Shown here one piece after another: positions 1 to 64,000 of a DNA stretch of 64,000 bases. Numbering within the stretch: position 1 is the stretch's first letter; every line of letters starts with the position of its first letter. This DNA comes from Mumia quercus (lineage in GTDB: Bacteria > Actinomycetota > Actinomycetes > Propionibacteriales > Nocardioidaceae). The stretch spans positions 544,221 through 608,220 of the forward strand of contig NZ_JANZYO010000002.1 of assembly GCF_025506335.1 (NCBI RefSeq). Reading direction: 5' to 3'. The position numbers and the translations under genes were made by a program. A model generated the notes under the pieces. The model saw only the letters and a list, made by a program, of their open reading frames with translations, was not told the DNA's origin and searched no databases.

Positions 1-1226
1 GTCCCCGCAGCGACCTGTCCGCTGAGCAGCAGGTCCTCCACGAGACGGAGCAGCCTGCGGGCGTTGCGCGCGATCACGGCGAGCTGGCCGACCTGCTCGT
101 CGGAGAGCGACTCGTCGAGCAGGAGGAGGTCGACATAACCCAGGATCGAGGCGAGCGGTGTGCGCAGCTCGTGGCTCACCAGGCCGATGAACTCGTCTTG
201 CAGCTGTTCGACCTTGCGCCTCTCGGTGATGTCGGTGGCGACGATGAGGTACCCGTCCTGCAGCGGCTCGTCGAGCGACGGCCTGCGCAAGACGATCACG
301 CCGGCGGGAAACGTGCTGCCGTCGGCGCGGACGAGGGTCCAGTCCCGTTGCTCGGTGCGTCCGTGCGCCGCCGCCCCGACGATGATCCGCATCCGGTCGG
401 CCGGCGCGTCCGGGATCCCACGCTGAGCGGCGACGTCACGCAGCTCTTCCTCGGAGAAGTACGGGAGGATCGACGCACCGACCCTCGTCACGTCGGGCGA
501 ACGGAGGAGCGTGCTCGCGCCAGGGCTCGCGAGGAGGACCCGCCCGTCCTGGTCCGTGGCGATCACCAGCTGCTCGGTGGCTGCGTCGACGATGCTGGCG
601 AGCACGGCCCGCGCCGCCTCGACACGGTCACCGAGGGCTTTCGCGCGGTCACGGCTCTCCGCGAGCGCGTCGGCCTGCGCGCGCAGCCTGGTCGTGACGG
701 CCGAAGCGCCGGCAGCGACCAGGAAGACGCAGATGACGAGGATGACGCCTCCGATCCTGTTCTCGAGGCGCTCGCGCGTGGCTCCGCTCCCGGGGGGCAA
801 GAAGACCAGCACCGCGACCGCCAGCGTGCCGAGCACGACACCGGCGCGACCCGGCTGCAGGGCGAGGTTGATCACGGGAAGGAAGAGCAGCCCGACGAAG
901 AGACCACGGTCGTAGCCGGTGGCGTACGCGAAGAGCACGAGCGCGACGATCTGGAGGAGCGGGAACACGAGGCCCACTCGAGGCGGCCAGCGACGCACCA
1001 GGCCGACTGCCGCGACCGCCTGGACAAGGGCGGCGAGGAGCACCGAGATCAGCAGCGAGACCGGACCGAGAACGTCGTCGGCGAGGAGCACGGCGGTGAC
1101 CGTGATCGCAAACACCACCGTGAACGGCAGCTCGCGCGCGCCCAGCACCCCTGTGTCGATCTGACTCCTGACCAGCCGTCCCAGATCGTGCCCGAAGCCG
1201 TCGCCGAGGGAGGGGCGTCCGCTCAC
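1..1226 (-). CDS. Membrane-anchored PAS sensor histidine kinase (3' end cut by window edge)
   Basis: The reverse strand reads open from a GTG at 1226 to the window edge (about 408 residues). The first ~190 residues hold several hydrophobic membrane segments. A PAS-like region follows at about residues 215-330, ending in the typical YLIVATDITERR strand. The HisKA dimerisation helix carries the phosphoacceptor motif SHELRTPL, with His at about residue 352. The ATP-binding HATPase domain would lie beyond the edge. The GTG overlaps the stop of the upstream receiver-deacetylase gene (GTGA), so the two are probably translationally coupled and form a cognate pair. The signal sensed is unknown. Family assignment is firm; partnership is inferred from the overlap. 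Confidence 0.9.
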   Translation of the reverse strand, partial: MSGRPSLGDGFGHDLGRLVRSQIDTGVLGARELPFTVVFAITVTAVLLADDVLGPVSLLISVLLAALVQAVAAVGLVRRWPPRVGLVFPLLQIVALVLFAYATGYDRGLFVGLLFLPVINLALQPGRAGVVLGTLAVAVLVFLPPGSGATRERLENRIGGVILVICVFLVAAGASAVTTRLRAQADALAESRDRAKALGDRVEAARAVLASIVDAATEQLVIATDQDGRVLLASPGASTLLRSPDVTRVGASILPYFSEEELRDVAAQRGIPDAPADRMRIIVGAAAHGRTEQRDWTLVRADGSTFPAGVIVLRRPSLDEPLQDGYLIVATDITERRKVEQLQDEFIGLVSHELRTPLASILGYVDLLLLDESLSDEQVGQLAVIARNARRLLRLVEDLLLSGQVAAG

Positions 1227-2272
1227 GTGTGGACCCCGGAGAGCTCGGTGAGCACCGCAGGGGACCCGATCAGCTCGGCCGCCCGTACGGTCTCCAGCGG
1301 CTCGGCCTCCCGGGCGGTCATGAACCGCGACCAGTAGCGAGCCGTCGCCCGTACGAGGTCGGGCGCCATGTAGTCACGGTGGGACTGGGAGGCGTACGCG
1401 GCGAGCATGCGGAGCTTCGTCTCGACGAAGCCCTCCACGTCGATGAAACGGTTCGGGCGGAAGTCGACCGTCGCCGACGGGCTCTGGAAGCACCACACGC
1501 CGGGCACCGTCCTCGTGGCCACCTCGACGGCCTGGTGGACGGCGCGGTGGTCCTGGTGGCGGTCGTGCGTGCTGTGGGTGTAGACGCGCTGGGGGTCGAC
1601 GTCCGCCACGACCTCTTCGATCGCGGTGATCAGCCCGCTCGCGGGGTCGAGGTGGGTGTCGGCGAAGTCGAGGTGCACGAGTCGAGCCCCGATGACGCCG
1701 GCCGCGGCGAGCGCCTCCTCGTGCCTGGCATCGACCTCGCCGCCGACCGCGCCCCCCGACAGCGTGAGGATGACGGTCTCGTCCCCGGCCGCCGCGTGCG
1801 CGGCGAGGGTGGCGCCGACACCGATCTCGATGTCGTCGGGATGTGCCCCGACGGCGAGCACGGTCTCACGTGCACGCGCGCGTCGCGCCAGGCCCTCCCG
1901 CGCGACCTCGTCGACCCGACGTGCCAGGTCGGCTGGGGGGACCGGTTTGACCAGGAACTCGTCCGCGTCACGCCGCAGCGCCTCGACGGCGTAGGAGACG
2001 ACGCCGTGGGCGGTCAAGATCACGACCGGGATCCCCGGCGCGAGCTCACGCAGGCGCGGCAGGATCGCGAGTCCTGACAGCCCGGGCAGCTCGATGTCGC
2101 TGACGACCACGTCGAACGACCTCTGCTCGAGCGCGGCGACCGCCTCGTCCGCGTCCCTCGCGAGCTCGACGTCCATCCCCGCCAGGCGGGTCAGCGCGAG
2201 GCGGGCGAAGTTCGCGGCGTCGGGGTCGTCCTCGATCACCAGCGCACGCAGCCGCCTGTCGCCGTCCGCCAC
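1223..2272 (-). CDS. Response regulator receiver domain fused to PIG-L (LmbE-like) deacetylase
   Basis: This 349-residue protein has two domains. Residues ~8-125 are a receiver: acidic pocket E14-D15-D16, phosphoacceptor D59 in VVSDIELPG, T87 and K109 in LVKP. Residues ~136-345 are a PIG-L/LmbE zinc hydrolase with AHPDD at 143-147 and a His-rich HDRHQDH motif. PIG-L enzymes remove N-acetyl groups from amino sugars such as GlcNAc conjugates. There is no DNA-binding domain, so the output is enzymatic. The start chosen is the GTG at 2272, preceded by GGGGGA, because the open frame upstream lacks homology. The stop overlaps the histidine kinase start by GTGA. The substrate is unknown; the domain calls are secure, and control of deacetylation by phosphorylation is inferred. 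Confidence 0.9.
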   Translation of the reverse strand: MADGDRRLRALVIEDDPDAANFARLALTRLAGMDVELARDADEAVAALEQRSFDVVVSDIELPGLSGLAILPRLRELAPGIPVVILTAHGVVSYAVEALRRDADEFLVKPVPPADLARRVDEVAREGLARRARARETVLAVGAHPDDIEIGVGATLAAHAAAGDETVILTLSGGAVGGEVDARHEEALAAAGVIGARLVHLDFADTHLDPASGLITAIEEVVADVDPQRVYTHSTHDRHQDHRAVHQAVEVATRTVPGVWCFQSPSATVDFRPNRFIDVEGFVETKLRMLAAYASQSHRDYMAPDLVRATARYWSRFMTAREAEPLETVRAAELIGSPAVLTELSGVHT

Positions 2273-2343
2273 GTGTCTCCCCCTGCCGTCGACTCCCAGC
2301 AACCTAACCCCACGCGGACGCCGGCGCGACGCGTCAGCGTCGG

Positions 2344-2793
2344 TCAGTGGTGGACGTGCGCGTACTCGCCGAAGCGCAGCAGCATCGCAAGGAGCATGAA
2401 GACAGGCATGAGGACGTGGCCGATCATCATGACGCCCATCTCGCCCAGGACAGCGGCCCACAGCAGGGGGTAGAGCACCCAGAACCCCGCGTACATGGCG
2501 AGCGTCATCTCGACGACCGGCCGGAAGGCATGGCCCCGGACGACCATCCACGCAACCATCGGCGCGGCCATCGCGGTCGCCATGACGGTGGTCTCCACGT
2601 CGGCGCGCTGGAGCCACGCCGACTCTGCGGACGCCGTCGCCAGCGTCCACAGCGGGTACAGCGTCACCATGCCCAGGAGCATGGCGGCGATCATCTCCAG
2701 GTAGTGGCGTGTGAAGGCCCAGCCGGGCCGCTTCCACCAGGGATGCTGCACGGTCGAGACGGCGACGGCACCCGCGTCGTGGCTCCGGTCCAT
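2344..2793 (-). CDS. Four-helix membrane protein of unknown function
   Basis: The 149-residue product begins with a polar ~30-residue cytoplasmic stretch, followed by about four hydrophobic segments (roughly residues 35-55, 68-85, 92-112 and 114-136), and ends in a His-rich tail (EYAHVHH). I do not recognise the family. The ATG at 2793 is preferred over the longer frame because AGGGGGAA lies just upstream. It is divergently placed from the TetR regulator starting at 2907, with an inverted repeat in the gap, so it is the likely target of that repressor. A transport or envelope role is possible but cannot be shown from sequence. Confidence 0.75.
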   Translation of the reverse strand: MDRSHDAGAVAVSTVQHPWWKRPGWAFTRHYLEMIAAMLLGMVTLYPLWTLATASAESAWLQRADVETTVMATAMAAPMVAWMVVRGHAFRPVVEMTLAMYAGFWVLYPLLWAAVLGEMGVMMIGHVLMPVFMLLAMLLRFGEYAHVHH

Positions 2794-2806
2794 CGTTCCC
2801 CCTAAG

Positions 2807-2824
2807 TCGTACTCGAATGTACGA
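2807..2824. promoter_or_regulatory. Inverted repeat TCGTAC-N6-GTACGA, candidate TetR operator
   Basis: TCGTAC (2807-2812) and GTACGA (2819-2824) form an inverted repeat between the divergent membrane-protein and TetR genes. A further GTACGAG half-site lies at 2855-2861. Position and symmetry suit autoregulation by the adjacent TetR protein. GTAC is very common in this DNA, which weakens the call. Confidence 0.45.
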
Positions 2825-2906
2825 GATGACGGTAGCACGAACCTGGACCCGGGAGTACGAGTTATCATGGCTGCGTCGCGAACGGTCGTTCAGTGAAGGA
2901 GCCGAG

Positions 2907-3587
2907 ATGGTCGACGGAGTCCAGGAGGCGTCTGCCCCGCGACGGGCAGACGCGCTGCGCAACATCGCCACGATCGTCGAGGCCGCGACACAGAGCCTCG
3001 CCGCGGACCCCGACGTCAGCATGAACGCGATCGCCAAGGCGGCGGGCGTGGGCCGCATGACGCTCTACGGCCACTTCCCGTCGCGCGCAGCCCTTGTCGC
3101 CGAGGTGGTCGACCGCGCCCTGCGCGACGCCGAGGCCACGCTCGGAGCCGTCGACGTCACCGGCGACCCGTCGCCGGCCATGGAGCGCCTGCTGGATGCC
3201 TCGCTGCGCGTCACCTACCGGTACGGCGGCCTCGTGCAGGCCGCCGAGCAGGCCCTGTCCCCCGAGCGGTTCCAGCAGGCTCACATCGCCCAGCTCGACC
3301 GCACCAAGGCATTGCTCCGACGCGGGCGACGCAGCGGCGACTTCCGGCGCGACCTGCCGCTCGACTGGCAGGTCACGACCATCCAGAGCATCCTCCACAC
3401 GGCGGCGACCGCCGTGCACCACGGGTCGGTCTCCGCTGAGGACGCGCCGCGACTGGTGACGACCACCGTCATGGCGATGCTCGCGCCACCGCGCCCCCAC
3501 ACCGACGAGAGCACTAGTCCGCCCGCAGCACGCGCTCCGCGAACCGCGCCGAGCGGTCACGGAGCCCCGCGACCCGTCGGGCGATGA
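2907..3587 (+). CDS. TetR family transcriptional regulator
   Basis: This 226-residue regulator has an N-terminal helix-turn-helix at about residues 30-60 (MNAIAKAAGVGRMTLYGHFPSR), typical of TetR repressors, and a helical ligand-binding half. The ATG at 2907 is chosen because GAAGGAG precedes it; the longer open frame begins inside the putative operator. The last ~25 residues are a Pro/Ala/Arg-rich low-complexity tail encoded opposite the 3' end of the FBP gene, giving a 74-bp convergent overlap. The likely target is the divergent membrane protein. The ligand is unknown. Confidence 0.88.
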   Translation: MVDGVQEASAPRRADALRNIATIVEAATQSLAADPDVSMNAIAKAAGVGRMTLYGHFPSRAALVAEVVDRALRDAEATLGAVDVTGDPSPAMERLLDASLRVTYRYGGLVQAAEQALSPERFQQAHIAQLDRTKALLRRGRRSGDFRRDLPLDWQVTTIQSILHTAATAVHHGSVSAEDAPRLVTTTVMAMLAPPRPHTDESTSPPAARAPRTAPSGHGAPRPVGR

Positions 3588-4005
3588 AAGCCTCGGGATC
3601 GCCGGCGCCCTCGGAGCGGCCTGGACGGCGTCGCGCGTGCCGCGAGCACGACAGGTCCGCATGGAGCAGCGTGCCGACGGTGTCGCCGTTGCGGCCGGCG
3701 GCCCCCGCCCGCTTCGCGACGTACAGCACGACGTCCTCGGTCTCCTTCACGTCCTCGCACCACGTGCAGATCGCCGGACGCTGCGCGGACGGGTTCGTCG
3801 TACGGAGGAGCAGGCCGACGACACGCTCCCCTGTCGGCACCACGACGTAGGCGCGCCTCGGGCTCTTCGGGTCGACCCAGCCGAGAACGTCGTGGTCCTC
3901 CCAGGCGAGGTCGTCGAGGTGCGGAGGAAGGGGCGCCTGGGCGGCCTCACGGCGCGAGGCGTTGACGAAGGACGCGCGGATCTGCTGAGGGGTCAGGGAC
4001 TGCAT
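3514..4005 (-). CDS. FBP domain (EF-G-binding, treble-clef zinc finger) protein
   Basis: The 163-residue product starts with MQSLTPQQIRASFVNASRREA, the usual opening of the actinobacterial FBP family, whose C-terminal treble-clef is related to the fusidic-acid-resistance protein FusB. Zinc-ligand candidates are CTWC (mid protein) and the SCSRH segment. In FusB the domain binds elongation factor G and releases stalled EF-G from the ribosome; whether this actinobacterial form does so is unproven. The ATG at 4005 is preferred on family alignment; a GTG at 4017 in the same frame is possible. Its 3' end overlaps the TetR gene by 74 bp. Confidence 0.82.
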   Translation of the reverse strand: MQSLTPQQIRASFVNASRREAAQAPLPPHLDDLAWEDHDVLGWVDPKSPRRAYVVVPTGERVVGLLLRTTNPSAQRPAICTWCEDVKETEDVVLYVAKRAGAAGRNGDTVGTLLHADLSCSRHARRRPGRSEGAGDPEAFIARRVAGLRDRSARFAERVLRAD

Positions 4006-4275
4006 GGGAGAACTCACTCTCGAAAGGCGTGGACGGGATGCGAAGACGCTCGACCCGGCCCGCTCGCGAGGGAGTCAGGAGGCCGAGGTCGAGAGGACGG
4101 CGCCGGAGCCCAAGCAGGCCAAGACGGCCGCCTCGCTTCCTGCGTCCCGCACGTCGCTCTCCTGTCCACCTTCATCACCCGGCGGCCACCTCTGGGCACG
4201 CCGGCACTTCGTCACCTTACCGAGCGGTTCAAGCACATTTCCGCCCCGCGCGCCGATCGCGCAGGGCATGCAAAA

Positions 4276-4291
4276 TGTGACCGATCTCACA
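4276..4291. promoter_or_regulatory. CRP/FNR-family binding site TGTGA-N6-TCACA
   Basis: TGTGACCGATCTCACA is a perfect TGTGA-N6-TCACA palindrome, matching the consensus of CRP and actinobacterial GlxR/Cmr-like regulators. It lies 188 bp upstream of the globin start and about 125 bp upstream of the proposed -10 element. It could act from upstream on the globin operon or on the FBP gene in the other direction. Confidence 0.65.
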
Positions 4292-4392
4292 GGGCAAACC
4301 GGCCCGCTGGTGACGCCGCAGGTGGCGGCCCCGCCAGATCGACGGCGTGTCAGGAAATGTCGCGGACGCCTTCAGGCGCCTCGCTCGCAGCC

Positions 4393-4422
4393 TTTACCGC
4401 GGACCGATCCGGCTGGTATACA
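4393..4422 (+). promoter_or_regulatory. Putative sigma-70-type promoter for the globin operon
   Basis: TTTACC (4393-4398) and TATACA (4417-4422) are spaced 18 bp, about 58 bp before the haemoglobin start. AT-rich hexamers stand out in this GC-rich DNA. The call rests on sequence likeness only. Confidence 0.4.
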
Positions 4423-4479
4423 AGCGCCGACACCGCGTGCGTCGCAGAAGGAGTCGACCGCGCAGACGGGAGCACCACG

Positions 4480-4869
4480 ATGACCGACGTCGACACTGTC
4501 CAGGACGAGCAGTCGCCCTACGCGCGCGTCGGCGGGGGCGCCGCTGTACGCGTCGTCGTCGACCGCTTCTACGAGCGCGTGATGGCCGATCCCACGCTCG
4601 CGCCGTACTTCACCGACAGCGACCTGACGAACCTCAAGCGCCACCAGGTTCAGCTGATCTCGCACCTCCTCGGCGGCCCGGTGTCGTACGAGGGACGCGA
4701 GCTGCGCGACGCGCACGCGGGTCTCGACATCACGCCGGAGGCGTACGGCCGCGTGGTCGAGCACCTGGTCGGCGTCCTCGTCGAGGCAGGCGTCCCAGAC
4801 GACATCCTGGCCTCCCTCGGCGAAACCCTCACGGCCGTTCAACCCGACATCGTCAGCCAGCAGAGCTGA
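4480..4869 (+). CDS. glbN: Group I truncated haemoglobin (trHbN)
   Basis: This 129-residue globin has the short two-over-two fold signature of group I truncated haemoglobins: a shortened N-terminus, the B10 tyrosine (Y31 in VDRFYERV), a Gly-rich region after helix E (HLLGGP) and the proximal F8 histidine H79 in RELRDAHAGLDIT. Members bind O2 and NO; the mycobacterial GlbN oxidises NO to nitrate with oxygen. The ATG at 4480 is supported by the family length. The flavohaemoglobin gene begins 4 bp after the stop, so the two are very likely co-transcribed in an NO-detoxifying unit, with the reductase partner supplied next door. Confidence 0.92.
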   Translation: MTDVDTVQDEQSPYARVGGGAAVRVVVDRFYERVMADPTLAPYFTDSDLTNLKRHQVQLISHLLGGPVSYEGRELRDAHAGLDITPEAYGRVVEHLVGVLVEAGVPDDILASLGETLTAVQPDIVSQQS

Positions 4870-4873
4870 GCCC

Positions 4874-6028
4874 GTGGATCCTGCAGCACTCAAGGAGAGC
4901 TGGGCGTACGTCGCCAAGAGCGGCGACGACGTCCCCCTCTTCTTCTATTCCCACCTCTTCTTGTCGCACCCCGAGGTGCGCAGCATGTTCCCCGTCTCCA
5001 TGTCGGCGCAGCGGGACAAGCTGGTCACGGCGCTAGGCACGGTGGTGAGCAACGTCGACCAGTTCGACACCGTCGCTCCGCTGCTCGGCCAGCTGGGGAG
5101 CGACCACCGCCGGTTCCGGGTCGATCCCGACCAGTACAACGCGGTCGGCGGCTCGCTCCTCGCCACACTGAAGCACTTCCTCGGTGACCAGTGGACCGAC
5201 GAGCTCGCCAACGACTGGGCCACCGCGTACGGCGTGATCGCGAAGACGATGGTCCAGGGTGCCGAGGAGTCGGCCAAGACCACGCCCTCGTGGTGGAACG
5301 CCGAGGTCGTGGCGGCCGACCGTCGTACGCTCGACGTCGCCGTCCTCCAGCTGCGGCCCGAGCAGCCCCTGCCGTACCAGCCCGGACAGTCCGTGGCGAT
5401 CGAGGTCCCACAGCGTCCCCGCCTGTGGCGCTACTACTCGCCCGCCAACGCCCCGCGCGAGGACGGCACCCTCGAGGTGCACGTCCAGATCGTCGACGGT
5501 GGTCAGGTCAGCAGCGCGATGGTCAAGGACGTGCGGGTGGGCGACACGTTGCGGCTGAGCGCAGCCGTCGGCACCGCGCTCACGGTCGACGACATGTCCC
5601 AGGACCTGCTCCTCGTCGCCGGCGGCACCGGGCTCGCGCCTCTCAAGGCGGTCGCCGAGCAGGTCGACCGCCACTGGCTCGCCACCGGCCGAGGCCCGAA
5701 GGTCCACCTCTTCCACGGTGCGCGGATGCCCTGGAACCTGTACGACGAGGTCGCGATGAACGCGCTCGCCGACCGGCCCTGGTTCTCCTACGACACCGCG
5801 GTCTCCGACGACGCGACCTATCCCGGCCGGCACGGCACGGTCGGTGACGTCGCCGTCTCCCGCGGCGGCTGGCGCGGCTACCGCGCCCTGGTGTGCGGCT
5901 CGCGAGCGATGATCGAGGCCACGGTCTCGCAGCTCGTGGCCGCAGGCATTCCCCCAGAAGACATCCGGTACGAGGACTTCGGCGAAGGCGGCTACCGACC
6001 GCGTACCGACACGCAAAAGGACGGGTGA
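4874..6028 (+). CDS. hmp: Flavohaemoglobin, nitric oxide dioxygenase
   Basis: The 384-residue protein has an N-terminal globin domain (1-~135) with B10 Tyr25, E7 Gln46 and proximal His78, then a ferredoxin-reductase-like FAD domain (~145-245, flavin motif RYYS) and an NAD(P)-binding domain with GGTGLAP near residue 255. It converts NO and O2 to nitrate using NAD(P)H in the cytoplasm. Its length is slightly below the ~395-400 of enterobacterial Hmp. The GTG start follows the trHbN stop by 4 bp, and the DivIVA-like gene follows 5 bp later, so all three form one operon. A trHbN gene and a flavohaemoglobin gene side by side suggests division of labour at different NO or O2 levels. Confidence 0.93.
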   Translation: MDPAALKESWAYVAKSGDDVPLFFYSHLFLSHPEVRSMFPVSMSAQRDKLVTALGTVVSNVDQFDTVAPLLGQLGSDHRRFRVDPDQYNAVGGSLLATLKHFLGDQWTDELANDWATAYGVIAKTMVQGAEESAKTTPSWWNAEVVAADRRTLDVAVLQLRPEQPLPYQPGQSVAIEVPQRPRLWRYYSPANAPREDGTLEVHVQIVDGGQVSSAMVKDVRVGDTLRLSAAVGTALTVDDMSQDLLLVAGGTGLAPLKAVAEQVDRHWLATGRGPKVHLFHGARMPWNLYDEVAMNALADRPWFSYDTAVSDDATYPGRHGTVGDVAVSRGGWRGYRALVCGSRAMIEATVSQLVAAGIPPEDIRYEDFGEGGYRPRTDTQKDG

Positions 6029-6033
6029 AAGCG

Positions 6034-6591
6034 ATGACGACCCCCACAGACGTCAGCAGTATCGCGTCCGAGATCCGCCGGGCGACCTTCACCGTTCGGA
6101 GGCGCGGCTTCGACGAGGACGAGGTCGTCGACTACCTGAGCCGGCTGGCGACGACGGTGCAGCGTCTCGAGTCGGAGAACGCGCGGCTGCGCGCCGACCT
6201 CAGCACGGAGCGGCGCGCCCGCGAGGACCGCGGCAACGAGCCGATCAGCGCGCAGGCGGTCCTCATGTTCGCCGAGGCTCAGAAGGTCGCCGACAGCCTC
6301 ATCGACGAGGCCGTCACGCACGCCCGCGACCTGATGATGTCGGCACGCGCTCAGCAGCGCGACATCGTCCGCGAGGCGCACGACGCCGCCACCGAGGCCG
6401 TCCGCAAGACGGAGGCGGTCGCCCCCTCGTCCGGTGAGGGTGCCGCAGCGGCGTACGACCACCCGATCCCCGAGATCGAGTACGTGCGGACGTTCGCGAA
6501 GGTCGCGCAGATCCAGCTCCGCTCGGTGCTCGACGCACTCACCGAGCAGGTGGACGCCCTCGGCGAGATGCCGCGGCTCGAGAAGGACTGA
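6034..6591 (+). CDS. DivIVA-domain coiled-coil protein
   Basis: The 185-residue product has the DivIVA/Wag31 N-terminal motif (FTVRRRGFDEDEVVDYLSRL, about residues 18-37) followed by a coiled coil and a second helical stretch near the C-terminus (about 145-180). DivIVA proteins bind curved membrane at poles and septa and recruit partners. It is shorter than essential Wag31 and probably an accessory paralogue. It starts 5 bp after the flavohaemoglobin stop, an unexpected neighbour. A weak GTGAAAG serves as ribosome-binding site. Its role with globins is unknown. Confidence 0.82.
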   Translation: MTTPTDVSSIASEIRRATFTVRRRGFDEDEVVDYLSRLATTVQRLESENARLRADLSTERRAREDRGNEPISAQAVLMFAEAQKVADSLIDEAVTHARDLMMSARAQQRDIVREAHDAATEAVRKTEAVAPSSGEGAAAAYDHPIPEIEYVRTFAKVAQIQLRSVLDALTEQVDALGEMPRLEKD

Positions 6592-6701
6592 CCCCGCTCG
6601 CCACTCGCCACTCGATCTCTCGACGCTGTCGATCGAGGCCTGGCCCGTTCGACCCAGGGGTGAGAGGGTCCGAGTGGGACCTGTGCAGACGGGAGCGAAC
6701 G

Positions 6702-7121
6702 ATGGCGAAGTACATGCTGATCATGCGGACGACCGACGAGGGCATGAAGGAGTTCGAGAACACGGACTTCAACGAGATGCTCGAGACGATGGGCCGCTTC
6801 AACGAGGAGCTCATGCGCGCCGGCGTGCTGCTGGCGGCCGAAGGGCTCGATGATCCCGCGGAGTCCGTGGTCGTGGACTTCAGCAGCGAGACCCCTGTCG
6901 TCACCGACGGACCGTACGGCGAGACCAAGGAGCTGTTCGGCGGGTATTACATCCTCGACGTGGCCTCCAAGGAGGAAGCCGTCGAGTGGGCCAAGCGCCT
7001 CCCCTACTCCAAGGGGACGAAGGTCGAGATCCGCCGCGTCCCGTCGATCGACGAGTTCCCGCAGGACAACGAGTGGGTCTTCAGAGAGCGCGCCTGGCGC
7101 GAGCAGACCGGACAGCTCTGA
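6702..7121 (+). CDS. DGPF (YCII-related) protein
   Basis: This 139-residue protein belongs to the YCII-related/DGPF family; the name-giving segment reads VTDGPYGETKELFGGYYIL here. The family has a ferredoxin-like alpha-beta fold and unknown biochemical function. GGAG lies 6 bp before the ATG at 6702. It sits 41 bp upstream of an ECF42-type sigma factor gene, the standard genomic pairing for this sigma group, so it is probably a target or modulator of that regulator. Confidence 0.9.
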   Translation: MAKYMLIMRTTDEGMKEFENTDFNEMLETMGRFNEELMRAGVLLAAEGLDDPAESVVVDFSSETPVVTDGPYGETKELFGGYYILDVASKEEAVEWAKRLPYSKGTKVEIRRVPSIDEFPQDNEWVFRERAWREQTGQL

Positions 7122-7162
7122 CCAGGCTGCTCTGACCGGACCGCGGCCGGCGAGGGCTGCTG

Positions 7163-8410
7163 ATGGACGGACGAGAGGCCAGGCGCGCGGTCGAGGCCGT
7201 GTGGCGGATGGAGTCGGCCCGGATCGTCGGCGCGCTCGCGCGCTACACCGGCGACCTGGCGCTGGCCGAGGACGTCGCCCAGGAGGCCCTCGCCGAGGCG
7301 CTGGTCGGGTGGTCGACGAGCGGCGTCCCCGACAGTCCGGTGAGCTGGCTGCTCGCGGTCGGGCGCCGACGGGCGATCGACGCGTTCCGGCGCAGGTCGG
7401 CGCGCGACGAGCGGTACGCGGTGCTGGCGCGTGACCTCGACGAGAGCGTCGCCGGTGCCGACGAGCTGTTCGACCCTGACGCGATCGACGACGACGTCCT
7501 CGCCCTGATCTTCACGGCCTGCCACCCGGTGCTCGCCAAGGAGGCACGGGTCGCGCTCACCCTGCGCGTCGTCGGAGGTCTGAGCAGCGAGGAGATCGCC
7601 AGGGCGTTCCTCGTCCCCGTGCCGACGGTGCAGGCACGGATCACGCGGGCGAAGAAGACGCTGGCCGCCGCACGCGTCCCCTTCGCGGTGCCCGAGCCGC
7701 ACGAACGGCGCGAGCGGCTCGGCTCGGTCCTGAGCGTCGTCTACCTGATCTTCACCGAGGGCTCCTCGGCGTCGGGTGGCGACGCGTGGATCAGGACAGA
7801 CCTCGCGGGGGAGGCGGTGCGGTTGGCACGGGTGCTCGTCCGGCTCACCCCCGAGCCGGAGGTCTTCGGGCTCCTCGCGCTGCTCGAGCTCACCGCAGCG
7901 CGCTTCCCTGCCAGGCTCGACGAGCACGGGGACCCGGTGCTGCTCGCCGATCAGGACCGGCGCCGGTGGGACCAGTCCGCGATCCGCCGCGGACGTGCCG
8001 CGCTCGCACGCGCCGCCGCGGCGGGTCGCGGGCTGGGCCCGTACGGGCTGCAGGCGGCGATCGCGGCGTGCCACGCGGACGCACCGTCGGTCGGCGAGAC
8101 GGACTGGGACCGCATCGTGCTGCTCTACGAGGCGCTCGGGCAGGTCGCTCCGTCGCCGGTGGTCGACCTCAACCGCGCGGTCGCCGTCGCGATGGCGTCA
8201 GGGGCGGCGGACGGTCTCCGCGTCGTCGACGAGATCGCCGAGCGCGGCGACCTCGCCCACTCGCACCTGCTCCCGGCCGTACGGGCCGAACTGCTTGCCC
8301 GTCTCGACCGGCGCAAGGAGGCACGGGAGGAGTACGCGCGTGCCGTCGAGCTGTGCGGGAACGCCGCCGAGCGTGCCGTGCTCGAGGGCAAGGGGGACGC
8401 CCTGCGGTGA
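7163..8410 (+). CDS. ECF42-type RNA polymerase sigma factor with C-terminal TPR-like extension
   Basis: The 415-residue protein has sigma region 2 at about residues 12-80 and region 4 at about 110-165 (LSSEEIARAFLVPVPTVQARITRAKK), followed by a ~240-residue helical extension rich in Ala/Leu/Arg. This layout, together with a DGPF gene just upstream, matches the ECF42 group, where the C-terminal extension replaces an anti-sigma factor as the control element. It would direct RNA polymerase to DGPF-type promoters. No anti-sigma gene is present nearby, in agreement with the group. Confidence 0.9.
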   Translation: MDGREARRAVEAVWRMESARIVGALARYTGDLALAEDVAQEALAEALVGWSTSGVPDSPVSWLLAVGRRRAIDAFRRRSARDERYAVLARDLDESVAGADELFDPDAIDDDVLALIFTACHPVLAKEARVALTLRVVGGLSSEEIARAFLVPVPTVQARITRAKKTLAAARVPFAVPEPHERRERLGSVLSVVYLIFTEGSSASGGDAWIRTDLAGEAVRLARVLVRLTPEPEVFGLLALLELTAARFPARLDEHGDPVLLADQDRRRWDQSAIRRGRAALARAAAAGRGLGPYGLQAAIAACHADAPSVGETDWDRIVLLYEALGQVAPSPVVDLNRAVAVAMASGAADGLRVVDEIAERGDLAHSHLLPAVRAELLARLDRRKEAREEYARAVELCGNAAERAVLEGKGDALR

Positions 8411-8414
8411 CTCC

Positions 8415-8443
8415 GGTCCCACCGCGGCCTCGCGGGTGGGACC
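8415..8443. terminator. Hairpin between convergent sigma and SDR genes
   Basis: GGTCCCACC (8415-8423) pairs with GGTGGGACC (8435-8443) as a 9-bp perfect stem with an 11-nt loop, in the 37-bp gap between two convergent genes. There is no T-run, as is common in high-GC actinobacteria. Likely a bidirectional terminator. Confidence 0.6.
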
Positions 8444-8447
8444 AGGC

Positions 8448-9221
8448 TCACCGCTCGCCGGGGGGCGTGCCGCCGAGCGCCTCGGCGAGGCCGCGCATGC
8501 CGGCGAGGAGGCCGCCGTCGACCAGGAGGTCCGTGCCGGTGATCCAGCTCGCGCGGTCCGACAGCAGGAACGCCACCGCGTCCGCCACGTCCTGCGGCAC
8601 ACCGAGGCGGCCCATCGGGTACCAGTCGGTCGCGCGGTCGAGCACGTGCGGGTCCTCAGCGAGCATCTGCCGACGCTTGGCGTTGATGACCGACCCCGGC
8701 GACACCGAGTTCACGCGGACCCCGTACGGCCCGTACTGGACGGCGAGAGTCTTGGTGAGGTTGAGGACGCCGGCCTTCGCGGCGCTGTACGCGTCGGCGC
8801 CGAAGTAGCCGTGGCCGTTGACGGAGGCGATGTTCACCACCGATCCGCCACCTGCCTCCTGCATGGCGGGGAGGAACGCCTGCGACACCCGGATCGTGCC
8901 GGCGAGGACGACGTCGAGCTCTTGCGCCCACGTGTCCTCCTCCACCGAGAGGAGCGACCCGCCGTGGCACAGCGCGGCACCGTTCACGAGCTGGTCGGGT
9001 GGACCGACTCGGTCGAGCACGTCCGCGGCGAACCCGCGTACCGACTCCGCCGATCCGAGGTCCACGTGGACGGCCTCGGTGTCCGGCACCTCCGCAGCCA
9101 CGGCCCGCACGGTGTCGAGGTCGTTGTCGGCCAGGACGACGTGCGTTCCCTCGGCCACGAGGGTGCGGGCGATGGCCCGCCCGATGTCGCTGGCGGCCCC
9201 TGTCACGATCGCGTTCTTCAC
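8448..9221 (-). CDS. Short-chain dehydrogenase/reductase (SDR)
   Basis: This 257-residue classical SDR has the nucleotide-binding motif TGAASDIG (residues 7-14), where the usual second glycine is replaced by Asp. Asp at the end of strand two (LADND) suggests preference for NAD. The catalytic Ser133, Tyr145 and Lys149 (YSAAK) are present. The structural NNAG motif reads VNGAA. The GTG at 9221 follows GGGAGGG by 8 bp; longer in-frame starts lack a binding site. The substrate is unknown. It is divergent from the PEP-mutase-family gene with a 111-bp gap. Confidence 0.87.
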   Translation of the reverse strand: MKNAIVTGAASDIGRAIARTLVAEGTHVVLADNDLDTVRAVAAEVPDTEAVHVDLGSAESVRGFAADVLDRVGPPDQLVNGAALCHGGSLLSVEEDTWAQELDVVLAGTIRVSQAFLPAMQEAGGGSVVNIASVNGHGYFGADAYSAAKAGVLNLTKTLAVQYGPYGVRVNSVSPGSVINAKRRQMLAEDPHVLDRATDWYPMGRLGVPQDVADAVAFLLSDRASWITGTDLLVDGGLLAGMRGLAEALGGTPPGER

Positions 9222-9332
9222 GAGGGCAACCCTCCCGCGCTCCCGGCCTCCTGGCAACAGCCTCAGGACAGCAGCCTGGTCCCGTCTGAATCCCGCCAGC
9301 CGATGTCAGTCCCGCGCGCCAAACTCGCTCGC

Positions 9333-10121
9333 ATGACCTTCGACGAACGCGCCAAGACCTTCCACGCCCTCCACGACGACGTGCTCGTCCTGCCGAACGC
9401 GTGGGACGCCGCATCTGCGCGGCTCGTCCAAGAGGCTGGTGCAGCCGCGGTGGCCACGACCAGCGCCGGGGTCGCCTGGGCCCTGGGGAGCCCGGACGGT
9501 CACGGCATGGATCCGGCCGAGCTGATCCACGCCGTCCGGCGGATCGTCGCTGCTGTCGACGTCCCGGTCTCGGCCGACGTCGAGGCGGGCTTCGGCGACG
9601 TCGCCGGCACGGTCGGCGGCGTGATCGACGCAGGCGCGGTCGGCATCAACCTCGAGGACACCGAGTCCGGCGCGCTCGTCCCGGTCGACACCATGTCCGA
9701 GCGCGTGCGCGAGGCCCGGGCTGTCGCCGACGCACACGGCGTCCCGCTCTTCATCAACGCACGCACCGACGTCTTCCTGCTCGGCATCGACGACCTCGAC
9801 GACGCCGTCAGGCGGTCCCGCGCGTACGTGGCGGCCGGCGCCGACGGCGTGTTCGTCCCCGGCCTCGTCGACCTCGACGTCCTGCAGGAGCTCACCGCTG
9901 CGGTCGACGCACCGGTCAACGTGATGGCCGGGCCGGGGTCACCGTCCGTGAGCGACTTCGCCGCCGCCGGAGCGCGCAGGATCAGCACCGGCGCCGGGAT
10001 CGCCCAGGTCGCCTACGGGCTCACTGAGCGGCTCGCACGTGCCGTCCTGGTCGAGGGCACGTTCGACGGGCTCGTGGACGGGGCGGACTACGGCCGACTG
10101 AACGCGCTGCTCCGTCACTGA
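9333..10121 (+). CDS. Isocitrate lyase/PEP mutase family protein
   Basis: The 262-residue product is a TIM-barrel member of the isocitrate lyase/phosphoenolpyruvate mutase superfamily: LPNAWDAASARL near the start, SADVEAGFGD (Mg-binding Asp and Glu) at about residues 82-91, INLEDTE at about 107-113 and FINARTDVF at about 146-154. It lacks the KKCGH catalytic loop of true isocitrate and methylisocitrate lyases, so it belongs to the broad group of small family members with C-C or P-C lyase-like or hydrolase activity. An in-frame ATG at 9303 is an alternative start; neither has a clear ribosome-binding site. Confidence 0.85.
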   Translation: MTFDERAKTFHALHDDVLVLPNAWDAASARLVQEAGAAAVATTSAGVAWALGSPDGHGMDPAELIHAVRRIVAAVDVPVSADVEAGFGDVAGTVGGVIDAGAVGINLEDTESGALVPVDTMSERVREARAVADAHGVPLFINARTDVFLLGIDDLDDAVRRSRAYVAAGADGVFVPGLVDLDVLQELTAAVDAPVNVMAGPGSPSVSDFAAAGARRISTGAGIAQVAYGLTERLARAVLVEGTFDGLVDGADYGRLNALLRH

Positions 10122-10154
10122 TCCGACGAGCATGGTCCGGGGGCGCGAGGGAAC

Positions 10155-11738
10155 ATGTCGCGCATGGGCGATCCGTTGGAGGTCTACCGCCGCAAGCGCG
10201 ACTTCGCACGTACGCCGGAGCCTGCCGGGGCCGCAGCTCGTGCCGAGGGGTCGGGCGACTCCCCGGCACGGTTCGTGGTGCAGCGTCACCGCGCGAGCAG
10301 GCTGCACTACGACCTGCGCTTCGAGATCGACGGGGTGCTGGTGAGCTGGGCCGTCCCCAAGGGGCCCACCCTCGACCCGAAGGTGCGCAGGCTCGCGATG
10401 CACGTCGAGGACCACCCGATCGAGTACCTGCACTTCGAGGGCGTCATCCCGTCCGCCGAGTACGGCGGCGGTGACGTGATCGTCTGGGACACCGGCACCT
10501 GGGAGCCGGTCAAGACCGACGACCCCCGCGCCGCCGTCGCCTCCGGGGAGCTGCACGCAGAGGTCCACGGCGAGAAGCTGCGCGGGCGGTTCGTGCTCGT
10601 GCGCCGCGACGGCGAAGACCAGGACGCCTGGATGCTGCTGCACAAGCGCGACGACGACGCCGTCGAAGGATGGGACCCGGAGGACCATCCACGCTCCGTG
10701 CTCAGCGGCCGGACGAATGACGAGGTGAAGGCCGACCCCCACTTCCTCTGGCGCTCCGACCTTCCCGCCGCGAGCGCCGAGGTGTCGCTGCTGCCCGACC
10801 CGCTCCCCGACGAGGCGATCGACGATCTCATGGCGCTCGGCAAGCAGGGCACCTGGGACGTCTTCGGCCGCAGCCTCAAGGTCACCAACCTCGACAAGGT
10901 GCTGTTCCCCGGCGATCCGCCGGTCACCAAGCGCGAGCTGCTCGCGTACACCGCCCGGATCGCCCCGGTCGCGGTCCCCTACCTCGAGGGCCGCGCGCTC
11001 AACCTCAACCGGTTCCCCGACGGCGCGGACAAGAAGGGCTTCTGGCACAAGCAGCGGCCGTCCCACGCGCCGGACTGGCTCGGCGCCTGGGACAACAAGG
11101 ACGCAGACGACGGCGAGACCACGACGTACGTCGTGGCCGACGAGCCGGCCGCGCTGGTGTGGGCCGCGAACTTCGGCGGCCTCGAGTGGCACCCCTGGAC
11201 CTCCCGTACGGACGCGCCGCAGGAGCCCTCGTACGCGTTGATCGACCTCGACCCCGGTGAGAACACGTCGTGGGAGGACCTCCTCGTCCTCGCGCGGCTG
11301 CACCGCACCGCGCTCGAGCACCTCGGCGTCACCGCCCGGCCGAAGGTCACCGGTCGACGCGGCATCCAGGTCTGGGTCCCGGTGGTGCCGGGCTACACCT
11401 TCGACGACACGCGCGCGTGGGTCGAGAAGCTGTCGAAGACGGTGGGCCGCGTCGTGCCCGAGCTGGTGAGCTGGCAGTGGGAGGTGAAGGCGCGCAAAGG
11501 GCTCGCACGGCTCGACTACACCCAGAACGCGATCAACAAGACGCTCGTCGCGCCGTACTCGCCCCGACCCGCTCCCGGCGCGCCCGTGTCGGTGCCGCTG
11601 ACGTGGGACGAGCTGGACGACCCCGACCTGCGGCCCGACCGGTGGACGATCCGGACCGTCCTGGACCGGCTCGAGGTGAAGGGCGACCCGTTCCGGGTGC
11701 TGCTCGGCGCGGCGCAGGAGCTGCCCGAGATCACCTGA
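10155..11738 (+). CDS. LigD-like 3'-phosphoesterase and primase-polymerase fusion without ligase domain
   Basis: The 527-residue protein carries a LigD 3'-phosphoesterase domain first (about residues 35-180; HYDLRFEIDGVLVSWAVPKG and YGGGDVIVWDTGTW) and an archaeo-eukaryotic primase-like polymerase domain second (about 230-525; NLDKVLFP, FWHKQRPSHAPDW, ALIDLDPGE with the catalytic Asp pair). The ATP-dependent ligase domain of full LigD is absent. Such proteins fill gaps and trim ends in Ku-dependent non-homologous end joining; a separate ligase would be needed. No Ku gene is in the window. GAGGGA lies upstream of the ATG. Its 3' end overlaps the convergent monooxygenase gene by 8 bp. Confidence 0.92.
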   Translation: MSRMGDPLEVYRRKRDFARTPEPAGAAARAEGSGDSPARFVVQRHRASRLHYDLRFEIDGVLVSWAVPKGPTLDPKVRRLAMHVEDHPIEYLHFEGVIPSAEYGGGDVIVWDTGTWEPVKTDDPRAAVASGELHAEVHGEKLRGRFVLVRRDGEDQDAWMLLHKRDDDAVEGWDPEDHPRSVLSGRTNDEVKADPHFLWRSDLPAASAEVSLLPDPLPDEAIDDLMALGKQGTWDVFGRSLKVTNLDKVLFPGDPPVTKRELLAYTARIAPVAVPYLEGRALNLNRFPDGADKKGFWHKQRPSHAPDWLGAWDNKDADDGETTTYVVADEPAALVWAANFGGLEWHPWTSRTDAPQEPSYALIDLDPGENTSWEDLLVLARLHRTALEHLGVTARPKVTGRRGIQVWVPVVPGYTFDDTRAWVEKLSKTVGRVVPELVSWQWEVKARKGLARLDYTQNAINKTLVAPYSPRPAPGAPVSVPLTWDELDDPDLRPDRWTIRTVLDRLEVKGDPFRVLLGAAQELPEIT

Positions 11739-13299
11739 GGGCAGGGGAGAGCCCCACCGCGTCGGCGAGGAAGCGGTCCACCGCCGCCAGGTTGCCGTCC
11801 GCGTCCGTCGCACCGACGTAGCCGTCGGGTCGTACGAGCACGAAGGTCGCCTCCCCCGTCGCCGGGACCTCGCTCGCGCGCACGACCTGCAGCCGCTCAC
11901 CCCAGCGCCGTACGAGGACCGCCACGTCGGCAGCGCGCGCGTGGTCGTCCGGTCCGACCAGGACCAGCGTGAACGCGGTCGGCGAGAGACTGCGCTGCAT
12001 CGTGGTCACCACACCGTCGGCGACGACCGGGCCATCGGGGACCCGGTCGCCGGGACGCAGCCCGCGCCGTGACGCCTTCGGATGCGGCTCCCCTGCGAGC
12101 GCGCCGTCGCGGTAGCGGACGTCGAGCTCGGCGACCGCACGGAACGCAGCCCGGCGCAGTGCAGGCACCCGCACCAGCAGCGGCAGCACCCTCGTCGCCA
12201 CCACCGCACGCAGCCGGGCGACGACCCGGCTGGACGACGTCGCGATCCGGAACACCCGACCCGTCGTCTCCAAGACGTCGTGCGCGACCGGCAACCGTTC
12301 CGCGCCGTAGGAGTCGAGCAGGATCTCGGGGGCCAGACCGCGGCACACGAGCGCGAGCTTCCATCCCAGGTTCACGGCGTCCTGGATGCCGGTGTTCATG
12401 CCCTGTCCGCCCGCCGGGCTGTGGATGTGGGCCGCGTCGCCGGCGAGCATCACCCGCCCCTCACGCATCTGGTCGACGCAGCGCTCGGAGATCGCGAAGT
12501 CGGTGAGCCACACCGGGTCCCGTACGCTCACCGTCCGCCCGGTGCGCCGCTCCACCAGCGCCTGGACGTCGCCGAAGGTCGTCGCCTCGGCCCCCGACGG
12601 ACGTACGGTCAGCAGCCGCCACGGCGCAGGGGTGCGGAGCGGGAAGAAGAACAGCAGGCCCTCTTCGCCGAGGAAGGCGTGGATGCGCCCGCGCTCCAGC
12701 CCGGACGCGTCGACGTCGGCGAGCACGAACGTCTGGGGGTAGGTCGACCCGGTGAAGTCGATCCCGCACGCGGTACGGACGGCGCTGTGTGCACCGTCGC
12801 AGCCCACCACGTAACCCGCGCGCACGGTCTCGGTCGTCCCGTCGGCACCTCGTACGGTCGCCGTCACCGCGTCGGCGTCCTGGTGCAGGTCGACCAGCGC
12901 ACGGTCACGCGTCACCTCGACGCCGGCACGTTCAAGGTGCGCGAGGAGGATCTGCTCCGTACGGGCCTGGGAGAGGAAGAGGAGGTACGGGTACGCCGTC
13001 TCCGTGATCGTCGTGTCGAACAGACCGATCGTCGCGACCTTGGCTGCGCCGTGCGCCGTCAGGCCGAACGCCTTCTCGCCCTCGGCCACGAGCGCGTCGG
13101 CGACGCCGTGCCGCGCCAGCACCTCCAGCGTCCGCGCCTGGACCACGAGCGCGCGCGACTCGTGCACGGAGTCGGGTGCGGCGTCGACCACCCGTACGGG
13201 GACGCCGTGGGTGGCGAGCTCGAGGGCGAGCGTGAGGCCGGTCGGGCCGGCTCCCACGACGAGGACGTCGGCGACGTACGGGCTTCGGGGGTCGTCCAT
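11731..13299 (-). CDS. FAD-dependent aromatic monooxygenase
   Basis: This 522-residue flavoprotein belongs to the p-hydroxybenzoate-hydroxylase-like group. It has the Rossmann motif VVGAGPTGLTLALEL (about residues 14-28), the DG motif GCDGAHSAVR (about 175-184) and the GD motif LAGDAAHIHSPAGGQGMN (about 297-314). The C-terminal ~130 residues form a thioredoxin-like domain as in phenol hydroxylase and PgaE-type enzymes. It would hydroxylate an aromatic or polyketide compound with NAD(P)H and O2. An in-frame ATG at 13326 is possible. The divergent MFS exporter at 13414 hints at detoxification, but this is inference. Confidence 0.88.
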   Translation of the reverse strand: MDDPRSPYVADVLVVGAGPTGLTLALELATHGVPVRVVDAAPDSVHESRALVVQARTLEVLARHGVADALVAEGEKAFGLTAHGAAKVATIGLFDTTITETAYPYLLFLSQARTEQILLAHLERAGVEVTRDRALVDLHQDADAVTATVRGADGTTETVRAGYVVGCDGAHSAVRTACGIDFTGSTYPQTFVLADVDASGLERGRIHAFLGEEGLLFFFPLRTPAPWRLLTVRPSGAEATTFGDVQALVERRTGRTVSVRDPVWLTDFAISERCVDQMREGRVMLAGDAAHIHSPAGGQGMNTGIQDAVNLGWKLALVCRGLAPEILLDSYGAERLPVAHDVLETTGRVFRIATSSSRVVARLRAVVATRVLPLLVRVPALRRAAFRAVAELDVRYRDGALAGEPHPKASRRGLRPGDRVPDGPVVADGVVTTMQRSLSPTAFTLVLVGPDDHARAADVAVLVRRWGERLQVVRASEVPATGEATFVLVRPDGYVGATDADGNLAAVDRFLADAVGLSPALR

Positions 13300-13413
13300 G
13301 TTCCGAGCGTAGAAGCGGATGTGCATCAGCGCTGTGCAGCGGACCGTCTGGCCCACTAGCCTGTGGCCGATGCGTCGGGGTCTCCCGCGACGACCGTCGG
13401 GCTGGGGGGTTCG

Positions 13414-14913
13414 ATGACGGCAGAGGCGACCAAGCCGGGTCCTGCGGCGACGACCGGTGGCGTGCTCGCCGCGACGTGCTTGTCGACGCTGGTGGTCAAC
13501 GCCAACACGTCGGCGGTGAGCATCCTGCTGCCGGCGATCAGCGACGACACCGGGATGTCGGTCGACACGTTGCAGTGGGCGGTGACCGGCTACTCGCTCG
13601 TCGGGGCGGCGGTGATCGTGACCTCGGGTGCGCTCGGCGACGTGTTCGGACGCAAGCGGATCTTCCAGCTCGGTCTGCTGCTCTTCGTCCTCTCCTGCCT
13701 CGTGATCGCGCTGGCGGGCTCCGGCGAGATGGTCATCATCGGGCGATTGATCCAAGGCGCGGCCGGAGCCACGATCCTCGCGTGCGGGCTGAGCCTGCTG
13801 TCGGTCGCGAACTCCGGCGACGCGCAGCTCAGAGCGGTCTCGTTGTGGGGCGCCGCAGCGGCCGTGGGAGCCGCGGCAGGCCCGCTGGTGGGCGGTGTCC
13901 TCGTCGACGTCACCGGGTGGCAAGGACTCTTCTGGATCGACGCGGGGATCGCGATCGTCTGCATGGTGGTCACGTTCGCGACGATCGCGGAGTCGCGGGA
14001 CACGACGCGTTCACGCTCGATCGACTACGCGGGAGCGCTGCTCGTCGCCCTCACGCTGAGCCCGGTCCTGCTGGGGACGAGCAAGGGCAGCGACTGGGGC
14101 TGGTTCAGCCTGGCCACCCTGGGGTGCTTCGCGATCGCGGTGGCCGCCGGCTTCGCATTCTTCGCGGTGGAGAAGCGCGTACGGGTGCCGCTGCTGGATC
14201 TCGCGCTGCTGCGCAACCGCACGCTCGTCGCCGCGACGCTCGCGATCCTCATCGGAGCGGGCACGATCAACGCGCTGATGTACCTGCTCAGCCTGTACTT
14301 CCAGAACCCTGCCGCGCTCGGCTTCACTCCGCTCCAGGCCGGGCTGGCGACGTTGCCGGCGACCGTCGGGCTCGTGGTCGTCGCCCCGCTGGTCCCGAAG
14401 ATGGCCGCCAAGGTCGGCGGGCGCAAGGTCGTCTCGCTCGGGTTCCTGATCACCGGCGCCGGCTTCGCGGTCGTCGGCCTGACGCAGTCGGACTGGCGCT
14501 ACCTCGCTTTCCTGATGCCCCTGATCGCGATCGCGGTCGGCATGGGCATGTCGAACGGTCCGGCGTCGTCCGGGGCGACCGCGGCGGTGGCGCCCGAGGA
14601 CGTCGGTGCTGCGTCGGGCGTCTCGAACATGGCCCGCTACGTCGGCGCCGCGGTGTTCACCGCCGTCGCCGCCACGGTGAACGCCGCGGTCATCGCCAAC
14701 CGTACGGACGCGGGCCACTCGCAGGGTGACGCGCTCGCGGCCGGCCTCGGCGCGGCGTCGTGGGTCATGGCCGGCCTCAGCTTCGCCGCGGTCCTGCTGG
14801 GCGTCGTGATGAAGCGGCACCGCGAGGCGCGCGGCACGCTCGACGACGCCGTCGCCTCCGCCGCTGCTCCGCTGCACACCCTGCCCACCTCGGCGACAGC
14901 CGGCGGTCGGTAG
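13414..14913 (+). CDS. MFS drug transporter, DHA2 (14-helix) family
   Basis: The 499-residue protein has about 14 hydrophobic segments and the MFS motif A region GDVFGRKRIF after the second helix. Motif C-like AAVGPLVGG-type sequence (GAAAGPLVGGVLVD) lies in helix five, which marks proton-driven drug exporters of the DHA2/EmrB-QacA group. GGGGGG lies 5 bp before the ATG at 13414. It sits divergent from the FAD monooxygenase with a 114-bp gap, a pairing seen where a modified toxic compound is exported. The substrate is unknown. Confidence 0.9.
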   Translation: MTAEATKPGPAATTGGVLAATCLSTLVVNANTSAVSILLPAISDDTGMSVDTLQWAVTGYSLVGAAVIVTSGALGDVFGRKRIFQLGLLLFVLSCLVIALAGSGEMVIIGRLIQGAAGATILACGLSLLSVANSGDAQLRAVSLWGAAAAVGAAAGPLVGGVLVDVTGWQGLFWIDAGIAIVCMVVTFATIAESRDTTRSRSIDYAGALLVALTLSPVLLGTSKGSDWGWFSLATLGCFAIAVAAGFAFFAVEKRVRVPLLDLALLRNRTLVAATLAILIGAGTINALMYLLSLYFQNPAALGFTPLQAGLATLPATVGLVVVAPLVPKMAAKVGGRKVVSLGFLITGAGFAVVGLTQSDWRYLAFLMPLIAIAVGMGMSNGPASSGATAAVAPEDVGAASGVSNMARYVGAAVFTAVAATVNAAVIANRTDAGHSQGDALAAGLGAASWVMAGLSFAAVLLGVVMKRHREARGTLDDAVASAAAPLHTLPTSATAGGR

Positions 14914-14921
14914 CTCCTTCT

Positions 14922-14949
14922 CCGTCTGCCACGGGTCCGTGGCAAACGG
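14922..14949. terminator. Bidirectional hairpin between MFS and TetR genes
   Basis: CCGTCTGCCACGG and CCGTGGCAAACGG form an 8-bp core stem (TGCCACGG/CCGTGGCA) extended by CCGT/ACGG across small mismatches, in the 44-bp gap between convergent genes. No T-run follows. A transcription stop for both directions is likely. Confidence 0.55.
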
Positions 14950-14957
14950 GAGGGGCT

Positions 14958-15596
14958 TTACGGCGGCGGGCGGAGCCAGGAGACGACGACGTCACCGATC
15001 AGCGCGCGCAGGCGCGGACGGGTGTCGTCGGCGAGCAGGTCGACGTCGAAGAGGTACCCGAACGTGTACTGGTTGGCGACCTGGAACACGCAGTACGAGC
15101 TGATGAGCAGGTGCACGTCGAGCGCGTCGACGTCGTCGCGGAAGACGCCCTCGGCGACGCCGCGGCGCAGGATCGTCTCGAGAACCTCCATCGCCGGCTT
15201 GCCGAGGTCGCGGAGCACCTCGAGCTTGCGGATGCCTTCGCCTCGGTGGATGTTCTCGATGGCGACCAGGCGCATGAAGTCCTGGTGCTCGACGTGGTGG
15301 TCGTACGTGAGCTCGGCGAGCCTCCGGATCGCGTCGACGGGACCCAGGTCGCCGACCTCGAGCCGCTCCTCGGCCTGCCGGATCCCGCGGTAGGCGTTCT
15401 CCAGCACGGCGAGGTAGAGCTGCTCCTTGCCGCCGAAGTAGTAGTAGATCATCCGCTTCGTCGTACGGGTGCGCTCCGCGATCTCGTCGACACGCGCTCC
15501 GGAGTAGCCGTCCTCGGCGAACGCCCGCGTCGCGACCTCGAGCAGCTCCGCCTTCGTACGCTCGGGATCGCGCTGCCTCGAGACCTGCTCCGTCAC
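14958..15596 (-). CDS. TetR family regulator of the dehydroshikimate dehydratase gene
   Basis: The 212-residue regulator has a clear TetR helix-turn-helix at about residues 27-58 (VDEIAERTRTTKRMIYYYFGGKEQLY) and an effector-binding half related to regulators with the C-terminal TetR domain common next to aromatic-degradation genes. A GTG at 15596 is chosen; GTG at 15602 is also possible. It is divergent from the quiC-type gene at 15680, and the 83-bp gap contains a near-palindrome. Control of that gene by an aromatic or shikimate-type effector is inferred from context. Confidence 0.86.
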   Translation of the reverse strand: MTEQVSRQRDPERTKAELLEVATRAFAEDGYSGARVDEIAERTRTTKRMIYYYFGGKEQLYLAVLENAYRGIRQAEERLEVGDLGPVDAIRRLAELTYDHHVEHQDFMRLVAIENIHRGEGIRKLEVLRDLGKPAMEVLETILRRGVAEGVFRDDVDALDVHLLISSYCVFQVANQYTFGYLFDVDLLADDTRPRLRALIGDVVVSWLRPPP

Positions 15597-15653
15597 GGCC
15601 ACCACCCTATCCAGCAAGCCGCCGCAGAGCGCGGATTCGCCCCTGGTCCTCGC

Positions 15654-15673
15654 AATGTACGAAATGGTACGTT
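15654..15673. promoter_or_regulatory. Near-palindrome, candidate operator for the TetR/dehydratase pair
   Basis: AATGTAC at 15654-15660 and GTACGTT at 15667-15673, separated by 6 bp, match as inverted repeat at six of seven positions. It ends 6 bp before the GTG of the dehydratase gene, a position where a bound repressor would block transcription or initiation. Confidence 0.55.
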
Positions 15674-15679
15674 CCTCGC

Positions 15680-17464
15680 GTGCGTACGTCGATCGCCACC
15701 GTCTGCCTCAGCGGAAGCCTCGTCCCCAAGCTCCACGCCTGCGCCGAAGCCGGCTTCGACGGCGTGGAGATCTTCGAGCCCGATCTCGTCACGGCGTACG
15801 AGTCGCCGGAGGAGATCCGTACGCTCGCCCACCGGCTCGGGCTGTCGCTGGACCTCTACCAGCCGTTCCGCGACTTCGAGGGCGTCGACGACGCGACGTT
15901 CGCCGACAACATGCGGCGCGCGGAGACGAAGTTCCAGCTCATGAACCGCCTCGGCATGGACCTCGTCCTCGTGTGCAGCAACGTCGCGACGGCGACCGTC
16001 GACTCGGACGAGGTGTCCGCCCGCCAGCTTCGCGCGCTCGGCGAGCTCGCGTCCTCGTACGGCGTCCGGATCGCGTTCGAGGCCCTGGCCTGGGGCAGGT
16101 TCATCGACGACTACCGGCGCGCCTGGCGTGTCGTCGAGCGTGCCGACCACCCGAACGTCGGCGTCTGCCTCGACTCGTTCCACATCCTGTCGCGCGGTCA
16201 CGACCCGAGCGAGATCGAGAAGATCCCCGGCGACAAGATCTTCTTCCTCCAGCTCGCCGACGCCCCCGCGCTCGACATGGACGTGCTGTCGTGGAGCCGG
16301 CACCACCGCCTGTTCCCCGGCGAGGGCAGCTTCGACCTCCCCCGGTTCCTCGGCCACGTCCTCGCCGCCGGCTACACCGGACCTCTCTCGCTCGAGGTGT
16401 TCAACGACGTCTTCCGTCAGACCGACGTCCGCCGCACCGCTGCGCACGCGCACCGCTCCTTGGTCTGGCTCGCCGACCAGGTCCGGCCTCTGGACAGCAC
16501 CGCCGGGAGGCCGCTCACGGCCGTCAGCCCGCCGGAAGGGTTCGACTTCGTCGAGCTGCGCGGGTCCGGGCTCGACGAGGCCGATCTCGTGCTGGAGCAG
16601 CTCGGGTTCACCTTCCGCGGCCGGCACCGCACCAAGCCCGTACGCCTCTGGTCGTCGGGCCGGGCACGCGTGATCCTCAACGACCAGCGCGGCGCAGACA
16701 GGCCGACCCATCTGGCCGCGTTCGGCCTCGAGGTGGCCGACGCGAGCGCCGCACTGGCCCGTGCCCGCGAGCTCGACGCGCCGCCGGTCTTCCGCCAGAC
16801 CCATGCAGGCGAGCAGGACCTGCCCGCGACCGCAGCGCCGGACGGGACGCAGATCCTCTTCAGCGACAAGGGTCCGGACCCTCGGTGGCTCGACGAGTTC
16901 ACCTACGGCGACCCCGAACGCTCCGACGTCGCGCGCGCCATCGACCACGTCAACGTCACGCAGCGCTGGCAGGACTTCGACGAGGCCGTGCTCTTCTACC
17001 AGAGCGTGCTCGGCCTCGACCCCGAGCCCGCGCGCGAGGTCGCCGGCCCCCGCGGCCTCGTCCGGAGCCAGGTCATGCGCACGCCGGACGGATGCGTGCG
17101 GCTCCCGCTCAACGTCGAGCCCCAGGCCGAGGACGGGCGCACCCAGCACGTCGCGTTCTCCTCCGACGACGTCGTCGCGCTCGCCCGTACGGCACGCGCA
17201 CGCGGCCTCGCGTTCCTCCCTGTGCCGGACAACTACTACGACGACCTGCGGGCGAGGTTCGGCCTCGACGGCGCGTTCCTCGAGGAGCTGCGCTCGCTGG
17301 ACCTGCTGTACGACGAGGACGCCGCCGGCGGGTTCGTGCACTTCTACACGCGCACCCTCGGCGACGTGTTCTTCGAGTTCGTCGAGCGGCGCGGCAGGTA
17401 CGACGGGTACGGCGCGGCGGACGCGCCCGTACGGCTGGCCGCTCAGCGCGCCACCACGCGCTGA
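15680..17464 (+). CDS. quiC: 3-dehydroshikimate dehydratase, TIM barrel fused to HPPD-like domain
   Basis: This 594-residue fusion has an N-terminal xylose-isomerase-like TIM barrel (1-~265; CLDSFHILSRG, FFLQLADAP) and a C-terminal 4-hydroxyphenylpyruvate-dioxygenase-like vicinal oxygen chelate half (~285-590) with metal ligands in HVNVTQRW, HVAFSSDD and FFEFVERR. This is the architecture of QuiC-type bacterial dehydroshikimate dehydratases, which make protocatechuate from 3-dehydroshikimate during quinate and shikimate catabolism. The GTG start follows the putative TetR operator directly. The LacI/TRAP operon 2 kb downstream includes a shikimate-dehydrogenase-like enzyme that could supply the substrate. 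Confidence 0.9.
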   Translation: MRTSIATVCLSGSLVPKLHACAEAGFDGVEIFEPDLVTAYESPEEIRTLAHRLGLSLDLYQPFRDFEGVDDATFADNMRRAETKFQLMNRLGMDLVLVCSNVATATVDSDEVSARQLRALGELASSYGVRIAFEALAWGRFIDDYRRAWRVVERADHPNVGVCLDSFHILSRGHDPSEIEKIPGDKIFFLQLADAPALDMDVLSWSRHHRLFPGEGSFDLPRFLGHVLAAGYTGPLSLEVFNDVFRQTDVRRTAAHAHRSLVWLADQVRPLDSTAGRPLTAVSPPEGFDFVELRGSGLDEADLVLEQLGFTFRGRHRTKPVRLWSSGRARVILNDQRGADRPTHLAAFGLEVADASAALARARELDAPPVFRQTHAGEQDLPATAAPDGTQILFSDKGPDPRWLDEFTYGDPERSDVARAIDHVNVTQRWQDFDEAVLFYQSVLGLDPEPAREVAGPRGLVRSQVMRTPDGCVRLPLNVEPQAEDGRTQHVAFSSDDVVALARTARARGLAFLPVPDNYYDDLRARFGLDGAFLEELRSLDLLYDEDAAGGFVHFYTRTLGDVFFEFVERRGRYDGYGAADAPVRLAAQRATTR

Positions 17465-17474
17465 GGAAGTCTGG

Positions 17475-17500
17475 TTGTGCGCAACTGAATTGCGCGCTAC
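17475..17500. promoter_or_regulatory. OhrR-type operator
   Basis: TTGTGCGCAA, then CTGAA, then TTGCGCGCTAC lies just upstream of the ohrR-like start. TGTGCGCAA and TTGCGCGCT are inverted at seven of nine positions, and the core resembles the TTGCGCGCAATTGAATT-type box known for OhrR in other bacteria. Autoregulation plus control of the downstream ohr is expected. Confidence 0.7.
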
Positions 17501-17509
17501 ACATAAGAG

Positions 17510-17944
17510 GTGCCCACCGCGAGCGTCGACCAGCAGCTGTGCTTCGCGCTGTACTCCGCAGCGCGGGCGATGACGGCCACCTACCGGCCGCTGCTCGCCG
17601 CACTCGACCTCACCTATCCGCAGTACCTCGTCATGCTCGTCCTGTGGGAGGAGCGCCGCGTCTCCGTCGGACGTCTGGGCGAGCGGCTCCAGCTCGACTC
17701 GGGCACGCTCTCACCGCTGCTGAAGCGGCTGGAGACCCAGGGTTTCGTCCGCCGTGAACGCTCCGCCTCCGACGAGCGCGTCGTGGAGGTCTCGCTGACG
17801 CCGGCAGGGCGCCGCCTCGAACGCCGGGCGGCGCGCATCCCCCGCCAGATCCACGACTCCACCGGGCTGACCGCCGCAGACGCCGCCGCGCTCCGCGACG
17901 CCGTCCGTCACCTCACCGACCTGCTCGACACCCGTCGTAGCTGA
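17510..17944 (+). CDS. ohrR: MarR family organic-hydroperoxide sensor (OhrR)
   Basis: The 144-residue winged-helix protein has the OhrR hallmark: the N-terminal reactive cysteine (C11 in QQLCFALYSA) with nearby tyrosines, the YPQYLVMLVLWE segment and the wing (LLKRLETQGFVRRERSASDERVVEVSLT). Organic peroxides oxidise the cysteine and release DNA. No second conserved redox cysteine is seen in the C-terminal half, so it fits the one-Cys class. It starts with GTG after AAGAGG and is followed 17 bp later by ohr, making a self-contained operon. Confidence 0.93.
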   Translation: MPTASVDQQLCFALYSAARAMTATYRPLLAALDLTYPQYLVMLVLWEERRVSVGRLGERLQLDSGTLSPLLKRLETQGFVRRERSASDERVVEVSLTPAGRRLERRAARIPRQIHDSTGLTAADAAALRDAVRHLTDLLDTRRS

Positions 17945-17961
17945 TCCTTGGAAGGACCTCC

Positions 17962-18384
17962 ATGACCCCGCTCTACACCGCCGAAGCCCTGACGACCGGC
18001 GACGGACGCAACGGCCAGGGCCGCAGCTCCGACGGCCGGCTCGACCTCCAGCTCGCCGTCCCGCGGGAGATGGGCGGCTCGGGTGACGGGACCAACCCCG
18101 AGCAGCTGTTCGCCCTCGGCTACGCGGCGTGCTTCCACTCCGCGCTGCGCTCGATCGCCGGCCGCGAGGGCGCCGACGTGAGCGACTCCGCCGTCGGCGC
18201 CCGCGTGTCGATCGGCTCGAACGACGCCGGCGGGTACGCCCTCGCCGTCGAGCTCGAGATCACGCTCCCCCACCTCGACCACGACACGGCGCAGCAGCTG
18301 GCGGAGAAGGCGCACCAGGTCTGCCCGTACTCCAACGCCACCCGCGGCAACATCGACGTCACCCTCACCGTGACCGACGACTGA
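17962..18384 (+). CDS. ohr: Organic hydroperoxide reductase Ohr
   Basis: This 140-residue Ohr/OsmC-family enzyme reduces fatty-acid and other organic peroxides to alcohols using a lipoyl or thiol donor. The catalytic pair is C57 (GYAACFHSAL) and C121 (HQVCPYSNATRGN), both in place, with the conserved R21. The length is normal for Ohr. GGAAGGA precedes the ATG. It follows ohrR in the same operon; a strong hairpin lies right after its stop. Confidence 0.95.
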   Translation: MTPLYTAEALTTGDGRNGQGRSSDGRLDLQLAVPREMGGSGDGTNPEQLFALGYAACFHSALRSIAGREGADVSDSAVGARVSIGSNDAGGYALAVELEITLPHLDHDTAQQLAEKAHQVCPYSNATRGNIDVTLTVTDD

Positions 18385-18393
18385 CGACTGACG

Positions 18394-18427
18394 CGACCGG
18401 GCGGGCGCTACGGCGCCTGCCCGGTCG
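18394..18427. terminator. Strong hairpin between ohr and the convergent lacI gene
   Basis: CGACCGGGC pairs with GCCCGGTCG, enclosing an inner GGCGC-TACG-GCGCC hairpin with a stable tetraloop. It starts 10 bp after the ohr stop and overlaps the 3' end of the convergent LacI gene. It probably terminates both transcripts. Confidence 0.7.
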
Positions 18428-19397
18428 AGTCGCGCAGGACGAGCTCGCTCGGGATCAGCACCCGGGCCGGCGCGCGACCGCGGCGCGCGGGCGTCGCCAT
18501 GTCGAGCAGGATCTCGACCGCGGCGCGCCCGACCTCGACGTGCGGACCGCCCAGCGTCGTGAGGCGGGGCGTGCACAGCGCGGAGGCGAAGATGTCGTCG
18601 AACCCGACCACGCTCACGTCCTCCGGCACCCGCACCCCGCGCTGCGCGAACCGCTGGACGACACCGATCGCGAGCAGGTCGTTGTGCGCCACGACAGCGG
18701 TGGCACCGGTGTTGACCGCGCCGTCGGCCGCGACTCCCCCGTGCGCCACCTTCGGCGTGAACGGGCCGACGCGCTCGACCCGGATGTGGAGGTCGTCGCA
18801 CGCCGCGCTCAGTGCCGCCCACCGCGTCGCCGCCATCCACGAGTTGCGCGGACCGGCCAGGTAGACCAGATGGCGGTGCCCCAGCGACGCCAGGTGCTCG
18901 ACGATCTGACGGCAGCCCTGGACGTGGTCCAGGACGACGCTCGGGAGGCCGGGGAGCTCGCGGTTCATCAGCACGACGGGACGTTGCGCGGCGATCCGTT
19001 CGAGGTTCTCGTCGGGGAGCCTGCTCGCGGCAAGCACGAACCCGTCGACCGAGCTCACGAGGCGCTGGATCTGGTCGTACTCGATGCGCGGCGACTCCTC
19101 CGCGTTGACGAGCACGAGGGTGTACTCCGACGCCTTCGCGCGCAGCTCGGCCCCGCGGATCAGCTCGAAGTAGTGCGGGTTGGTGATGTCGGAGACCACC
19201 ATCGCGACCGTGTGGTGCCGCCCCGAGAACAGCGCACGTGCGTGGGGGTTTGGCCGGTAGCCGAGCTCGGCGGCGACGGCCAGCACGTGCTCCCGCGTCT
19301 TGGTGCTCACGCGGGTCGGTTGCGAGAACGCACGCGAGACCGTCGAGGTCGCCACGCCCGCTGCGGCAGCCACGTCGTAGATCGTCGGGTCGGCCAT
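18408..19397 (-). CDS. LacI family regulator of the TRAP/lactonase operon
   Basis: The 329-residue repressor has the LacI helix-turn-helix at residues ~5-24 (TIYDVAAAAGVATSTVSRAF) and hinge region ending in NPHARAL, followed by a periplasmic-binding-protein-like effector domain. It is divergent from dctQ with an 79-bp gap that holds two adjacent palindromes typical of LacI operators (central CG replaced). It very likely represses the TRAP operon until the transported compound or a metabolite binds. The ATG at 19397 fixes the N-terminus by family alignment. Confidence 0.92.
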   Translation of the reverse strand: MADPTIYDVAAAAGVATSTVSRAFSQPTRVSTKTREHVLAVAAELGYRPNPHARALFSGRHHTVAMVVSDITNPHYFELIRGAELRAKASEYTLVLVNAEESPRIEYDQIQRLVSSVDGFVLAASRLPDENLERIAAQRPVVLMNRELPGLPSVVLDHVQGCRQIVEHLASLGHRHLVYLAGPRNSWMAATRWAALSAACDDLHIRVERVGPFTPKVAHGGVAADGAVNTGATAVVAHNDLLAIGVVQRFAQRGVRVPEDVSVVGFDDIFASALCTPRLTTLGGPHVEVGRAAVEILLDMATPARRGRAPARVLIPSELVLRDSTGQAP

Positions 19398-19414
19398 GTC
19401 ACGTAGCGAACACG

Positions 19415-19444
19415 ATCTGGCAACCAGATGGCAACCGCTTGCCA
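19415..19444. promoter_or_regulatory. Tandem LacI-type operators
   Basis: ATCTGGCAACCAGAT (19415-19429) and TGGCAACCGCTTGCCA (19429-19444) are two abutting palindromes in the LacI/dctQ gap, sharing the half-site TGGCAA. The second has perfect 6-bp arms with a 4-bp centre. They sit 33-62 bp before the dctQ ATG and 18-47 bp before the lacI start, so one protein could repress both genes. Confidence 0.75.
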
Positions 19445-19476
19445 TCGATGCGCCGCGCTCTCTACCTTCCCGTCCT

Positions 19477-20055
19477 ATGACTTCCGTCACGTCGGAGCCG
19501 GACGCCCGCGGTGGCCCCGTCCGTACGTTCTTCGAGCACCCGCCTCGGTGGGTCTCACGGACCGTGCGGACGCTCACCGCGATCGAGCTCGCGATCGGCA
19601 TCGCGGCCCTGCTCCTGATCTTCTTCCTCGTGATGGCGCAGGCCGTCCAGCGGTACCTGCCCTTCGACGGCTGGCCGTGGACGGGCGAGCTCGCCCGGTT
19701 CTGCCTGGTGTGGCTGACCTTCGTCGTCGCCGGCGTCCTCGTGACCACCGACTCGCACATCGCGATCGAGATGGTCGACGCGGTCGACAACGAGGTCGTA
19801 CGCCGGCTCGTCCGCGTGATCTCCTGCGTCGTCGTGGCCGCGGTCGGCGTCGGCCTCACGGCCGAGGCGTGGTCCCTCATCGAGACCCAGAGCATCCTCA
19901 AGTCCCCCGCCATGCGGATGCCGATGTCGTGGTTCTACGCGATCTCCCTGATCGGCTTCGTCAGCACGACCCTCCGCGCCTCCGTCGCCGCCGTCCAGTA
20001 CGCCGTGGTCGGCGTGCCTCAGGACCAGTCCCGCTCGGAGGCACCGGTCGAATGA
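19477..20055 (+). CDS. dctQ: TRAP transporter small membrane subunit (DctQ)
   Basis: The 192-residue protein has four transmembrane segments (about residues 35-55, 72-92, 115-135 and 155-175) and the DctQ-type pattern WTGELARFCLVWLTFVVAG between them. It forms the integral-membrane complex with DctM that, with the DctP binding protein, imports organic acids by sodium symport. The ATG at 19477 is chosen because upstream sequence is the operator region. The stop overlaps dctM by ATGA. Confidence 0.9.
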   Translation: MTSVTSEPDARGGPVRTFFEHPPRWVSRTVRTLTAIELAIGIAALLLIFFLVMAQAVQRYLPFDGWPWTGELARFCLVWLTFVVAGVLVTTDSHIAIEMVDAVDNEVVRRLVRVISCVVVAAVGVGLTAEAWSLIETQSILKSPAMRMPMSWFYAISLIGFVSTTLRASVAAVQYAVVGVPQDQSRSEAPVE

Positions 20056-21326
20056 GCCTGCTGATCCTCTGCCTGCTGATCACGCTCCTGCTCGTGATCA
20101 GGGTCCCGATCGCCTTCGCGTTCATCGGGCCCTCGCTGCTCTACCTCATCACCAACGACCTCTCGCTCGGCCTGGCGCTGCGCCTGGTGGCGCAGTCCAC
20201 GGCGAGCTTCCCGCTGCTGGCGGTCCCGCTGTTCATCCTGCTGGGGACGCTCGCCAACCACGCGGGCATCGCCGACCGGCTCTTCGACTTCGCGCTCGCC
20301 CTCCTCGGCCGGGTCCGTGGGAGCCTCGGTTACGTCAGCGTCGGCGTGAGCGTCGGCTTCTCCTGGATGAGCGGCTCGGCGGTCGCGGACGCCGCGGCGC
20401 TCGGCAAGGTCCAGATCCCGGCCATGCTGCGCAGCGGCTACTCCAAGAAGTTCGCCCTGGGCGTGACCGGCGCCGCCTCGCTGATCGCGCCCGTGATGCC
20501 GCCGAGCATCCCGGCCGTCATCTACGCGGGCCTCGCCGCCGTGTCCACCGGCGCGCTGTTCGCGGCGTCGGTGGTGCCGGCCCTGCTGATGGCGGTCGGC
20601 CTGTGCATCGTGGTCTTCTTCTGGGTCCGCCGCGACCCCAACATCGAGCGCACGCAGTTCAGCGGCGCGCGCGTGTGGGAGACCGGCAAGCGCGTGATCG
20701 CCCCGCTCGGCGCCCCCGTCATCATCCTGGGCGGCATCCTCGGCGGCGTCTTCACCCCGACCGAGGCCGCGGCCGTCGGCGTCGCGTACATGGCGCTGCT
20801 CGGGTTCGCCTACCGCACCCTCAAGATCCGCGACCTCCCGAAGGTCCTCACCGAGGCGGTCCTGACCAGCGGCGCGATCATGCTCATCGTCGCCTCGGCC
20901 AACCTGCTCGGCTACATCTTCGCCCGCGAGCAGGTAGCGAAGGACCTCTCGGCGTGGGTCCTCGACCTCACGTCGAGCCCGACGGTGTTCCTGCTGCTCG
21001 TCCTGCTGCTGTCGCTGATCCTCGGCACGGCTCTCGACGCCATCGCGGTGCTCACCCTGGCGGTCCCGATCCTGCTGCCGATCGCCGCGGTGTACGACGT
21101 CGACCCCATCGCCCTCGGCGTGCTGATGATCCTGTCGCAGATGATCGGGCTGCTCACTCCCCCGGTCGGCACCGTCATCTTCGTCCTGCAGGCGATCGCG
21201 AAGGCGCGCATGTCGGAGGTCTTCTGGGGCGCCCTGCCGTTCATGGTGCCGCTGCTCCTCCTGTGCGTCGCGATCATCTTCTGGCCCGACGCGATCCTGT
21301 ACCTCCCGCAGAGGCTGGGCCTGTGA
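20052..21326 (+). CDS. dctM: TRAP transporter large membrane subunit (DctM)
   Basis: This 424-residue protein has about twelve hydrophobic helices and the DctM signatures VPLFILLGTLANHAGI, SGSAVADAAALG and PPSIPAVIYAGLA, plus GGILGGVFTPTEAAAVGV. It is the channel subunit of the TRAP importer. It starts within the dctQ stop (ATGA) and its own stop overlaps the GTG of the shikimate-dehydrogenase-like gene, so translation is coupled along the operon. Confidence 0.95.
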   Translation: MSLLILCLLITLLLVIRVPIAFAFIGPSLLYLITNDLSLGLALRLVAQSTASFPLLAVPLFILLGTLANHAGIADRLFDFALALLGRVRGSLGYVSVGVSVGFSWMSGSAVADAAALGKVQIPAMLRSGYSKKFALGVTGAASLIAPVMPPSIPAVIYAGLAAVSTGALFAASVVPALLMAVGLCIVVFFWVRRDPNIERTQFSGARVWETGKRVIAPLGAPVIILGGILGGVFTPTEAAAVGVAYMALLGFAYRTLKIRDLPKVLTEAVLTSGAIMLIVASANLLGYIFAREQVAKDLSAWVLDLTSSPTVFLLLVLLLSLILGTALDAIAVLTLAVPILLPIAAVYDVDPIALGVLMILSQMIGLLTPPVGTVIFVLQAIAKARMSEVFWGALPFMVPLLLLCVAIIFWPDAILYLPQRLGL

Positions 21327-22264
21327 GCGCGCGCGAGTCGGTGCTCGTGGCGCTGCTGGGACAAGGCGTCGGCCCTTCGCTGACGCCGGCGATGCACGAG
21401 CGCGAGGCCGACCGCCACGGGCTCCGCTACGTCTACAAGGTGGTCGACCTCGACGGTGACCGGGTGGGTGCCGACCACCTCCGCCGCCTGCTCGACGCCG
21501 CCGTCGAGCTGGGCTTCGACGGGCTGAACGTCACGCACCCGATCAAGCACACGATGATGCCGTTGGTCGACCAGCTCGGGACGGAGGTCGAGCGCATCGG
21601 CGCCCTCAACACCGTCCTCGTACGGGACGGTCGCACCGTCGCCCGCAACACCGACGTCACCGGCTTCTCGCGCGCGTTCCGCGACGGCCTCCCCGACGCC
21701 GACCTCACCGACGTGGTGCTGCTCGGTGCCGGCGGCGCGGGGACGGCGGTCGCGCACGCGCTGTCGGCGCTCGGCGCGACCCGGCTCCGCGTCGTCGACC
21801 CCGACCGCGGGCGCGCCCAGGACCTCGCGATCTCCCTGGCGGCCGCCGACAGCGAGACCACCGTCGAGACCTTCGGCCCGACCGCGCTCGGACGGGTCCT
21901 CGCCGACGCCTCGGGAGTCGTGAACGCCACCCCCCTCGGCATGGCGCACCACCCCGGGACCCCGGTGCCGGGCGAGCTGCTCACCCCGCAGCTCTGGGTG
22001 GCTGACATCGTCTACCGCCCTCTCACGACCGAGCTGCTCCGTACGGCGCGAGCACGCGGTTGCCCCACCCTCAGCGGCGCCGGGATGGCGGTCCACCAGG
22101 CCGCCGACACCTTCGAGCTCCTCACCGGCAGGACAGCTCACCGCGAGGAGATGTTCCGCGACTTCGACGCGATGGTCTCGGCCGAGACCGCCGCGTCGCA
22201 CGACCCGGCCGTCGACCACCCCACCCACCGTTCTCGGGACACCTCCGGAGAAAGGACCCAGTAG
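21323..22264 (+). CDS. Shikimate/quinate dehydrogenase-like enzyme
   Basis: The 313-residue product shows the shikimate dehydrogenase family features: GPSLTPAMHE (substrate Ser/Thr), NVTHPIKHTMM with the catalytic Lys, NTDVTGF with the paired Asp, and the nucleotide loop GAGGAGTAV at about residue 137. The residues after strand two (VVDPDRGRAQ) contain Asp, favouring NAD over NADP, as in catabolic quinate/shikimate dehydrogenases. It lies between dctM and dctP in a transport operon, so a catabolic role is far more likely than the biosynthetic AroE role. GTG overlaps the dctM stop. A C-terminal ~30-residue polar tail is unusual. Confidence 0.9.
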   Translation: MSARESVLVALLGQGVGPSLTPAMHEREADRHGLRYVYKVVDLDGDRVGADHLRRLLDAAVELGFDGLNVTHPIKHTMMPLVDQLGTEVERIGALNTVLVRDGRTVARNTDVTGFSRAFRDGLPDADLTDVVLLGAGGAGTAVAHALSALGATRLRVVDPDRGRAQDLAISLAAADSETTVETFGPTALGRVLADASGVVNATPLGMAHHPGTPVPGELLTPQLWVADIVYRPLTTELLRTARARGCPTLSGAGMAVHQAADTFELLTGRTAHREEMFRDFDAMVSAETAASHDPAVDHPTHRSRDTSGERTQ

Positions 22265-22266
22265 CC

Positions 22267-23280
22267 ATGACTACCTACCGATTCCGCCGCACCACGATCG
22301 CCGCCTGGGCGGTCGTCCCCCTCCTCGCGCTCACCGCGTGCGGAGGCGACGACGAGGGAGGTGACGGCGGCGAGGTCGAGCTCACACTCGCCCACAGCTA
22401 CACCGAGAACCAGCCGCAGCACCGCTGCGGCGCCCAGGTGATCGCCGACGAGGTCGAGAAGGCCGACGTCGGGATGACGGTCGCGCTGCACCCCAACAGC
22501 GAGCTCGGCGGCGACGCCGACCGGATCAGCTCGGTCGTCTCCGGCGACATCGACATCGACATCCAGGGCGCCTCGGCACTCGGCGCGGTGTACGAGCCGG
22601 TGGCCGTCCTCGACGCCGCGTACGCCTTCGACGACAACGACCACCTGGTCCGGTTCTTCGAGAGCGACGACTCCAACGAGCTGCTCGACGGCTTCAAGGA
22701 GGAGACCGGCGTGACGACGCTCGGGGCGTGGTCGGCGGGTCAGCGGCAGTTCACCGCAAACAAGCCGATCCGTACGCCCGCGGACCTCGAGGGCCTGCGG
22801 ATGCGCTTCCCCGCGTCGCCGCAGTTCCTCATGAACGCCAAGGCGCTGGGCGCGAACGCGACCGAGGTGGCGTACGAGGAGCTGTTCCTGGCCCTCCAGC
22901 AGGGCACGGTCGACGGCCAGGAGAACCCGATCGTCAACATCGACGCGGTGAGCCTCGACGAGGTGCAGGACTACATCAGCATGTCCTCGCACCAGGCCAA
23001 CTCCAACCTCGTGATCGTCGGTCAGAAGTGGGACGAGCTGTCCGACGAGCAGCAGGACGCGCTCCAGTCCGCGGTCGACGCGGCGGTCGAGCAGGTGCCG
23101 GGCTGCGTCGAGGAGGACGAGCAGAAGACCCTCGCGGAGTGGAAGGAGAGCGGCGCGCTCGAGATCGTCGAGGACGTCGACGTCGAGGCGTTCCGCACGA
23201 AGGCCGACACGTACCTGCGCGAGAACTTCGGCGAGGAGCAGCTCGCGGTCTACGAAGCGATCCGGGGCACGGCTGAATGA
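22267..23280 (+). CDS. dctP: TRAP transporter substrate-binding lipoprotein (DctP)
   Basis: The 337-residue protein starts with a signal peptide and a lipobox (LLALTAC, lipid-modified Cys25), so it is anchored outside the membrane as expected in a Gram-positive cell. The mature part has DctP-family features: TLAHSYTENQPQH, SELGGDADRISSVVSGDIDI, the conserved Arg-containing segment IRTPADLEGLRMRFP and LFLALQQGTVDGQENPI. That Arg usually binds the carboxylate of the ligand. Its stop overlaps the lactonase start by ATGA. Ligand: an organic acid, probably a cyclic or sugar acid. Confidence 0.93.
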   Translation: MTTYRFRRTTIAAWAVVPLLALTACGGDDEGGDGGEVELTLAHSYTENQPQHRCGAQVIADEVEKADVGMTVALHPNSELGGDADRISSVVSGDIDIDIQGASALGAVYEPVAVLDAAYAFDDNDHLVRFFESDDSNELLDGFKEETGVTTLGAWSAGQRQFTANKPIRTPADLEGLRMRFPASPQFLMNAKALGANATEVAYEELFLALQQGTVDGQENPIVNIDAVSLDEVQDYISMSSHQANSNLVIVGQKWDELSDEQQDALQSAVDAAVEQVPGCVEEDEQKTLAEWKESGALEIVEDVDVEAFRTKADTYLRENFGEEQLAVYEAIRGTAE

Positions 23281-24257
23281 CGGGCGCGGGGGAAGTCCAG
23301 ACCTTCACCGGTCCGCTCGACGCGGACGACCTCGGGGTCACGCTCCTCCATGAGCACGTCTTCGTGGGGCACACCGAGCTGGACCTGAACTTCCCCCATC
23401 CGGAGTGGGACGAGGCTGCGGCGGTCGACACGGCCGTCGCAGGCCTCGACCGGCTCTGGGAGCTCGGCGTACGCACGGTGGTCGACCTCACCGTGCTGGG
23501 TCTCGGCCGGGACGTGGCGCGCGTCGCGAAGGTCGCGGCCCGCTCTCGCGTCGCGCTCGTCGCCTCGACCGGCTACTACACCGCCGACGTGCTTCCCCCG
23601 TACTTCCACACCCACGGGCCCGGGCTGCTCGTCGGCGGTCCGGATCCGCTGATCGAGATGTTCGTCGGTGACATCGAGAAGGGGATCGCCGGCACCGACG
23701 TCCGCGCCGGCATGCTGAAGGTCGTGACCGACCGGCTGGGCCTGACCCCGGACGTCTCGCGGGTGATGACCGCGGCGGCGGTCGCGCACCAGCAGACCGG
23801 CGTGCCGATCACCACCCACACCCACGCGCCGTCGCAGAACGGGCGCGCCCAGCTGTCGTTCCTGCGCCGGCACGACGTCTCTCCCACGCGCGTGATCGTG
23901 GGCCACTGCGGCGACTCCGACGACATCGCCTACCTGCGCGAGCTCGCCGACACGGGCGCCACCCTGGGGATGGACCGCTTCGGGATGGAGCACGTCCTCG
24001 ACGACGAGATCCGCGTCGAGACGGTCCTCACGCTGCTGGACCTGGGGTACGCCGACCGGATGGTCCTGTCGCACGACGCCGCGTTCTTCAGTCGTGTCAC
24101 GCCGCCGAGCTGGCGGTCGCGCCACGTCCCGAACTGGCACATGGAGAACCTCCACCGGCGGATCGTCCCGATGCTCCGGGCCGGCGGAGCCAGCGAGGAC
24201 GACCTGGAGCAGATGCTCGTGCGCAACCCTGCACGGCTGCTCGTCCCTTCACGCTGA
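23277..24257 (+). CDS. Phosphotriesterase-like lactonase family metallohydrolase
   Basis: This 326-residue TIM-barrel amidohydrolase has all metal ligands of the phosphotriesterase family: H25 and H27 (LLHEHVF), the bridging carbamylated lysine K148 (GMLKVVT), H181/H183 region (THTHAP), H210 (GHCGDSDD) and D267 (SHDAAF). Family members hydrolyse lactones or, promiscuously, phosphotriesters. Being the last gene of the TRAP operon and coupled to dctP by ATGA, it probably opens a lactone formed from the imported compound. The substrate cannot be read from sequence. Its 3' end overlaps the convergent LysR gene by 9 bp. Confidence 0.9.
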   Translation: MTGAGEVQTFTGPLDADDLGVTLLHEHVFVGHTELDLNFPHPEWDEAAAVDTAVAGLDRLWELGVRTVVDLTVLGLGRDVARVAKVAARSRVALVASTGYYTADVLPPYFHTHGPGLLVGGPDPLIEMFVGDIEKGIAGTDVRAGMLKVVTDRLGLTPDVSRVMTAAAVAHQQTGVPITTHTHAPSQNGRAQLSFLRRHDVSPTRVIVGHCGDSDDIAYLRELADTGATLGMDRFGMEHVLDDEIRVETVLTLLDLGYADRMVLSHDAAFFSRVTPPSWRSRHVPNWHMENLHRRIVPMLRAGGASEDDLEQMLVRNPARLLVPSR

Positions 24258-25154
24258 CGGGCTGTCGGGAGGCGCGACCGCCTCGCCGTACCGGGCGACG
24301 CAGAAGTCCCGCAGGCGCGCGGTGAGGTCGGCCAGCGTCGCCGCCGCGTGGTGGTCGGGCTCCCACGCGGCCCACAGGTGGACGCGCAGCGGACCGTGGG
24401 CACCCTCGATCTCCAGGGGCACGAGCTCGAAGCGCGGGTCGTCGGTGACGACCGCGATCCCGCGTCCCGCCGCGGCGAGCGCCTGGGCCACCTGCGGGTG
24501 CGACGACTCGACGTAGCCTCCGAGGGCCAGGCCCGAGCTCTCGACCGCGACGTCGAGGACGTGCCGGGCGCGCATCCCCCGACGCAGCACGACCAGGCGC
24601 TCCTGCGTGAGCGCCTCCAGGTCGACGCTCCGCCGCTGCGCCCACGCGTGGTCCGCCGGGACGTACGCCCACACCGGCAGCACCGCGACGGGAGCACCCG
24701 CGAGATCGGGGCCGGGCCGGTCGAAGACGAGCGCGAGGTCTGCGCCCCCGCGCAGCGACACGTGAGGGTCGCCGACCTCGGTCTCGAGCACCGTGGGCAC
24801 CGGGTCGTCAGGACGCAGCTGCGCCACGAAGGGCGCGATGACGTCGCTCAAGGTCGTCGTCCTGGTCGCGATCGTCAGCGCCTCGAGCCGCCCTGCCGCC
24901 AGCGTCGAGGCTGCCGCCCGGGCGTCGTCGGCGCGGCGCAGGAGGTCGCGCGCCACAGGAAGGAACTGCGTGCCCGCGGCATTGAGCGCGAGCCGACCGC
25001 GCGAGCGGGTGAAGAGGTCCACGCCCAGCTCGCGCTCGAGGCTGCGCAGCTGCCGGGAGAGCGCCGGCTGGGTCATGTGCAGCGCGGCCGCCGCGGCGCT
25101 GACGGTGCCCGCGTCGGCGGTCGCGACGAAGTAGCCGAGGCCGCGCAGCTCCAC
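24249..25154 (-). CDS. LysR family regulator of gabT-gabD
   Basis: The 301-residue protein has the LysR winged helix at about residues 4-62 (GTVSAAAAALHMTQPALSRQLRSLERELG) and the effector-binding domain. The GTG at 25154 follows GGAGGAGG; the longer frame runs into the operator region. It is divergent from gabT with a 94-bp gap containing a perfect long palindrome. As with most LysR proteins it probably represses itself and activates gabT-gabD when GABA or a derivative binds. Confidence 0.9.
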   Translation of the reverse strand: MELRGLGYFVATADAGTVSAAAAALHMTQPALSRQLRSLERELGVDLFTRSRGRLALNAAGTQFLPVARDLLRRADDARAAASTLAAGRLEALTIATRTTTLSDVIAPFVAQLRPDDPVPTVLETEVGDPHVSLRGGADLALVFDRPGPDLAGAPVAVLPVWAYVPADHAWAQRRSVDLEALTQERLVVLRRGMRARHVLDVAVESSGLALGGYVESSHPQVAQALAAAGRGIAVVTDDPRFELVPLEIEGAHGPLRVHLWAAWEPDHHAAATLADLTARLRDFCVARYGEAVAPPDSPSA

Positions 25155-25170
25155 CCGTCCTCCTCCGATC

Positions 25171-25195
25171 AAGGTATGCCTCCGCGGCATACCTT
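25171..25195. promoter_or_regulatory. Perfect palindrome with 10-bp arms, LysR-type recognition site
   Basis: AAGGTATGCC (25171-25180), spacer TCCGC, GGCATACCTT (25186-25195) is a perfect inverted repeat containing the LysR T-N11-A pattern. A degenerate copy, GGTATTGGACGGCATAGG, lies at 25208-25225, nearer gabT. This matches the recognition-site plus activation-site layout of LysR promoters. Confidence 0.8.
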
Positions 25196-25248
25196 CCCAG
25201 CATATTCGGTATTGGACGGCATAGGCGGTCACCCCTGATCCTGACCCC

Positions 25249-26565
25249 ATGGCTCTCACCCAGGAACGTCGCCTCGTCACGCCCATCCCGGGGCCCGCGT
25301 CGCAGGCGCTGATGGCGCGCAAGCAGGCCGCCGTACCCACCGGCGTCGCCACGACGCTCCCCGTGTTCGCGGCGGAGGCGTCCGGCGGGATCGTCAAGGA
25401 CGTCGACGGCAACCAGCTCATCGACCTCGGCTCCGGCATCGCCGTGACCACCGTCGGCGTGAGCGCGCCCCGCGTCGTGGAGGCGGTCGCCGCGCAGGCC
25501 GCCGCGTACACGCACACCTGCTTCATGGTCACCCCGTACGAGCCGTACGTCGCGGTCGCCGAGGCGCTCAACCGGCTGACCCCAGGCGACCACGACAAGC
25601 GCACCGCGCTGTTCAACTCCGGGGCCGAGGCCGTCGAGAACGCGGTCAAGATCGCCCGCGCCGCCACCGGACGCCAGGCGGTCGTGGTGTTCGACCACGC
25701 CTACCACGGGCGTACGAACCTCACGATGGCGATGACGGCGAAGTCGATGCCGTACAAGCACGGCTTCGGCCCGTTCTCGCCCGAGGTCTACCGCGCGCCG
25801 ATGTCGTACCCGTTCCGCGACGGGGTCAAGGACGGACGCGTCGCCGCCGCACGCGCGATCGACGTCATCGAGAAGCAGGTCGGGGCGGCGAACCTCGCGG
25901 CCGTGGTGATCGAGCCGATCCAGGGTGAGGGCGGCTTCGTCGTGCCCGCCGAGGGATTCCTCGCGGCGATCGCGCAGTGGTGCACCGACAACGACGTCGT
26001 GTTCGTCGCCGACGAGGTGCAGTCCGGCTTCGGGCGTACGGGCGCGATGTACGCCTGCGAGCACGAGGGCGTCGTGCCCGACCTCGTCGTCACCGCCAAG
26101 GGCGTCGCCGACGGCCTCCCGCTCTCGGCCGTCACCGGGCGCGCCGCGCTCATGGACGCCGCCCACGCCTCCGGCCTCGGCGGAACCTACGGCGGCAACC
26201 CGCTGGCGTGCGCCGCCGCGCTCGCCACGATCGAGACGCTCGAGGCCGACGGCCTCGTCGCCCGGGCCGGCGAGATCGAGACGCTGATGCTCGACCGCCT
26301 GCACCGCCTCGCCGCCGACGACCGCCGCGTGGGCGACGTCCGGGGACGCGGAGCGATGATCGCCGTCGAGCTCGTCGACGACTCCGGAGAGCCCGATGCC
26401 GCGCTCGCGAAGGCGCTCGCGGCCAGCTGCCACGCCGCGGGCGTCATCGTCCTGACCTGCGGCACGTGGGGCAACGTCCTGCGCTTCCTCCCGCCGCTGA
26501 CGATCTCCGACGACCTGCTCCACGAGGCGCTCGACGTCCTCACCACCGCCCTCAAGGAGGCCTGA
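25249..26565 (+). CDS. gabT: 4-aminobutyrate aminotransferase (GabT)
   Basis: The 438-residue class III PLP aminotransferase has FNSGAEAVENAVKIAR, HAYHGRTNLTMAMT, the Asp of FVADEVQSGFGRTG and the PLP lysine in VTAKGVADGLPLSAVTGR. It transfers the amino group of GABA to 2-oxoglutarate, giving succinate semialdehyde. The next gene, 1 bp after its stop, oxidises that product, which supports the assignment over ornithine- or lysine-type relatives. The length is as expected for GabT. Confidence 0.92.
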   Translation: MALTQERRLVTPIPGPASQALMARKQAAVPTGVATTLPVFAAEASGGIVKDVDGNQLIDLGSGIAVTTVGVSAPRVVEAVAAQAAAYTHTCFMVTPYEPYVAVAEALNRLTPGDHDKRTALFNSGAEAVENAVKIARAATGRQAVVVFDHAYHGRTNLTMAMTAKSMPYKHGFGPFSPEVYRAPMSYPFRDGVKDGRVAAARAIDVIEKQVGAANLAAVVIEPIQGEGGFVVPAEGFLAAIAQWCTDNDVVFVADEVQSGFGRTGAMYACEHEGVVPDLVVTAKGVADGLPLSAVTGRAALMDAAHASGLGGTYGGNPLACAAALATIETLEADGLVARAGEIETLMLDRLHRLAADDRRVGDVRGRGAMIAVELVDDSGEPDAALAKALAASCHAAGVIVLTCGTWGNVLRFLPPLTISDDLLHEALDVLTTALKEA

Positions 26566-26566
26566 C

Positions 26567-28045
26567 ATGACCGCGACGTACGAGACCTCGGGGCTCGAGC
26601 GCCACGTGGCCGAGCTGGCACCGGAGCACGGGCTCTTCGTGGGCGGCGCCTGGCAGGCGACCGCGGCCACGTTCGCCGTCGACGACCCCGCGACGTCGGT
26701 GGTCCTCGCGCACGTCTCCGACGCCTCCCCCGCCGACGCGACGGCCGCCGTCGACGCGGCCAGCGAGGCGCTGACGGCGTGGCGACGCACCGCCCCGCGG
26801 GTCCGTTCGGAGATCCTGCGCCGCGCGTACGACCTGATGGTCGCCGACGTCGACCGCCTCACCGCGCTGATCTGCGCCGAGAACGGCAAGTCCCTCGTCG
26901 ACGCGCGCGGTGAGGTGCTGTACGCCGCGGAGTTCTTCCGGTGGTTCTCCGAGGAGGCCGTACGGAGCTCGGGCGACTACGGCAGCGCACCGGCCGGCGG
27001 CACCCGTACGTTGGTGACCCGCCGTCCCGTCGGCGTCGCCGCGCTCGTGACCCCGTGGAACTTCCCCGCCGCGATGGCGACCCGCAAGATCGCGCCCGCG
27101 CTCGCCGCCGGGTGCACCGTGGTGCTCAAGCCGGCCGCCGAGACGCCGCTCACCGCGCTCGCCGTGGCCCGGATCCTCGCCGAGGCGGGTGTGCCGGACG
27201 GCGTGGTCAACGTGGTGCCCACCACCGACGCGGCAGCCGTCGTCGGCACCTGGCTCTCCGACAGCCGCGTGCGCAAGATCTCGTTCACCGGCTCGACGAA
27301 CGTCGGCCGGATCCTGCTCCGGCAGGCGGCGGACCGCGTCGTGAACAGCTCGATGGAGCTCGGCGGCAACGCGCCGTTCATCGTCACCGAGGACGCCGAC
27401 CTCGACGCCGCCGTCGAGGGGGCGATGGTCGCGAAGTTCCGCAACGGCGGTCAGGCCTGCACCGCGGCGAACCGCTTCTACGTCCACGCCGACGTCGCCG
27501 ACGCGTTCACCGCCCGGCTCGGCGCTGCGGTGGAGGCGCTCACGGTCGGCCCTGCCTCGACCGGCGCACAGATCGGTCCGCTGATCTCGGCCAAGGCGCT
27601 CTCCGGCGTCCAGTCGCTGGTCGACGCGGCGCTGGCGGCCGGCGCGACGGTCGCCCACCGTGCGCCGCTCGACCCCACCCTGACCGGACACTTCCTCGCG
27701 CCCGTCGTCCTCTCCGGCGTCGCACCCGACTCGCCCGTGGTCACCGAGGAGATCTTCGGCCCGGTCGCGCCGGTCGTCACCTGGCGCACGGACGAGGAGC
27801 TGCTGGAGTACGTGAACGCCAGCGAGTACGGCCTCGCCGCGTACGTCTACGCCGGCGACCTGGGGCGCGCCCTGCGCCTCGCGGAGGACGTCGACGCGGG
27901 CATGGTGGGCATCGGGCGCGGGCTCGTCTCCGACCCGGCGGCGCCCTTCGGCGGCGTCAAGCAGAGCGGTCTCGGCCGCGAGGGCGCACGCGAGGGTCTC
28001 GAGGAGTTCACCGAGACCCAGTACTTCAGCGTCGCGTGGGACTGA
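26567..28045 (+). CDS. gabD: Succinate-semialdehyde dehydrogenase
   Basis: This 492-residue aldehyde dehydrogenase has the cofactor-binding TPWNFPAAMATRKIAPALAAG, FTGSTNVGR, the general base Glu in MELGGNAPF and the catalytic cysteine in NGGQACTAANRF. The C-terminal GVKQSGLGREG segment is typical of GabD. It converts succinate semialdehyde to succinate with NAD(P). AAGGAGG lies at the end of gabT, 8 bp before the ATG. Its 3' end overlaps the convergent methyltransferase gene by 20 bp. Confidence 0.92.
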   Translation: MTATYETSGLERHVAELAPEHGLFVGGAWQATAATFAVDDPATSVVLAHVSDASPADATAAVDAASEALTAWRRTAPRVRSEILRRAYDLMVADVDRLTALICAENGKSLVDARGEVLYAAEFFRWFSEEAVRSSGDYGSAPAGGTRTLVTRRPVGVAALVTPWNFPAAMATRKIAPALAAGCTVVLKPAAETPLTALAVARILAEAGVPDGVVNVVPTTDAAAVVGTWLSDSRVRKISFTGSTNVGRILLRQAADRVVNSSMELGGNAPFIVTEDADLDAAVEGAMVAKFRNGGQACTAANRFYVHADVADAFTARLGAAVEALTVGPASTGAQIGPLISAKALSGVQSLVDAALAAGATVAHRAPLDPTLTGHFLAPVVLSGVAPDSPVVTEEIFGPVAPVVTWRTDEELLEYVNASEYGLAAYVYAGDLGRALRLAEDVDAGMVGIGRGLVSDPAAPFGGVKQSGLGREGAREGLEEFTETQYFSVAWD

Positions 28046-28658
28046 CCAGCGCGACCAAGGCTCCTCGGTCGAGGCGCTCGACGGACACGTGCTCCAGCGC
28101 GCGTCCGTCGAGCGCACCGACGAGCGCATCGGCCTGACCGTCCGGACCGACCTGCACCACCGCGTACCCGCCGGGAGCCAGGTGGTGCTCGATGACGTCG
28201 AGGCTGCTCCACACCAGGTCCATGCCCGACGACCCGCCGTCGATCGCGAACGGCGGGTCGTCGGGGTAGCGGGTGACCTCGTCGCTCGGCACCCACGGCG
28301 GGTCCGCGATCACGACGGCGAAGCGCTCGTGCGGCTCGAGGGCGTCCTCGAGCATCCCGCACCGCACCGTCACCGACACCGCGAGCTCGGCGGCCGCGGC
28401 GTTGGTCTCCGCGAAGGCGCACGCGGCGGGATTCGCGTCGACCTGGACGAGGTCACGGCCGGCCTGCGCGGCGGCGAGCAGCCCGATGTGGCCGACACCG
28501 CTGAAGATCTCGAGCATCGCCCCGTCCGGAGCGGACGCGGCCAGCTCCGCCGCGAGGGCAGACTGCCGTGCGGTCCACGGACGTGGGTGCAGCACCGAGC
28601 CGTCGTACGCGATGGTGAGGTGGCCGAACGCGAGAGCCTGCGTGGAGAGTGAGGTCAC
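28026..28658 (-). CDS. Class I SAM-dependent methyltransferase (DPPW motif)
   Basis: The 210-residue protein has the SAM-binding motif LEIFSGVGHIGLLAA (about residues 46-60), an acidic residue at the end of strand two (VQVDANP) and DPPW (VIADPPWVPSDE, about 113-124). (D/N)PP(Y/W) marks amino- or ring-nitrogen methyltransferases such as HemK/PrmC and RsmC relatives. The exact target is unknown. The GTG overlaps the stop of the upstream flavoprotein gene by GTGA, so it is coupled to that gene. Confidence 0.8.
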   Translation of the reverse strand: MTSLSTQALAFGHLTIAYDGSVLHPRPWTARQSALAAELAASAPDGAMLEIFSGVGHIGLLAAAQAGRDLVQVDANPAACAFAETNAAAAELAVSVTVRCGMLEDALEPHERFAVVIADPPWVPSDEVTRYPDDPPFAIDGGSSGMDLVWSSLDVIEHHLAPGGYAVVQVGPDGQADALVGALDGRALEHVSVERLDRGALVALVSPTRR

Positions 28659-29608
28659 GCACCCATTCTCAACGGTCGCGCCTCGACCGCTGCCCGGGCC
28701 TCCTCCGCCACCAGGTCGGCGTTGATCTGTCCCCCGGCCATGGCTCCCGCTGCAGCGGCGGCACCGACCTGGGCGCTGAGGTCGGTGGCGTTGCCGGCCA
28801 CCCACACCCCGGGGACCTCCGTGCGACCGACCTCGTCTGCGGCGACGTGCGCTCCCATCCCCGACGCGTGCTCCACCGGCGAGAGGCCCAGGTGCTCGAG
28901 GAACGGCACACGTGCCGCCGTGCGCGCGCCGACGGCGACGACGCTCCGGGCGACCGCGGTGCCGTCAGCCAGCCGTACGGCGGTGATCTGGTCGTCCTCG
29001 ATCTGCAGGCCGGCGACGGCACCCGTGACGACGGTGATCCCGCGGGCCGCGAGCTGCTCCGCATCGTCGTCGGGCAGGTCGGGCTGGTCGTTCAGGAAGA
29101 GCACGACGTCGTCGCTCAGCTGCCGGAACAGCAGCGCCTGGTGGACCGCCATCGAGCCGGTCGCGACGACACCGATGGGCTGGTCGCGGACCTCCCACCC
29201 GTGGCAGTACGGGCAGTGGACGACGTCGCGTCCCCAGCGTGCACGCATGCCCTCGATGTCCGGCAGCTCGTCGACGAGGCCGGTCGTGACCAGGACGCGT
29301 CGTGCCTCGACCGTACGACCGTCGTCCAGCGTGACCGCGAAGCTCCCCTCCTTCCCGGTCACCGTCTCGACCGTCGCGTCGACGATCTCGGCGCCGTACC
29401 GGCGGACCTCGTCTCGACCACGTGCCAGCAGCTCCGCCGGCGGCACGCCGTCGTGGCCGAGCATCCCGTGCACGCCCTCGGCTGGAGCGTTGCGCGGCTG
29501 CCCCGCGTCCACCACGAGCACCGACCGGCGCGAGCGTGCGAGCATCAGCGCCCCGTTGAGCCCGGCAGCTCCTCCGCCGACCACCACGACGTCGTAAGCG
29601 TTGTCCAT
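28655..29608 (-). CDS. Thioredoxin-reductase-like NAD(P)/FAD oxidoreductase
   Basis: This 317-residue flavoprotein resembles thioredoxin reductase in size and has the FAD motif VVVVGGGAAGLNGALMLAR (residues 7-25), a CPYCHG redox pair (C132, C135) in the active-site region and a C-terminal FAD segment (PGVWVAGNATD). The NADPH motif usually reading GGGxSA is VVATGSMAV here. CPYCHG instead of CATCDG marks the group of TrxR-like enzymes also acting on dithiol natural products. GAGAGGAA precedes the ATG. It is divergent from an XRE-cupin regulator. Confidence 0.87.
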   Translation of the reverse strand: MDNAYDVVVVGGGAAGLNGALMLARSRRSVLVVDAGQPRNAPAEGVHGMLGHDGVPPAELLARGRDEVRRYGAEIVDATVETVTGKEGSFAVTLDDGRTVEARRVLVTTGLVDELPDIEGMRARWGRDVVHCPYCHGWEVRDQPIGVVATGSMAVHQALLFRQLSDDVVLFLNDQPDLPDDDAEQLAARGITVVTGAVAGLQIEDDQITAVRLADGTAVARSVVAVGARTAARVPFLEHLGLSPVEHASGMGAHVAADEVGRTEVPGVWVAGNATDLSAQVGAAAAAGAMAGGQINADLVAEEARAAVEARPLRMGA

Positions 29609-29676
29609 CGCTTCGTTCCTCTCCCGGAGCCCCCGTGGCCCCTCGTCGACCAGCCTGCGCGGGAGGTGACGAAATC

Positions 29677-29690
29677 GCAAAGAACTTTGC
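29677..29690. promoter_or_regulatory. Palindrome GCAAAG-AA-CTTTGC, candidate XRE operator
   Basis: A perfect 6-bp-arm inverted repeat lies in the 102-bp gap between the flavoprotein and XRE-cupin genes, 21 bp before the XRE ATG. A related GGCAAA occurs 8 bp further on. AT-rich symmetrical sequence in this DNA is rare and fits an autoregulatory site. Confidence 0.6.
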
Positions 29691-29710
29691 CGACCTGGCA
29701 AACTGTCCGC

Positions 29711-30310
29711 ATGGGTGACGATCTCGATCAGACTCTCGACGCCGTCGGCGCACGCCTGCGCGCCCTCCGGATGCAGCGCGACACCACGCTCGCCGACGTC
29801 TCGGCAGAGACCGGGATCTCGGTGAGCACACTCTCGCGCCTGGAGTCCGGCACGCGCAAGCCGACCCTCGAGCTCCTCCTGCCGCTCGCGCGGGTGTACG
29901 GGGTGACGCTGGACGAGCTCGTGGACGCCCCTCCCACCGGCGATCCCCGCCTCCATCTGCGGCCCACGAAGGCGTTCGGCATGACGTCCATCCCGTTGAC
30001 CCGGCGCGCCGGGGGCATCCAGGCGTACAAGCTCGTGATCGACGGCGGCACGTCGCGCGAGACTCCTGACCTCAAGACCCACGAGGGCTACGAGTGGGTG
30101 TACGTCCTCAACGGGCGCCTGCGCGTCGTCCTCGCCGAGCACGACATCGTGCTCGCGCCCGGGGAGGCTGCCGAGTTCGACACCCGGACCCCTCACTGGT
30201 TCGGCGCCGCGGACGACGCGCCGGTCGAGTTCTTGAGCCTCTTCGGCAAGCAGGGCGAGCGCGCCCACCTCCGCGCCCGCCCCAAGCGCACCCCGCCGTC
30301 CGCGTCGTGA
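29711..30310 (+). CDS. XRE family regulator with C-terminal cupin
   Basis: The 199-residue protein has a helix-turn-helix of the Cro/CI type at about residues 10-65 (TLADVSAETGISVSTLSRLESGTRKPTLELLLPLARVYGV) and a cupin barrel at about 110-180 (HEGYEWVYVLNGRLRVVL and PHWFG). The cupin would bind a small effector or metal. It lies divergent from the TrxR-like/methyltransferase operon with a palindrome between them and probably controls both directions. Confidence 0.9.
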   Translation: MGDDLDQTLDAVGARLRALRMQRDTTLADVSAETGISVSTLSRLESGTRKPTLELLLPLARVYGVTLDELVDAPPTGDPRLHLRPTKAFGMTSIPLTRRAGGIQAYKLVIDGGTSRETPDLKTHEGYEWVYVLNGRLRVVLAEHDIVLAPGEAAEFDTRTPHWFGAADDAPVEFLSLFGKQGERAHLRARPKRTPPSAS

Positions 30311-30358
30311 AAGCACCCTGACCGAACTCGCGTGGGGATCCGGTCAGGTTCCTTTCAC
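30307..30358. terminator. Bidirectional terminator hairpin
   Basis: GTGAAAG...CTTTCAC (outer 7 bp) and CCTGACCG...CGGTCAGG (inner 8 bp) form a two-part stem with a 16-nt loop. It spans the XRE-cupin stop and the 3' end of the convergent gene, with AAAG and CTTT giving weak A/T tracts on both sides. Confidence 0.65.
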
Positions 30359-31225
30359 CGCGCGGACGCGGCGCTCGGCGGCGGCGCGGTCCTTGCGCGC
30401 GGCGGACTCGGCCGTACGGGCGTCGGCGAGCGCGGTCTCGATCTCGTCGAGCTCGTCGCGTACCTCCTGGCGCCGCCGCTTGAGCGTCTCGACGGCGGCA
30501 CGTGCCTCGTCGGCACGACGGCTCGCCTCCTCGTACGCAGCGTCGGCGCGCTCGACCTCCTCGGGGTCGGGTCCGGGCGGGGCCTGCGGCTCTACCTTCT
30601 TGGCGGGAGCCTTCTTGGTGGGGCCCTTCTTGGCGGGTGTCGTCTTCGCGGGGGCCTTCTTCGCGGGGGCCTTCGTGCGCGGACCGCGTCGACGAGGCCT
30701 CCCCGCCAGCGCCTCGGGCACGGCGAGCTTCCCGTCCAGGTCCACCGGCTCGAACCCGGTGGACGACAACGCGTCGACGAGCAGCCCCGTCTCGAGCGCC
30801 GCAGCGGCGGCCTCGTCCGCGAGCGCCGCGTTCAGCGTCTGCGTCACCTGCTCGACCACCGGCTCACCGAGCGGCGATCCGGCGTCGGCGGCCAGCGTGC
30901 GTACGGACGTGACGGCCTCACCGATCAGCGCACGCCGCTGCGAGGCGAGCGCACGAAGCTCGGCACCCGCCAGCTGCTCCTGCGCCTCGCGCAGCTCCTC
31001 CCCCAGCGCGAGGAGCGCGTCGACGCGTTCGGGGTCGCTGCGGACGAAGAGGTTCACGGCCCACGCGGCCCGGGTCGGCTTGCGCAGCGCCGCGATCCGC
31101 CGTGCGAGCGGAGCGTCTCCGGCCTTGCGCGCATGGGCCGCGAGGGCCTTGCGGGAGGCGACGAAGTCGTCGGGCGTCCCTTCGTACAGCGGCCGCGCCA
31201 CCGACTCCAGCGTCTCCTCGGTCAC
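30344..31225 (-). CDS. Coiled-coil protein with Ala-Lys-Pro repeat linker, unknown function
   Basis: The 293-residue product has an N-terminal helical domain (1-~165; EGTPDDFVASRKALAAHARKAG), then an AKKAPAKK-type Lys/Ala/Pro linker at about 180-215 similar to histone H1-like tails, and a C-terminal charged coiled coil (~218-288). Homologous proteins with this layout occur in actinobacteria but have no assigned role. The basic linker suggests nucleic-acid binding. GTG start after AGGGGA. Confidence 0.75.
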   Translation of the reverse strand: MTEETLESVARPLYEGTPDDFVASRKALAAHARKAGDAPLARRIAALRKPTRAAWAVNLFVRSDPERVDALLALGEELREAQEQLAGAELRALASQRRALIGEAVTSVRTLAADAGSPLGEPVVEQVTQTLNAALADEAAAAALETGLLVDALSSTGFEPVDLDGKLAVPEALAGRPRRRGPRTKAPAKKAPAKTTPAKKGPTKKAPAKKVEPQAPPGPDPEEVERADAAYEEASRRADEARAAVETLKRRRQEVRDELDEIETALADARTAESAARKDRAAAERRVRAVKGT

Positions 31226-31252
31226 TCCCCTAGGGTGCCCTGCGAGCGCGCG

Positions 31253-31714
31253 TCACACCACGCGTGTCATGTACGTGCTGTTCGGGTCGTCGGTGTAGGA
31301 GCCGAACGGTCCGCAGACCTCGAAGCCCGCACCGGCGTACAGGGCCCGCGCCGGCGCGAAGAAGTCCTGGCTCCCCGTCTCGAGCGACACGCGCTGCACC
31401 CCGCGCGCCCGGGCGTCGTCGAGGAGGTGGGCGAGGAGGCCGCGCGCGACGCCCCGGCCGCGGGCCCGTGGGTGGGTCCGCATGCTCTTGACCTCCTCGT
31501 GACCGGCTGCGACGACGGCGAGCGCGCCGGTCGCCACGACTCCCTCGGCGTCCTCGACCACCCACATCCGCACCGACGGCCGCCGCAGGCCCTCGAGGTC
31601 GAGCGCGTGCTGGCTCTCCGGCGGCGCGGTCGGCCTGAGGTCGTCGAGGTGCTCCTGGAGGAACGCCGCCAGACGGGGGTCGTCGAAGTCGGCGCGGTCG
31701 GTCACGAGGGTCAT
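31253..31714 (-). CDS. GNAT family N-acetyltransferase
   Basis: This 153-residue acetyltransferase shows GNAT motif A (VKSMRTHPRARGRGVARGLLAHLL) with the R/Q-x-x-G-x-G/A acetyl-CoA loop and motif B (YAGAGFEVCGPF). The ETGSQDFF segment resembles small-molecule acetyltransferases of the PhiRv-like group. The acceptor is unknown. It lies between two unrelated single genes on the same strand. Confidence 0.88.
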   Translation of the reverse strand: MTLVTDRADFDDPRLAAFLQEHLDDLRPTAPPESQHALDLEGLRRPSVRMWVVEDAEGVVATGALAVVAAGHEEVKSMRTHPRARGRGVARGLLAHLLDDARARGVQRVSLETGSQDFFAPARALYAGAGFEVCGPFGSYTDDPNSTYMTRVV

Positions 31715-31772
31715 GCGCCCATGGTGCGCGGCGAATGTTTCGCTCAGGTGACACGACCACGCCGACGTACGC

Positions 31773-32267
31773 TCAGCCGACGCGGGAGCGCATCTCGGCG
31801 TCGAACGTCTCCATCGCCGTCGCCATCTGCTGCTGGTACGCGGGCTCGGCGAGGCGGCGCTCCATCTCCTCTGGCGTCAGGTCCTCGAGGTGCGACGCCA
31901 GCCACCAGATGTTGCCGAACGGGTCGCGGACGCGGCCGCCGCGGCTGCCGAACGCGTCGTCGGCCAGCGGGGTCACCACCTTCGCGCCTGCCGTCAGCGC
32001 GGCGTCGAACGTCGCGTCGACGTCCTCGACGTACAGGCTCAGCAGGGCGATGCAGTCGGGCCACTGCGGTGCCGCGTCGAACGCCATCACCACGCGGTCC
32101 CCGATGAGCACCTCCGCGTGCCCGAGCCGCCCGTCGGGAAGGGTGAAGCGCCCGCGCTCGACCGCGCCGAAGGCGGCCACCATGAAGTCGACGAACTCGG
32201 CTGCTCCGCGGACGCAGACGTACGGGCTGACGGCGCCGTAGTCGGCGGGGATGCGTGTCGTGGTCAT
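31773..32267 (-). CDS. VOC (glyoxalase/PhnB-like) family protein
   Basis: The 164-residue protein has the PhnB-like vicinal-oxygen-chelate pattern: VSPYVCVRGAAEFVDFMVAAFGA, LGHAEVLIGDRVVMAFD and RDPFGNIWWLASH, the last with the usual metal-ligand strand. A ~35-residue helical C-terminal extension (EEMERRL...) is common in this subgroup. Such proteins are often wrongly called 3-demethylubiquinone methyltransferases; catalytic activity is unknown. Confidence 0.85.
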   Translation of the reverse strand: MTTTRIPADYGAVSPYVCVRGAAEFVDFMVAAFGAVERGRFTLPDGRLGHAEVLIGDRVVMAFDAAPQWPDCIALLSLYVEDVDATFDAALTAGAKVVTPLADDAFGSRGGRVRDPFGNIWWLASHLEDLTPEEMERRLAEPAYQQQMATAMETFDAEMRSRVG

Positions 32268-32292
32268 GTCCCGACGGTAAGCCGGGTTGCGG

Positions 32293-33750
32293 TCAGTTCC
32301 TGTCCGGATCCGTGGCGGCCTCGCCGAGGCGTTCGCCCAGCAGCCTCCCGAAGGTCAGCGCCGGGGTCACGAGCATCCCCGAGCAGAAGCTGTTGCCGCA
32401 GGTCGCGCCGGCGCCGATCACCTCGCCGACCGCGTACAGGCCGGGCACGGGTGTCCCGCTCTCGTCGCGCACCGCGAACGAGGCGTCGATGTCGACCCCC
32501 TGGAACGTGACGAGGGTGATGGCGTGGTTGCGCACCGCGTAGAACGGCGCCGTCGCGATCGGCGCAGGCAGGAACGTCCGCCCGTGCTCCTCGTCGTGCC
32601 CGGCCTCCACGGCGGCGTTGTAGCGCGCCACGGTCTCGACCAGCCCCTTCGGGTCGATCCCGGCCAGCGCGGCAAGCTCCTCGATCGAGTCCGCCGCGTG
32701 CAGGCCGGGCCGCTGGCCCATCATCGCCCGGACCTCGTCGGGCTCCTTGCCGACCACCATCTGCTCCACACCGCCGCGAGCACGCTCAAGAGCGGCGTCG
32801 TCGAAGACGGTCCAGAACGTCTGGTCCGGGATCTGCGCGAGCGCCCGCTCCTTCTCGTCGATCGACTCCTCGTCCTCGGCGACCCACCGCAAACCGTCGC
32901 GGTCGACGTAGATCTCGTACGGGGCGCGCTCGCTGGTGAGGCGCTGTCGGTCGGACCAGTTCGCGCGGCCGGGCGTGCGGGGATCGGGCAGACCGCCGAA
33001 GGTCGGCAGGTACGTCCCCTCGCCCTGGAGGCCGGCGCCGATCGCCATGGCGAGGTGGATCCCGTCACCCGTCGACGTCCGCGCGGCGGCAGACACCAGC
33101 GGCGCACCCTCGAGCTCCTCGAAGAGCTCCGGGTCGGCCCCGTACCCGCCGGTCGCGAGCACCACCGCGGGCGCGGTCACGGTGACGTCCTTGCCGCGCC
33201 GGTGCACGACCGCACCCGTCACCGCCCCCGCCTCGTCGGTGAGCAGCTCGGTGACCGTCGCGCTCAGCCAGAGCGTCAGGTCGTACGAGGCGGTCGTCTT
33301 GTCGAGCTCCTCGGAGAGCACGGCGAGGATCGAGAGGCCTTCGTCCTTGCCGTAGTACGTCCGCGCGGTCTCGTACGGCTCGTGCCCGTAGATGATCCTC
33401 GGCGTCTCCGGCGCGAAGGCGAAGCCGCGGTCGGCGAGCCACTCGACCGTGTCGGCGGCGTTCTCGGCGACGATCGAGACGAGGTCGTCGCGCGCGGTGC
33501 CTCGGCTGATCCGGCGGATGTCGGCGAGGTGGTCGGCCACCGTGTCGGTGATGCCGCGCTCGGCCTGGCGCCGGGTCCCCGCCGCGGCGATGTGGCCGCC
33601 GGTGACGTGGAGCGTGCCGCCGATGCGCGCGTCCTTCTCGACCAGCAGCACCCGGGCCCCGGCGCGCGCCGCGTGCAGGGCGGTGGGGATGCCCGCCGTC
33701 CCCGCACCGACGACCAGGACGTCGTACGTCTCCTCCGTCACGGCGCTCAC
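32293..33750 (-). CDS. FAD-dependent oxidoreductase of the fumarate reductase/ketosteroid dehydrogenase type
   Basis: The 485-residue flavoprotein has an N-terminal FAD motif (DVLVVGAGTAGIPTALHAARAG), GGTLHVTGGHIAAAG, and a C-terminal FAD segment (PGLYAVGEVIGAG). These match the FAD_binding_2 family including fumarate reductase, urocanate reductase and 3-ketosteroid dehydrogenases. The GTG at 33750 follows GGAGGT and overlaps the stop of the upstream VOC gene by GTGA, giving a two-gene operon. The substrate is unknown, though a double-bond redox reaction on an unsaturated acid is likely. Confidence 0.85.
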   Translation of the reverse strand: MSAVTEETYDVLVVGAGTAGIPTALHAARAGARVLLVEKDARIGGTLHVTGGHIAAAGTRRQAERGITDTVADHLADIRRISRGTARDDLVSIVAENAADTVEWLADRGFAFAPETPRIIYGHEPYETARTYYGKDEGLSILAVLSEELDKTTASYDLTLWLSATVTELLTDEAGAVTGAVVHRRGKDVTVTAPAVVLATGGYGADPELFEELEGAPLVSAAARTSTGDGIHLAMAIGAGLQGEGTYLPTFGGLPDPRTPGRANWSDRQRLTSERAPYEIYVDRDGLRWVAEDEESIDEKERALAQIPDQTFWTVFDDAALERARGGVEQMVVGKEPDEVRAMMGQRPGLHAADSIEELAALAGIDPKGLVETVARYNAAVEAGHDEEHGRTFLPAPIATAPFYAVRNHAITLVTFQGVDIDASFAVRDESGTPVPGLYAVGEVIGAGATCGNSFCSGMLVTPALTFGRLLGERLGEAATDPDRN

Positions 33751-34679
33751 GCGACCACCTCCACGACCAGGTGCGGGATCTCGTGCGGCGGCACGACGAC
33801 AGACGCGCGCACGGCGCCGAGCGGGTCGAGCGCGAGGTCGACCACCGGGCTCGCCGCCGCGCCTGCCGCGCGACGCACCTCGTCGAGGTCGTCGGCGAGG
33901 ACGACCACGCCGAGCATCCCGCGGCGCGGTGCGGCAGAACGGCCGCGCAGCGAGACGCCGACGTCGGGCGGCAGGCCGTAGTCGATGAGACTCAGGTACG
34001 GCTCGTGCCGCGCGGAGCCGATGCTGCGGGCGCTGACGTCGAGCGGCTCGTCGACACCGATCAGCGCGGCGACCGACGGGGCGTCGATCGCGTACTCGTA
34101 GACGACGTCCCACCCGAAGACCTCGCGCGCGAAGTCGACGGACGCCTTGGCGTCGGACAGCGGCAAGGTCATGCCGACGGCCTCGCTGACCAGGCGGTCG
34201 GTCACCCGGACGAAGTCGGCGAAGAACGGCGCCGGCCCTCCGAGGAAGGCCACCAGCACGCCGTCGGCCGCGCGGACGTGCGCCTCGCGGAGCGTGGCCT
34301 CGCCCACCAGGTCGTACTCGGCCTGCGACTCGACGACCTCGTAGCCGCACGCACGTGCGTGCGCGACCGCAGCGTCGAAGTCGGGGGCGTGGAAGTCGAC
34401 GACCTTGAGCGCGTCGCGATCGACCTTCGACTCCCCCGAGCGGATGGTCTCCTGCCCGTCAGGAGAGAAGCGGCACACGACGACGCCCGCGTCCGCGCCC
34501 GGCGTCCGGAGGGCGGAGACGTCCGCCCCGGAGACGGCTCCGCCGAACAGCGTGCGGGCATCGGCCGAGGTCAGCGCAGTGGGGTCGCCTTCCTCCATGC
34601 CGAGGACGTCGCGGAAGAGGGCACGGTGGGCCGCCGGGTCCGCGGTGGAGACGAGAGGTCCGAAAAGTCGTGCTGGCAC
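33747..34679 (-). CDS. Double-domain VOC family protein
   Basis: The 310-residue product consists of two vicinal-oxygen-chelate modules (about 1-145 and 150-305), the first starting FGPLVSTADPAAHRALFRDVLGM and the second DRLVSEAVGMTLPLSDAKASVDFAREVFGWDV. Metal-ligand residues are not the standard His/Glu set throughout, so enzymatic activity is uncertain. Coupled by GTGA to the flavoprotein gene and divergent from the MDR reductase. The GTG at 34679 lies only 36 bp from the divergent ATG. Confidence 0.75.
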   Translation of the reverse strand: MPARLFGPLVSTADPAAHRALFRDVLGMEEGDPTALTSADARTLFGGAVSGADVSALRTPGADAGVVVCRFSPDGQETIRSGESKVDRDALKVVDFHAPDFDAAVAHARACGYEVVESQAEYDLVGEATLREAHVRAADGVLVAFLGGPAPFFADFVRVTDRLVSEAVGMTLPLSDAKASVDFAREVFGWDVVYEYAIDAPSVAALIGVDEPLDVSARSIGSARHEPYLSLIDYGLPPDVGVSLRGRSAAPRRGMLGVVVLADDLDEVRRAAGAAASPVVDLALDPLGAVRASVVVPPHEIPHLVVEVVA

Positions 34680-34697
34680 GGGCGACACTCTATCTCT

Positions 34698-34714
34698 GTG
34701 GAATGCTGTTCCAC
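34698..34714. promoter_or_regulatory. Palindrome GTGGAATGCTGTTCCAC abutting the reductase ATG
   Basis: GTGGAA and TTCCAC (6-bp arms, 5-bp spacer) occupy the centre of the 36-bp gap between divergent starts at 34679 and 34716. TGGAA-N5-TTCCA is close to sites known for IclR-family regulators, though no regulator gene is adjacent. A protein bound here would cover both starts. Confidence 0.65.
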
Positions 34715-34715
34715 C

Positions 34716-35717
34716 ATGAGCACCACCCCTGCCGTCACGCTCGCCCGTCGTCCGGCCGGCACTCCTCGCCCCGACGACTTCGCCGTCACCGACGTCCCCG
34801 TGGGCCAGCCCGGCCCCGACGAGGTCCTCGTCGCGGTCTCCGAGCTCTCGCTCGATCCCTACCTCCGCTCGGTGCTCGGCCCCGGGCACCTCGACGAGCC
34901 GGCGGTCCCGATCGGCGGGGTGGTCCCGGGTCGCGCGATCGGCCGCGTCATGGCCTCCCGCAGCGCGTCGGTGACCGCCGGCACGTGGGTCCTCGCCGAG
35001 ACGGGCTGGCGGGCACGGGCGGTCGTCCCCGCCACGTCGGTCCGCCCGTTCACGGTCCCGGACGGGGTGCCACCCTCGGCCGTCCTCGGCGCACTCGGGA
35101 TGCCGGGGCTCACGGCGTACGCCGCGCTGGAACGCCACCTGGTGCCCCGTCCCGGTGACACCGTCGTCGTCTCCGCAGCGACCGGCGGTGTCGGCTCGGT
35201 CGCCGGGGCTCTGGTCGCGGCCGCCGGAGCGAGGCCGGTCGCGATCGTCGGCACGTCGGAGAAGGCGAAGGACGCGGTGGACGTGCTCGGCTACCGCGCA
35301 GCCGTCGTCCGCACCGCGCCGGACTGGGAGGCCCAGCTCGCGGAGGCCTGCCCCGACGGCATCGACGGCTACCTCCACCTCGCCGACCAGCCGACGCTCA
35401 CCGGCGTCGTGAAGCAGCTCGCCGTGGGGGCGCGCGTGTCGCTGTGCGGCCTCATGGACCAGTACAACGACGGCCCTCGTACGGTGCTGGATGCCGGTGC
35501 GGTCATGACGGCGCGGGCCGTCGTCCACGGCATGGTCGTGTACGACCACGGCGACCTCGCGTCCGAGCACGCAGCGAAGGTCGGTGAGCTGCTCGCCAGC
35601 GGCGACCTCGTCCTCCACGAGGAGCGGCACGCAGGCCTGCACCGGGCTCCGGAGGCCTTCGCGCGCCTCATGTCAGGGGCGAACCGCGGCAAGGTCGTCG
35701 TCGAGGTCACCACCTGA
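34716..35717 (+). CDS. NADP-dependent MDR oxidoreductase (prostaglandin/leukotriene reductase-like)
   Basis: This 333-residue zinc-free medium-chain reductase has the early segment RPAGTPRPDDFAV, VSELSLDPYLRSVL and the nucleotide motif SAATGGVGSVAGALVAAAGARPVAIVGTSEKA of CurA/PTGR1 relatives. These reduce the C=C bond of alpha,beta-unsaturated carbonyls with NADPH. No zinc-ligand cysteines are present. The ATG directly follows the palindrome, so the transcript may be leaderless. Divergent from the VOC/flavoprotein operon. Confidence 0.88.
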   Translation: MSTTPAVTLARRPAGTPRPDDFAVTDVPVGQPGPDEVLVAVSELSLDPYLRSVLGPGHLDEPAVPIGGVVPGRAIGRVMASRSASVTAGTWVLAETGWRARAVVPATSVRPFTVPDGVPPSAVLGALGMPGLTAYAALERHLVPRPGDTVVVSAATGGVGSVAGALVAAAGARPVAIVGTSEKAKDAVDVLGYRAAVVRTAPDWEAQLAEACPDGIDGYLHLADQPTLTGVVKQLAVGARVSLCGLMDQYNDGPRTVLDAGAVMTARAVVHGMVVYDHGDLASEHAAKVGELLASGDLVLHEERHAGLHRAPEAFARLMSGANRGKVVVEVTT

Positions 35718-35756
35718 CGACCGGCGCGGAGGGCGGCAGCCACCTACAGTTCCCCC

Positions 35757-36896
35757 ATGCGTCCTCTCGACGTCATCGCGATCGTCCTCGCCGGCGGGAA
35801 GGGCGGCCGGCTCGGCGAGCTCACCGAGCGCCGCGCCAAGCCCGCTGTCCCGGTGGCCGGCTCCTACCGTCTCGTCGACATCGTCCTGTCGAACCTCGTG
35901 CACAGCGGCGTCAGCGACGTCTGGATGATCGAGCAGTACCTCCCTGGGTCGCTCAACGAGCACCTGGCCCACGGTCGTCCGTGGGACCTCGACCGCTCCT
36001 GGGGCGGCTTGAGGGTCGTTCCGCCCTTCGAGGGCGCTGAGGGCGGCGGCTTCGCCCAGGGCAACGCCGACGCGCTCGCCCGGCAGGCGGAGGCGCTGCG
36101 CGAGCGCGCCTCCGACGTGACGCTCGTGCTCAGCGCGGACCACCTGTACACGCTCGACCTGCGCGACGTCCTCGAGACGCACGCGCGTACGGACGCGGAC
36201 CTGACGATCGTCACCACCACCGGTGTCCCCGACGCCTCCCGCCACGGCGTCGTGGAGGTCGACGACGACGGCGGCGTCACCGGCTTCGCCTACAAGCCCG
36301 ACGAACCGGCGACCGACGTCGTCGCGGCCGAGATCTTCGCCTACCGCACCACGACCCTGCTGGAGGCGTTCGACCACCTGTTGGAGGTCCACGACCAGCT
36401 CGAAGACTACGGCGACCAGCTCGTGCCCTATCTGGTGGAGAACCGCCGGGTCGTCGAGCACCGGCTCGACTCCTACTGGCGCGACCTCGGCACCGTGCCC
36501 GGCTACTGGCGGGCGCACATGGACGTGCTCGACCGCTCGGGAGTCCGTTTGGACGACCCGGGATGGCCCATCCGCACCGCCGCCCCCGTACGCCTGCCGG
36601 CGCGCGTCACGCCCTCGGCCGACGTGCGCGAGGCACTCCTCGCCCCGGGCAGCGTCGTCGCGGGGTCGGTGCGGCACAGCGTCGTCGGACCCGGCTGCGA
36701 GGTGGACGAGGGCGCCGAGGTCGTCGACAGCGTCCTCCTCGACGGAGTCACGGTGGGTCCCGGCGTACGCCTGGTCGGCGTGGTCGCCGACGCGGGCGCC
36801 ACGATCACCGGCGGCTCCGTCCGCGGCTCCGACGACGTCGTGACGCTCGTCGGAGCCGACGGGAACATCGCCGAGCGGAGCCCCCGCGAGGAGTGA
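35757..36896 (+). CDS. glgC: Glucose-1-phosphate adenylyltransferase family nucleotidyltransferase
   Basis: The 379-residue protein has the GlgC signature AGGKGGRLGELTERRAKPAVPVAGSYRLVDI (positions 13-43), SADHLYTLDLRDVL, and the C-terminal left-handed helix repeats (SVRHSVVGPGCEVDEGAEV...). GlgC makes ADP-glucose from ATP and glucose-1-phosphate for glycogen. It is shorter than the usual ~400-410 residues and the FxEKP catalytic lysine region reads FAYKPDEP, so it may be a divergent paralogue. No other glycogen gene is near. Confidence in family is high, in exact activity moderate. Confidence 0.82.
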   Translation: MRPLDVIAIVLAGGKGGRLGELTERRAKPAVPVAGSYRLVDIVLSNLVHSGVSDVWMIEQYLPGSLNEHLAHGRPWDLDRSWGGLRVVPPFEGAEGGGFAQGNADALARQAEALRERASDVTLVLSADHLYTLDLRDVLETHARTDADLTIVTTTGVPDASRHGVVEVDDDGGVTGFAYKPDEPATDVVAAEIFAYRTTTLLEAFDHLLEVHDQLEDYGDQLVPYLVENRRVVEHRLDSYWRDLGTVPGYWRAHMDVLDRSGVRLDDPGWPIRTAAPVRLPARVTPSADVREALLAPGSVVAGSVRHSVVGPGCEVDEGAEVVDSVLLDGVTVGPGVRLVGVVADAGATITGGSVRGSDDVVTLVGADGNIAERSPREE

Positions 36897-36909
36897 GCCG
36901 CGCCGCGGG

Positions 36910-37572
36910 TCACTCCGAGACGAACGTGACCGTGTCGTCGACGGACGCACGGCTCGTACGGAACCCGTTGACCGGGTGGTCCTCGTCGGCGAACCCGAGC
37001 GCGACCGCGCAGACGACGAGCCGGTCGTCGGCCAGCCCGAGGAACTCCCGCACGTGGTCGGAGTACATCGCGACGGCCGCCTGCGGGGTCGTGGCGACCC
37101 CGTGGGCGTACGCGGCGTTGAGCAGGTTGGTGACGTAGCCGCCGCAGTCGATCGCACCGTAGACGCCCTGGCTCCGGTCGGTCGTGATCACGGCGACCTG
37201 GGGCGCCCCGAAGAACGAGAAGTTCTTCAGCATCTGCACACCCCGCGCCTCGCCGTCGGACCGCGCGATGCCGAGGCTCGCGTACAGCGCGTAACCGGAC
37301 TCGCGCCGACGCTCCTTGTAGACGCCCACGTAGTCGTCCGGCAACGGCAGGTCGGGCGACGGAGCGGAGGTCTGCACGTGCGCGGTCAGGCTGGTGGCAA
37401 ACCTCTCCGTCGCCTCGCCTTCGACCAGGTGGACCTGCCACGGCTGCGTGTTGCACCACGACGGTGTCCGCTGCGCGAGCGCCAGCACGTCGCGCAGCGT
37501 CTCGCGCGGCACGGGCTCGGTCCGGTACGCACGGCAGGTCCAGCGGCCCTCGAGGATCTTCGACAGCTCCAC
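36910..37572 (-). CDS. Nitroreductase family FMN oxidoreductase
   Basis: This 220-residue nitroreductase begins ILEGRWTCRAYRTEPVP, the FMN phosphate-binding Arg-rich segment, with TPSWCNTQPW as the flavin-binding loop and GYVTNLLNAAYAHGVATTPQAAVAM in the middle. The C-terminal GFADEDHPVNGFRTSRA segment is usual in the family. It uses NAD(P)H to reduce nitro groups or quinones. GTG start at 37572. Monocistronic beside a TetR gene on the same strand, 9 bp downstream of it, so it may belong to the same transcript. Confidence 0.88.
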   Translation of the reverse strand: MELSKILEGRWTCRAYRTEPVPRETLRDVLALAQRTPSWCNTQPWQVHLVEGEATERFATSLTAHVQTSAPSPDLPLPDDYVGVYKERRRESGYALYASLGIARSDGEARGVQMLKNFSFFGAPQVAVITTDRSQGVYGAIDCGGYVTNLLNAAYAHGVATTPQAAVAMYSDHVREFLGLADDRLVVCAVALGFADEDHPVNGFRTSRASVDDTVTFVSE

Positions 37573-37581
37573 GCGGGCACC

Positions 37582-38223
37582 CTAGCCCGACGCCGGCGCC
37601 GTACGCCGTGCGTCCACCGCAGGCAGGTAGCCCAGGCACAGCCGGACGAGCTCGTCGAGCAGCTCGTCGCGCGACAGCGGCCCCGGGTCGAGGACCCACC
37701 GGACAGCGAGGTTCTCGACGGCGAGGACGAGCACCCAGGCGATCGCGGCGGGCCGACGGCCCGCGAGCGCCCCTGGCTGGGCGGCGAGCAGCGCTGCGAC
37801 GAGATCCTGGACCCGACGCTCGAGCGCCGCGCGACGGGCGGCGTTCTGGCGTGCCGGCAGCTCTTCGAAGACCACGCGTAGGAGGTCGGCGTGCTGCTCG
37901 AGGGCCTCGACGAGGGCGTCGGCGCAGGCCCGCACCATGTCCGGGCCCATCCCACCGAGCCGGTCGGTCAGCGATGCCGTCACCTGGTCAGCAACCTCGT
38001 CGGCGTAGCGCTCGACGATCGCGGCGACGATGGCGTGCTTGTTCGGGAAGTACTGGTAGAGCGAGCCCGGGCTGATGCCGGCCGCGTCGGCGACCCGGTT
38101 GGTCGAGAAGGCGTCGTCGCCGTCGCGCAGGAGCACCTGGCGCCCCGAGCTCACGATGCGTTCGACCGTTGCGCGCGAGCGGGCCTGGCGCGGCCTCTTG
38201 CGTGGAACCAGCACGGGATCCAT
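37582..38223 (-). CDS. TetR family regulator divergent from the MpaB-type oxygenase
   Basis: The 213-residue repressor has a basic N-terminus (PRKRPRQARSRATVERIV) and the helix-turn-helix STNRVADAAGISPGSLYQYFPNKHAIV at about residues 40-66. The C-terminal TetR domain resembles AcrR-like regulators of detoxification. Two related 16-bp palindromes lie between it and the oxygenase gene at 38313, one right at its own start. The nitroreductase gene follows 9 bp downstream. Confidence 0.9.
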   Translation of the reverse strand: MDPVLVPRKRPRQARSRATVERIVSSGRQVLLRDGDDAFSTNRVADAAGISPGSLYQYFPNKHAIVAAIVERYADEVADQVTASLTDRLGGMGPDMVRACADALVEALEQHADLLRVVFEELPARQNAARRAALERRVQDLVAALLAAQPGALAGRRPAAIAWVLVLAVENLAVRWVLDPGPLSRDELLDELVRLCLGYLPAVDARRTAPASG

Positions 38224-38236
38224 GCGGGCATCGTAG

Positions 38237-38252
38237 GCGAGCGATCGCTCGC
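38237..38252. promoter_or_regulatory. Perfect 16-bp palindrome, TetR operator 1
   Basis: GCGAGCGATCGCTCGC is a fully symmetrical 16-bp sequence 14 bp upstream of the TetR ATG. It shares both GCGAG/CTCGC arms with the site at 38283-38298. Confidence 0.8.
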
Positions 38253-38282
38253 ATGGAACCTTCCCGAAGACGCGACTGGTAT

Positions 38283-38298
38283 GCGAGCAATTACTCGC
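38283..38298. promoter_or_regulatory. 16-bp palindrome, TetR operator 2
   Basis: GCGAGCAATTACTCGC has the same arms as operator 1 with one mismatch pair near the centre, and ends 14 bp before the oxygenase ATG. The mirrored placement of the two sites 14 bp from each start strongly suggests a shared repressor controlling both genes. Confidence 0.8.
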
Positions 38299-38312
38299 GT
38301 CACGATGAGGAC

Positions 38313-39536
38313 ATGACGACGACGGAGACACCGGCCCCCGCGCGCCCCGCGTTCCCGACGCGCTACCGCGAGGCGGAGGAGCGCAGCGCCCGCATCGCCC
38401 GCCCGCTGAAGCTCGTCGGCGGGGTCCGCCGGGTCGACGAGGAGCTGATGGCGCGCCTCGGCGCCGGATTCTGGCAGTGCGACGAGCTCGGCGACCGGCT
38501 CGCCGAGGCGATGCGAATGCGAGCAGGAGAGCCGGGCCGGGTCTCGATGCGCGACTTCGCGACGCGGCTCGCCGGCCCTGGGACGGTCGTCGACCCCGCA
38601 CCTGCGCTCGAGGAGTTCTTCGCCGCGGTCGAGGCCACGCCCGACTGGGTCGACCACGACCTCATCGCCGAAGGCGGTCGCGTCGCCCGCCGTCTCGGGC
38701 GCAACGCCGCCGACGTCCTCCTCCAGCTCTCGCTGATCGGCGGCTACCGGTTCGGCGGTCCGACCGACCTCCTCGTCGCGACCGGCGGGCTCACGGGCGA
38801 CATGACCCGACGCCGCATCGCCGAGACCCAGAAGTGGTCGGTCGCCATCATGCAGCCCGGCGCACTCCACCCGTACGCCGAGGGCTGGCGGCTGACCGTC
38901 CACGTCCGCGCGATGCACGCGCTGGTCAACCACACATTCGCGCAGACGTGGGACGTCGAGCGCTGGGGCCTCCCGATCAACCAGACCGACCAGGCCGCCA
39001 CCCTCGGCCTCTTCGATGGCGTGCTGCTCCTCGGCTCACGTGCCCTCGGCGTCCCGATCACGCGCGACGACTCCCGCGCGGTGATGCACCTGTGGAAGTA
39101 CGTCGGCTGGCTCATGGGAGTCGACGACCAGTGGCTCGTGGACACCGAGCGCGACCGGCACCGGCTCAACTACCACGTCGTCCGCGCGCAGGCAGACATC
39201 AGTGACGCCGGTCCGGAGCTGGCCCAGTCGATCATCGAGACGGTCGGCGCGCTGCCGTACGGGTGGTACCGCCGGGAGCGGACCTTGTCCATGCTGACCG
39301 CGTTCCTCGGGGTGCGGAGCATGCGCGAGCTGGGGCTCCCCGTCCGCGTGCCGTGGGCGACCGCCGGCGCGATCGCGGCGAACACGGTCCGCTACCGCGT
39401 GCTGCACCGGGGCGAGGCGGGCAAGCGTCGGCTGGAGCGGTGGGGTGACCGGGTCGCCCGGCGTGTGCTGCGCGACTACTACGGCGACGCGCAGCAGCAG
39501 GTCGGCGACCTCGAGACGCCCACCCGCGGCCGCTGA
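38313..39536 (+). CDS. MpaB-family (DUF2236) oxygenase-like protein
   Basis: The 407-residue protein belongs to the DUF2236/MpaB family, which includes the rubber oxygenase Lcp and the fungal mycophenolic acid oxygenase MpaB; known members bind b-type haem. Visible features are FGGPTDLLVATGGL, AETQKWSVAIMQPG, RLTVHVRAMHALVNHTF with candidate haem histidines, and GLPINQTDQAATLGLF. GATGAGGA lies before the ATG. The substrate is unknown. Repression by the divergent TetR is implied by two shared operators. Confidence 0.85.
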   Translation: MTTTETPAPARPAFPTRYREAEERSARIARPLKLVGGVRRVDEELMARLGAGFWQCDELGDRLAEAMRMRAGEPGRVSMRDFATRLAGPGTVVDPAPALEEFFAAVEATPDWVDHDLIAEGGRVARRLGRNAADVLLQLSLIGGYRFGGPTDLLVATGGLTGDMTRRRIAETQKWSVAIMQPGALHPYAEGWRLTVHVRAMHALVNHTFAQTWDVERWGLPINQTDQAATLGLFDGVLLLGSRALGVPITRDDSRAVMHLWKYVGWLMGVDDQWLVDTERDRHRLNYHVVRAQADISDAGPELAQSIIETVGALPYGWYRRERTLSMLTAFLGVRSMRELGLPVRVPWATAGAIAANTVRYRVLHRGEAGKRRLERWGDRVARRVLRDYYGDAQQQVGDLETPTRGR

Positions 39537-39544
39537 GCGAACCG

Positions 39545-40771
39545 TCACCGACGGGGCGCGTCCAGCCCCATCCGGTCCACCACGTGCTCGGCGATGGCGA
39601 GGCTCGACGTCGCCGCGGGCGAGGGCGCGTTGCGGATCGCGGTGACCCCGTCGCGCTGCTCGATCACGAAGTCGTCGACGAGCGACCCGTCGCGGCCGAC
39701 GGCCTGTGCGCGCAGCCCGAGACCCGCGCGTGTCACGTCGGCGGGACCGATCGCGGGCACGTAGCGCTGGGCGGACCGCATGTACGCCCGGGTGGACAGC
39801 ACCCCCCGGATCTCGTCGAGCCCCGTACGCCAGTGCGCGCCGGCGAACCGCCAGAAGCCCGGCCAGCCGAGCGTGTCCGCGACGTCGCGGACCGAGAACG
39901 AGCCGCGGCCGTACCGTTGCCGGCTCAGCGCGAGGAACGCGTTCGGGCCCACCTCCAGGCCGCCACCGACGCGCCGGGTGAAGTGCACCCCGAGGAACGG
40001 GTAGCGCGGGTCGGGGACCGGGTAGATCATCCCGCGCACGAGATCCTGCTTGGCGGCGACCACCGACATGTACTCACCCCGGAACGGCACGATCCGCGGG
40101 GCCTGGTCGCCTCCGGCGAGCCGGGCGACCCGGTCGCTCTCCAGCCCGGCGCACAGCACGAGCCGGTCGACCTCGTACGGGTGTCCGCCCGCGGCGCCGG
40201 TCTGCGCTGTCGAGACGACGAGGCGACCTGCCCGTGCCCGAAGAGCGGTCACCGGCGTCGAGAGGTGGACGGTCCCCCCTGCCTTCTCGACGTCCTCCCC
40301 GAGCGCCCGCGCGATCGCGACGTAGTCGGTGATCCCCGTGTGCGGGGAGTGCAGGGCGACGACGCCCGCCGCGTACGGCTCGACGTCGGCGATCCCCGAA
40401 CCGTCCAGCCGGCGCAGACCCGGCACCCCGTTCTCGCGGGCGGTCCGCTCGAGCGCGTCGAAGCGCGCCCGCTCCGCGTCGTCGACGGCCACGACGAGCT
40501 TGCCGCACCGCTCGTACGGGAGGCTCCGCTCGGCGCAGTACTCCTCGAGCAGGTGACGTCCACGTGTGCACAGCTGCGCTTTCAGGCTGCCGGGGGCGTA
40601 GTAGATCCCGGCGTGCACGACGCCGGAGTTGTGACCGGTCTGGTGCGCCCCGAGGCGGTCCTCCTTCTCGAAGACCACCACCTGGTCGTCGGGGAAGCGG
40701 CGCGCCACCTCCCGTCCGACGGCCAGTCCGATGATGCCTCCTCCGACGATGCCGATCGTGCGGTTCGTCAA
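39545..40771 (-). CDS. lhgO: L-2-hydroxyglutarate dehydrogenase/oxidase (LhgO-like)
   Basis: This 408-residue DAO-type flavoprotein has the FAD motif GIVGGGIIGLAVGREVARRFP, GAHQTGHNSGVVHAGIYYAPGSLKAQLC and FLGVHFTRRVGGGLEVGPNAFLA, all strongly conserved in L-2-hydroxyglutarate dehydrogenases, which yield 2-oxoglutarate. The open frame contains no ATG near the FAD motif; the TTG at 40771, 9 bp after GGAAGGGAG, is the best start. In E. coli lhgO lies with gabDT; here gabT-gabD is 12 kb away. It is divergent from the racemase-family gene. Confidence 0.9.
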   Translation of the reverse strand: MTNRTIGIVGGGIIGLAVGREVARRFPDDQVVVFEKEDRLGAHQTGHNSGVVHAGIYYAPGSLKAQLCTRGRHLLEEYCAERSLPYERCGKLVVAVDDAERARFDALERTARENGVPGLRRLDGSGIADVEPYAAGVVALHSPHTGITDYVAIARALGEDVEKAGGTVHLSTPVTALRARAGRLVVSTAQTGAAGGHPYEVDRLVLCAGLESDRVARLAGGDQAPRIVPFRGEYMSVVAAKQDLVRGMIYPVPDPRYPFLGVHFTRRVGGGLEVGPNAFLALSRQRYGRGSFSVRDVADTLGWPGFWRFAGAHWRTGLDEIRGVLSTRAYMRSAQRYVPAIGPADVTRAGLGLRAQAVGRDGSLVDDFVIEQRDGVTAIRNAPSPAATSSLAIAEHVVDRMGLDAPRR

Positions 40772-40836
40772 CGGATCGCGCTCCCTTCCTCCGTCTCGCG
40801 TCCCCGCCCTCAACCTAGGCGGTAGTCTCGGGCGCC

Positions 40837-41580
40837 GTGACGAACGTCGTAGGACCACGCGCCGTCTTCGGCGTCATCGTGCCCAGCACCAACACCGTCG
40901 TCGAGCACGACTACTGGCGCGCGGGGGTCGAGGGTGTGGCCTTCCGTGCCGGGTCGATGCACATCGCCGACCCGTCGATGGCCGGCAACGCGGGGTTCGA
41001 GGCGCTGCTGGTGCAGATCCGGGCCTCCATCGACACCGCCGTACGCGACGTGCTGACCGCCGAGCCCGACCGGCTCGTCATGGGGATGTCCGCCGAGACG
41101 TTCTGGGGCGGCGTCGAGGGCAACGCCGCGTTCGAGCGGCGCCTGCGTGAGGCGACGGGGCTCCCCGTGACGACCGGCGCGAGCGCGTGCCGTGCCGCGC
41201 TCGAGGAGCTCGGCGTCCGTCGCCTCGCGGTGTTCTCCCCGTACCAGCCGGTCGCCGACGTCGAGGTCGGCCGGTTCTTCACCGAGGCCGGCTTCGACGT
41301 GGCGGCGATCACCGGCCTGCGCTGCGCGACGGCGACCGACATCGCCCGCGTGGACGAGCCCCGGCTGCGCGAGGTGGTGGCCGAGCTGGACGGCCCGGAC
41401 GTCGAGGCGGTCGTCCAGGTCGGGACGAACCTCTCCTTCGTGGGCCTGTCCCAGACGCTGGAGGCCGAGCTGGGCAAGCCGGTCGTGGCGATCAACGCGG
41501 CGACGTTGTGGCACGCGCTGCGCCAGCACGGCATCGACGACCGCGTCGACGGCTCCGGGTCGCTCCTGCGCGAGCACTGA
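40837..41580 (+). CDS. Maleate isomerase/Asp-Glu racemase superfamily protein, catalytic cysteines not seen
   Basis: The 247-residue product aligns with maleate cis-trans isomerases and arylmalonate decarboxylases: FGVIVPSTNTVVEHDYW at the start, GMSAETFWGG near residue 83-92 and VVQVGTNLSF near 192-201. The positions that normally carry the two catalytic cysteines read Met/Ser and Gly. Either another residue is used or the reaction differs. A four-base gap separates it from the mug-like gene. The GTG start lacks a strong ribosome-binding site. Confidence 0.8.
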   Translation: MTNVVGPRAVFGVIVPSTNTVVEHDYWRAGVEGVAFRAGSMHIADPSMAGNAGFEALLVQIRASIDTAVRDVLTAEPDRLVMGMSAETFWGGVEGNAAFERRLREATGLPVTTGASACRAALEELGVRRLAVFSPYQPVADVEVGRFFTEAGFDVAAITGLRCATATDIARVDEPRLREVVAELDGPDVEAVVQVGTNLSFVGLSQTLEAELGKPVVAINAATLWHALRQHGIDDRVDGSGSLLREH

Positions 41581-41584
41581 CGCG

Positions 41585-42178
41585 ATGGGTGCACCGAGGG
41601 ACCGCCCTCCCCCACGCCCGACTCCGGAGCAGGTCGCCGCGGCCGAGGGCCGGACGATCCCCGACTGGGTGCGCCCCGGTCTGCGGGTGCTGTTCTGCGG
41701 GCTCAACCCAGGGCTGTACTCAGGGGCGACCGGCCTGCACTTCGCCCGGCCCGGCAACCGCTTCTGGCCCGCTCTGCACCTGTCGGGCTTCACCGAGCGC
41801 CGCCTCGAGCCGTGGGAGCGCGAGGCGCTCCTGGACCACGGCCTGGGCATCACGAACCTCGTCGCCCGGACGACCGCCCGCGCGGCAGAGCTGACCCGCG
41901 ACGAGTTCGTGGCGGGCGGGCAGGCGCTGGACACGCTGGCGCACCGCGTACGCCCGGCGTGGGTCGCCGTGCTCGGCATCACCGGCTACCGCGCGGCGTT
42001 CGACGAGCCGCGCGCGGTGATCGGTCCGCAGGAGCGGCAGGTCGGAGGCGCCGGCCTCTGGGTCCTGCCGAACCCGAGCGGGCTCAACGCCCACTTCACG
42101 CTGCCGCGCCTCGCCGAGGAGTTCGCGAGGCTCCGTCAGCAGGTCGAGCAGGACGAGGCGGACGCGCGCGGCCGCTGA
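41585..42178 (+). CDS. mug: G/U mismatch-specific DNA glycosylase (Mug/TDG family)
   Basis: This 197-residue glycosylase has the family motif GLNPGLYSGATGLHFARPGNRFWPAL, including the Asn of GLNPG that activates the water, and the second motif LPNPSGLN for base recognition. It removes uracil or thymine opposite guanine. It is slightly longer than E. coli Mug (168) due to a Pro-rich N-terminal tail. It sits 4 bp after the racemase-family gene, in the same transcript. Confidence 0.92.
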   Translation: MGAPRDRPPPRPTPEQVAAAEGRTIPDWVRPGLRVLFCGLNPGLYSGATGLHFARPGNRFWPALHLSGFTERRLEPWEREALLDHGLGITNLVARTTARAAELTRDEFVAGGQALDTLAHRVRPAWVAVLGITGYRAAFDEPRAVIGPQERQVGGAGLWVLPNPSGLNAHFTLPRLAEEFARLRQQVEQDEADARGR

Positions 42179-42185
42179 CGTCCGC

Positions 42186-42947
42186 TCATCCGGCGCGGTG
42201 CCGGACCCAGACGTTCGCCTCCACGTAGACGGCGTGATCCTGCGCCACGTCGCAGTGCACGGGTGCGAGCGCCCCGGGGACCTCGACGGGCCCGGTGGTG
42301 TCGAACGGCAGCCCCGTCCACCCGCGCCACTCCTCGAGGCTCCCGGAGACCACCATCGAGCGGGGGGCGACACCCTCGATGACACCGCCGGCGCGCACGT
42401 GGGTCCGCAACCAGGGGTCCTCGGGAAGGCCGTCGGCGCGCACCCGCCGCGCGTACTCCTCCATCGGCACGTCCGGGAAGGCGTGCTTGCCGCTGGGCCG
42501 CACGGGCGCGACGAGGGTGTCGAACCCAAGCCGAGCGGTGTTGGCCCGCATCTCGGCGAGCATCACGGCCGACAGCCCGCGTCCGCGCAGGTCCGGCTGC
42601 ACGCAGATCTCCAGGGCAGAGACCATCGTCGGCGTCGTCCCCAGCGTCCGGTCGAGCGAGGCCCGCTGGATCATGCGGTCCCACCCGCCGGCGGGCAGCG
42701 GGTCTTCGCCCCAGGCCAGCGGGACGCTGAACGCGCACGCCAGGGCCCGGTCCGGCCTCTCCGGGTCCAGCGCGAGGAGCGCGAACTCGGGGTACGCCTC
42801 CTCGACCACCGCGTAGTACAGCGCGCCCATCGGGTCCCAGCGCATGAACTCCGGCCAGGCGCCGTCGAATCCGTCGAGCAGGGGCGCGAGCTCGGGGCGC
42901 GACGCCAGGGTCACGACCTCGACGGCCTGGTCAGCGTGCACGGTCAT
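42186..42947 (-). CDS. GNAT-fold N-acetyltransferase-like protein
   Basis: The 253-residue protein carries an acetyl-CoA-binding stretch EICVQPDLRGRGLSAVMLAEMRANTARLGFDTLVAPVRPSGKH in its middle, with GNAT motif A. The C-terminal half (MVVSGSLEEWRGWTGLPFDTTGPVEVPGAL) is shared with a group of long actinobacterial acetyltransferases of unknown acceptor. Monocistronic, convergent to the mug gene. Confidence 0.8.
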   Translation of the reverse strand: MTVHADQAVEVVTLASRPELAPLLDGFDGAWPEFMRWDPMGALYYAVVEEAYPEFALLALDPERPDRALACAFSVPLAWGEDPLPAGGWDRMIQRASLDRTLGTTPTMVSALEICVQPDLRGRGLSAVMLAEMRANTARLGFDTLVAPVRPSGKHAFPDVPMEEYARRVRADGLPEDPWLRTHVRAGGVIEGVAPRSMVVSGSLEEWRGWTGLPFDTTGPVEVPGALAPVHCDVAQDHAVYVEANVWVRHRAG

Positions 42948-43046
42948 GGCCGCAGGGTACGGGTCCGGTGCCGGGCGAGCCAGCGACTTATGGAGCCCCA
43001 GGGCCTGCGTTTGCGGACCCGCCGGACCGGGTATCGCATGGAGGAC

Positions 43047-43982
43047 ATGGCATCTCTCGCCCGGACCGGGCCCGCTCTCGTCGCCCTGACCACCGTGGCG
43101 GCCGTCTTCACCGCCGTCCCGCCCTCCTCCGGTACGGCGGCCGCCGCCGCGGGCCGTACGACCGTGCGGATGGGGTCGTTCAACATCCACAAGGACGACA
43201 AGGTGCTCCCCTGGACCGCGAAGCGACGCGCCCGCGTGGCCTCGCAGATCCTCAGCAACGGCTTCGACGTGCTCGCGCTGCAGGAGGCGAACGGCAACAC
43301 GATCTTCCCGTCGCTCTACCGGAGGGTGAAGCACCGCTACGCCGCCAACGCCCGCTGCGCCAAGGTCAAGGGCACCCGCGTCCGCGACGCCCGTACGCGG
43401 ATCCTCTACGACCGCACGCGGTTCACGGGGTCGCGGACGATCTCCGGGCGCATCCTCCTGGACCGCTCGTACGCCAAGAGCGCCGACTTCGCGTGCTACC
43501 AGCTGCTGACCGAGAAGGCGACCGGCGCGAAGTTCCTCGTCACGTCGGCGCACCTCGTCAACGGGCCCGGCGCGGCCAAGGACCGCAAGCGCTACCGCCA
43601 GACCCAGAACCTCATCGCCGACACCCTCGCCGTACGACGGGCCCACGGCGCCTCCTGGCCGATCATCTGGGCAGGGGACTTCAACTCCTCTGCGTCGCGC
43701 AAGTACACCTTCGACGGCCCGCGCCGGGCGATGCGTCAGGGGATCGGCGCCAGGGACGCGTTCGCGGTGGCGCGTACCCGCAAGCACGGCAGCTACAACA
43801 GCGCCAACCAGCTGCGTCGGCGCCCGTGGCGCACCAGCCACCACGTCGACCACGTGTACGTCTCCCCCGGCATCGGGGTCAGCCGGTTCACGGTGGTCGT
43901 CCGCCTCAAGGGCAAGCTCTACCGGACCCCCTTCACCTCCGACCACAACCCGATCCGCGCAACCCTGCAGATCCCCTTCTGA
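43047..43982 (+). CDS. Secreted endonuclease/exonuclease/phosphatase family protein
   Basis: The 311-residue product starts with a signal peptide (LARTGPALVALTTVAAVFTAV...GTAAAAAG), so it is exported. The mature domain has the EEP fold motifs: FNIHKDD, LALQEANG (catalytic Glu), HLVNGPG, WAGDFNSSA (Asp/Asn) and TSDHNPI (Asp-His). Possible substrates are nucleic acids or phosphoesters. ATG at 43047 after GGAGG gives a normal signal peptide; ATG at 43038 in frame is an alternative. Confidence 0.88.
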   Translation: MASLARTGPALVALTTVAAVFTAVPPSSGTAAAAAGRTTVRMGSFNIHKDDKVLPWTAKRRARVASQILSNGFDVLALQEANGNTIFPSLYRRVKHRYAANARCAKVKGTRVRDARTRILYDRTRFTGSRTISGRILLDRSYAKSADFACYQLLTEKATGAKFLVTSAHLVNGPGAAKDRKRYRQTQNLIADTLAVRRAHGASWPIIWAGDFNSSASRKYTFDGPRRAMRQGIGARDAFAVARTRKHGSYNSANQLRRRPWRTSHHVDHVYVSPGIGVSRFTVVVRLKGKLYRTPFTSDHNPIRATLQIPF

Positions 43983-44019
43983 CGTAGGCGCTGGCAGGGG
44001 CTCACCAGGGCCGGGCTAG

Positions 44020-45405
<1,386 letters not shown>

Positions 45406-45446
45406 CACAGGAAGTCTCTAACGCCGCAATCCGGTCATTGTGACCC

Positions 45447-45476
45447 TCCCTCCGACGCACACTGACGTCGGGGGGA
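45447..45476 (+). promoter_or_regulatory. 11-bp hairpin sequestering the ribosome-binding site of the next gene
   Basis: TCCCTCCGACG (45447-45457) and CGTCGGGGGGA (45466-45476) pair over 11 bp with one G-T and an 8-nt loop. The right arm contains GGGGGG, the ribosome-binding site 5 bp before the ATG at 45482. It could end gdhA transcription or mask translation of the hydrolase gene. Confidence 0.5.
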
Positions 45477-45481
45477 TCACC

Positions 45482-46606
45482 ATGAGGCTGGCTTCGTTCA
45501 ACGTCGAGAACCTGTTCGCCCGTCCGAAGGCGATGGCCGAGGGCGAGGGCGACAGCGCGACCCGCAAGAAGGTGCTCGCGGCGCACGCACGGCTGTCCAC
45601 GCTGCTCGACCGACACAGCTACGCGGGCGCCGAGGACGACATCCTCGCCCTGCTGGACACCCTCGGTGTCCTGCGTGCGGACGAGGGACCGTACGTGCGC
45701 CTGCGCAAGGTGCGTGGCCAGCTCGTCCGCCGCCCACGGACCGGTCCGGTCACGCTCGTGGCCGAAGGGCGGGCTGACTGGGTCGGGTGGATCGAGCTCA
45801 AGACCGTCGCCGTCAACGCCCGCGCCACCGAGAACACCGCGCGCGTCCTCCACGAGCTCGGCGCCGACGTCGTCACCGTCGTCGAGGCCGACGACCGGCC
45901 TGGGCTGCAGATGTTCTCGGAGGCGCTGCTCCCTGCGGTCGGCGGCACCACGTACGACCAGGTGATGGTCATCGAGGGCAACGACGCACGCGGGATCGAC
46001 GTGGGGCTCATGGCGCAGGGCGACTACCGGCTGGTGCAGATGCGCACCCACATCTTCGATACCGACCCGCAGGGCACGGTGTTCTCGCGCGACTGCTGCG
46101 AGTACCACGTCGAGACCCCGCTCGGCACCCGCCTGGTGGTCCTCGCGAACCACTTCAAGTCCAAGGGGTACTCCTCCCCCGGCGACCCGACCGGCGCCAA
46201 GCGCCGCGAACGGCAGGCGAGCCGGGTCGCGCGCATCGTCCGCTCGCTGCGCAACGAGGGCTTCGACCACGTCGCGGTCACCGGCGACCTCAACGACGAC
46301 CCGCAGAGCGCCGCGCTGGCCCCGCTGCTCGACCTCGACGGTCTCACCGACATCAGCGCCCACCCCGACTTCGACTGGAACCACCGGCGGGGTACGTACG
46401 GGTCAGGGAACGAGAAGGACAAGATCGACTACATCCTGCTCTCCGACCCGTTGTTCGCGAAGGTGACCGCCGGGGGCGTCTTCCGCAAGGGCGTGTGGCG
46501 CGGCGCGCGGACGAAGGACCCCTGGGAGATCTTCCCGACGCTCACCGCGAAGGTCGAGGAGGCCTCCGACCACGCCGCGCTGTGGGCCGACCTCACCGGG
46601 GTGTGA
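45482..46606 (+). CDS. Endonuclease/exonuclease/phosphatase family protein (cytoplasmic)
   Basis: This 374-residue EEP-family hydrolase has MRLASFNVENLFARP at its start, VVTVVEADDRP (catalytic Glu), ANHFKSKGYSS, VTGDLNDDPQS and EEASDHAALWAD as the Asp/His pair. No signal peptide is visible, in contrast to the protein at 43047. It is longer than typical members because of an insert around residues 20-110. The ATG at 45482 is chosen by GGGGGGATC and because MRLASFN begins the domain. Function beyond phosphoester cleavage is unknown. Confidence 0.88.
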   Translation: MRLASFNVENLFARPKAMAEGEGDSATRKKVLAAHARLSTLLDRHSYAGAEDDILALLDTLGVLRADEGPYVRLRKVRGQLVRRPRTGPVTLVAEGRADWVGWIELKTVAVNARATENTARVLHELGADVVTVVEADDRPGLQMFSEALLPAVGGTTYDQVMVIEGNDARGIDVGLMAQGDYRLVQMRTHIFDTDPQGTVFSRDCCEYHVETPLGTRLVVLANHFKSKGYSSPGDPTGAKRRERQASRVARIVRSLRNEGFDHVAVTGDLNDDPQSAALAPLLDLDGLTDISAHPDFDWNHRRGTYGSGNEKDKIDYILLSDPLFAKVTAGGVFRKGVWRGARTKDPWEIFPTLTAKVEEASDHAALWADLTGV

Positions 46607-46640
46607 CCCCGGCGACGGTCGGCCCGGCGCAGGTCACACC
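46600..46640. terminator. Hairpin between convergent hydrolase and methyltransferase genes
   Basis: GGTGTGACC (46600-46608) pairs with GGTCACACC (46632-46640) as a 9-bp stem closing a 23-nt loop that can also fold. It spans both stop codons, in the 27-bp convergent gap. No T-run. Confidence 0.5.
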
Positions 46641-47473
46641 CTGTGCGCGGTGAACAGCAGGTACTCCCAGAGCATCGCCCCGTCGCGGACACCGGAGCGC
46701 TCGGCGAGCGCCGCGAGCTCCGCGTCGAGCGCGGCCACCTTCTCCGGGTCGTCGGCGATCGCCTTGTAGACCGCGATCGTCGGCCCGTACGTCGCCTTGA
46801 AGAAGTCCCGGAACTCCTCCCCGTCGGCGAACCGGTCGACCGCGAGCGTCTGCACCGTCGCCTGGACGTCCTCGACGCGGTCGCCGAAGAGCGTACGGAC
46901 GTGGTCGGCGTCGCCCCACAACGGCGGAGGCTGCGCCCCCGGCGGAGGCGGCGGGGCGTACGGCTTCATCGTGGCGAACATCTGCCCGATGAAACCCTGC
47001 GGCGTCCAGCTCAGCAGCCCGATCGTGCCGCCCGGCCTGCACGCCCGGACGATCTCGTCGGCCGTCTCCTGGTGATGGGGCGCGAACATCGCCCCGACGC
47101 ACGACATCACCACGTCGTACGACGCGTCGTCGACGCCCAGGTGCTCGACGTCGTCCTCACGCCACCCGAGTGCGAGCCCTTCACGGTCCGCCTCCTGGCG
47201 GCCGGCGTCCAGGAGCTCAGGCGTGAGATCGCTCGCCGTGACCGTCGCACCGGCCCGTGCCGCCGGGAGCGCGGCGTTGCCGGACCCGGCACCCACGTCG
47301 AGGACGGTCGTACCGGGACCGATGCCGCAGGCGTCCACGAGGACGGGCCCGAGGCTCGCGATCACCTCCGTCGCCACCGCCGGGTAGTCCCCCATCGCCC
47401 ACATCGCGCGGTGCTTCGCCTTGAGCGCGACGTCCTCGGGCGCGACCGGTGCTGCTGTCTTCTCGCTCGTCAT
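46634..47473 (-). CDS. Class I SAM-dependent methyltransferase (UbiE/Methyltransf_11 type)
   Basis: The 279-residue protein has SAM motif I LDVGAGSGNAALPAARAGATVTASDLTPELL (about residues 57-87), and motif II/III strands SYDVVMSCVGAMFA and ACRPGGTIGLLSW. These mark the small-molecule methyltransferases of the UbiE group. A Pro-rich PPPPPGAQPPP loop at about 175 is unusual. It is divergent from an HxlR regulator with a 95-bp gap, so it is probably controlled by that regulator. The substrate is unknown. Confidence 0.85.
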   Translation of the reverse strand: MTSEKTAAPVAPEDVALKAKHRAMWAMGDYPAVATEVIASLGPVLVDACGIGPGTTVLDVGAGSGNAALPAARAGATVTASDLTPELLDAGRQEADREGLALGWREDDVEHLGVDDASYDVVMSCVGAMFAPHHQETADEIVRACRPGGTIGLLSWTPQGFIGQMFATMKPYAPPPPPGAQPPPLWGDADHVRTLFGDRVEDVQATVQTLAVDRFADGEEFRDFFKATYGPTIAVYKAIADDPEKVAALDAELAALAERSGVRDGAMLWEYLLFTAHRV

Positions 47474-47535
47474 GAGACGTTTCCCCCTTCGTTGTGCATG
47501 GGGTCGACGCTACGGACGGCCGGACAACGGGCCTA

Positions 47536-47550
47536 GTACGAGATCTGTAC
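47536..47550. promoter_or_regulatory. GTAC-N7-GTAC repeat upstream of the HxlR gene
   Basis: GTACGAGATCTGTAC resembles sites of the HxlR/DUF24 regulators, which often bind GTAC-based repeats. It lies 18 bp before the HxlR ATG and 62 bp before the methyltransferase. GTAC is frequent in this DNA, so the call is tentative. Confidence 0.4.
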
Positions 47551-47568
47551 CGGTCGTACGCTGCACGG

Positions 47569-48246
47569 ATGGGGGCCTCGTACCGCCAATTCTGTCCCGT
47601 CGCGAAGGCCATGGAGCTGCTCGACGAGCGCTGGACCCTGCTTCTGGTCCGCGAGCTCGTCACGGGCAGCCAGCGCTTCAACGACCTGCGCCGCGGTCTT
47701 CCCCGCATGTCGCCGTCGCTGCTCTCCAAGCGGCTGCACCAGCTCGTCGCTGCGGGGATCGTCGACAAGCAGGTCGAGGGCAACGACGTCCGGTACGTCC
47801 TCACCCCTGCCGGCGCCGAGCTGCGCCAGGTCGTGGAGTCGGTGGGGACGTGGGGCGTCCGCTGGATCGGCACGCTCGGCGACGAGGACCTCGATCCCAA
47901 GCTCCTGATGTGGGACATGCACCGCAACGTCGACCTCAGCGCCGTCGACGACCCGCCCGAGGTGGTGCACTTCGTCTTCGACGACGTCCGCGGACGTTCT
48001 CGGCGGTGGTGGATCGTGATCGAGCCCGACGAGACCGACGTGTGCGACATCGACCCCGAACGCCCGGTGTCGGTGACCGTCACCTCGGGGCTCCGGGACC
48101 TGACGCGCGTCTGGCGCGGGGACACTACCTGGGAGCGCGCCGTACGCAGCGGCGCCCTTCGCATCGAGGGCCCCACGACCCTCCGGCGCGCGGTGCCGGC
48201 GTGGTTCCCGCCGACCGGTCTCGCCAGCGTCGTCCGCCCCGCCTGA
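47569..48246 (+). CDS. HxlR family (winged-helix) transcriptional regulator with C-terminal extension
   Basis: The 225-residue protein has the HxlR/DUF24 N-terminal domain (about 1-100: FCPVAKAMELLDERWTLLLVRELVTGSQRFNDLRRGLPRMSPSLLSKRL) and the winged segment YVLTPAGAELRQVV. The C-terminal ~120 residues form an added domain with WWIVIEPDETDVCD and LTRVWRGDTTWERAV, similar to SCP2-like sterol-carrier folds. HxlR proteins often sense electrophiles or quinones. Divergent from the methyltransferase gene. The 48.2-kb repeat array begins 3 bp after its stop. Confidence 0.9.
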   Translation: MGASYRQFCPVAKAMELLDERWTLLLVRELVTGSQRFNDLRRGLPRMSPSLLSKRLHQLVAAGIVDKQVEGNDVRYVLTPAGAELRQVVESVGTWGVRWIGTLGDEDLDPKLLMWDMHRNVDLSAVDDPPEVVHFVFDDVRGRSRRWWIVIEPDETDVCDIDPERPVSVTVTSGLRDLTRVWRGDTTWERAVRSGALRIEGPTTLRRAVPAWFPPTGLASVVRPA

Positions 48247-48248
48247 GC

Positions 48249-48636
48249 GGTCTCGATACGCCCTCGCCCACCCAGAGATGGCTGGTCGAGTAGCGGGCGA
48301 GGCGCTAGCCGAGCCCGCGTATCGAGACCCACCACCAGGTCTCGATACGCCCTCGCCCAGCGGCTCGGACTACTCGACCAGCGGGACCTGGCTGGTCGAG
48401 TAGCGGGCGAGGCGCTAGCCGAGCCCACGTATCGAGACCCACCAGGTCTCGATACGCCCTCGCCCAGCGGCTCGGACTACTCGACCAGCGGAACCTGGCT
48501 GGTCGAGTAGCGGGCGAGGCGCTAGCCGAGCCCACGTATCGAGACCCACCACCAGGTCTCGATACGCCCTCGCCCAGCGGCTCGGACTACTCGACCACCC
48601 AGAAGGTTGCCGGCTCGGACTACTCGACCACCCAGA
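48249..48636. repeat. Array of long inverted repeats
   Basis: This gene-free stretch holds four copies of GGTCTCGATACGCCCTCGCC starting at 48249, 48338, 48445 and 48555, and three copies of the opposing arm beginning CTGGTCGAGTAGCGGGCGAG and ending CGTATCGAGACC. Each pair can fold as a long cruciform of about 45-bp arms. The last ~80 bp repeat CGGCTCGGACTACTCGACCA twice. Similar elements are scattered between genes in Nocardioidaceae and related actinobacteria. Copies differ by a few bases (gcg/acg, gggacc/gaacc), so the array grew by repeat duplication. No spacer structure of a CRISPR is present. Confidence 0.92.
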
Positions 48637-48641
48637 GGGGG

Positions 48642-49697
48642 CTACTCCGGCTCGGAGGCTGACTTCCCTCGGCTCTCTCGGAGTCGACGCCCTCGGGCGA
48701 CGTCCTCCTCGTGCTTGGCCGCGGCCTTGTCACTCTTCTTCGTGTCGCGCGGCGGGAGCTGGATCGTCTCCTCGGCCGCGATCCCGCCCTGCAGCTGGCG
48801 ACCGCGCTCCAGCTCGGCGTCGAGCTCGGCGCCGAAGAGGAGGGCCAGATTGGTGATCCACAGCCACAGCAGGAAGACGACAACGCCCGCCAGCGACCCG
48901 TACGTCCGGTTGTAGTTGGAGAAGTTCGCCACGTAGAAGCCGAAAGCGACCGAGGCGATGATCCAGACGACGATGGCGACGACGGCACCGACGCTGAGCC
49001 ACCGGAACTTCGGCTGGCGGACGTTCGGCGTCGCGTAGTAGAGGATCGCGATCACGAGGATCACGGCGAACAGCATCACGGGCCACTTGGCGATGTTCCA
49101 GACGGTGACCGCCGTCTCCCCCAGCCCGACGGCGTCGCCGACGGCCTGGGCAGCGGGTCCGGTCAGGACGAGCGCCAGCGCGACCAGCGCGCACAGCACC
49201 ACGGTGATCAGCGTGACGAGGAGCATGACGGGGCGCAGCTTCCAGATCGGCCTGCCCTCGTCGATCTCGTACACGCGGTTCATCGCCCGGCCGAAGGCCC
49301 CCACGTACCCCGACGCCGACCACAGCGCCACCGCCAGGCCCAGCACGAACGCCAGACCGGCGCCGCTCCCCTCGCTCAGCTGGACGAGGGTCGGCTCCAC
49401 GGTGTCGGCCGCCGAGTTCGCCCCGACGTCACGCAGGACACCGAGCAGGGTGTCGACGGTCTCGCGGCCCTGCCCGAAGAGTCCGACCAGCGAGAGCAGC
49501 GCGATCATCATCGGGAACAGCGCGAGGACCGAGTAGTACGTCAGCGCGGCGGCGAGGTCGAGGCACTCGTCCTCGGAGAACTCGCGCAGCGCCTTGCGCA
49601 CCACGTACGTCCACGACGGCTTCGTGATGTCGGTCGGCGACTCGGGCTTGCTCGGGTCGTCGGGGTGCGGAGGGTGCTCCGGCCGGGCTCCGGTCAT
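48642..49697 (-). CDS. YihY/BrkB family inner-membrane protein
   Basis: The 351-residue protein has the BrkB pattern: LAAALTYYSVLALFPMMIALLSLVGLFG (first helix), SASGYVGAFGRAMNRVYE, and about six transmembrane segments up to residue 300, followed by a charged cytoplasmic tail. Members were once linked to ribonuclease BN by error; their real role is unclear, possibly transport. Its start overlaps the YtxH-like gene stop by ATGA. The 3' end adjoins the repeat array, with the stop 6 bp from it. Confidence 0.9.
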   Translation of the reverse strand: MTGARPEHPPHPDDPSKPESPTDITKPSWTYVVRKALREFSEDECLDLAAALTYYSVLALFPMMIALLSLVGLFGQGRETVDTLLGVLRDVGANSAADTVEPTLVQLSEGSGAGLAFVLGLAVALWSASGYVGAFGRAMNRVYEIDEGRPIWKLRPVMLLVTLITVVLCALVALALVLTGPAAQAVGDAVGLGETAVTVWNIAKWPVMLFAVILVIAILYYATPNVRQPKFRWLSVGAVVAIVVWIIASVAFGFYVANFSNYNRTYGSLAGVVVFLLWLWITNLALLFGAELDAELERGRQLQGGIAAEETIQLPPRDTKKSDKAAAKHEEDVARGRRLRESRGKSASEPE

Positions 49698-50089
49698 CCG
49701 GCCTGGCCCGTGGTCGACCGACTGCCCGAAGGGCTCGTAGAGCCGGTCGAGGACGTCGACGGACTCGTCGAGCTCGCGGAGCCGGTCGAGGGCGTCGAGC
49801 TGGTCGAGGACGTCGAGGACGTCGGGGACGCGGCGTGCTCGCCGCCGTCGTCCTTGCGGTGAGTCACCTTGCCGACGGTGTCCTTCGCGGTCTGGGTGAC
49901 CTTCTCCTGGACCTCAGGAGCCTTCTCCTTGGCGAAGTCCTGGGCGTCGCTCACCTTCTGCTGGACCGTGGGGTCGTTCCACATGCTCCGGGCCCTGCCC
50001 TTGATCTGCTCGAAGCGCTCCCTGCCGTCGCGCGTCCCGAGGACGTAACCCACGGCGAGACCTCCGAGGAGAGCCAGCTTTCCCTTCAT
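49694..50089 (-). CDS. YtxH-like stress membrane protein with Ser/Thr-rich tail
   Basis: This 131-residue product begins with a single hydrophobic segment (MKGKLALLGGLAVGYVLGTRDG), followed by a charged helical stretch (FEQIKGRARSMWNDPTVQQKVSDAQDFAKEKAPE) common to YtxH-like proteins, and ends in a ~40-residue SST/SPSTSST low-complexity tail. The ATG at 50089 follows AAAGGGAACG. Coupled by ATGA to the BrkB gene. It probably associates with the membrane; no enzymatic motif is present. Confidence 0.75.
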   Translation of the reverse strand: MKGKLALLGGLAVGYVLGTRDGRERFEQIKGRARSMWNDPTVQQKVSDAQDFAKEKAPEVQEKVTQTAKDTVGKVTHRKDDGGEHAASPTSSTSSTSSTPSTGSASSTSPSTSSTGSTSPSGSRSTTGQAG

Positions 50090-50238
50090 CACGTTCCCTT
50101 TCGTCAGGTGTGCGTTCCCCTGTCGGGTACCCGATCGACCGGACTTCAACCCATGCACGGGGACGGGGGTAGGAGGGGAGCCGCGGAGTCCCTAGGCTGG
50201 GCGACAAGCCGACGTCATCCAGCCCCCAGGAGAATCCG

Positions 50239-51018
50239 TTGCGCCTGCCGTTCCGTCAGCGACCCGAAGATGCCCCGTCTCCCGAGCCCGTCACCGACCA
50301 CCCCACGCCCGAGGATCCGCAGGACGAACCCGACGCCACCGAGCCCGTCGGCGTCGACGGCCTCGACCGGCTTCCGAAGGTCTCCGTGGCCAACCTCACG
50401 TGCGAGCCACCGGTGCAGATCGCGGGACGGGTCCGTGTGCTCCACCCGGTGACGGTCGGCGCGTACACCTACCTCACGTCAGGCCTGATCAAGACGACCG
50501 GTTCGATCGGGCGCTACTGCTCGATCGGCCCCGACGTCGCGATCGGCCACCCCGAGCACCCGATCGAGTGGCTCAGCACCTCGCCGTTCCAGTACAACCC
50601 GCAGCGGTTCGGGTGGCACCCGACCGCTCAGGAGTTCCCCGCGGCCGAGACCCGCGCCGCCGGCGGCAACGAGTGGCGAGGCGGACCGTTCGCGATCGGC
50701 AACGACGTCTGGATCGGCGTCAACGTGACGATCCTGCGCGGCGTCACCATCGGTGACGGCGCCATCGTCGCCGCGGGCGCGGTCGTCACCAAGGACGTCG
50801 CGCCGTACACGATCGTGGGTGGGGTCCCGGCACGGCCGATCCGTCAGCGCTTCGACGACGCCACGGTCGAGCGTCTGCTCGCGTCGCGGTGGTGGGAGTT
50901 CAGCCCCAACCAGCTGAGCGGCGTCCCGGTCACCGACGTGCACGCGTCGCTGGACGCCCTCGAGGAGCTGCGCGCGTCCGGGGTGTCGGCGTACGAGTCC
51001 GAGCCGGTTCACCTCTGA
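50239..51018 (+). CDS. CatB-like (xenobiotic acyltransferase family) O-acetyltransferase
   Basis: This 259-residue protein has an N-terminal acidic Pro/Asp-rich tail of ~40 residues, then hexapeptide left-handed beta-helix repeats: [25 protein letters not shown] and [35 protein letters not shown]. The motif H in GHPEHPIEW is the catalytic residue in CatB/Vat enzymes. The acceptor may be a sugar or a drug hydroxyl. TTG start at 50239 with AGGAG upstream. Confidence 0.85.
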
Positions 51019-51044
51019 ACGAGGGTTTCGTAGGATCGGGGGCT

Positions 51045-51329
51045 GTGACCTCCGAGACCGCTCACCGTCCCGCCGTGCCTCGGCGGACGTGGCTCGGCGT
51101 GACCTTCGCCATGATCGCGGTGGTCTCGTTCGTCGCCTGCGCGACCGCGGTGGCCGCGAGCGACTGGCTGGCGGCGGGCCGCCGCGCCGCGTTCGGCGCC
51201 TTCTTCGTGCTCTACACGGTGGGCCACTTCCGGTGGCCGCACACGCGCTGGCCGAAGCACGGCGAGCGCGCCGCGGCGACGCTCGTGGTCGGCTACCTGT
51301 GCTGTGTCGCTCTCGCGATGATCGACTGA
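51045..51329 (+). CDS. Small membrane protein of unknown function
   Basis: The 94-residue product has three hydrophobic segments (about residues 16-37, 43-60 and 76-92) and a basic loop HTRWPKHGERA. No family recognised. GTG start at 51045 after GGATCGGGGG. It follows the acetyltransferase by 26 bp and may be co-transcribed. Confidence 0.65.
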   Translation: MTSETAHRPAVPRRTWLGVTFAMIAVVSFVACATAVAASDWLAAGRRAAFGAFFVLYTVGHFRWPHTRWPKHGERAAATLVVGYLCCVALAMID

Positions 51330-51340
51330 GCGACGCAGCC

Positions 51341-51559
51341 TTACGGAACCGGTTTGGTCTGGCCCGCGTACTCGGCGGGCAGGGCGTCTCCCTGCTCGGT
51401 CGGGATCGTCTCGGACTCCGGGTCCACGAGGTACCACGCCTCCGGTCCCGCACCTGCCCCACCGAGGATCAGCACGTAGCCGTCCGCGTCGGGCTCCACG
51501 TCGTTCCACACCTGGTTGGCGTACTCCAAGGGGCCGCCGAACGTCACCACCATCGCCAT
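51341..51559 (-). CDS. Short acidic protein of unknown function
   Basis: The 72-residue product (MAMVVTFGGPLEYANQVWNDV...) is acidic, has no membrane segment and ends in a Pro-containing tail. I do not recognise the family. The ATG at 51559 is the best start; longer frames overlap the LDH gene on the other strand. Convergent with the small membrane protein and divergent from ldh with a 70-bp gap. Confidence 0.55.
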   Translation of the reverse strand: MAMVVTFGGPLEYANQVWNDVEPDADGYVLILGGAGAGPEAWYLVDPESETIPTEQGDALPAEYAGQTKPVP

Positions 51560-51629
51560 GCGACGACCGTAGTACCGCCGGACGATTCGCGCGCTGCGGA
51601 GCACGTCAGCCGATGACAGACTCGTCAGC

Positions 51630-52607
51630 ATGGCCGAGCAGTCGCGGGGGACCAAGATCGCGGTCTGCGGAGCGGGGTCCGTCGGCAGCACCGTCGCGTA
51701 CGCCGCGGTCCTGCGCGGTCTGGCCGACGAGATCGTCCTGTACGACATCGCGACCGGGCTCGTCGCGGCCCAGGCAGGCGACCTCAACGACGGCGCCGCC
51801 TTCGCCCCACCGACCACGATCGTCGGCAGCGACGACCCGGCGGCGTGCGCCGGTGCCGACATCGTCGTCATGACCGCGGGCGCGCGCCAGAAGCCCGGCC
51901 AGACGCGGCTCGACCTCGCCGAGGTCAACGTCGGCATCACCCGCAGCGTCCTCGGCGCCGTGCGCGAGCACGCCCCGGACGCCCTCTACGTCATCGTCAC
52001 CAACCCGTGCGACGTCCTCACCTACGCGGCCATCGGGTTGCTCGATCTGCCGCCAGGTCGTGTGTTCGGGTCCGGGACGGTCCTCGACACGGCACGGCTG
52101 CGCTACCTGCTGTCCCGTCGGCTGCACGTCTCAACCCGCAGCGTTCACGCCGTGGTCGCCGGCGAGCACGGCGACAGCGAGATCGTGCTGTGGTCGTCGG
52201 CGAACGTGGGCGGCGTGCCGCTGGGGTCGTACGACGTCGAGGGTCGGGCGATCACGGCGTCGTCGTACGACGAGATCCGCGACACCGTCGCCAAGTCGGC
52301 GTACTCGGTGATCGAGGGCAAGGGCGCCACCAACTACGCGATCGGCCTCGCGATGGCCGACATCATGGCGGCAGTGCTGAGGGACGAGCACCGCTTCCTG
52401 CCGGTCTCCACGCTGCTGACGGGCCAGTACGGGATCAGCGACGTCTGCCTGTCCGCTCCGTGCGTCGTGGGCGCGGACGGCGCAGCGGGCCCTGCCGTGC
52501 TGCCGCTCGACGAGACCGACCTTGCCGGACTGCGCGCTTCCGCAGAGGCGTTGCGTGCTCAGAACCGCGCCCTCGGACTCCCGTCGCTCGTCTCCTCGAC
52601 CGGCTGA
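51630..52607 (+). CDS. ldh: L-lactate dehydrogenase
   Basis: This 325-residue enzyme has the NAD motif IAVCGAGSVGSTVAYAAV with Asp (LYDIATG) after strand two, the substrate loop TAGARQKPGQTRLDL with Gln at the lactate-specifying site and Arg, TNPCDVLTY, TVLDTARLR and the catalytic His in VVAGEHGDSE. The Gln at the specificity position favours lactate over malate. It interconverts pyruvate and lactate. Convergent with the FUSC gene, 3 bp apart. Confidence 0.93.
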   Translation: MAEQSRGTKIAVCGAGSVGSTVAYAAVLRGLADEIVLYDIATGLVAAQAGDLNDGAAFAPPTTIVGSDDPAACAGADIVVMTAGARQKPGQTRLDLAEVNVGITRSVLGAVREHAPDALYVIVTNPCDVLTYAAIGLLDLPPGRVFGSGTVLDTARLRYLLSRRLHVSTRSVHAVVAGEHGDSEIVLWSSANVGGVPLGSYDVEGRAITASSYDEIRDTVAKSAYSVIEGKGATNYAIGLAMADIMAAVLRDEHRFLPVSTLLTGQYGISDVCLSAPCVVGADGAAGPAVLPLDETDLAGLRASAEALRAQNRALGLPSLVSSTG

Positions 52608-52610
52608 GCG

Positions 52611-53750
52611 TCAGGACGTGCCACGGACCTCGAGGGCCCGGTCGACCTGCGCCTGCGTCATGCCCGTCGCGTAGAGGAGATCGGAGGCGAGCGCGCGCAC
52701 CTGGGCGACCACGGCGGCGTCGTTGATCGTCGCGGCGCTCGGCAGCGCCACCGTCGCCATCCGCGCCGCCTCGATGAGCTTGCTGCGCGCGTCGTCGTAC
52801 GCGTCGGCGACGGCGATGTCGTCGGCGAAGATGCCGACGGCCTCCTGGAGCAGGCTGACCGCTTCCGGCATGCCAGGGAAGGAGTGCTCGCCGCGCCGCA
52901 GCATCGTGTGGACGCGGCGGGCGAGCACGCGGGTGTCGCGCGCGGCGTTGTCGACGTCGCGGATGGCGACGACATAGCGCTCGACGTGACTGCGCTGGCG
53001 CCATCGCAGCGGCGAGTAGCGGGCGATCTCGTCCGCGCTGGAGATCGTCGTCGCCAGGCTCTCGATCGCTGGCTGGAGCCCTCGCACCTGCTGAAGCGCC
53101 GTCCACGCGGGCCCGGCGTCCTCGAGACGCAGCGCCAGCTCGATGCCGCGCAGCGCCTGGTCGAGCGTACGGAGGACGGCCTGCATCTCACGGTTGGCGC
53201 GACGCGCAGGGTTGCCGGGGATGAGCAGCGCCATCGCGAGCCCGACAAGACCACCGACCACCGCGTCCACGAACCGGATGACGGCCGGGTTGCCGGCGGT
53301 CACCGGCAGGATCGCGGCCAGCAGGCTCGCCGACGTCGCCGCCTGCGTACGGGCGAGGCCTCGCAGCCCGAGGAACGTCGCCGAGACGGAGGCGAGGGCG
53401 ACGATCACGCCGATCTGCCACCAGCCACGGCCGATCAGCGAGATCAGCGACTCTCCGACGAGCACGCCGACCGAGACGCCGACGAACAGCTCGAGCATGA
53501 TCTGCCGGCGACCGCCCGTGCCGGCGTAGATCACGAGGATCGCCGCGACGGGTGCGAAGAACGGCTGCTGGTGACCGATGACGTCGTGGGCGATCACCCA
53601 GGCGATCGCCGCACCGAGCGACACCTGGGCGATCGACGTCAGCTGTGCGCGCACCCATCTCAGGCGGGCGCGCACCGCGACCGGCATCCGGGAACCGCGC
53701 ACGTCCGCGGCGTCACCGATGCGGGCGAGGAATCCCTGCTCGCGAGCCAT
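52611..53750 (-). CDS. FUSC family membrane protein
   Basis: The 379-residue product has six hydrophobic segments in the first ~180 residues (FUSC-type GAAIAWVIAHDVIG, PVAAILVIYAG, LFVGVSVGVLVGESLISL) and a long helical cytoplasmic half. The family includes the aromatic-acid efflux protein AaeB and fusaric acid resistance proteins. GGGAGGAG precedes the ATG at 53750. It is followed upstream on the same strand by the GroES-like and DUF3618 genes. Confidence 0.9.
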   Translation of the reverse strand: MAREQGFLARIGDAADVRGSRMPVAVRARLRWVRAQLTSIAQVSLGAAIAWVIAHDVIGHQQPFFAPVAAILVIYAGTGGRRQIMLELFVGVSVGVLVGESLISLIGRGWWQIGVIVALASVSATFLGLRGLARTQAATSASLLAAILPVTAGNPAVIRFVDAVVGGLVGLAMALLIPGNPARRANREMQAVLRTLDQALRGIELALRLEDAGPAWTALQQVRGLQPAIESLATTISSADEIARYSPLRWRQRSHVERYVVAIRDVDNAARDTRVLARRVHTMLRRGEHSFPGMPEAVSLLQEAVGIFADDIAVADAYDDARSKLIEAARMATVALPSAATINDAAVVAQVRALASDLLYATGMTQAQVDRALEVRGTS

Positions 53751-53776
53751 CGGCTCCTCCCTGTGCCGACCAGGGC

Positions 53777-54097
53777 CTAGAGGTAGAGCCCGGTGTGGTC
53801 GTCGTCGATGCGTTCGGCCGCCACCGCGTGCAGGTCGCGCTCGCGCAGCAGGATGAAGTCTTTGCCGCGCACCTCGACCTCGGCCCGCTCGTCGGGGTCG
53901 AAGAGGACCCGGTCGCCGATCTGGACCGTACGGACGCTGCTGCCGACCGCCTCCACCCTCGCCCACGAGAGGCGTCGACCGAGAGCAGCCGTCGCCGGGA
54001 TGACGATGCCGCCGGAGGACCGCCGGTCGCCGGCGTCAGGGTCGATCGACACCAGGAGCCGGTCGTGGAGCATCCGGATGGGAAGCCCGTCGGCCAT
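53777..54097 (-). CDS. GroES-like co-chaperonin fold protein
   Basis: The 106-residue product has the GroES pattern: IRMLHDRLLVSIDPDAGDRRSSGGIVIPATA, then VEAVGSSVRTVQIGDRVLFDP and FILLRERDLHAVAAE. It lacks a neighbouring GroEL gene and is longer than canonical GroES (97). The mobile-loop segment SSGGIVIP is intact. It may be a paralogue rather than the housekeeping co-chaperonin. It starts exactly at the end of the DUF3618 gene and lies upstream of FUSC. Confidence 0.87.
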   Translation of the reverse strand: MADGLPIRMLHDRLLVSIDPDAGDRRSSGGIVIPATAALGRRLSWARVEAVGSSVRTVQIGDRVLFDPDERAEVEVRGKDFILLRERDLHAVAAERIDDDHTGLYL

Positions 54098-54382
54098 TCA
54101 GCCGCTCACGATCTTGCGGATCACGACGATGAGGCCGATGACGCCGACCACGGCGCCGGCGACCGGGAGGATGTTCTCGAGGCGAGGCTCGCCCGACGGC
54201 GCGACGAAGTGCGCCTTGACGTCAGCGATCCCGCGGCGCGCGACGTTCTTCGGCTTCGCACGGTCCACGAGCTGGTCGACGTTCATCGCGAGACGGTTCC
54301 TGACCTCGTCGATCTGAGAGACGAGCTGGTCAGGCGTCCCGGTAATCGTCGTCGGGACCTCTGGCCTGGTGTCGTTCGCCAC
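54098..54382 (-). CDS. DUF3618 membrane protein
   Basis: The 94-residue protein has the DUF3618 segment LVSQIDEVRNRLAMNVDQLVDRAKPKNVARRG and one C-terminal transmembrane helix (ILPVAGAVVGVIGLIVVIRKI). The family is specific to actinobacteria and of unknown role. GTG at 54382 after GAGGAGACG. It starts the three-gene cluster with GroES-like and FUSC. Confidence 0.85.
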   Translation of the reverse strand: MANDTRPEVPTTITGTPDQLVSQIDEVRNRLAMNVDQLVDRAKPKNVARRGIADVKAHFVAPSGEPRLENILPVAGAVVGVIGLIVVIRKIVSG

Positions 54383-54476
54383 GTCGTCTCCTCGTTGCGT
54401 GTTCGGGGTGGCGCTGCCCGCTCCGAGACGGCGGTCGCCTGTCGAGCCCACGTTACCGATAGGCAAGGATAGGGCC

Positions 54477-54947
54477 ATGACCACGCGACTGCAGCCAGGT
54501 GATCAGGCCCCGGACTTCACGCTTGTGGACGACCACGGCAAGGAGGTCACGCTCTCCGACCTCAGGGGCGGCAAGGTCATCGTGTACTTCTATCCCGCCG
54601 CGATGACGCCGGGGTGCACACGCGAGGCGTGCGACTTCACGGCCGAGCGCGAGACCTTCGACGAGTCCGGCTACACGGTGCTCGGCATCTCGCCGGACAA
54701 CACCGACAAGCTCGCGAAGTTCCGTGAGAAGGAAGGGCTGGCGATCACGCTGCTCTCCGACCCGGACAAGGAGGTGCTCCGCGCGTGGGGCGCCTACGGC
54801 GACAAGAAGCTGTACGGCAAGGTGATCGAGGGCGTGATCCGCTCGACGTTCGTCGTCGACGGAGAGGGCAAGATCGAGGTCGCGCAGTACAACATCAAGG
54901 CCACCGGCCACGTGGAGCGCCTCATCCGCCAGCTCGACATCGCCTGA
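54477..54947 (+). CDS. bcp: Thioredoxin-dependent peroxiredoxin (BCP type)
   Basis: This 156-residue peroxiredoxin has the peroxidatic Cys47 and resolving Cys52 (TPGCTREACDF), the BCP-type fold with VYFYPAAMTPGC and VLGISPDNTDKLAKF, and the C-terminal IRSTFVVDGEGKI. It reduces hydroperoxides using thioredoxin. AAGGA lies 8 bp before the ATG. It precedes tRNA-Leu by 19 bp. Confidence 0.93.
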   Translation: MTTRLQPGDQAPDFTLVDDHGKEVTLSDLRGGKVIVYFYPAAMTPGCTREACDFTAERETFDESGYTVLGISPDNTDKLAKFREKEGLAITLLSDPDKEVLRAWGAYGDKKLYGKVIEGVIRSTFVVDGEGKIEVAQYNIKATGHVERLIRQLDIA

Positions 54948-54966
54948 GCCCTAGAATGTCCGGCGG

Positions 54967-55048
54967 GCCGGTGTGGTGGAACTGGTAGACACGCAGGATT
55001 TAGGTTCCTGTGTCGCGAGACGTGCAGGTTCGAGTCCTGTCACCGGCA
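54967..55048 (+). tRNA. tRNA-Leu (anticodon TAG)
   Basis: The 82-nt sequence folds with acceptor arms GCCGGTG/CACCGGC and discriminator A, anticodon stem AGGA/TCCT with loop TTTAGGT giving anticodon TAG, a long variable arm (CTGTGTCGCGAGACG region), and T arm GTGCAGGTTCGAGTCCTGT with the GTTCGA loop. The long variable arm confirms the leucine class. CCA is not encoded. The open frame overlapping it is spurious. Confidence 0.97.
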
Positions 55049-55055
55049 CCCGTCG

Positions 55056-56207
55056 TCACGGCCGCTCGCGCATCGCCGCGAACGACGCCCGCAGCTCGCG
55101 TACGAAGATCTCCGGCTGCTCGAACGCCGCGAAGTGTCCCCCGCGCTCCGGCGTGCTCCAGTAGCGGATGTCGCTGAACCGCTGCTCGGCCCACCGCCGT
55201 GACGGCCGGGGGTTGTCGCGGAAGACCGCCGCACCCACCGGGACGTCGATGCGGTCCGTGGTCCCGTCTCGAAACCACCCGTCGACCGTCGCGTGGCTCT
55301 CCCAGTAGAGCCGCGCCGACGAGGCCGCGGTCCCGGTCAGCCAGTAGAGCGTGATGTTGTCGAGGACGCGGTCGCGGTCGAGCACCTCGAAGATCCGATC
55401 CGGCGAGGGCACGTCCGCCCAGGCGGCCAGCTTCTCGAAGATCCACGCCGCGAGGCCCACCGGTGAGTCACTGAGGCCGTAGCCGAGGGTCTGCGGTCGC
55501 GTCGCGTGCAGCCGCGCGTACGCCGACCCGTCGACGGTCCCCGCGAGCAGCTCCAGGCTCTCGCGCTCGTACGGGGTGAGTGCGGACGGATCGGTGACCT
55601 CCGGGGCGACGAGCGGCGGCGTCAGGTGCAGCCCGAGGACGTGCTCGGGGTCGCGCAGCCCGAGCATCGTGCTGATGCTGGTCCCCCAGTCACCGCCGCT
55701 CGCCCCGTACCGGTCGTAGCCGAGCCGGCGCATCAGCTCCGCCCACGCCCGCGCGATCCGCTCGATCCCCCACCCGGTCTCCGTCGGCCTTCCGCTGAAC
55801 CCATACCCCGGCAGCGACGGCACCACGACGTGAAAGGCCATGCTGTCGTCGACCGGCTCCGCCAGGGGTTCGAGCACGTCGAGGAACTCCACGAACGACC
55901 CGGGCCAGCCGTGCGTGAGCACGAGCGGGATCGCGTCCGGGTGCGAGGACTCGACGTGGAGGAAGTGGATGTCGACACCGTCGATGCGGGTGCGGAGCTG
56001 CGGGACCGTCTTCAGCCGTGCCTCGAGGCGCCGCCAGTCGTAGTGGTCGGCCCAGTAGGCGGCCAGCTCGCGCATCGCCGCGCGCGGAACCCCCTGCGAC
56101 CAGTCCTCGACCGGCTCAGGGTCGGGCCACCGCGTCGCGCGGACGCGGTGGCGAAGGTCGTCGAGGTCGCTCTGGTCGATCTCGACGGTGAACGGCTGGA
56201 TCTGCAT
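55056..56207 (-). CDS. Epoxide hydrolase, N-terminal EHN domain
   Basis: The 383-residue alpha/beta hydrolase has the EHN lid domain (PFTVEIDQSDLDDLRHRVRATRWPD) and then LTHGWPGSFVEFLD (oxyanion HGWP), the nucleophile D173 in GASGGDWGT, two tyrosine epoxide-activating regions (LPGYGFSG and ALYWLTG) and the catalytic His in ERGGHFAAFEQPE. It hydrolyses epoxides to diols, as do microsomal EH relatives. It starts with ATG at 56207. The gene 36 bp upstream (56244) is unrelated in sequence. Confidence 0.92.
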   Translation of the reverse strand: MQIQPFTVEIDQSDLDDLRHRVRATRWPDPEPVEDWSQGVPRAAMRELAAYWADHYDWRRLEARLKTVPQLRTRIDGVDIHFLHVESSHPDAIPLVLTHGWPGSFVEFLDVLEPLAEPVDDSMAFHVVVPSLPGYGFSGRPTETGWGIERIARAWAELMRRLGYDRYGASGGDWGTSISTMLGLRDPEHVLGLHLTPPLVAPEVTDPSALTPYERESLELLAGTVDGSAYARLHATRPQTLGYGLSDSPVGLAAWIFEKLAAWADVPSPDRIFEVLDRDRVLDNITLYWLTGTAASSARLYWESHATVDGWFRDGTTDRIDVPVGAAVFRDNPRPSRRWAEQRFSDIRYWSTPERGGHFAAFEQPEIFVRELRASFAAMRERP

Positions 56208-56243
56208 GGACGCCCCGCTCTCGTGCGGCCCCGCTCGTGCGGC

Positions 56244-56627
56244 TCAGCTCTCGTACGGGAGCCCTCCGAGCTTGATCCTGCCCTTGCCGATCGCGAGCCT
56301 GATCTTGTCGCAGGTCCCGTCCCCAGGATCGCAGACCGTGATGCGGTTGCGCCGCGCGTCGACGGTCAGCGTGTTGCCGTCCGGCGTCCACCCGAACTCG
56401 CCCCCGCCGGGCAGCATGACCTCCCCGCCCGAGTCGAGGGAGACGACGCGAGCCCGCTGCTCGGTCGGTCTGCCGTCGCTCGACCACACGTCGTCGACGA
56501 GCCTCGCGAAGCGCCCGTCGGGCGAGAGGTCGCCGAAGGTCATCGCCGTGACCTGGACGTCCCGTACGACCTTGCCGGTCGCGAACGCCCGGGCGAACTC
56601 CGAGAACGCGTCGCCTCGTCCGGCCAT
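56244..56627 (-). CDS. Short TolB-like repeat protein, possibly partial
   Basis: The 127-residue product contains DLSPDGRFARLVDDVWSSDG and GEFGWTPDGNTLTVDARRNRITVCDPG, two segments resembling the YWTD/TolB beta-propeller repeats (xSPDGxx). It is too short for a full propeller, and a cysteine pair (CDPGDGTC) is near the end. No signal peptide. AGGAGGA lies just before the ATG. It may be a truncated or stand-alone module; function unknown. Confidence 0.6.
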   Translation of the reverse strand: MAGRGDAFSEFARAFATGKVVRDVQVTAMTFGDLSPDGRFARLVDDVWSSDGRPTEQRARVVSLDSGGEVMLPGGGEFGWTPDGNTLTVDARRNRITVCDPGDGTCDKIRLAIGKGRIKLGGLPYES

Positions 56628-56771
56628 CGGTCCTCCTGGGGAGTCGATCTCACGCTCTCAGACGCGGTGAAGCCCCCCTTCGGTTGTACGAGTCGAACAG
56701 AAGACACCGGAGCGCGGTCCCTCGGTGTCATCTCGTGGCACCGAAGGACCGCGTTGACGTCTGGCCGATCG

Positions 56772-57182
56772 TCAGTGCGGCTCTCCTCGGTAGGTCCCGA
56801 ACGACCAGGAGTTGCCCTCGGGGTCGGTCGCGATGAAGTCGCGGCTCCCGTAGTCGGTCGTCGTGAGCTCCATGACGATGGTCGCGCCGGCGGCCTTCGC
56901 CCGCTCGTACAGCGCATCGGGGTTGTCGGTCACGACGTACGCCCCGAACGTGCCGGCCTTCTGCTGCCAGTGACCTTCGGTCTTCTCCGAGCCCATCATG
57001 ATGCCGCCGCCTTCAGGCCAGGCGAGCTCGGCATGCTGGACGTGGTCTCCGTCGGCGAGGACGATGACGCGGCGGAAGCCGAATGCCTTCTCGAGGAAGT
57101 CGATCAGACCGAGCGCGTCGCGCGCGGCGAGCGCCGGCCACACGGTCTTGTCCGGTGTCGTGGTCTGCGGTTGAGTGCTCAT
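56772..57182 (-). CDS. VOC family (PhnB-like) protein
   Basis: This 136-residue protein has the VOC pattern VWPALAARDALGLIDFLEKAFGFR, HAELAWPEGGGIMM and DYGSRDFIATDPEGNSWSFGTY. It has the His and Glu ligands typical of the glyoxalase fold. The ATG at 57182 lies 4 bp after the AraC regulator stop, so both form one transcript. Activity unknown. Confidence 0.87.
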   Translation of the reverse strand: MSTQPQTTTPDKTVWPALAARDALGLIDFLEKAFGFRRVIVLADGDHVQHAELAWPEGGGIMMGSEKTEGHWQQKAGTFGAYVVTDNPDALYERAKAAGATIVMELTTTDYGSRDFIATDPEGNSWSFGTYRGEPH

Positions 57183-57186
57183 GCCC

Positions 57187-58050
57187 TCACCCTGCCGCCC
57201 CGGCGTGCCCTCCGGCTTGGATGTTTCGGCGCTCCTCGGCGAGCCAGCCGGTCGGCGACGTCCCCGCCATCTCCTGGAACTCGTGCACCAGGTGGGCATG
57301 GTCGGCGTACCCGGCACGGGCCGCCACGTCGCTCAGCGACTGCGCTCCGGGTCGGGCGACCTGGTCGCGCACCATCGCGACGGCGCGCTCGAAGCGGACG
57401 AGCCGCCCGAGCGCCTTCGGGCCGAGGCCGAGCTCGTCGACGAACACGGCCCGGAGCCGACGCGGGCTGAGCGCGACATGCGCCGCGAGGTCGTCGACCC
57501 GGCCGTTGCCGCCGTGCGCCACGATCCACCGCCATCCCTCGACCACCTCGGGCCGGGGAGGGGTCACGGCCGCGCCGTTGGCCGTACGCGCGCGAGTCGC
57601 GAGGAAGTCGCGGACGACCGCGAACCGCTCGTGCCAGTCCCCGGTGTCGCCGATGCGCTGGCGCAGCGCCGCCGCGGACGGCCCGAGGACGTCCCCGAGA
57701 TCCAGCGCCAGCCCGGGGAGCCGGCTGGCGGGGGCGCCGAGGAGCCAGCGCGCCGCGAAGGGGTGCACGGCCAGCTGGACGCCCTCCTGGCTGTCGGGCT
57801 GGTCGATGAACGCCGGCCGGGTCGCGAGGGGGCCGAGCATGTCGTACGCGGCGAGCGGCGCGTCGTCGTCCTCGCGCTCTCCCACCACGACGGGAGAGTC
57901 CAGCGCGACGACGAACGTCAGGAAGGGTGAGGGCAGGCCGCGGTGCAGCCGCTGGGTGATCCCCCGCTGCCGGTAGCCGACCATCGACACGACCGCGCCG
58001 GCGTACGGCCCGCGGGGGTCCGCGCGCACGAAGTCCATCGACGTGGTCAC
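57187..58050 (-). CDS. AraC family regulator
   Basis: The 287-residue protein has the C-terminal AraC double helix-turn-helix (about residues 185-275: RVDDLAAHVALSPRRLRAVFVDELGLGPKALGRLVRFERAV and SLSDVAARAGYADHAHLVHEFQEMAGTSPTGW). The N-terminal half has no recognised effector domain beyond a DUF6597-like fold. It shares a transcript with the downstream VOC gene. GTG at 58050; ATG at 58038 is an alternative. Confidence 0.87.
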   Translation of the reverse strand: MTTSMDFVRADPRGPYAGAVVSMVGYRQRGITQRLHRGLPSPFLTFVVALDSPVVVGEREDDDAPLAAYDMLGPLATRPAFIDQPDSQEGVQLAVHPFAARWLLGAPASRLPGLALDLGDVLGPSAAALRQRIGDTGDWHERFAVVRDFLATRARTANGAAVTPPRPEVVEGWRWIVAHGGNGRVDDLAAHVALSPRRLRAVFVDELGLGPKALGRLVRFERAVAMVRDQVARPGAQSLSDVAARAGYADHAHLVHEFQEMAGTSPTGWLAEERRNIQAGGHAGAAG

Positions 58051-58105
58051 GCTTCGTAGTATCCGCCCGATCGGTCCCTCGAGGCACCCGCGATAACCTC
58101 GGACG

Positions 58106-58570
58106 ATGTTCCGGATCCTCTACTACGAGCCGCGGATCCCGCCCAACACCGGCAACGCGATCCGGCTGGCGGCCGCGACCGGCGCCCAGCTGCACCTCGT
58201 GGAGCCGCTGGGATTCGACCTGTCGGACGCCAAGCTGAAGCGTGCCGGCCTCGACTACCACGACCTCGCCGACGTCTCGGTCCACACCGACCTCGATGCG
58301 GCGTTCAAGGCGCTCGACCCCGTGCGCGTCTTCGCGTTCACGACCGGCGCCACCACCTCGTACGCCGACATCGCGTACGAGCCGGGCGACGTGTTCCTGT
58401 TCGGGCCGGAGCCGACCGGGCTGCCCGAGCACGTCCTCGCCGACCGCCGCGTCACCGAGCGGCTGCGGATCCCGATGCAGCCGGCGCGTCGCTCGCTGAA
58501 CCTCGCCAACTCGACGGCGATCGTCGTGTACGAGGCCTGGCGGCAGCAGGGCTACGCCGGCGGCGTCTGA
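58106..58570 (+). CDS. trmL: tRNA (cytidine(34)-2'-O)-methyltransferase
   Basis: The 154-residue SPOUT methyltransferase has the TrmL pattern FRILYYEPRIPPNTGNAIRLAAATG, the knot motifs FLFGPEPTGLPEHVL and RSLNLANSTAIVVYEAWRQQGY. It methylates the wobble ribose of tRNA-Leu anticodons (CmAA, cmnm5UmAA). The gene lies 3 kb from tRNA-Leu, which is coincidental. The 3' end overlaps the convergent gene by 19 bp. Confidence 0.95.
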   Translation: MFRILYYEPRIPPNTGNAIRLAAATGAQLHLVEPLGFDLSDAKLKRAGLDYHDLADVSVHTDLDAAFKALDPVRVFAFTTGATTSYADIAYEPGDVFLFGPEPTGLPEHVLADRRVTERLRIPMQPARRSLNLANSTAIVVYEAWRQQGYAGGV

Positions 58571-58950
58571 CCCACGCTGCTGCGACGGGGCCGGACGACC
58601 TGGCGGACGAGCGCGATCGCGACGAGGGCGACCGCGAAGATCCACCACGCCCCCGGCTGCTCGAGCCACGACGACCCCTCGCCGACGATCCACGCGTACG
58701 CGGCGACCACGAACGCCCCGCCCAGCGTCACGAGCATCGTCGGGACCAGCATCGTCACGAGCGCGGCCCCGAGGACGACCAGCCCGACCTGACGCACGTC
58801 GTCCTGGTGGGTGTACCACCACAGCGAGTCGCCGCTCATGCCCTCAGGGCTGGGCATCCCGGTGGAGCTGAGCGCACGCCACGTCGCCACGAACGCGAAC
58901 GCGCACGCGGCGAGGGCGGCGATGCGCAGCAGCGGCAGGACGGTACGCAC
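58552..58950 (-). CDS. Small membrane protein, unknown function
   Basis: This 132-residue product has four hydrophobic segments (about residues 5-25, 53-73, 75-92 and 100-120) and a periplasmic-type loop with WWYTHQDD. No family recognised. GTG start at 58950 lies 8 bp after the RdgB stop, so it may belong to the rph-rdgB transcript. Confidence 0.65.
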   Translation of the reverse strand: MRTVLPLLRIAALAACAFAFVATWRALSSTGMPSPEGMSGDSLWWYTHQDDVRQVGLVVLGAALVTMLVPTMLVTLGGAFVVAAYAWIVGEGSSWLEQPGAWWIFAVALVAIALVRQVVRPRRSSVGQTPPA

Positions 58951-58958
58951 GGCGAGCC

Positions 58959-59597
58959 TCAGGCCAGCAGGGCGACGAGGCGGGGGACCATCGCGCGAAG
59001 CGCCTTGCCCCGGTGGCTGATCGCGTCCTTGTCGTCCGCGGACAGCTCCGCGGTCGACACGTCGTAGCCCTCGGCGACGAACAGCGGGTCGTACCCGAAG
59101 CCGCCGTCGCCGGTCGGTCCGCGCTGGACGCGGCCGCGCATGATGCCGATCTCGACGACCTCGGCCCCGCTGGGCGTCACCAGCGCCATCGCGCAGCGGA
59201 ACTCCCCGCCGCGACGGTCGTCGGGGACGTCGGCGAGCTGGTCGAGGAGGAGGGCGTTGTTGCGCTCGGCGACTGGGCGGGAGTCACCCTCCTGCGGGCG
59301 TCCGCTCCAGCGCGCCGACAAGACGCCCGGCATGCCGTTGAGCGCGTCGACGCAGATGCCCGAGTCGTCGGCCAACGACAGGAGGCCGGTCGCCTTCGCG
59401 GCCGCACGCGCCTTGAGCAGCGCGTTGCCCTCGAACGTCGGCTGGTCCTCGACCGGCTCGGCGAAGTCGCCGATGTCGTCGAGCCCGAGGACCTCGATCC
59501 CCGGCAGCTCCGGCTCCAGGATCCGCCGCAGCTCGGCGAGCTTGCCCTTGTTGTGGCTCGCGAGGACGACGCGGCGTCCTGCGGTCGACTCCGCCAT
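58959..59597 (-). CDS. rdgB: XTP/dITP pyrophosphatase (RdgB/Ham1)
   Basis: This 212-residue nucleotide sanitiser has VVLASHNKGKLAELRRIL (start motif), FEGNALLKARAAAKATGLLSLADDSGICVDALNGMPGVLSAR and GGFGYDPLFVAEGY, ending with SHRGKALRAM. It hydrolyses non-canonical XTP, dITP and dHAPTP to monophosphates, preventing their misincorporation. The ATG at 59597 overlaps the rph stop (TGATG), so both are coupled; an in-frame GTG lies 3 bp earlier. Confidence 0.96.
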   Translation of the reverse strand: MAESTAGRRVVLASHNKGKLAELRRILEPELPGIEVLGLDDIGDFAEPVEDQPTFEGNALLKARAAAKATGLLSLADDSGICVDALNGMPGVLSARWSGRPQEGDSRPVAERNNALLLDQLADVPDDRRGGEFRCAMALVTPSGAEVVEIGIMRGRVQRGPTGDGGFGYDPLFVAEGYDVSTAELSADDKDAISHRGKALRAMVPRLVALLA

Positions 59598-60328
59598 CAC
59601 GCCGCCCCACCCTCGAGCGCCGCGGTCTGGATCGCGGTGAGGTCGGCGCAGCCCTTCTCGGCGAGCGCGAGCAGCGCGTCGAGCTCCGCGCGGTCGAACG
59701 GCGCGCCCTCAGCGGTGCCCTGGACCTCGACGAACGCTCCCGCCCCGGTCATGACCACGTTCATGTCGGTCTCCGCGCGGACGTCCTCGTCGTACGGGAG
59801 GTCGAGCATGGGGGTGCCGTCGATGATCCCGACCGAGACCGCCGAGACCGAGCCGGTGAGCGGCTCCGACACGAGCGCTCCGCGGCCCCGCAGGTAGGAG
59901 ACGGCGTCGGCCAGCGCGACGTACGCGCCCGTGATCGCCGCGGTACGCGTGCCGCCGTCGGCCTGAAGGACGTCGCAGTCGATGACGATGGTGTTCTCCC
60001 CCAGCGCCTTGTAGTCGATCACGGCGCGCAGCGAGCGGCCGATGAGACGGGAGATCTCGTGCGTACGACCGCCGATGCGCCCCTTGACGGACTCACGGTC
60101 GGAGCGAGTGTGGGTCGCGCGTGGGAGCATCGCGTACTCGGCCGTCACCCAGCCGAGCCCCGAGTCGCGCCGCCAGCGCGGCACACCCTCGGTCACGCTC
60201 GCCGCGCACAGGACCCTCGTACGTCCGAACTCGACCAGCACCGAGCCCTCGGCGTGGTCGAGCCAGTTACGGGTGATGGTGACAGGGCGCAGCTCGTCGA
60301 CGGCGCGGCCGTCCTTGCGGGAACTCAT
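59597..60328 (-). CDS. rph: Ribonuclease PH
   Basis: This 243-residue RNase PH has [88 protein letters not shown] and the C-terminal [19 protein letters not shown]. It trims the 3' ends of tRNA precursors by phosphorolysis. It precedes rdgB by overlapping stop/start. The pairing rph-rdgB is conserved across actinobacteria. Confidence 0.97.
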
Positions 60329-60364
60329 GCCCGCGAGCCTAACGCGGTGGCCTCCCGGCCTGCG

Positions 60365-61126
60365 TCACACCTCGTAGACGTTGCCGGGCGCGACGAGCTC
60401 GCTCGGTCCGGCGAAGGCCGCCTTCGCCTCCGCCGCGACGGTGTCGTGGTCGGTCCAGGTCGGGACGTGGGTGAGCAGCAGGCGGCCGGCACCGGCCGCC
60501 GTCGCGGCCTCGCCGGCCTCCGTCCCGGTGAGATGAAGGTTCGGCGGGTTCGCCGGGCCGTCGGTGAACGACGCCTCGCAGAGGAAGACGTCGGCACCGC
60601 GAGCCGCCTCGACGAGCGCGGGCGTCGGCCCGGTGTCGCCCGAGTACGTGAGGACGCGGCCGTCAGCCTCGATCCGCAGCGCGAACGACTCGACCGGGTG
60701 GTCGACACGCGTCGGCGTCACCGTGAAGGGCCCCAGCGCGACGGGCTCGCCGTCGCGCCACGTCGAGACGTCGAGCTCCTCGGTCATGCCCGGGTCGAGC
60801 GGGAGGTCGTACGCCTCGGCGAACCGCCGCGCGCTCCCCTCGGGACCCCACAGCGGGATGCGGGGAAGCGGACCGCCGGGCACGTACTTGCGGTAGACGT
60901 ACATGCCGCAGATGTCCATGTAGTGGTCCGGGTGCAGGTGCGAGATCGCGATCGCATCGAGGTCGGCCAGGCCCGCGTACTGCTGCAGGACGCCGAGCGC
61001 GCCGTTGCCGAGGTCGACGACCAGGCGGTAGGTGCGGTCCTCGTACGGTGCCTCGACGAGATAGCAGCTGGCAGCGGAGTCCGGCCCCGGGTAGGAGCCG
61101 GCGCACCCGACGATCGTCAGCCTCAT
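60365..61126 (-). CDS. Metallo-beta-lactamase fold hydrolase (RNase Z-like)
   Basis: The 253-residue protein has the MBL zinc motif [10 protein letters not shown] (HxHxDH), [27 protein letters not shown], and CEASF and LLLTHVPTW as further metal-ligand sites. It resembles the RNase Z/arylsulfatase branch. In actinobacteria this gene is regularly between murI and rph, of unknown specific role. Its ATG overlaps the murI stop by ATGA, so all three are coupled. Confidence 0.9.
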
Positions 61127-61944
61127 AGGCCCACCCACGCGCTGGTGCCGAGCGACGAGAACTGGTCCACCTGCTCGATCTCGGGGCCGAGGAAGCGGCG
61201 ACCGAGCGTGCGGAACTCCTCGGGCTGCCCGGTCGTGAGGAAGCGGTGCTCCGGCGGCGTCGTGGCGGTCCGCTCCAGCCCGTGGCGCACCAGGAGGGCG
61301 TAGACGTCCTTGGCGGTCTCGTCGGCGCTCGACACGAGGGTCACCTCGTCGCCGACCACGTACGAGATGACGCCGGTGAGCAGCGGGTAGTGGGTGCAGC
61401 CGAGGACGAGCGTGTCGACGCCGACGGCCTGCAGCGGCGCGAGGTACTCGTGGGCGACCTCCAGCAGCTCGGGTCCCGACGTCACCCCGGCCTCGACGAA
61501 CTCGACGAACCGCGGGCACGCCACGACGGTGAGCTCGACGGAGGGGTTGGCGGCGAACGCGTCCTCGTAGGCCATCGACGTCTTCGTCGCCTGCGTGCAG
61601 ATGACGCCCACGCGGTGGTTGCGGGTGGCCGCGACGGCACGACGTGTCGCCGGCACGATCACTTCGACCACCGGGACGTCGTAGCGCTCGCGCGCGTCGC
61701 GCAGCACCGCGGCGCTCGCCGAGTTGCAGGCGATGACGAGGGCCTTCACCCCACGGTCGACGAGGTGGTCGAGGCACTCGAGGGCGTACTCGCGGACGTC
61801 GCCGATGGGCTGCGGCCCGTACGGCTGGCGGGCCGTGTCGCCCAGGTAGAGGACCGCCTCGTTCGGCAGCTGGTCGATGACGGCGCGGGCGACGGTCAGC
61901 CCGCCGAAGCCGGAGTCGAAGATGCCGATGGGCGCGTCGTTCAC
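61123..61944 (-). CDS. murI: Glutamate racemase
   Basis: The 273-residue racemase has both catalytic cysteines, C73 in VIACNSASA and C183 in GCTHYPLL, with [16 protein letters not shown] at the N-terminus and [10 protein letters not shown]. It supplies D-glutamate for peptidoglycan. The GTG at 61944 is chosen; upstream sequence runs into an intergenic region. Its stop overlaps the MBL gene. The order murI-MBL-rph-rdgB is a common actinobacterial block. Confidence 0.96.
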
Positions 61945-62044
61945 CCGAGCGAGCCTAGTGGGCGTTTCACACGCACGAAACACAATGCGGCCCAGGCCAC
62001 AGCGAGTCGCGTCACGTGACCCGCACGCGTGCCACGGTAGGTCG

Positions 62045-62539
62045 ATGAAGCGCGTGCCGTACACCGGCGACGAGAAGGAGTGCCTGTCCGTGGCGCTCGA
62101 CCGCCACCGCGACGCGATCCTCTGGAAGGTTGACGGCCTGTCCGAGGAGGACCTGCGACGACCGATGGTCCCGTCGGGCACCACCCTGCTCGGGATGGTG
62201 AAGCACCTGGCGTCCGTCGAGTACGCGTGGTTCTGCGCCACCTTCGGCCGCGAGTCGCTCGAGGTGCCGTACACCGACGACGACTGGGACTCCGACTGGC
62301 GCCTCGAGCCGTGGGAGACGACCGAGGGCGTGCTCGCCTACTTCGCGATGGCGCGGGCCGCTGCCGACGCGGTGATCGAGGAGCACGACGTCCTCGACAC
62401 CGGCACCGCCTGGTACGGCCCGACGGTCACGCTGCGGTGGGTGCTCCTCCACATGGTCGAGGAGTACGCCCGCCACGCCGGCCACGCGGACATCCTCCGC
62501 GAGCTGATCGACGGGTCGACGGGCTCGTTCGCGCGCTGA
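62045..62539 (+). CDS. DinB/DUF664 family protein (mycothiol-dependent type)
   Basis: The 164-residue four-helix product has the DinB metal-ligand histidines: one in [13 protein letters not shown]-type sequence ([13 protein letters not shown], near residue 52) and [14 protein letters not shown] (near 137-150). Actinobacterial DinB proteins of this group can be mycothiol-dependent maleylpyruvate isomerases or thiol transferases. Monocistronic; divergent from murI by 100 bp. Convergent to cysM with a 6-bp gap. Confidence 0.88.
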
Positions 62540-62545
62540 GGCGGA

Positions 62546-63523
<978 letters not shown>

Positions 63524-63802
63524 TCAGCGCGCGCCGCCGGCGACCGCGGGCAGGATCACGACGACGTCGCCGTCGGACAGCGGCGTCTCGAGACCGCCCG
63601 AGAAGCGGATGTCCTCGTCGTTGACGTAGATGTTCACGAAGCGGCGCGGCTGTCCGTCCTCGACCAGCCGGTCCTTGATCCCGGCGTGGTTCGCCTCGAG
63701 GTCGTCGATCAGGGCGCTGACCGAGTCACCGGCTGCGGTGACCTTCTTCTCTCCGTCGGTGTAGGTGCGGAGGATGGTGGGGACACGGACCTCGATGGCC
63801 AT
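63524..63802 (-). CDS. cysO: Sulfur-carrier CysO (MoaD/ThiS family) with two residues after the diglycine
   Basis: This 92-residue ubiquitin-like carrier has EVRVPTILRTYT, FVNIYVNDEDIRF and the C-terminal GDVVVILPAVAGGAR. CysO of M. tuberculosis ends in the active GG; here Ala-Arg follow, so processing to expose GG is expected before thiocarboxylate formation. It lies between mec (overlap of one base) and cysM. The ATG at 63802 overlaps the mec stop (TGATG). Confidence 0.93.
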   Translation of the reverse strand: MAIEVRVPTILRTYTDGEKKVTAAGDSVSALIDDLEANHAGIKDRLVEDGQPRRFVNIYVNDEDIRFSGGLETPLSDGDVVVILPAVAGGAR

Positions 63803-64000
63803 CAGACGTCAGCTTCCTCGTTCTTCGTGGTGTGGGTGGTGACGTCGTCATAACGCGCGACGACGCGGACTTCTTCCTCGGTGACCTCGCCGTCGACGAT
63901 CCGGAACGACCGGAACTCGACAGGACCGCTCTCGTGGGCGCCGTCGCGGGTCGACACGAGGACGTAGTGGGCGCCGGGCTCCCCGGCGAGGTTGACGTCC
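63802..64000 (-). CDS. mec: Mec-type JAMM metallopeptidase (N-terminal part beyond window)
   Basis: The reverse strand encodes the last ~65 residues of a protein ending GEPGAHYVLVSTRDG, GPVEFRSFRIVDGEVTEEEVRVVARYDD. This matches the C-terminus of the M67/JAB peptidase Mec that removes cysteine from CysO-Cys or trims CysO. The JAMM zinc motif lies beyond the window edge. The stop overlaps the cysO start by one base. Confidence 0.85.
   Translation of the reverse strand, partial: DVNLAGEPGAHYVLVSTRDGAHESGPVEFRSFRIVDGEVTEEEVRVVARYDDVTTHTTKNEEADV

Follow-up and report, generated by a model that had tools for sequence, protein, structure and literature searches.

A response regulator with a predicted PIG-L amidohydrolase output and its glycosyltransferase-associated gene cluster in Mumia quercus

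Response regulators with enzymatic outputs are exemplified by CheB, PleD and DgcR, in which the receiver and the enzyme share one chain and the kinase gene is adjacent; to our knowledge, the targets of the known enzyme-output regulators are mostly proteins or second messengers. A transferase is followed by a deacetylase and then by an N-acylating enzyme in the synthesis of mycothiol, bacillithiol and Nod factors, with NodC-NodB-NodA representing the series of synthase, deacetylase and amine acylation, while BshB, MshB and HpnI/HpnK provide precedents for small GlcNAc conjugates as substrates. The regulator analysed here, encoded within a window of 64,000 nucleotides (the whole stretch of DNA analysed; genome positions 544221-608220, contig C6), resembles CheB, PleD and DgcR in its arrangement, but its output is a PIG-L amidohydrolase encoded in a glycan cluster, and its control by phosphorylation is predicted. 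A receiver is also combined with a glycan enzyme in archaeal MTH_548, presented in PMC5847659 as a fusion of a receiver with a BcsA-like GT2 glycosyltransferase, whereas in the present locus the deacetylase is fused to the receiver and the GT2 is encoded by a gene of its own nearby.

Full-text literature searches, with a partial coverage that does not establish absence from print and with the papers listed judged by title or abstract, returned no description of a receiver-PIG-L fusion, and nothing on an ATP-grasp/PIG-L/glycosyltransferase operon or on PIG-L in a poly-N-acetylglucosamine context. The terms 'PIG-L', 'LmbE' and 'deacetylase' were absent from PMC5847659 and PMC1183210 in term searches. 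The pairing thus represents an enzyme-output response regulator, a known class, with an output domain that is undescribed in the (partially covered) literature searched. A first-pass annotation of the locus had called the pairing unusual; this needs correction, as the fusion constitutes a family with conserved neighbours in several actinobacterial families and two further phyla, although the papers searched do not mention it.

Architecture of the regulator and its coupled kinase

The features of the locus are as follows.

1..1226, minus strand: membrane histidine kinase, first 408 codons (3-1226), running past the window edge
1223..1226, minus strand: GTGA overlap of the regulator stop and the kinase start
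1223..2272, minus strand: receiver-PIG-L response regulator gene, 349 aa, with a GTG start at 2272 and a TGA stop at 1223-1225
1271..1867, minus strand: PIG-L/LmbE amidohydrolase domain, residues 136-334 (Pfam 139-252)
1874..1934, minus strand: long last receiver helix, residues 113-133 (predicted model, overall pLDDT 86)
1913..2242, minus strand: receiver domain, residues 11-120, with the D59 codon at 2096-2098

The fusion proposed by the first-pass annotation was recovered in the single 349-aa chain, with Pfam matches to Response_reg at residues 11-120 (93.1 bits; cut-off 30.2) and to PIG-L at residues 139-252 (82.9 bits; cut-off 28.2), and both domains were present in all 22 members of alignment A1. 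The receiver residues D59, T87 and K109, as well as the A-H144-P-D146-D147 and His-rich H239-Q-D241-H242 motifs, were found at the positions originally assigned to them. The receiver exhibits the expected fold, Asp pocket, phospho-acceptor, Thr/Ser, Lys and switch aromatic, and the output domain was assigned to the PIG-L fold by profile, by its AHPDD (143-147) and HxDH motifs, with H233, D237, H239, D241 and H242 in place, and by fold comparison. At the level of sequence, this is a two-component anatomy in which a complete phosphorylation pocket is joined to a complete, predicted zinc-amidohydrolase site.

Fold comparison of the PIG-L part identified BC1534 and BshB as the closest matches, followed by TT1542, GalB (a PIG-L-fold member with a chemistry other than N-deacetylation) and diacetylchitobiose deacetylases; matches to the regulator also included PleD and DgcR. 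BshB/BC1534, the diacetylchitobiose deacetylases and MshB share the fold and motif residues with the regulator, but their solved chains, unlike the regulator, are devoid of a receiver. In the predicted model, four residues separate the end of the last receiver helix from the first PIG-L strand. A hydrophobicity scan revealed no membrane segment in the regulator, and since its most hydrophobic 19-residue stretch (starting at residue 81, mean 1.66) corresponds to a receiver strand, the protein is presumed to be cytosolic.

Several other identities were considered and rejected. A DNA-binding regulator was ruled out, in agreement with the first reading of the sequence, as the PIG-L fold extends to residue 334 and Pfam searches at E values up to 1 added only two sub-threshold matches, neither of which is DNA-binding. 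Assignment as a BshB1 bacillithiol deacetylase was rejected at 82.8 bits against a TIGR04001 cut-off of 182.5. The MshB model TIGR03445 was not among the best 25 of the 104 families matched by the regulator. A mycothiol role was rejected as improbable because the genome harbours separate MshB and Mca genes scoring above their cut-offs (342.9 and 457.1 bits, respectively). With regard to defence functions, the only PADLOC match of the regulator was SduA (25.3 bits, over the receiver), and five neighbour proteins gave no PADLOC match. Recovery of the fusion at 39 loci excludes an ORF or assembly artefact as its source.

The kinase gene in full encodes 582 aa (L006:8699-10447) and is coupled to the regulator by the GTGA overlap, as had been noted before. 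Its earlier description as a membrane PAS histidine kinase is supported by HisKA (60 bits) and HATPase_c (95 bits) matches and by about six overlapping hydrophobic segments within residues 30-181, but less so for the PAS domain, the PAS_4 match being weak (21.3 bits) and below its cut-off of 23.1.

Upstream of the regulator and on the same strand, a 174-aa ORF (2347-2868, minus strand) was observed that contains hydrophobic stretches but matches no Pfam family, along with a divergent TetR-type regulator gene (2817-3587, plus strand; TetR_N 38.7 bits). Further along, at 4480-6028 on the plus strand, a truncated-globin gene (Bac_globin 63 bits) precedes a gene for a flavohaemoglobin-like protein (Globin, FAD_binding_6 and NAD_binding_1), and these two may represent a nitric-oxide detoxification pair.

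Distribution, conservation and gene neighbourhood of the fusion

A contig scan retained 80 loci, 21 of which (L007-L027) encode full fusions, from Mumia (77% identity), 16 Cellulomonas, Microbacterium, Blastococcus, a 'proteobacterium' MAG and a Myxococcota MAG; genome samples contributed 17 further non-redundant fusions, resulting in a total of 39 including that of the window. These are not independent, as 16 are from Cellulomonas and 12 from the window's family. In the latter family, 16 of 197 genomes were positive at E<=1e-60 (12 full fusions and four with degenerate receivers), and the phylum sample yielded five of 396 at E<=1e-50, i.e. three full fusions, one being the window's own, and two proteins with PIG-L only. 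Positive genomes in the phylum of G591 numbered three of 195 (two full, one PIG-L only) and in that of G592 seven of 282 (five full, one genome with two copies lacking the PIG-L motifs and one with a degenerate receiver), while further phyla gave 1/349 (PIG-L only), 0/249 and 0/148, where absence from a sampled genome is not proof of absence because only 5-13 first-look candidates were scored per genome.

Twelve residues, D59, K109, P110, H144, D146, D147, E149, H233, D237, H239, D241 and H242, were retained in 39/39 fusions. In addition, D15 is Asp in 38 of them, position 87 is Thr in 37 and Ser in two, and position 106 is Phe in 35 and Tyr in four. Mean identity to the window's protein was 49% for the receivers as opposed to 67% for the PIG-L domains; the receivers thus drift faster, against which their conserved positions stand out.

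The neighbourhoods of the 39 fusions were shown to include a CarB/PylC-like ATP-grasp gene at 37 loci, a kinase gene in the fetched flanks of 36 and a PgaC-like GT2 gene at 34, while an anchored glycosidase-type barrel is encoded at 11 (Mumia and kin). At the level of gene content, the association of relatives of the regulator-kinase pair with a PgaC-like, processive GT2 and with an ATP-grasp enzyme extends beyond a single phylum. The processive-synthase motif Q(R/K)xRW was retained in all 35 GT2s, comprising these 34 and one encoded beside a degenerate receiver. PgaC_IcaA far outscored the other GT2 models, with 167.6 bits for the protein of the window's genome and 117.2 for that of Cellulomonas, without reaching its cut-off of 422.3; NodC (86.7 bits) and HpnI (43.1 bits) also matched. 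Sequence searches with the glycosidase-like neighbour returned nothing useful; at the fold level, the PgaB C-terminal domain is among the matches that tie as its best. No NodB-type (CE4) deacetylase was detected among the cluster proteins scanned.

As a control, none of the four other PIG-L genes in the window's genome has any of the neighbours listed above, although these genes are distant paralogues, as the cluster's own PIG-L query did not match them at E<=1e-8. Conversely, PIG-L genes without a receiver adjoin GT2 and ATP-grasp genes at L048, L070, L122 and L123, indicating that the PIG-L enzyme itself is tied to the module. At L055 (650-4851) and L136 (7364-11548), a receiver-less PIG-L protein with a long TPR-like N-terminus is followed by a GT2 and a glycosidase-like part (one 793-aa protein at L055), an arrangement that resembles PgaC/PgaB but with a PIG-L deacetylase.

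Natural variants were also encountered, with degenerate receivers, dead PIG-L sites and TPR-like stretches being recognised by visual inspection of the sequences. Four members of the window's family (G128, G132, G145 and G005) combine an intact PIG-L domain with a receiver lacking the acidic pocket or Lys (D, E, D and A at the D59 position, respectively, by eye), and none has an ATP-grasp or GT2 gene in the fetched stretch. A fifth protein with a degenerate receiver, from outside that family (G839, L142), still has ATP-grasp and GT2 genes beside it. On opposite strands at L141:7915-11197, genome G1051 encodes two adjacent receiver-PIG-L proteins whose receivers are intact but whose PIG-L motifs have been lost; they may form a pair of pseudo-enzymes, and 18 kb of the locus gave no match to ATP-grasp or GT2. 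In a PIG-L tree built from 106 rows by a quick method, one group (SH-aLRT 84) united the 39 fusions with five degenerate members; four of the latter were nested within it and that of G839 was basal on a long branch, the receiver-less cluster members falling outside. The simplest reading of this topology is that the glycan module is older, and that the receiver was fused once and later decayed in places.

Proposed function and alternative readings

We propose that the regulator is a kinase-gated cytosolic PIG-L deacetylase acting on a GlcNAc unit, i.e. a two-component system whose output is enzymatic, a reading to which we assign a probability of about 0.5. A signal would cause the kinase to phosphorylate D59, upon which the receiver would alter its shape, or dimerise via its long last helix, and thereby activate (or inactivate) the PIG-L domain. 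The enzyme would strip the acetyl group from a cytosol-accessible GlcNAc that the GT2 makes or uses, candidate substrates being a sugar nucleotide, a lipid-linked sugar, or an end of the GT2 product, whether growing or released. As an exported polymer is out of reach for a cytosolic deacetylase, a PNAG-like role would need a step prior to export. The freed amine would act as an acceptor, which the neighbouring ATP-grasp enzyme may acylate, and the result would be an altered surface glycan or amino-sugar conjugate, set via enzyme activity rather than transcription. The first-pass annotation had suggested an amino-sugar or lipid-linked glycan target; the nearby GT2, ATP-grasp and barrel genes, located beyond the piece on which it was based, support the link to glycans, while the substrate itself is putative.

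Compared with pga/ica systems, the cluster has in common a PgaC-like GT2, a deacetylase and, at the 11 loci mentioned above, a barrel with the PgaB C-terminal domain among its equally ranked top fold matches, but its deacetylase is of the PIG-L type, is joined to a receiver and presumably resides in the cytosol; in addition, an ATP-grasp enzyme is present, and the GT2 scores below the PgaC_IcaA cut-off. The order of functions is similar to that of NodC-NodB-NodA, in line with the NodC match of the GT2 and with possible acylation of the amine by the ATP-grasp enzyme, although the deacetylase and acylating families differ and putative receiver control is added. A NodC-NodB-NodA-like route under two-component control is, tentatively, conceivable: the GT2 would make a chain or conjugate, the phospho-gated PIG-L domain would unmask an amine and the ATP-grasp enzyme would add an amino acid or other carboxylate, such that signals edit a surface glycan without transcription, some lineages having lost either the switch in the receiver or the catalytic site.

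A somewhat unlikely, though credible, alternative retains receiver gating but assumes that the substrate is a small GlcNAc conjugate inside the cell, be it a thiol, a lipid or a sugar nucleotide, with no polymer involved. The presence of BshB among the closest folds, the lack of a membrane segment in the regulator, the HpnI match of the GT2 and the near-constant ATP-grasp neighbour are all compatible with such a substrate, but the invariant processive-synthase motif, the wide margin of PgaC_IcaA over other GT2 models and the anchored barrel argue for a polymer. It is unlikely that the PIG-L domain is catalytic while the receiver serves only for dimerisation or binding (for example, to the synthase), leaving catalysis outside phospho-control. 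The five proteins with degenerate receivers and intact PIG-L domains point in that direction, and the retained GT2 and ATP-grasp neighbours at L142 imply that the enzyme can work without the switch; against this, the phosphorylation and switch positions persist in 39/39 fusions despite the drift of the receiver, and the kinase gene overlaps that of the regulator in the window's genome. That the PIG-L part is mainly a phospho-controlled binding or scaffold module, with catalysis secondary, would suit the two G1051 proteins, but is very improbable for the fusions at large, in which non-functional zinc ligands, named by the first-pass annotation as the finding that would count against it, were seen by sequence in none of 39.

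The sugar-building neighbours shared by most relatives suggest direct control by a sensor over one step in the making of a surface sugar. If the proposed gating is correct, a receiver-gated sugar amidohydrolase would constitute a direct sensor-to-envelope switch in several actinobacterial families and two further phyla. Natural contrasts between a live enzyme with a degenerate receiver and a live receiver with a dead enzyme exist, and cultivated genera such as Cellulomonas carry the fusion, making receiver gating of PIG-L open to testing.
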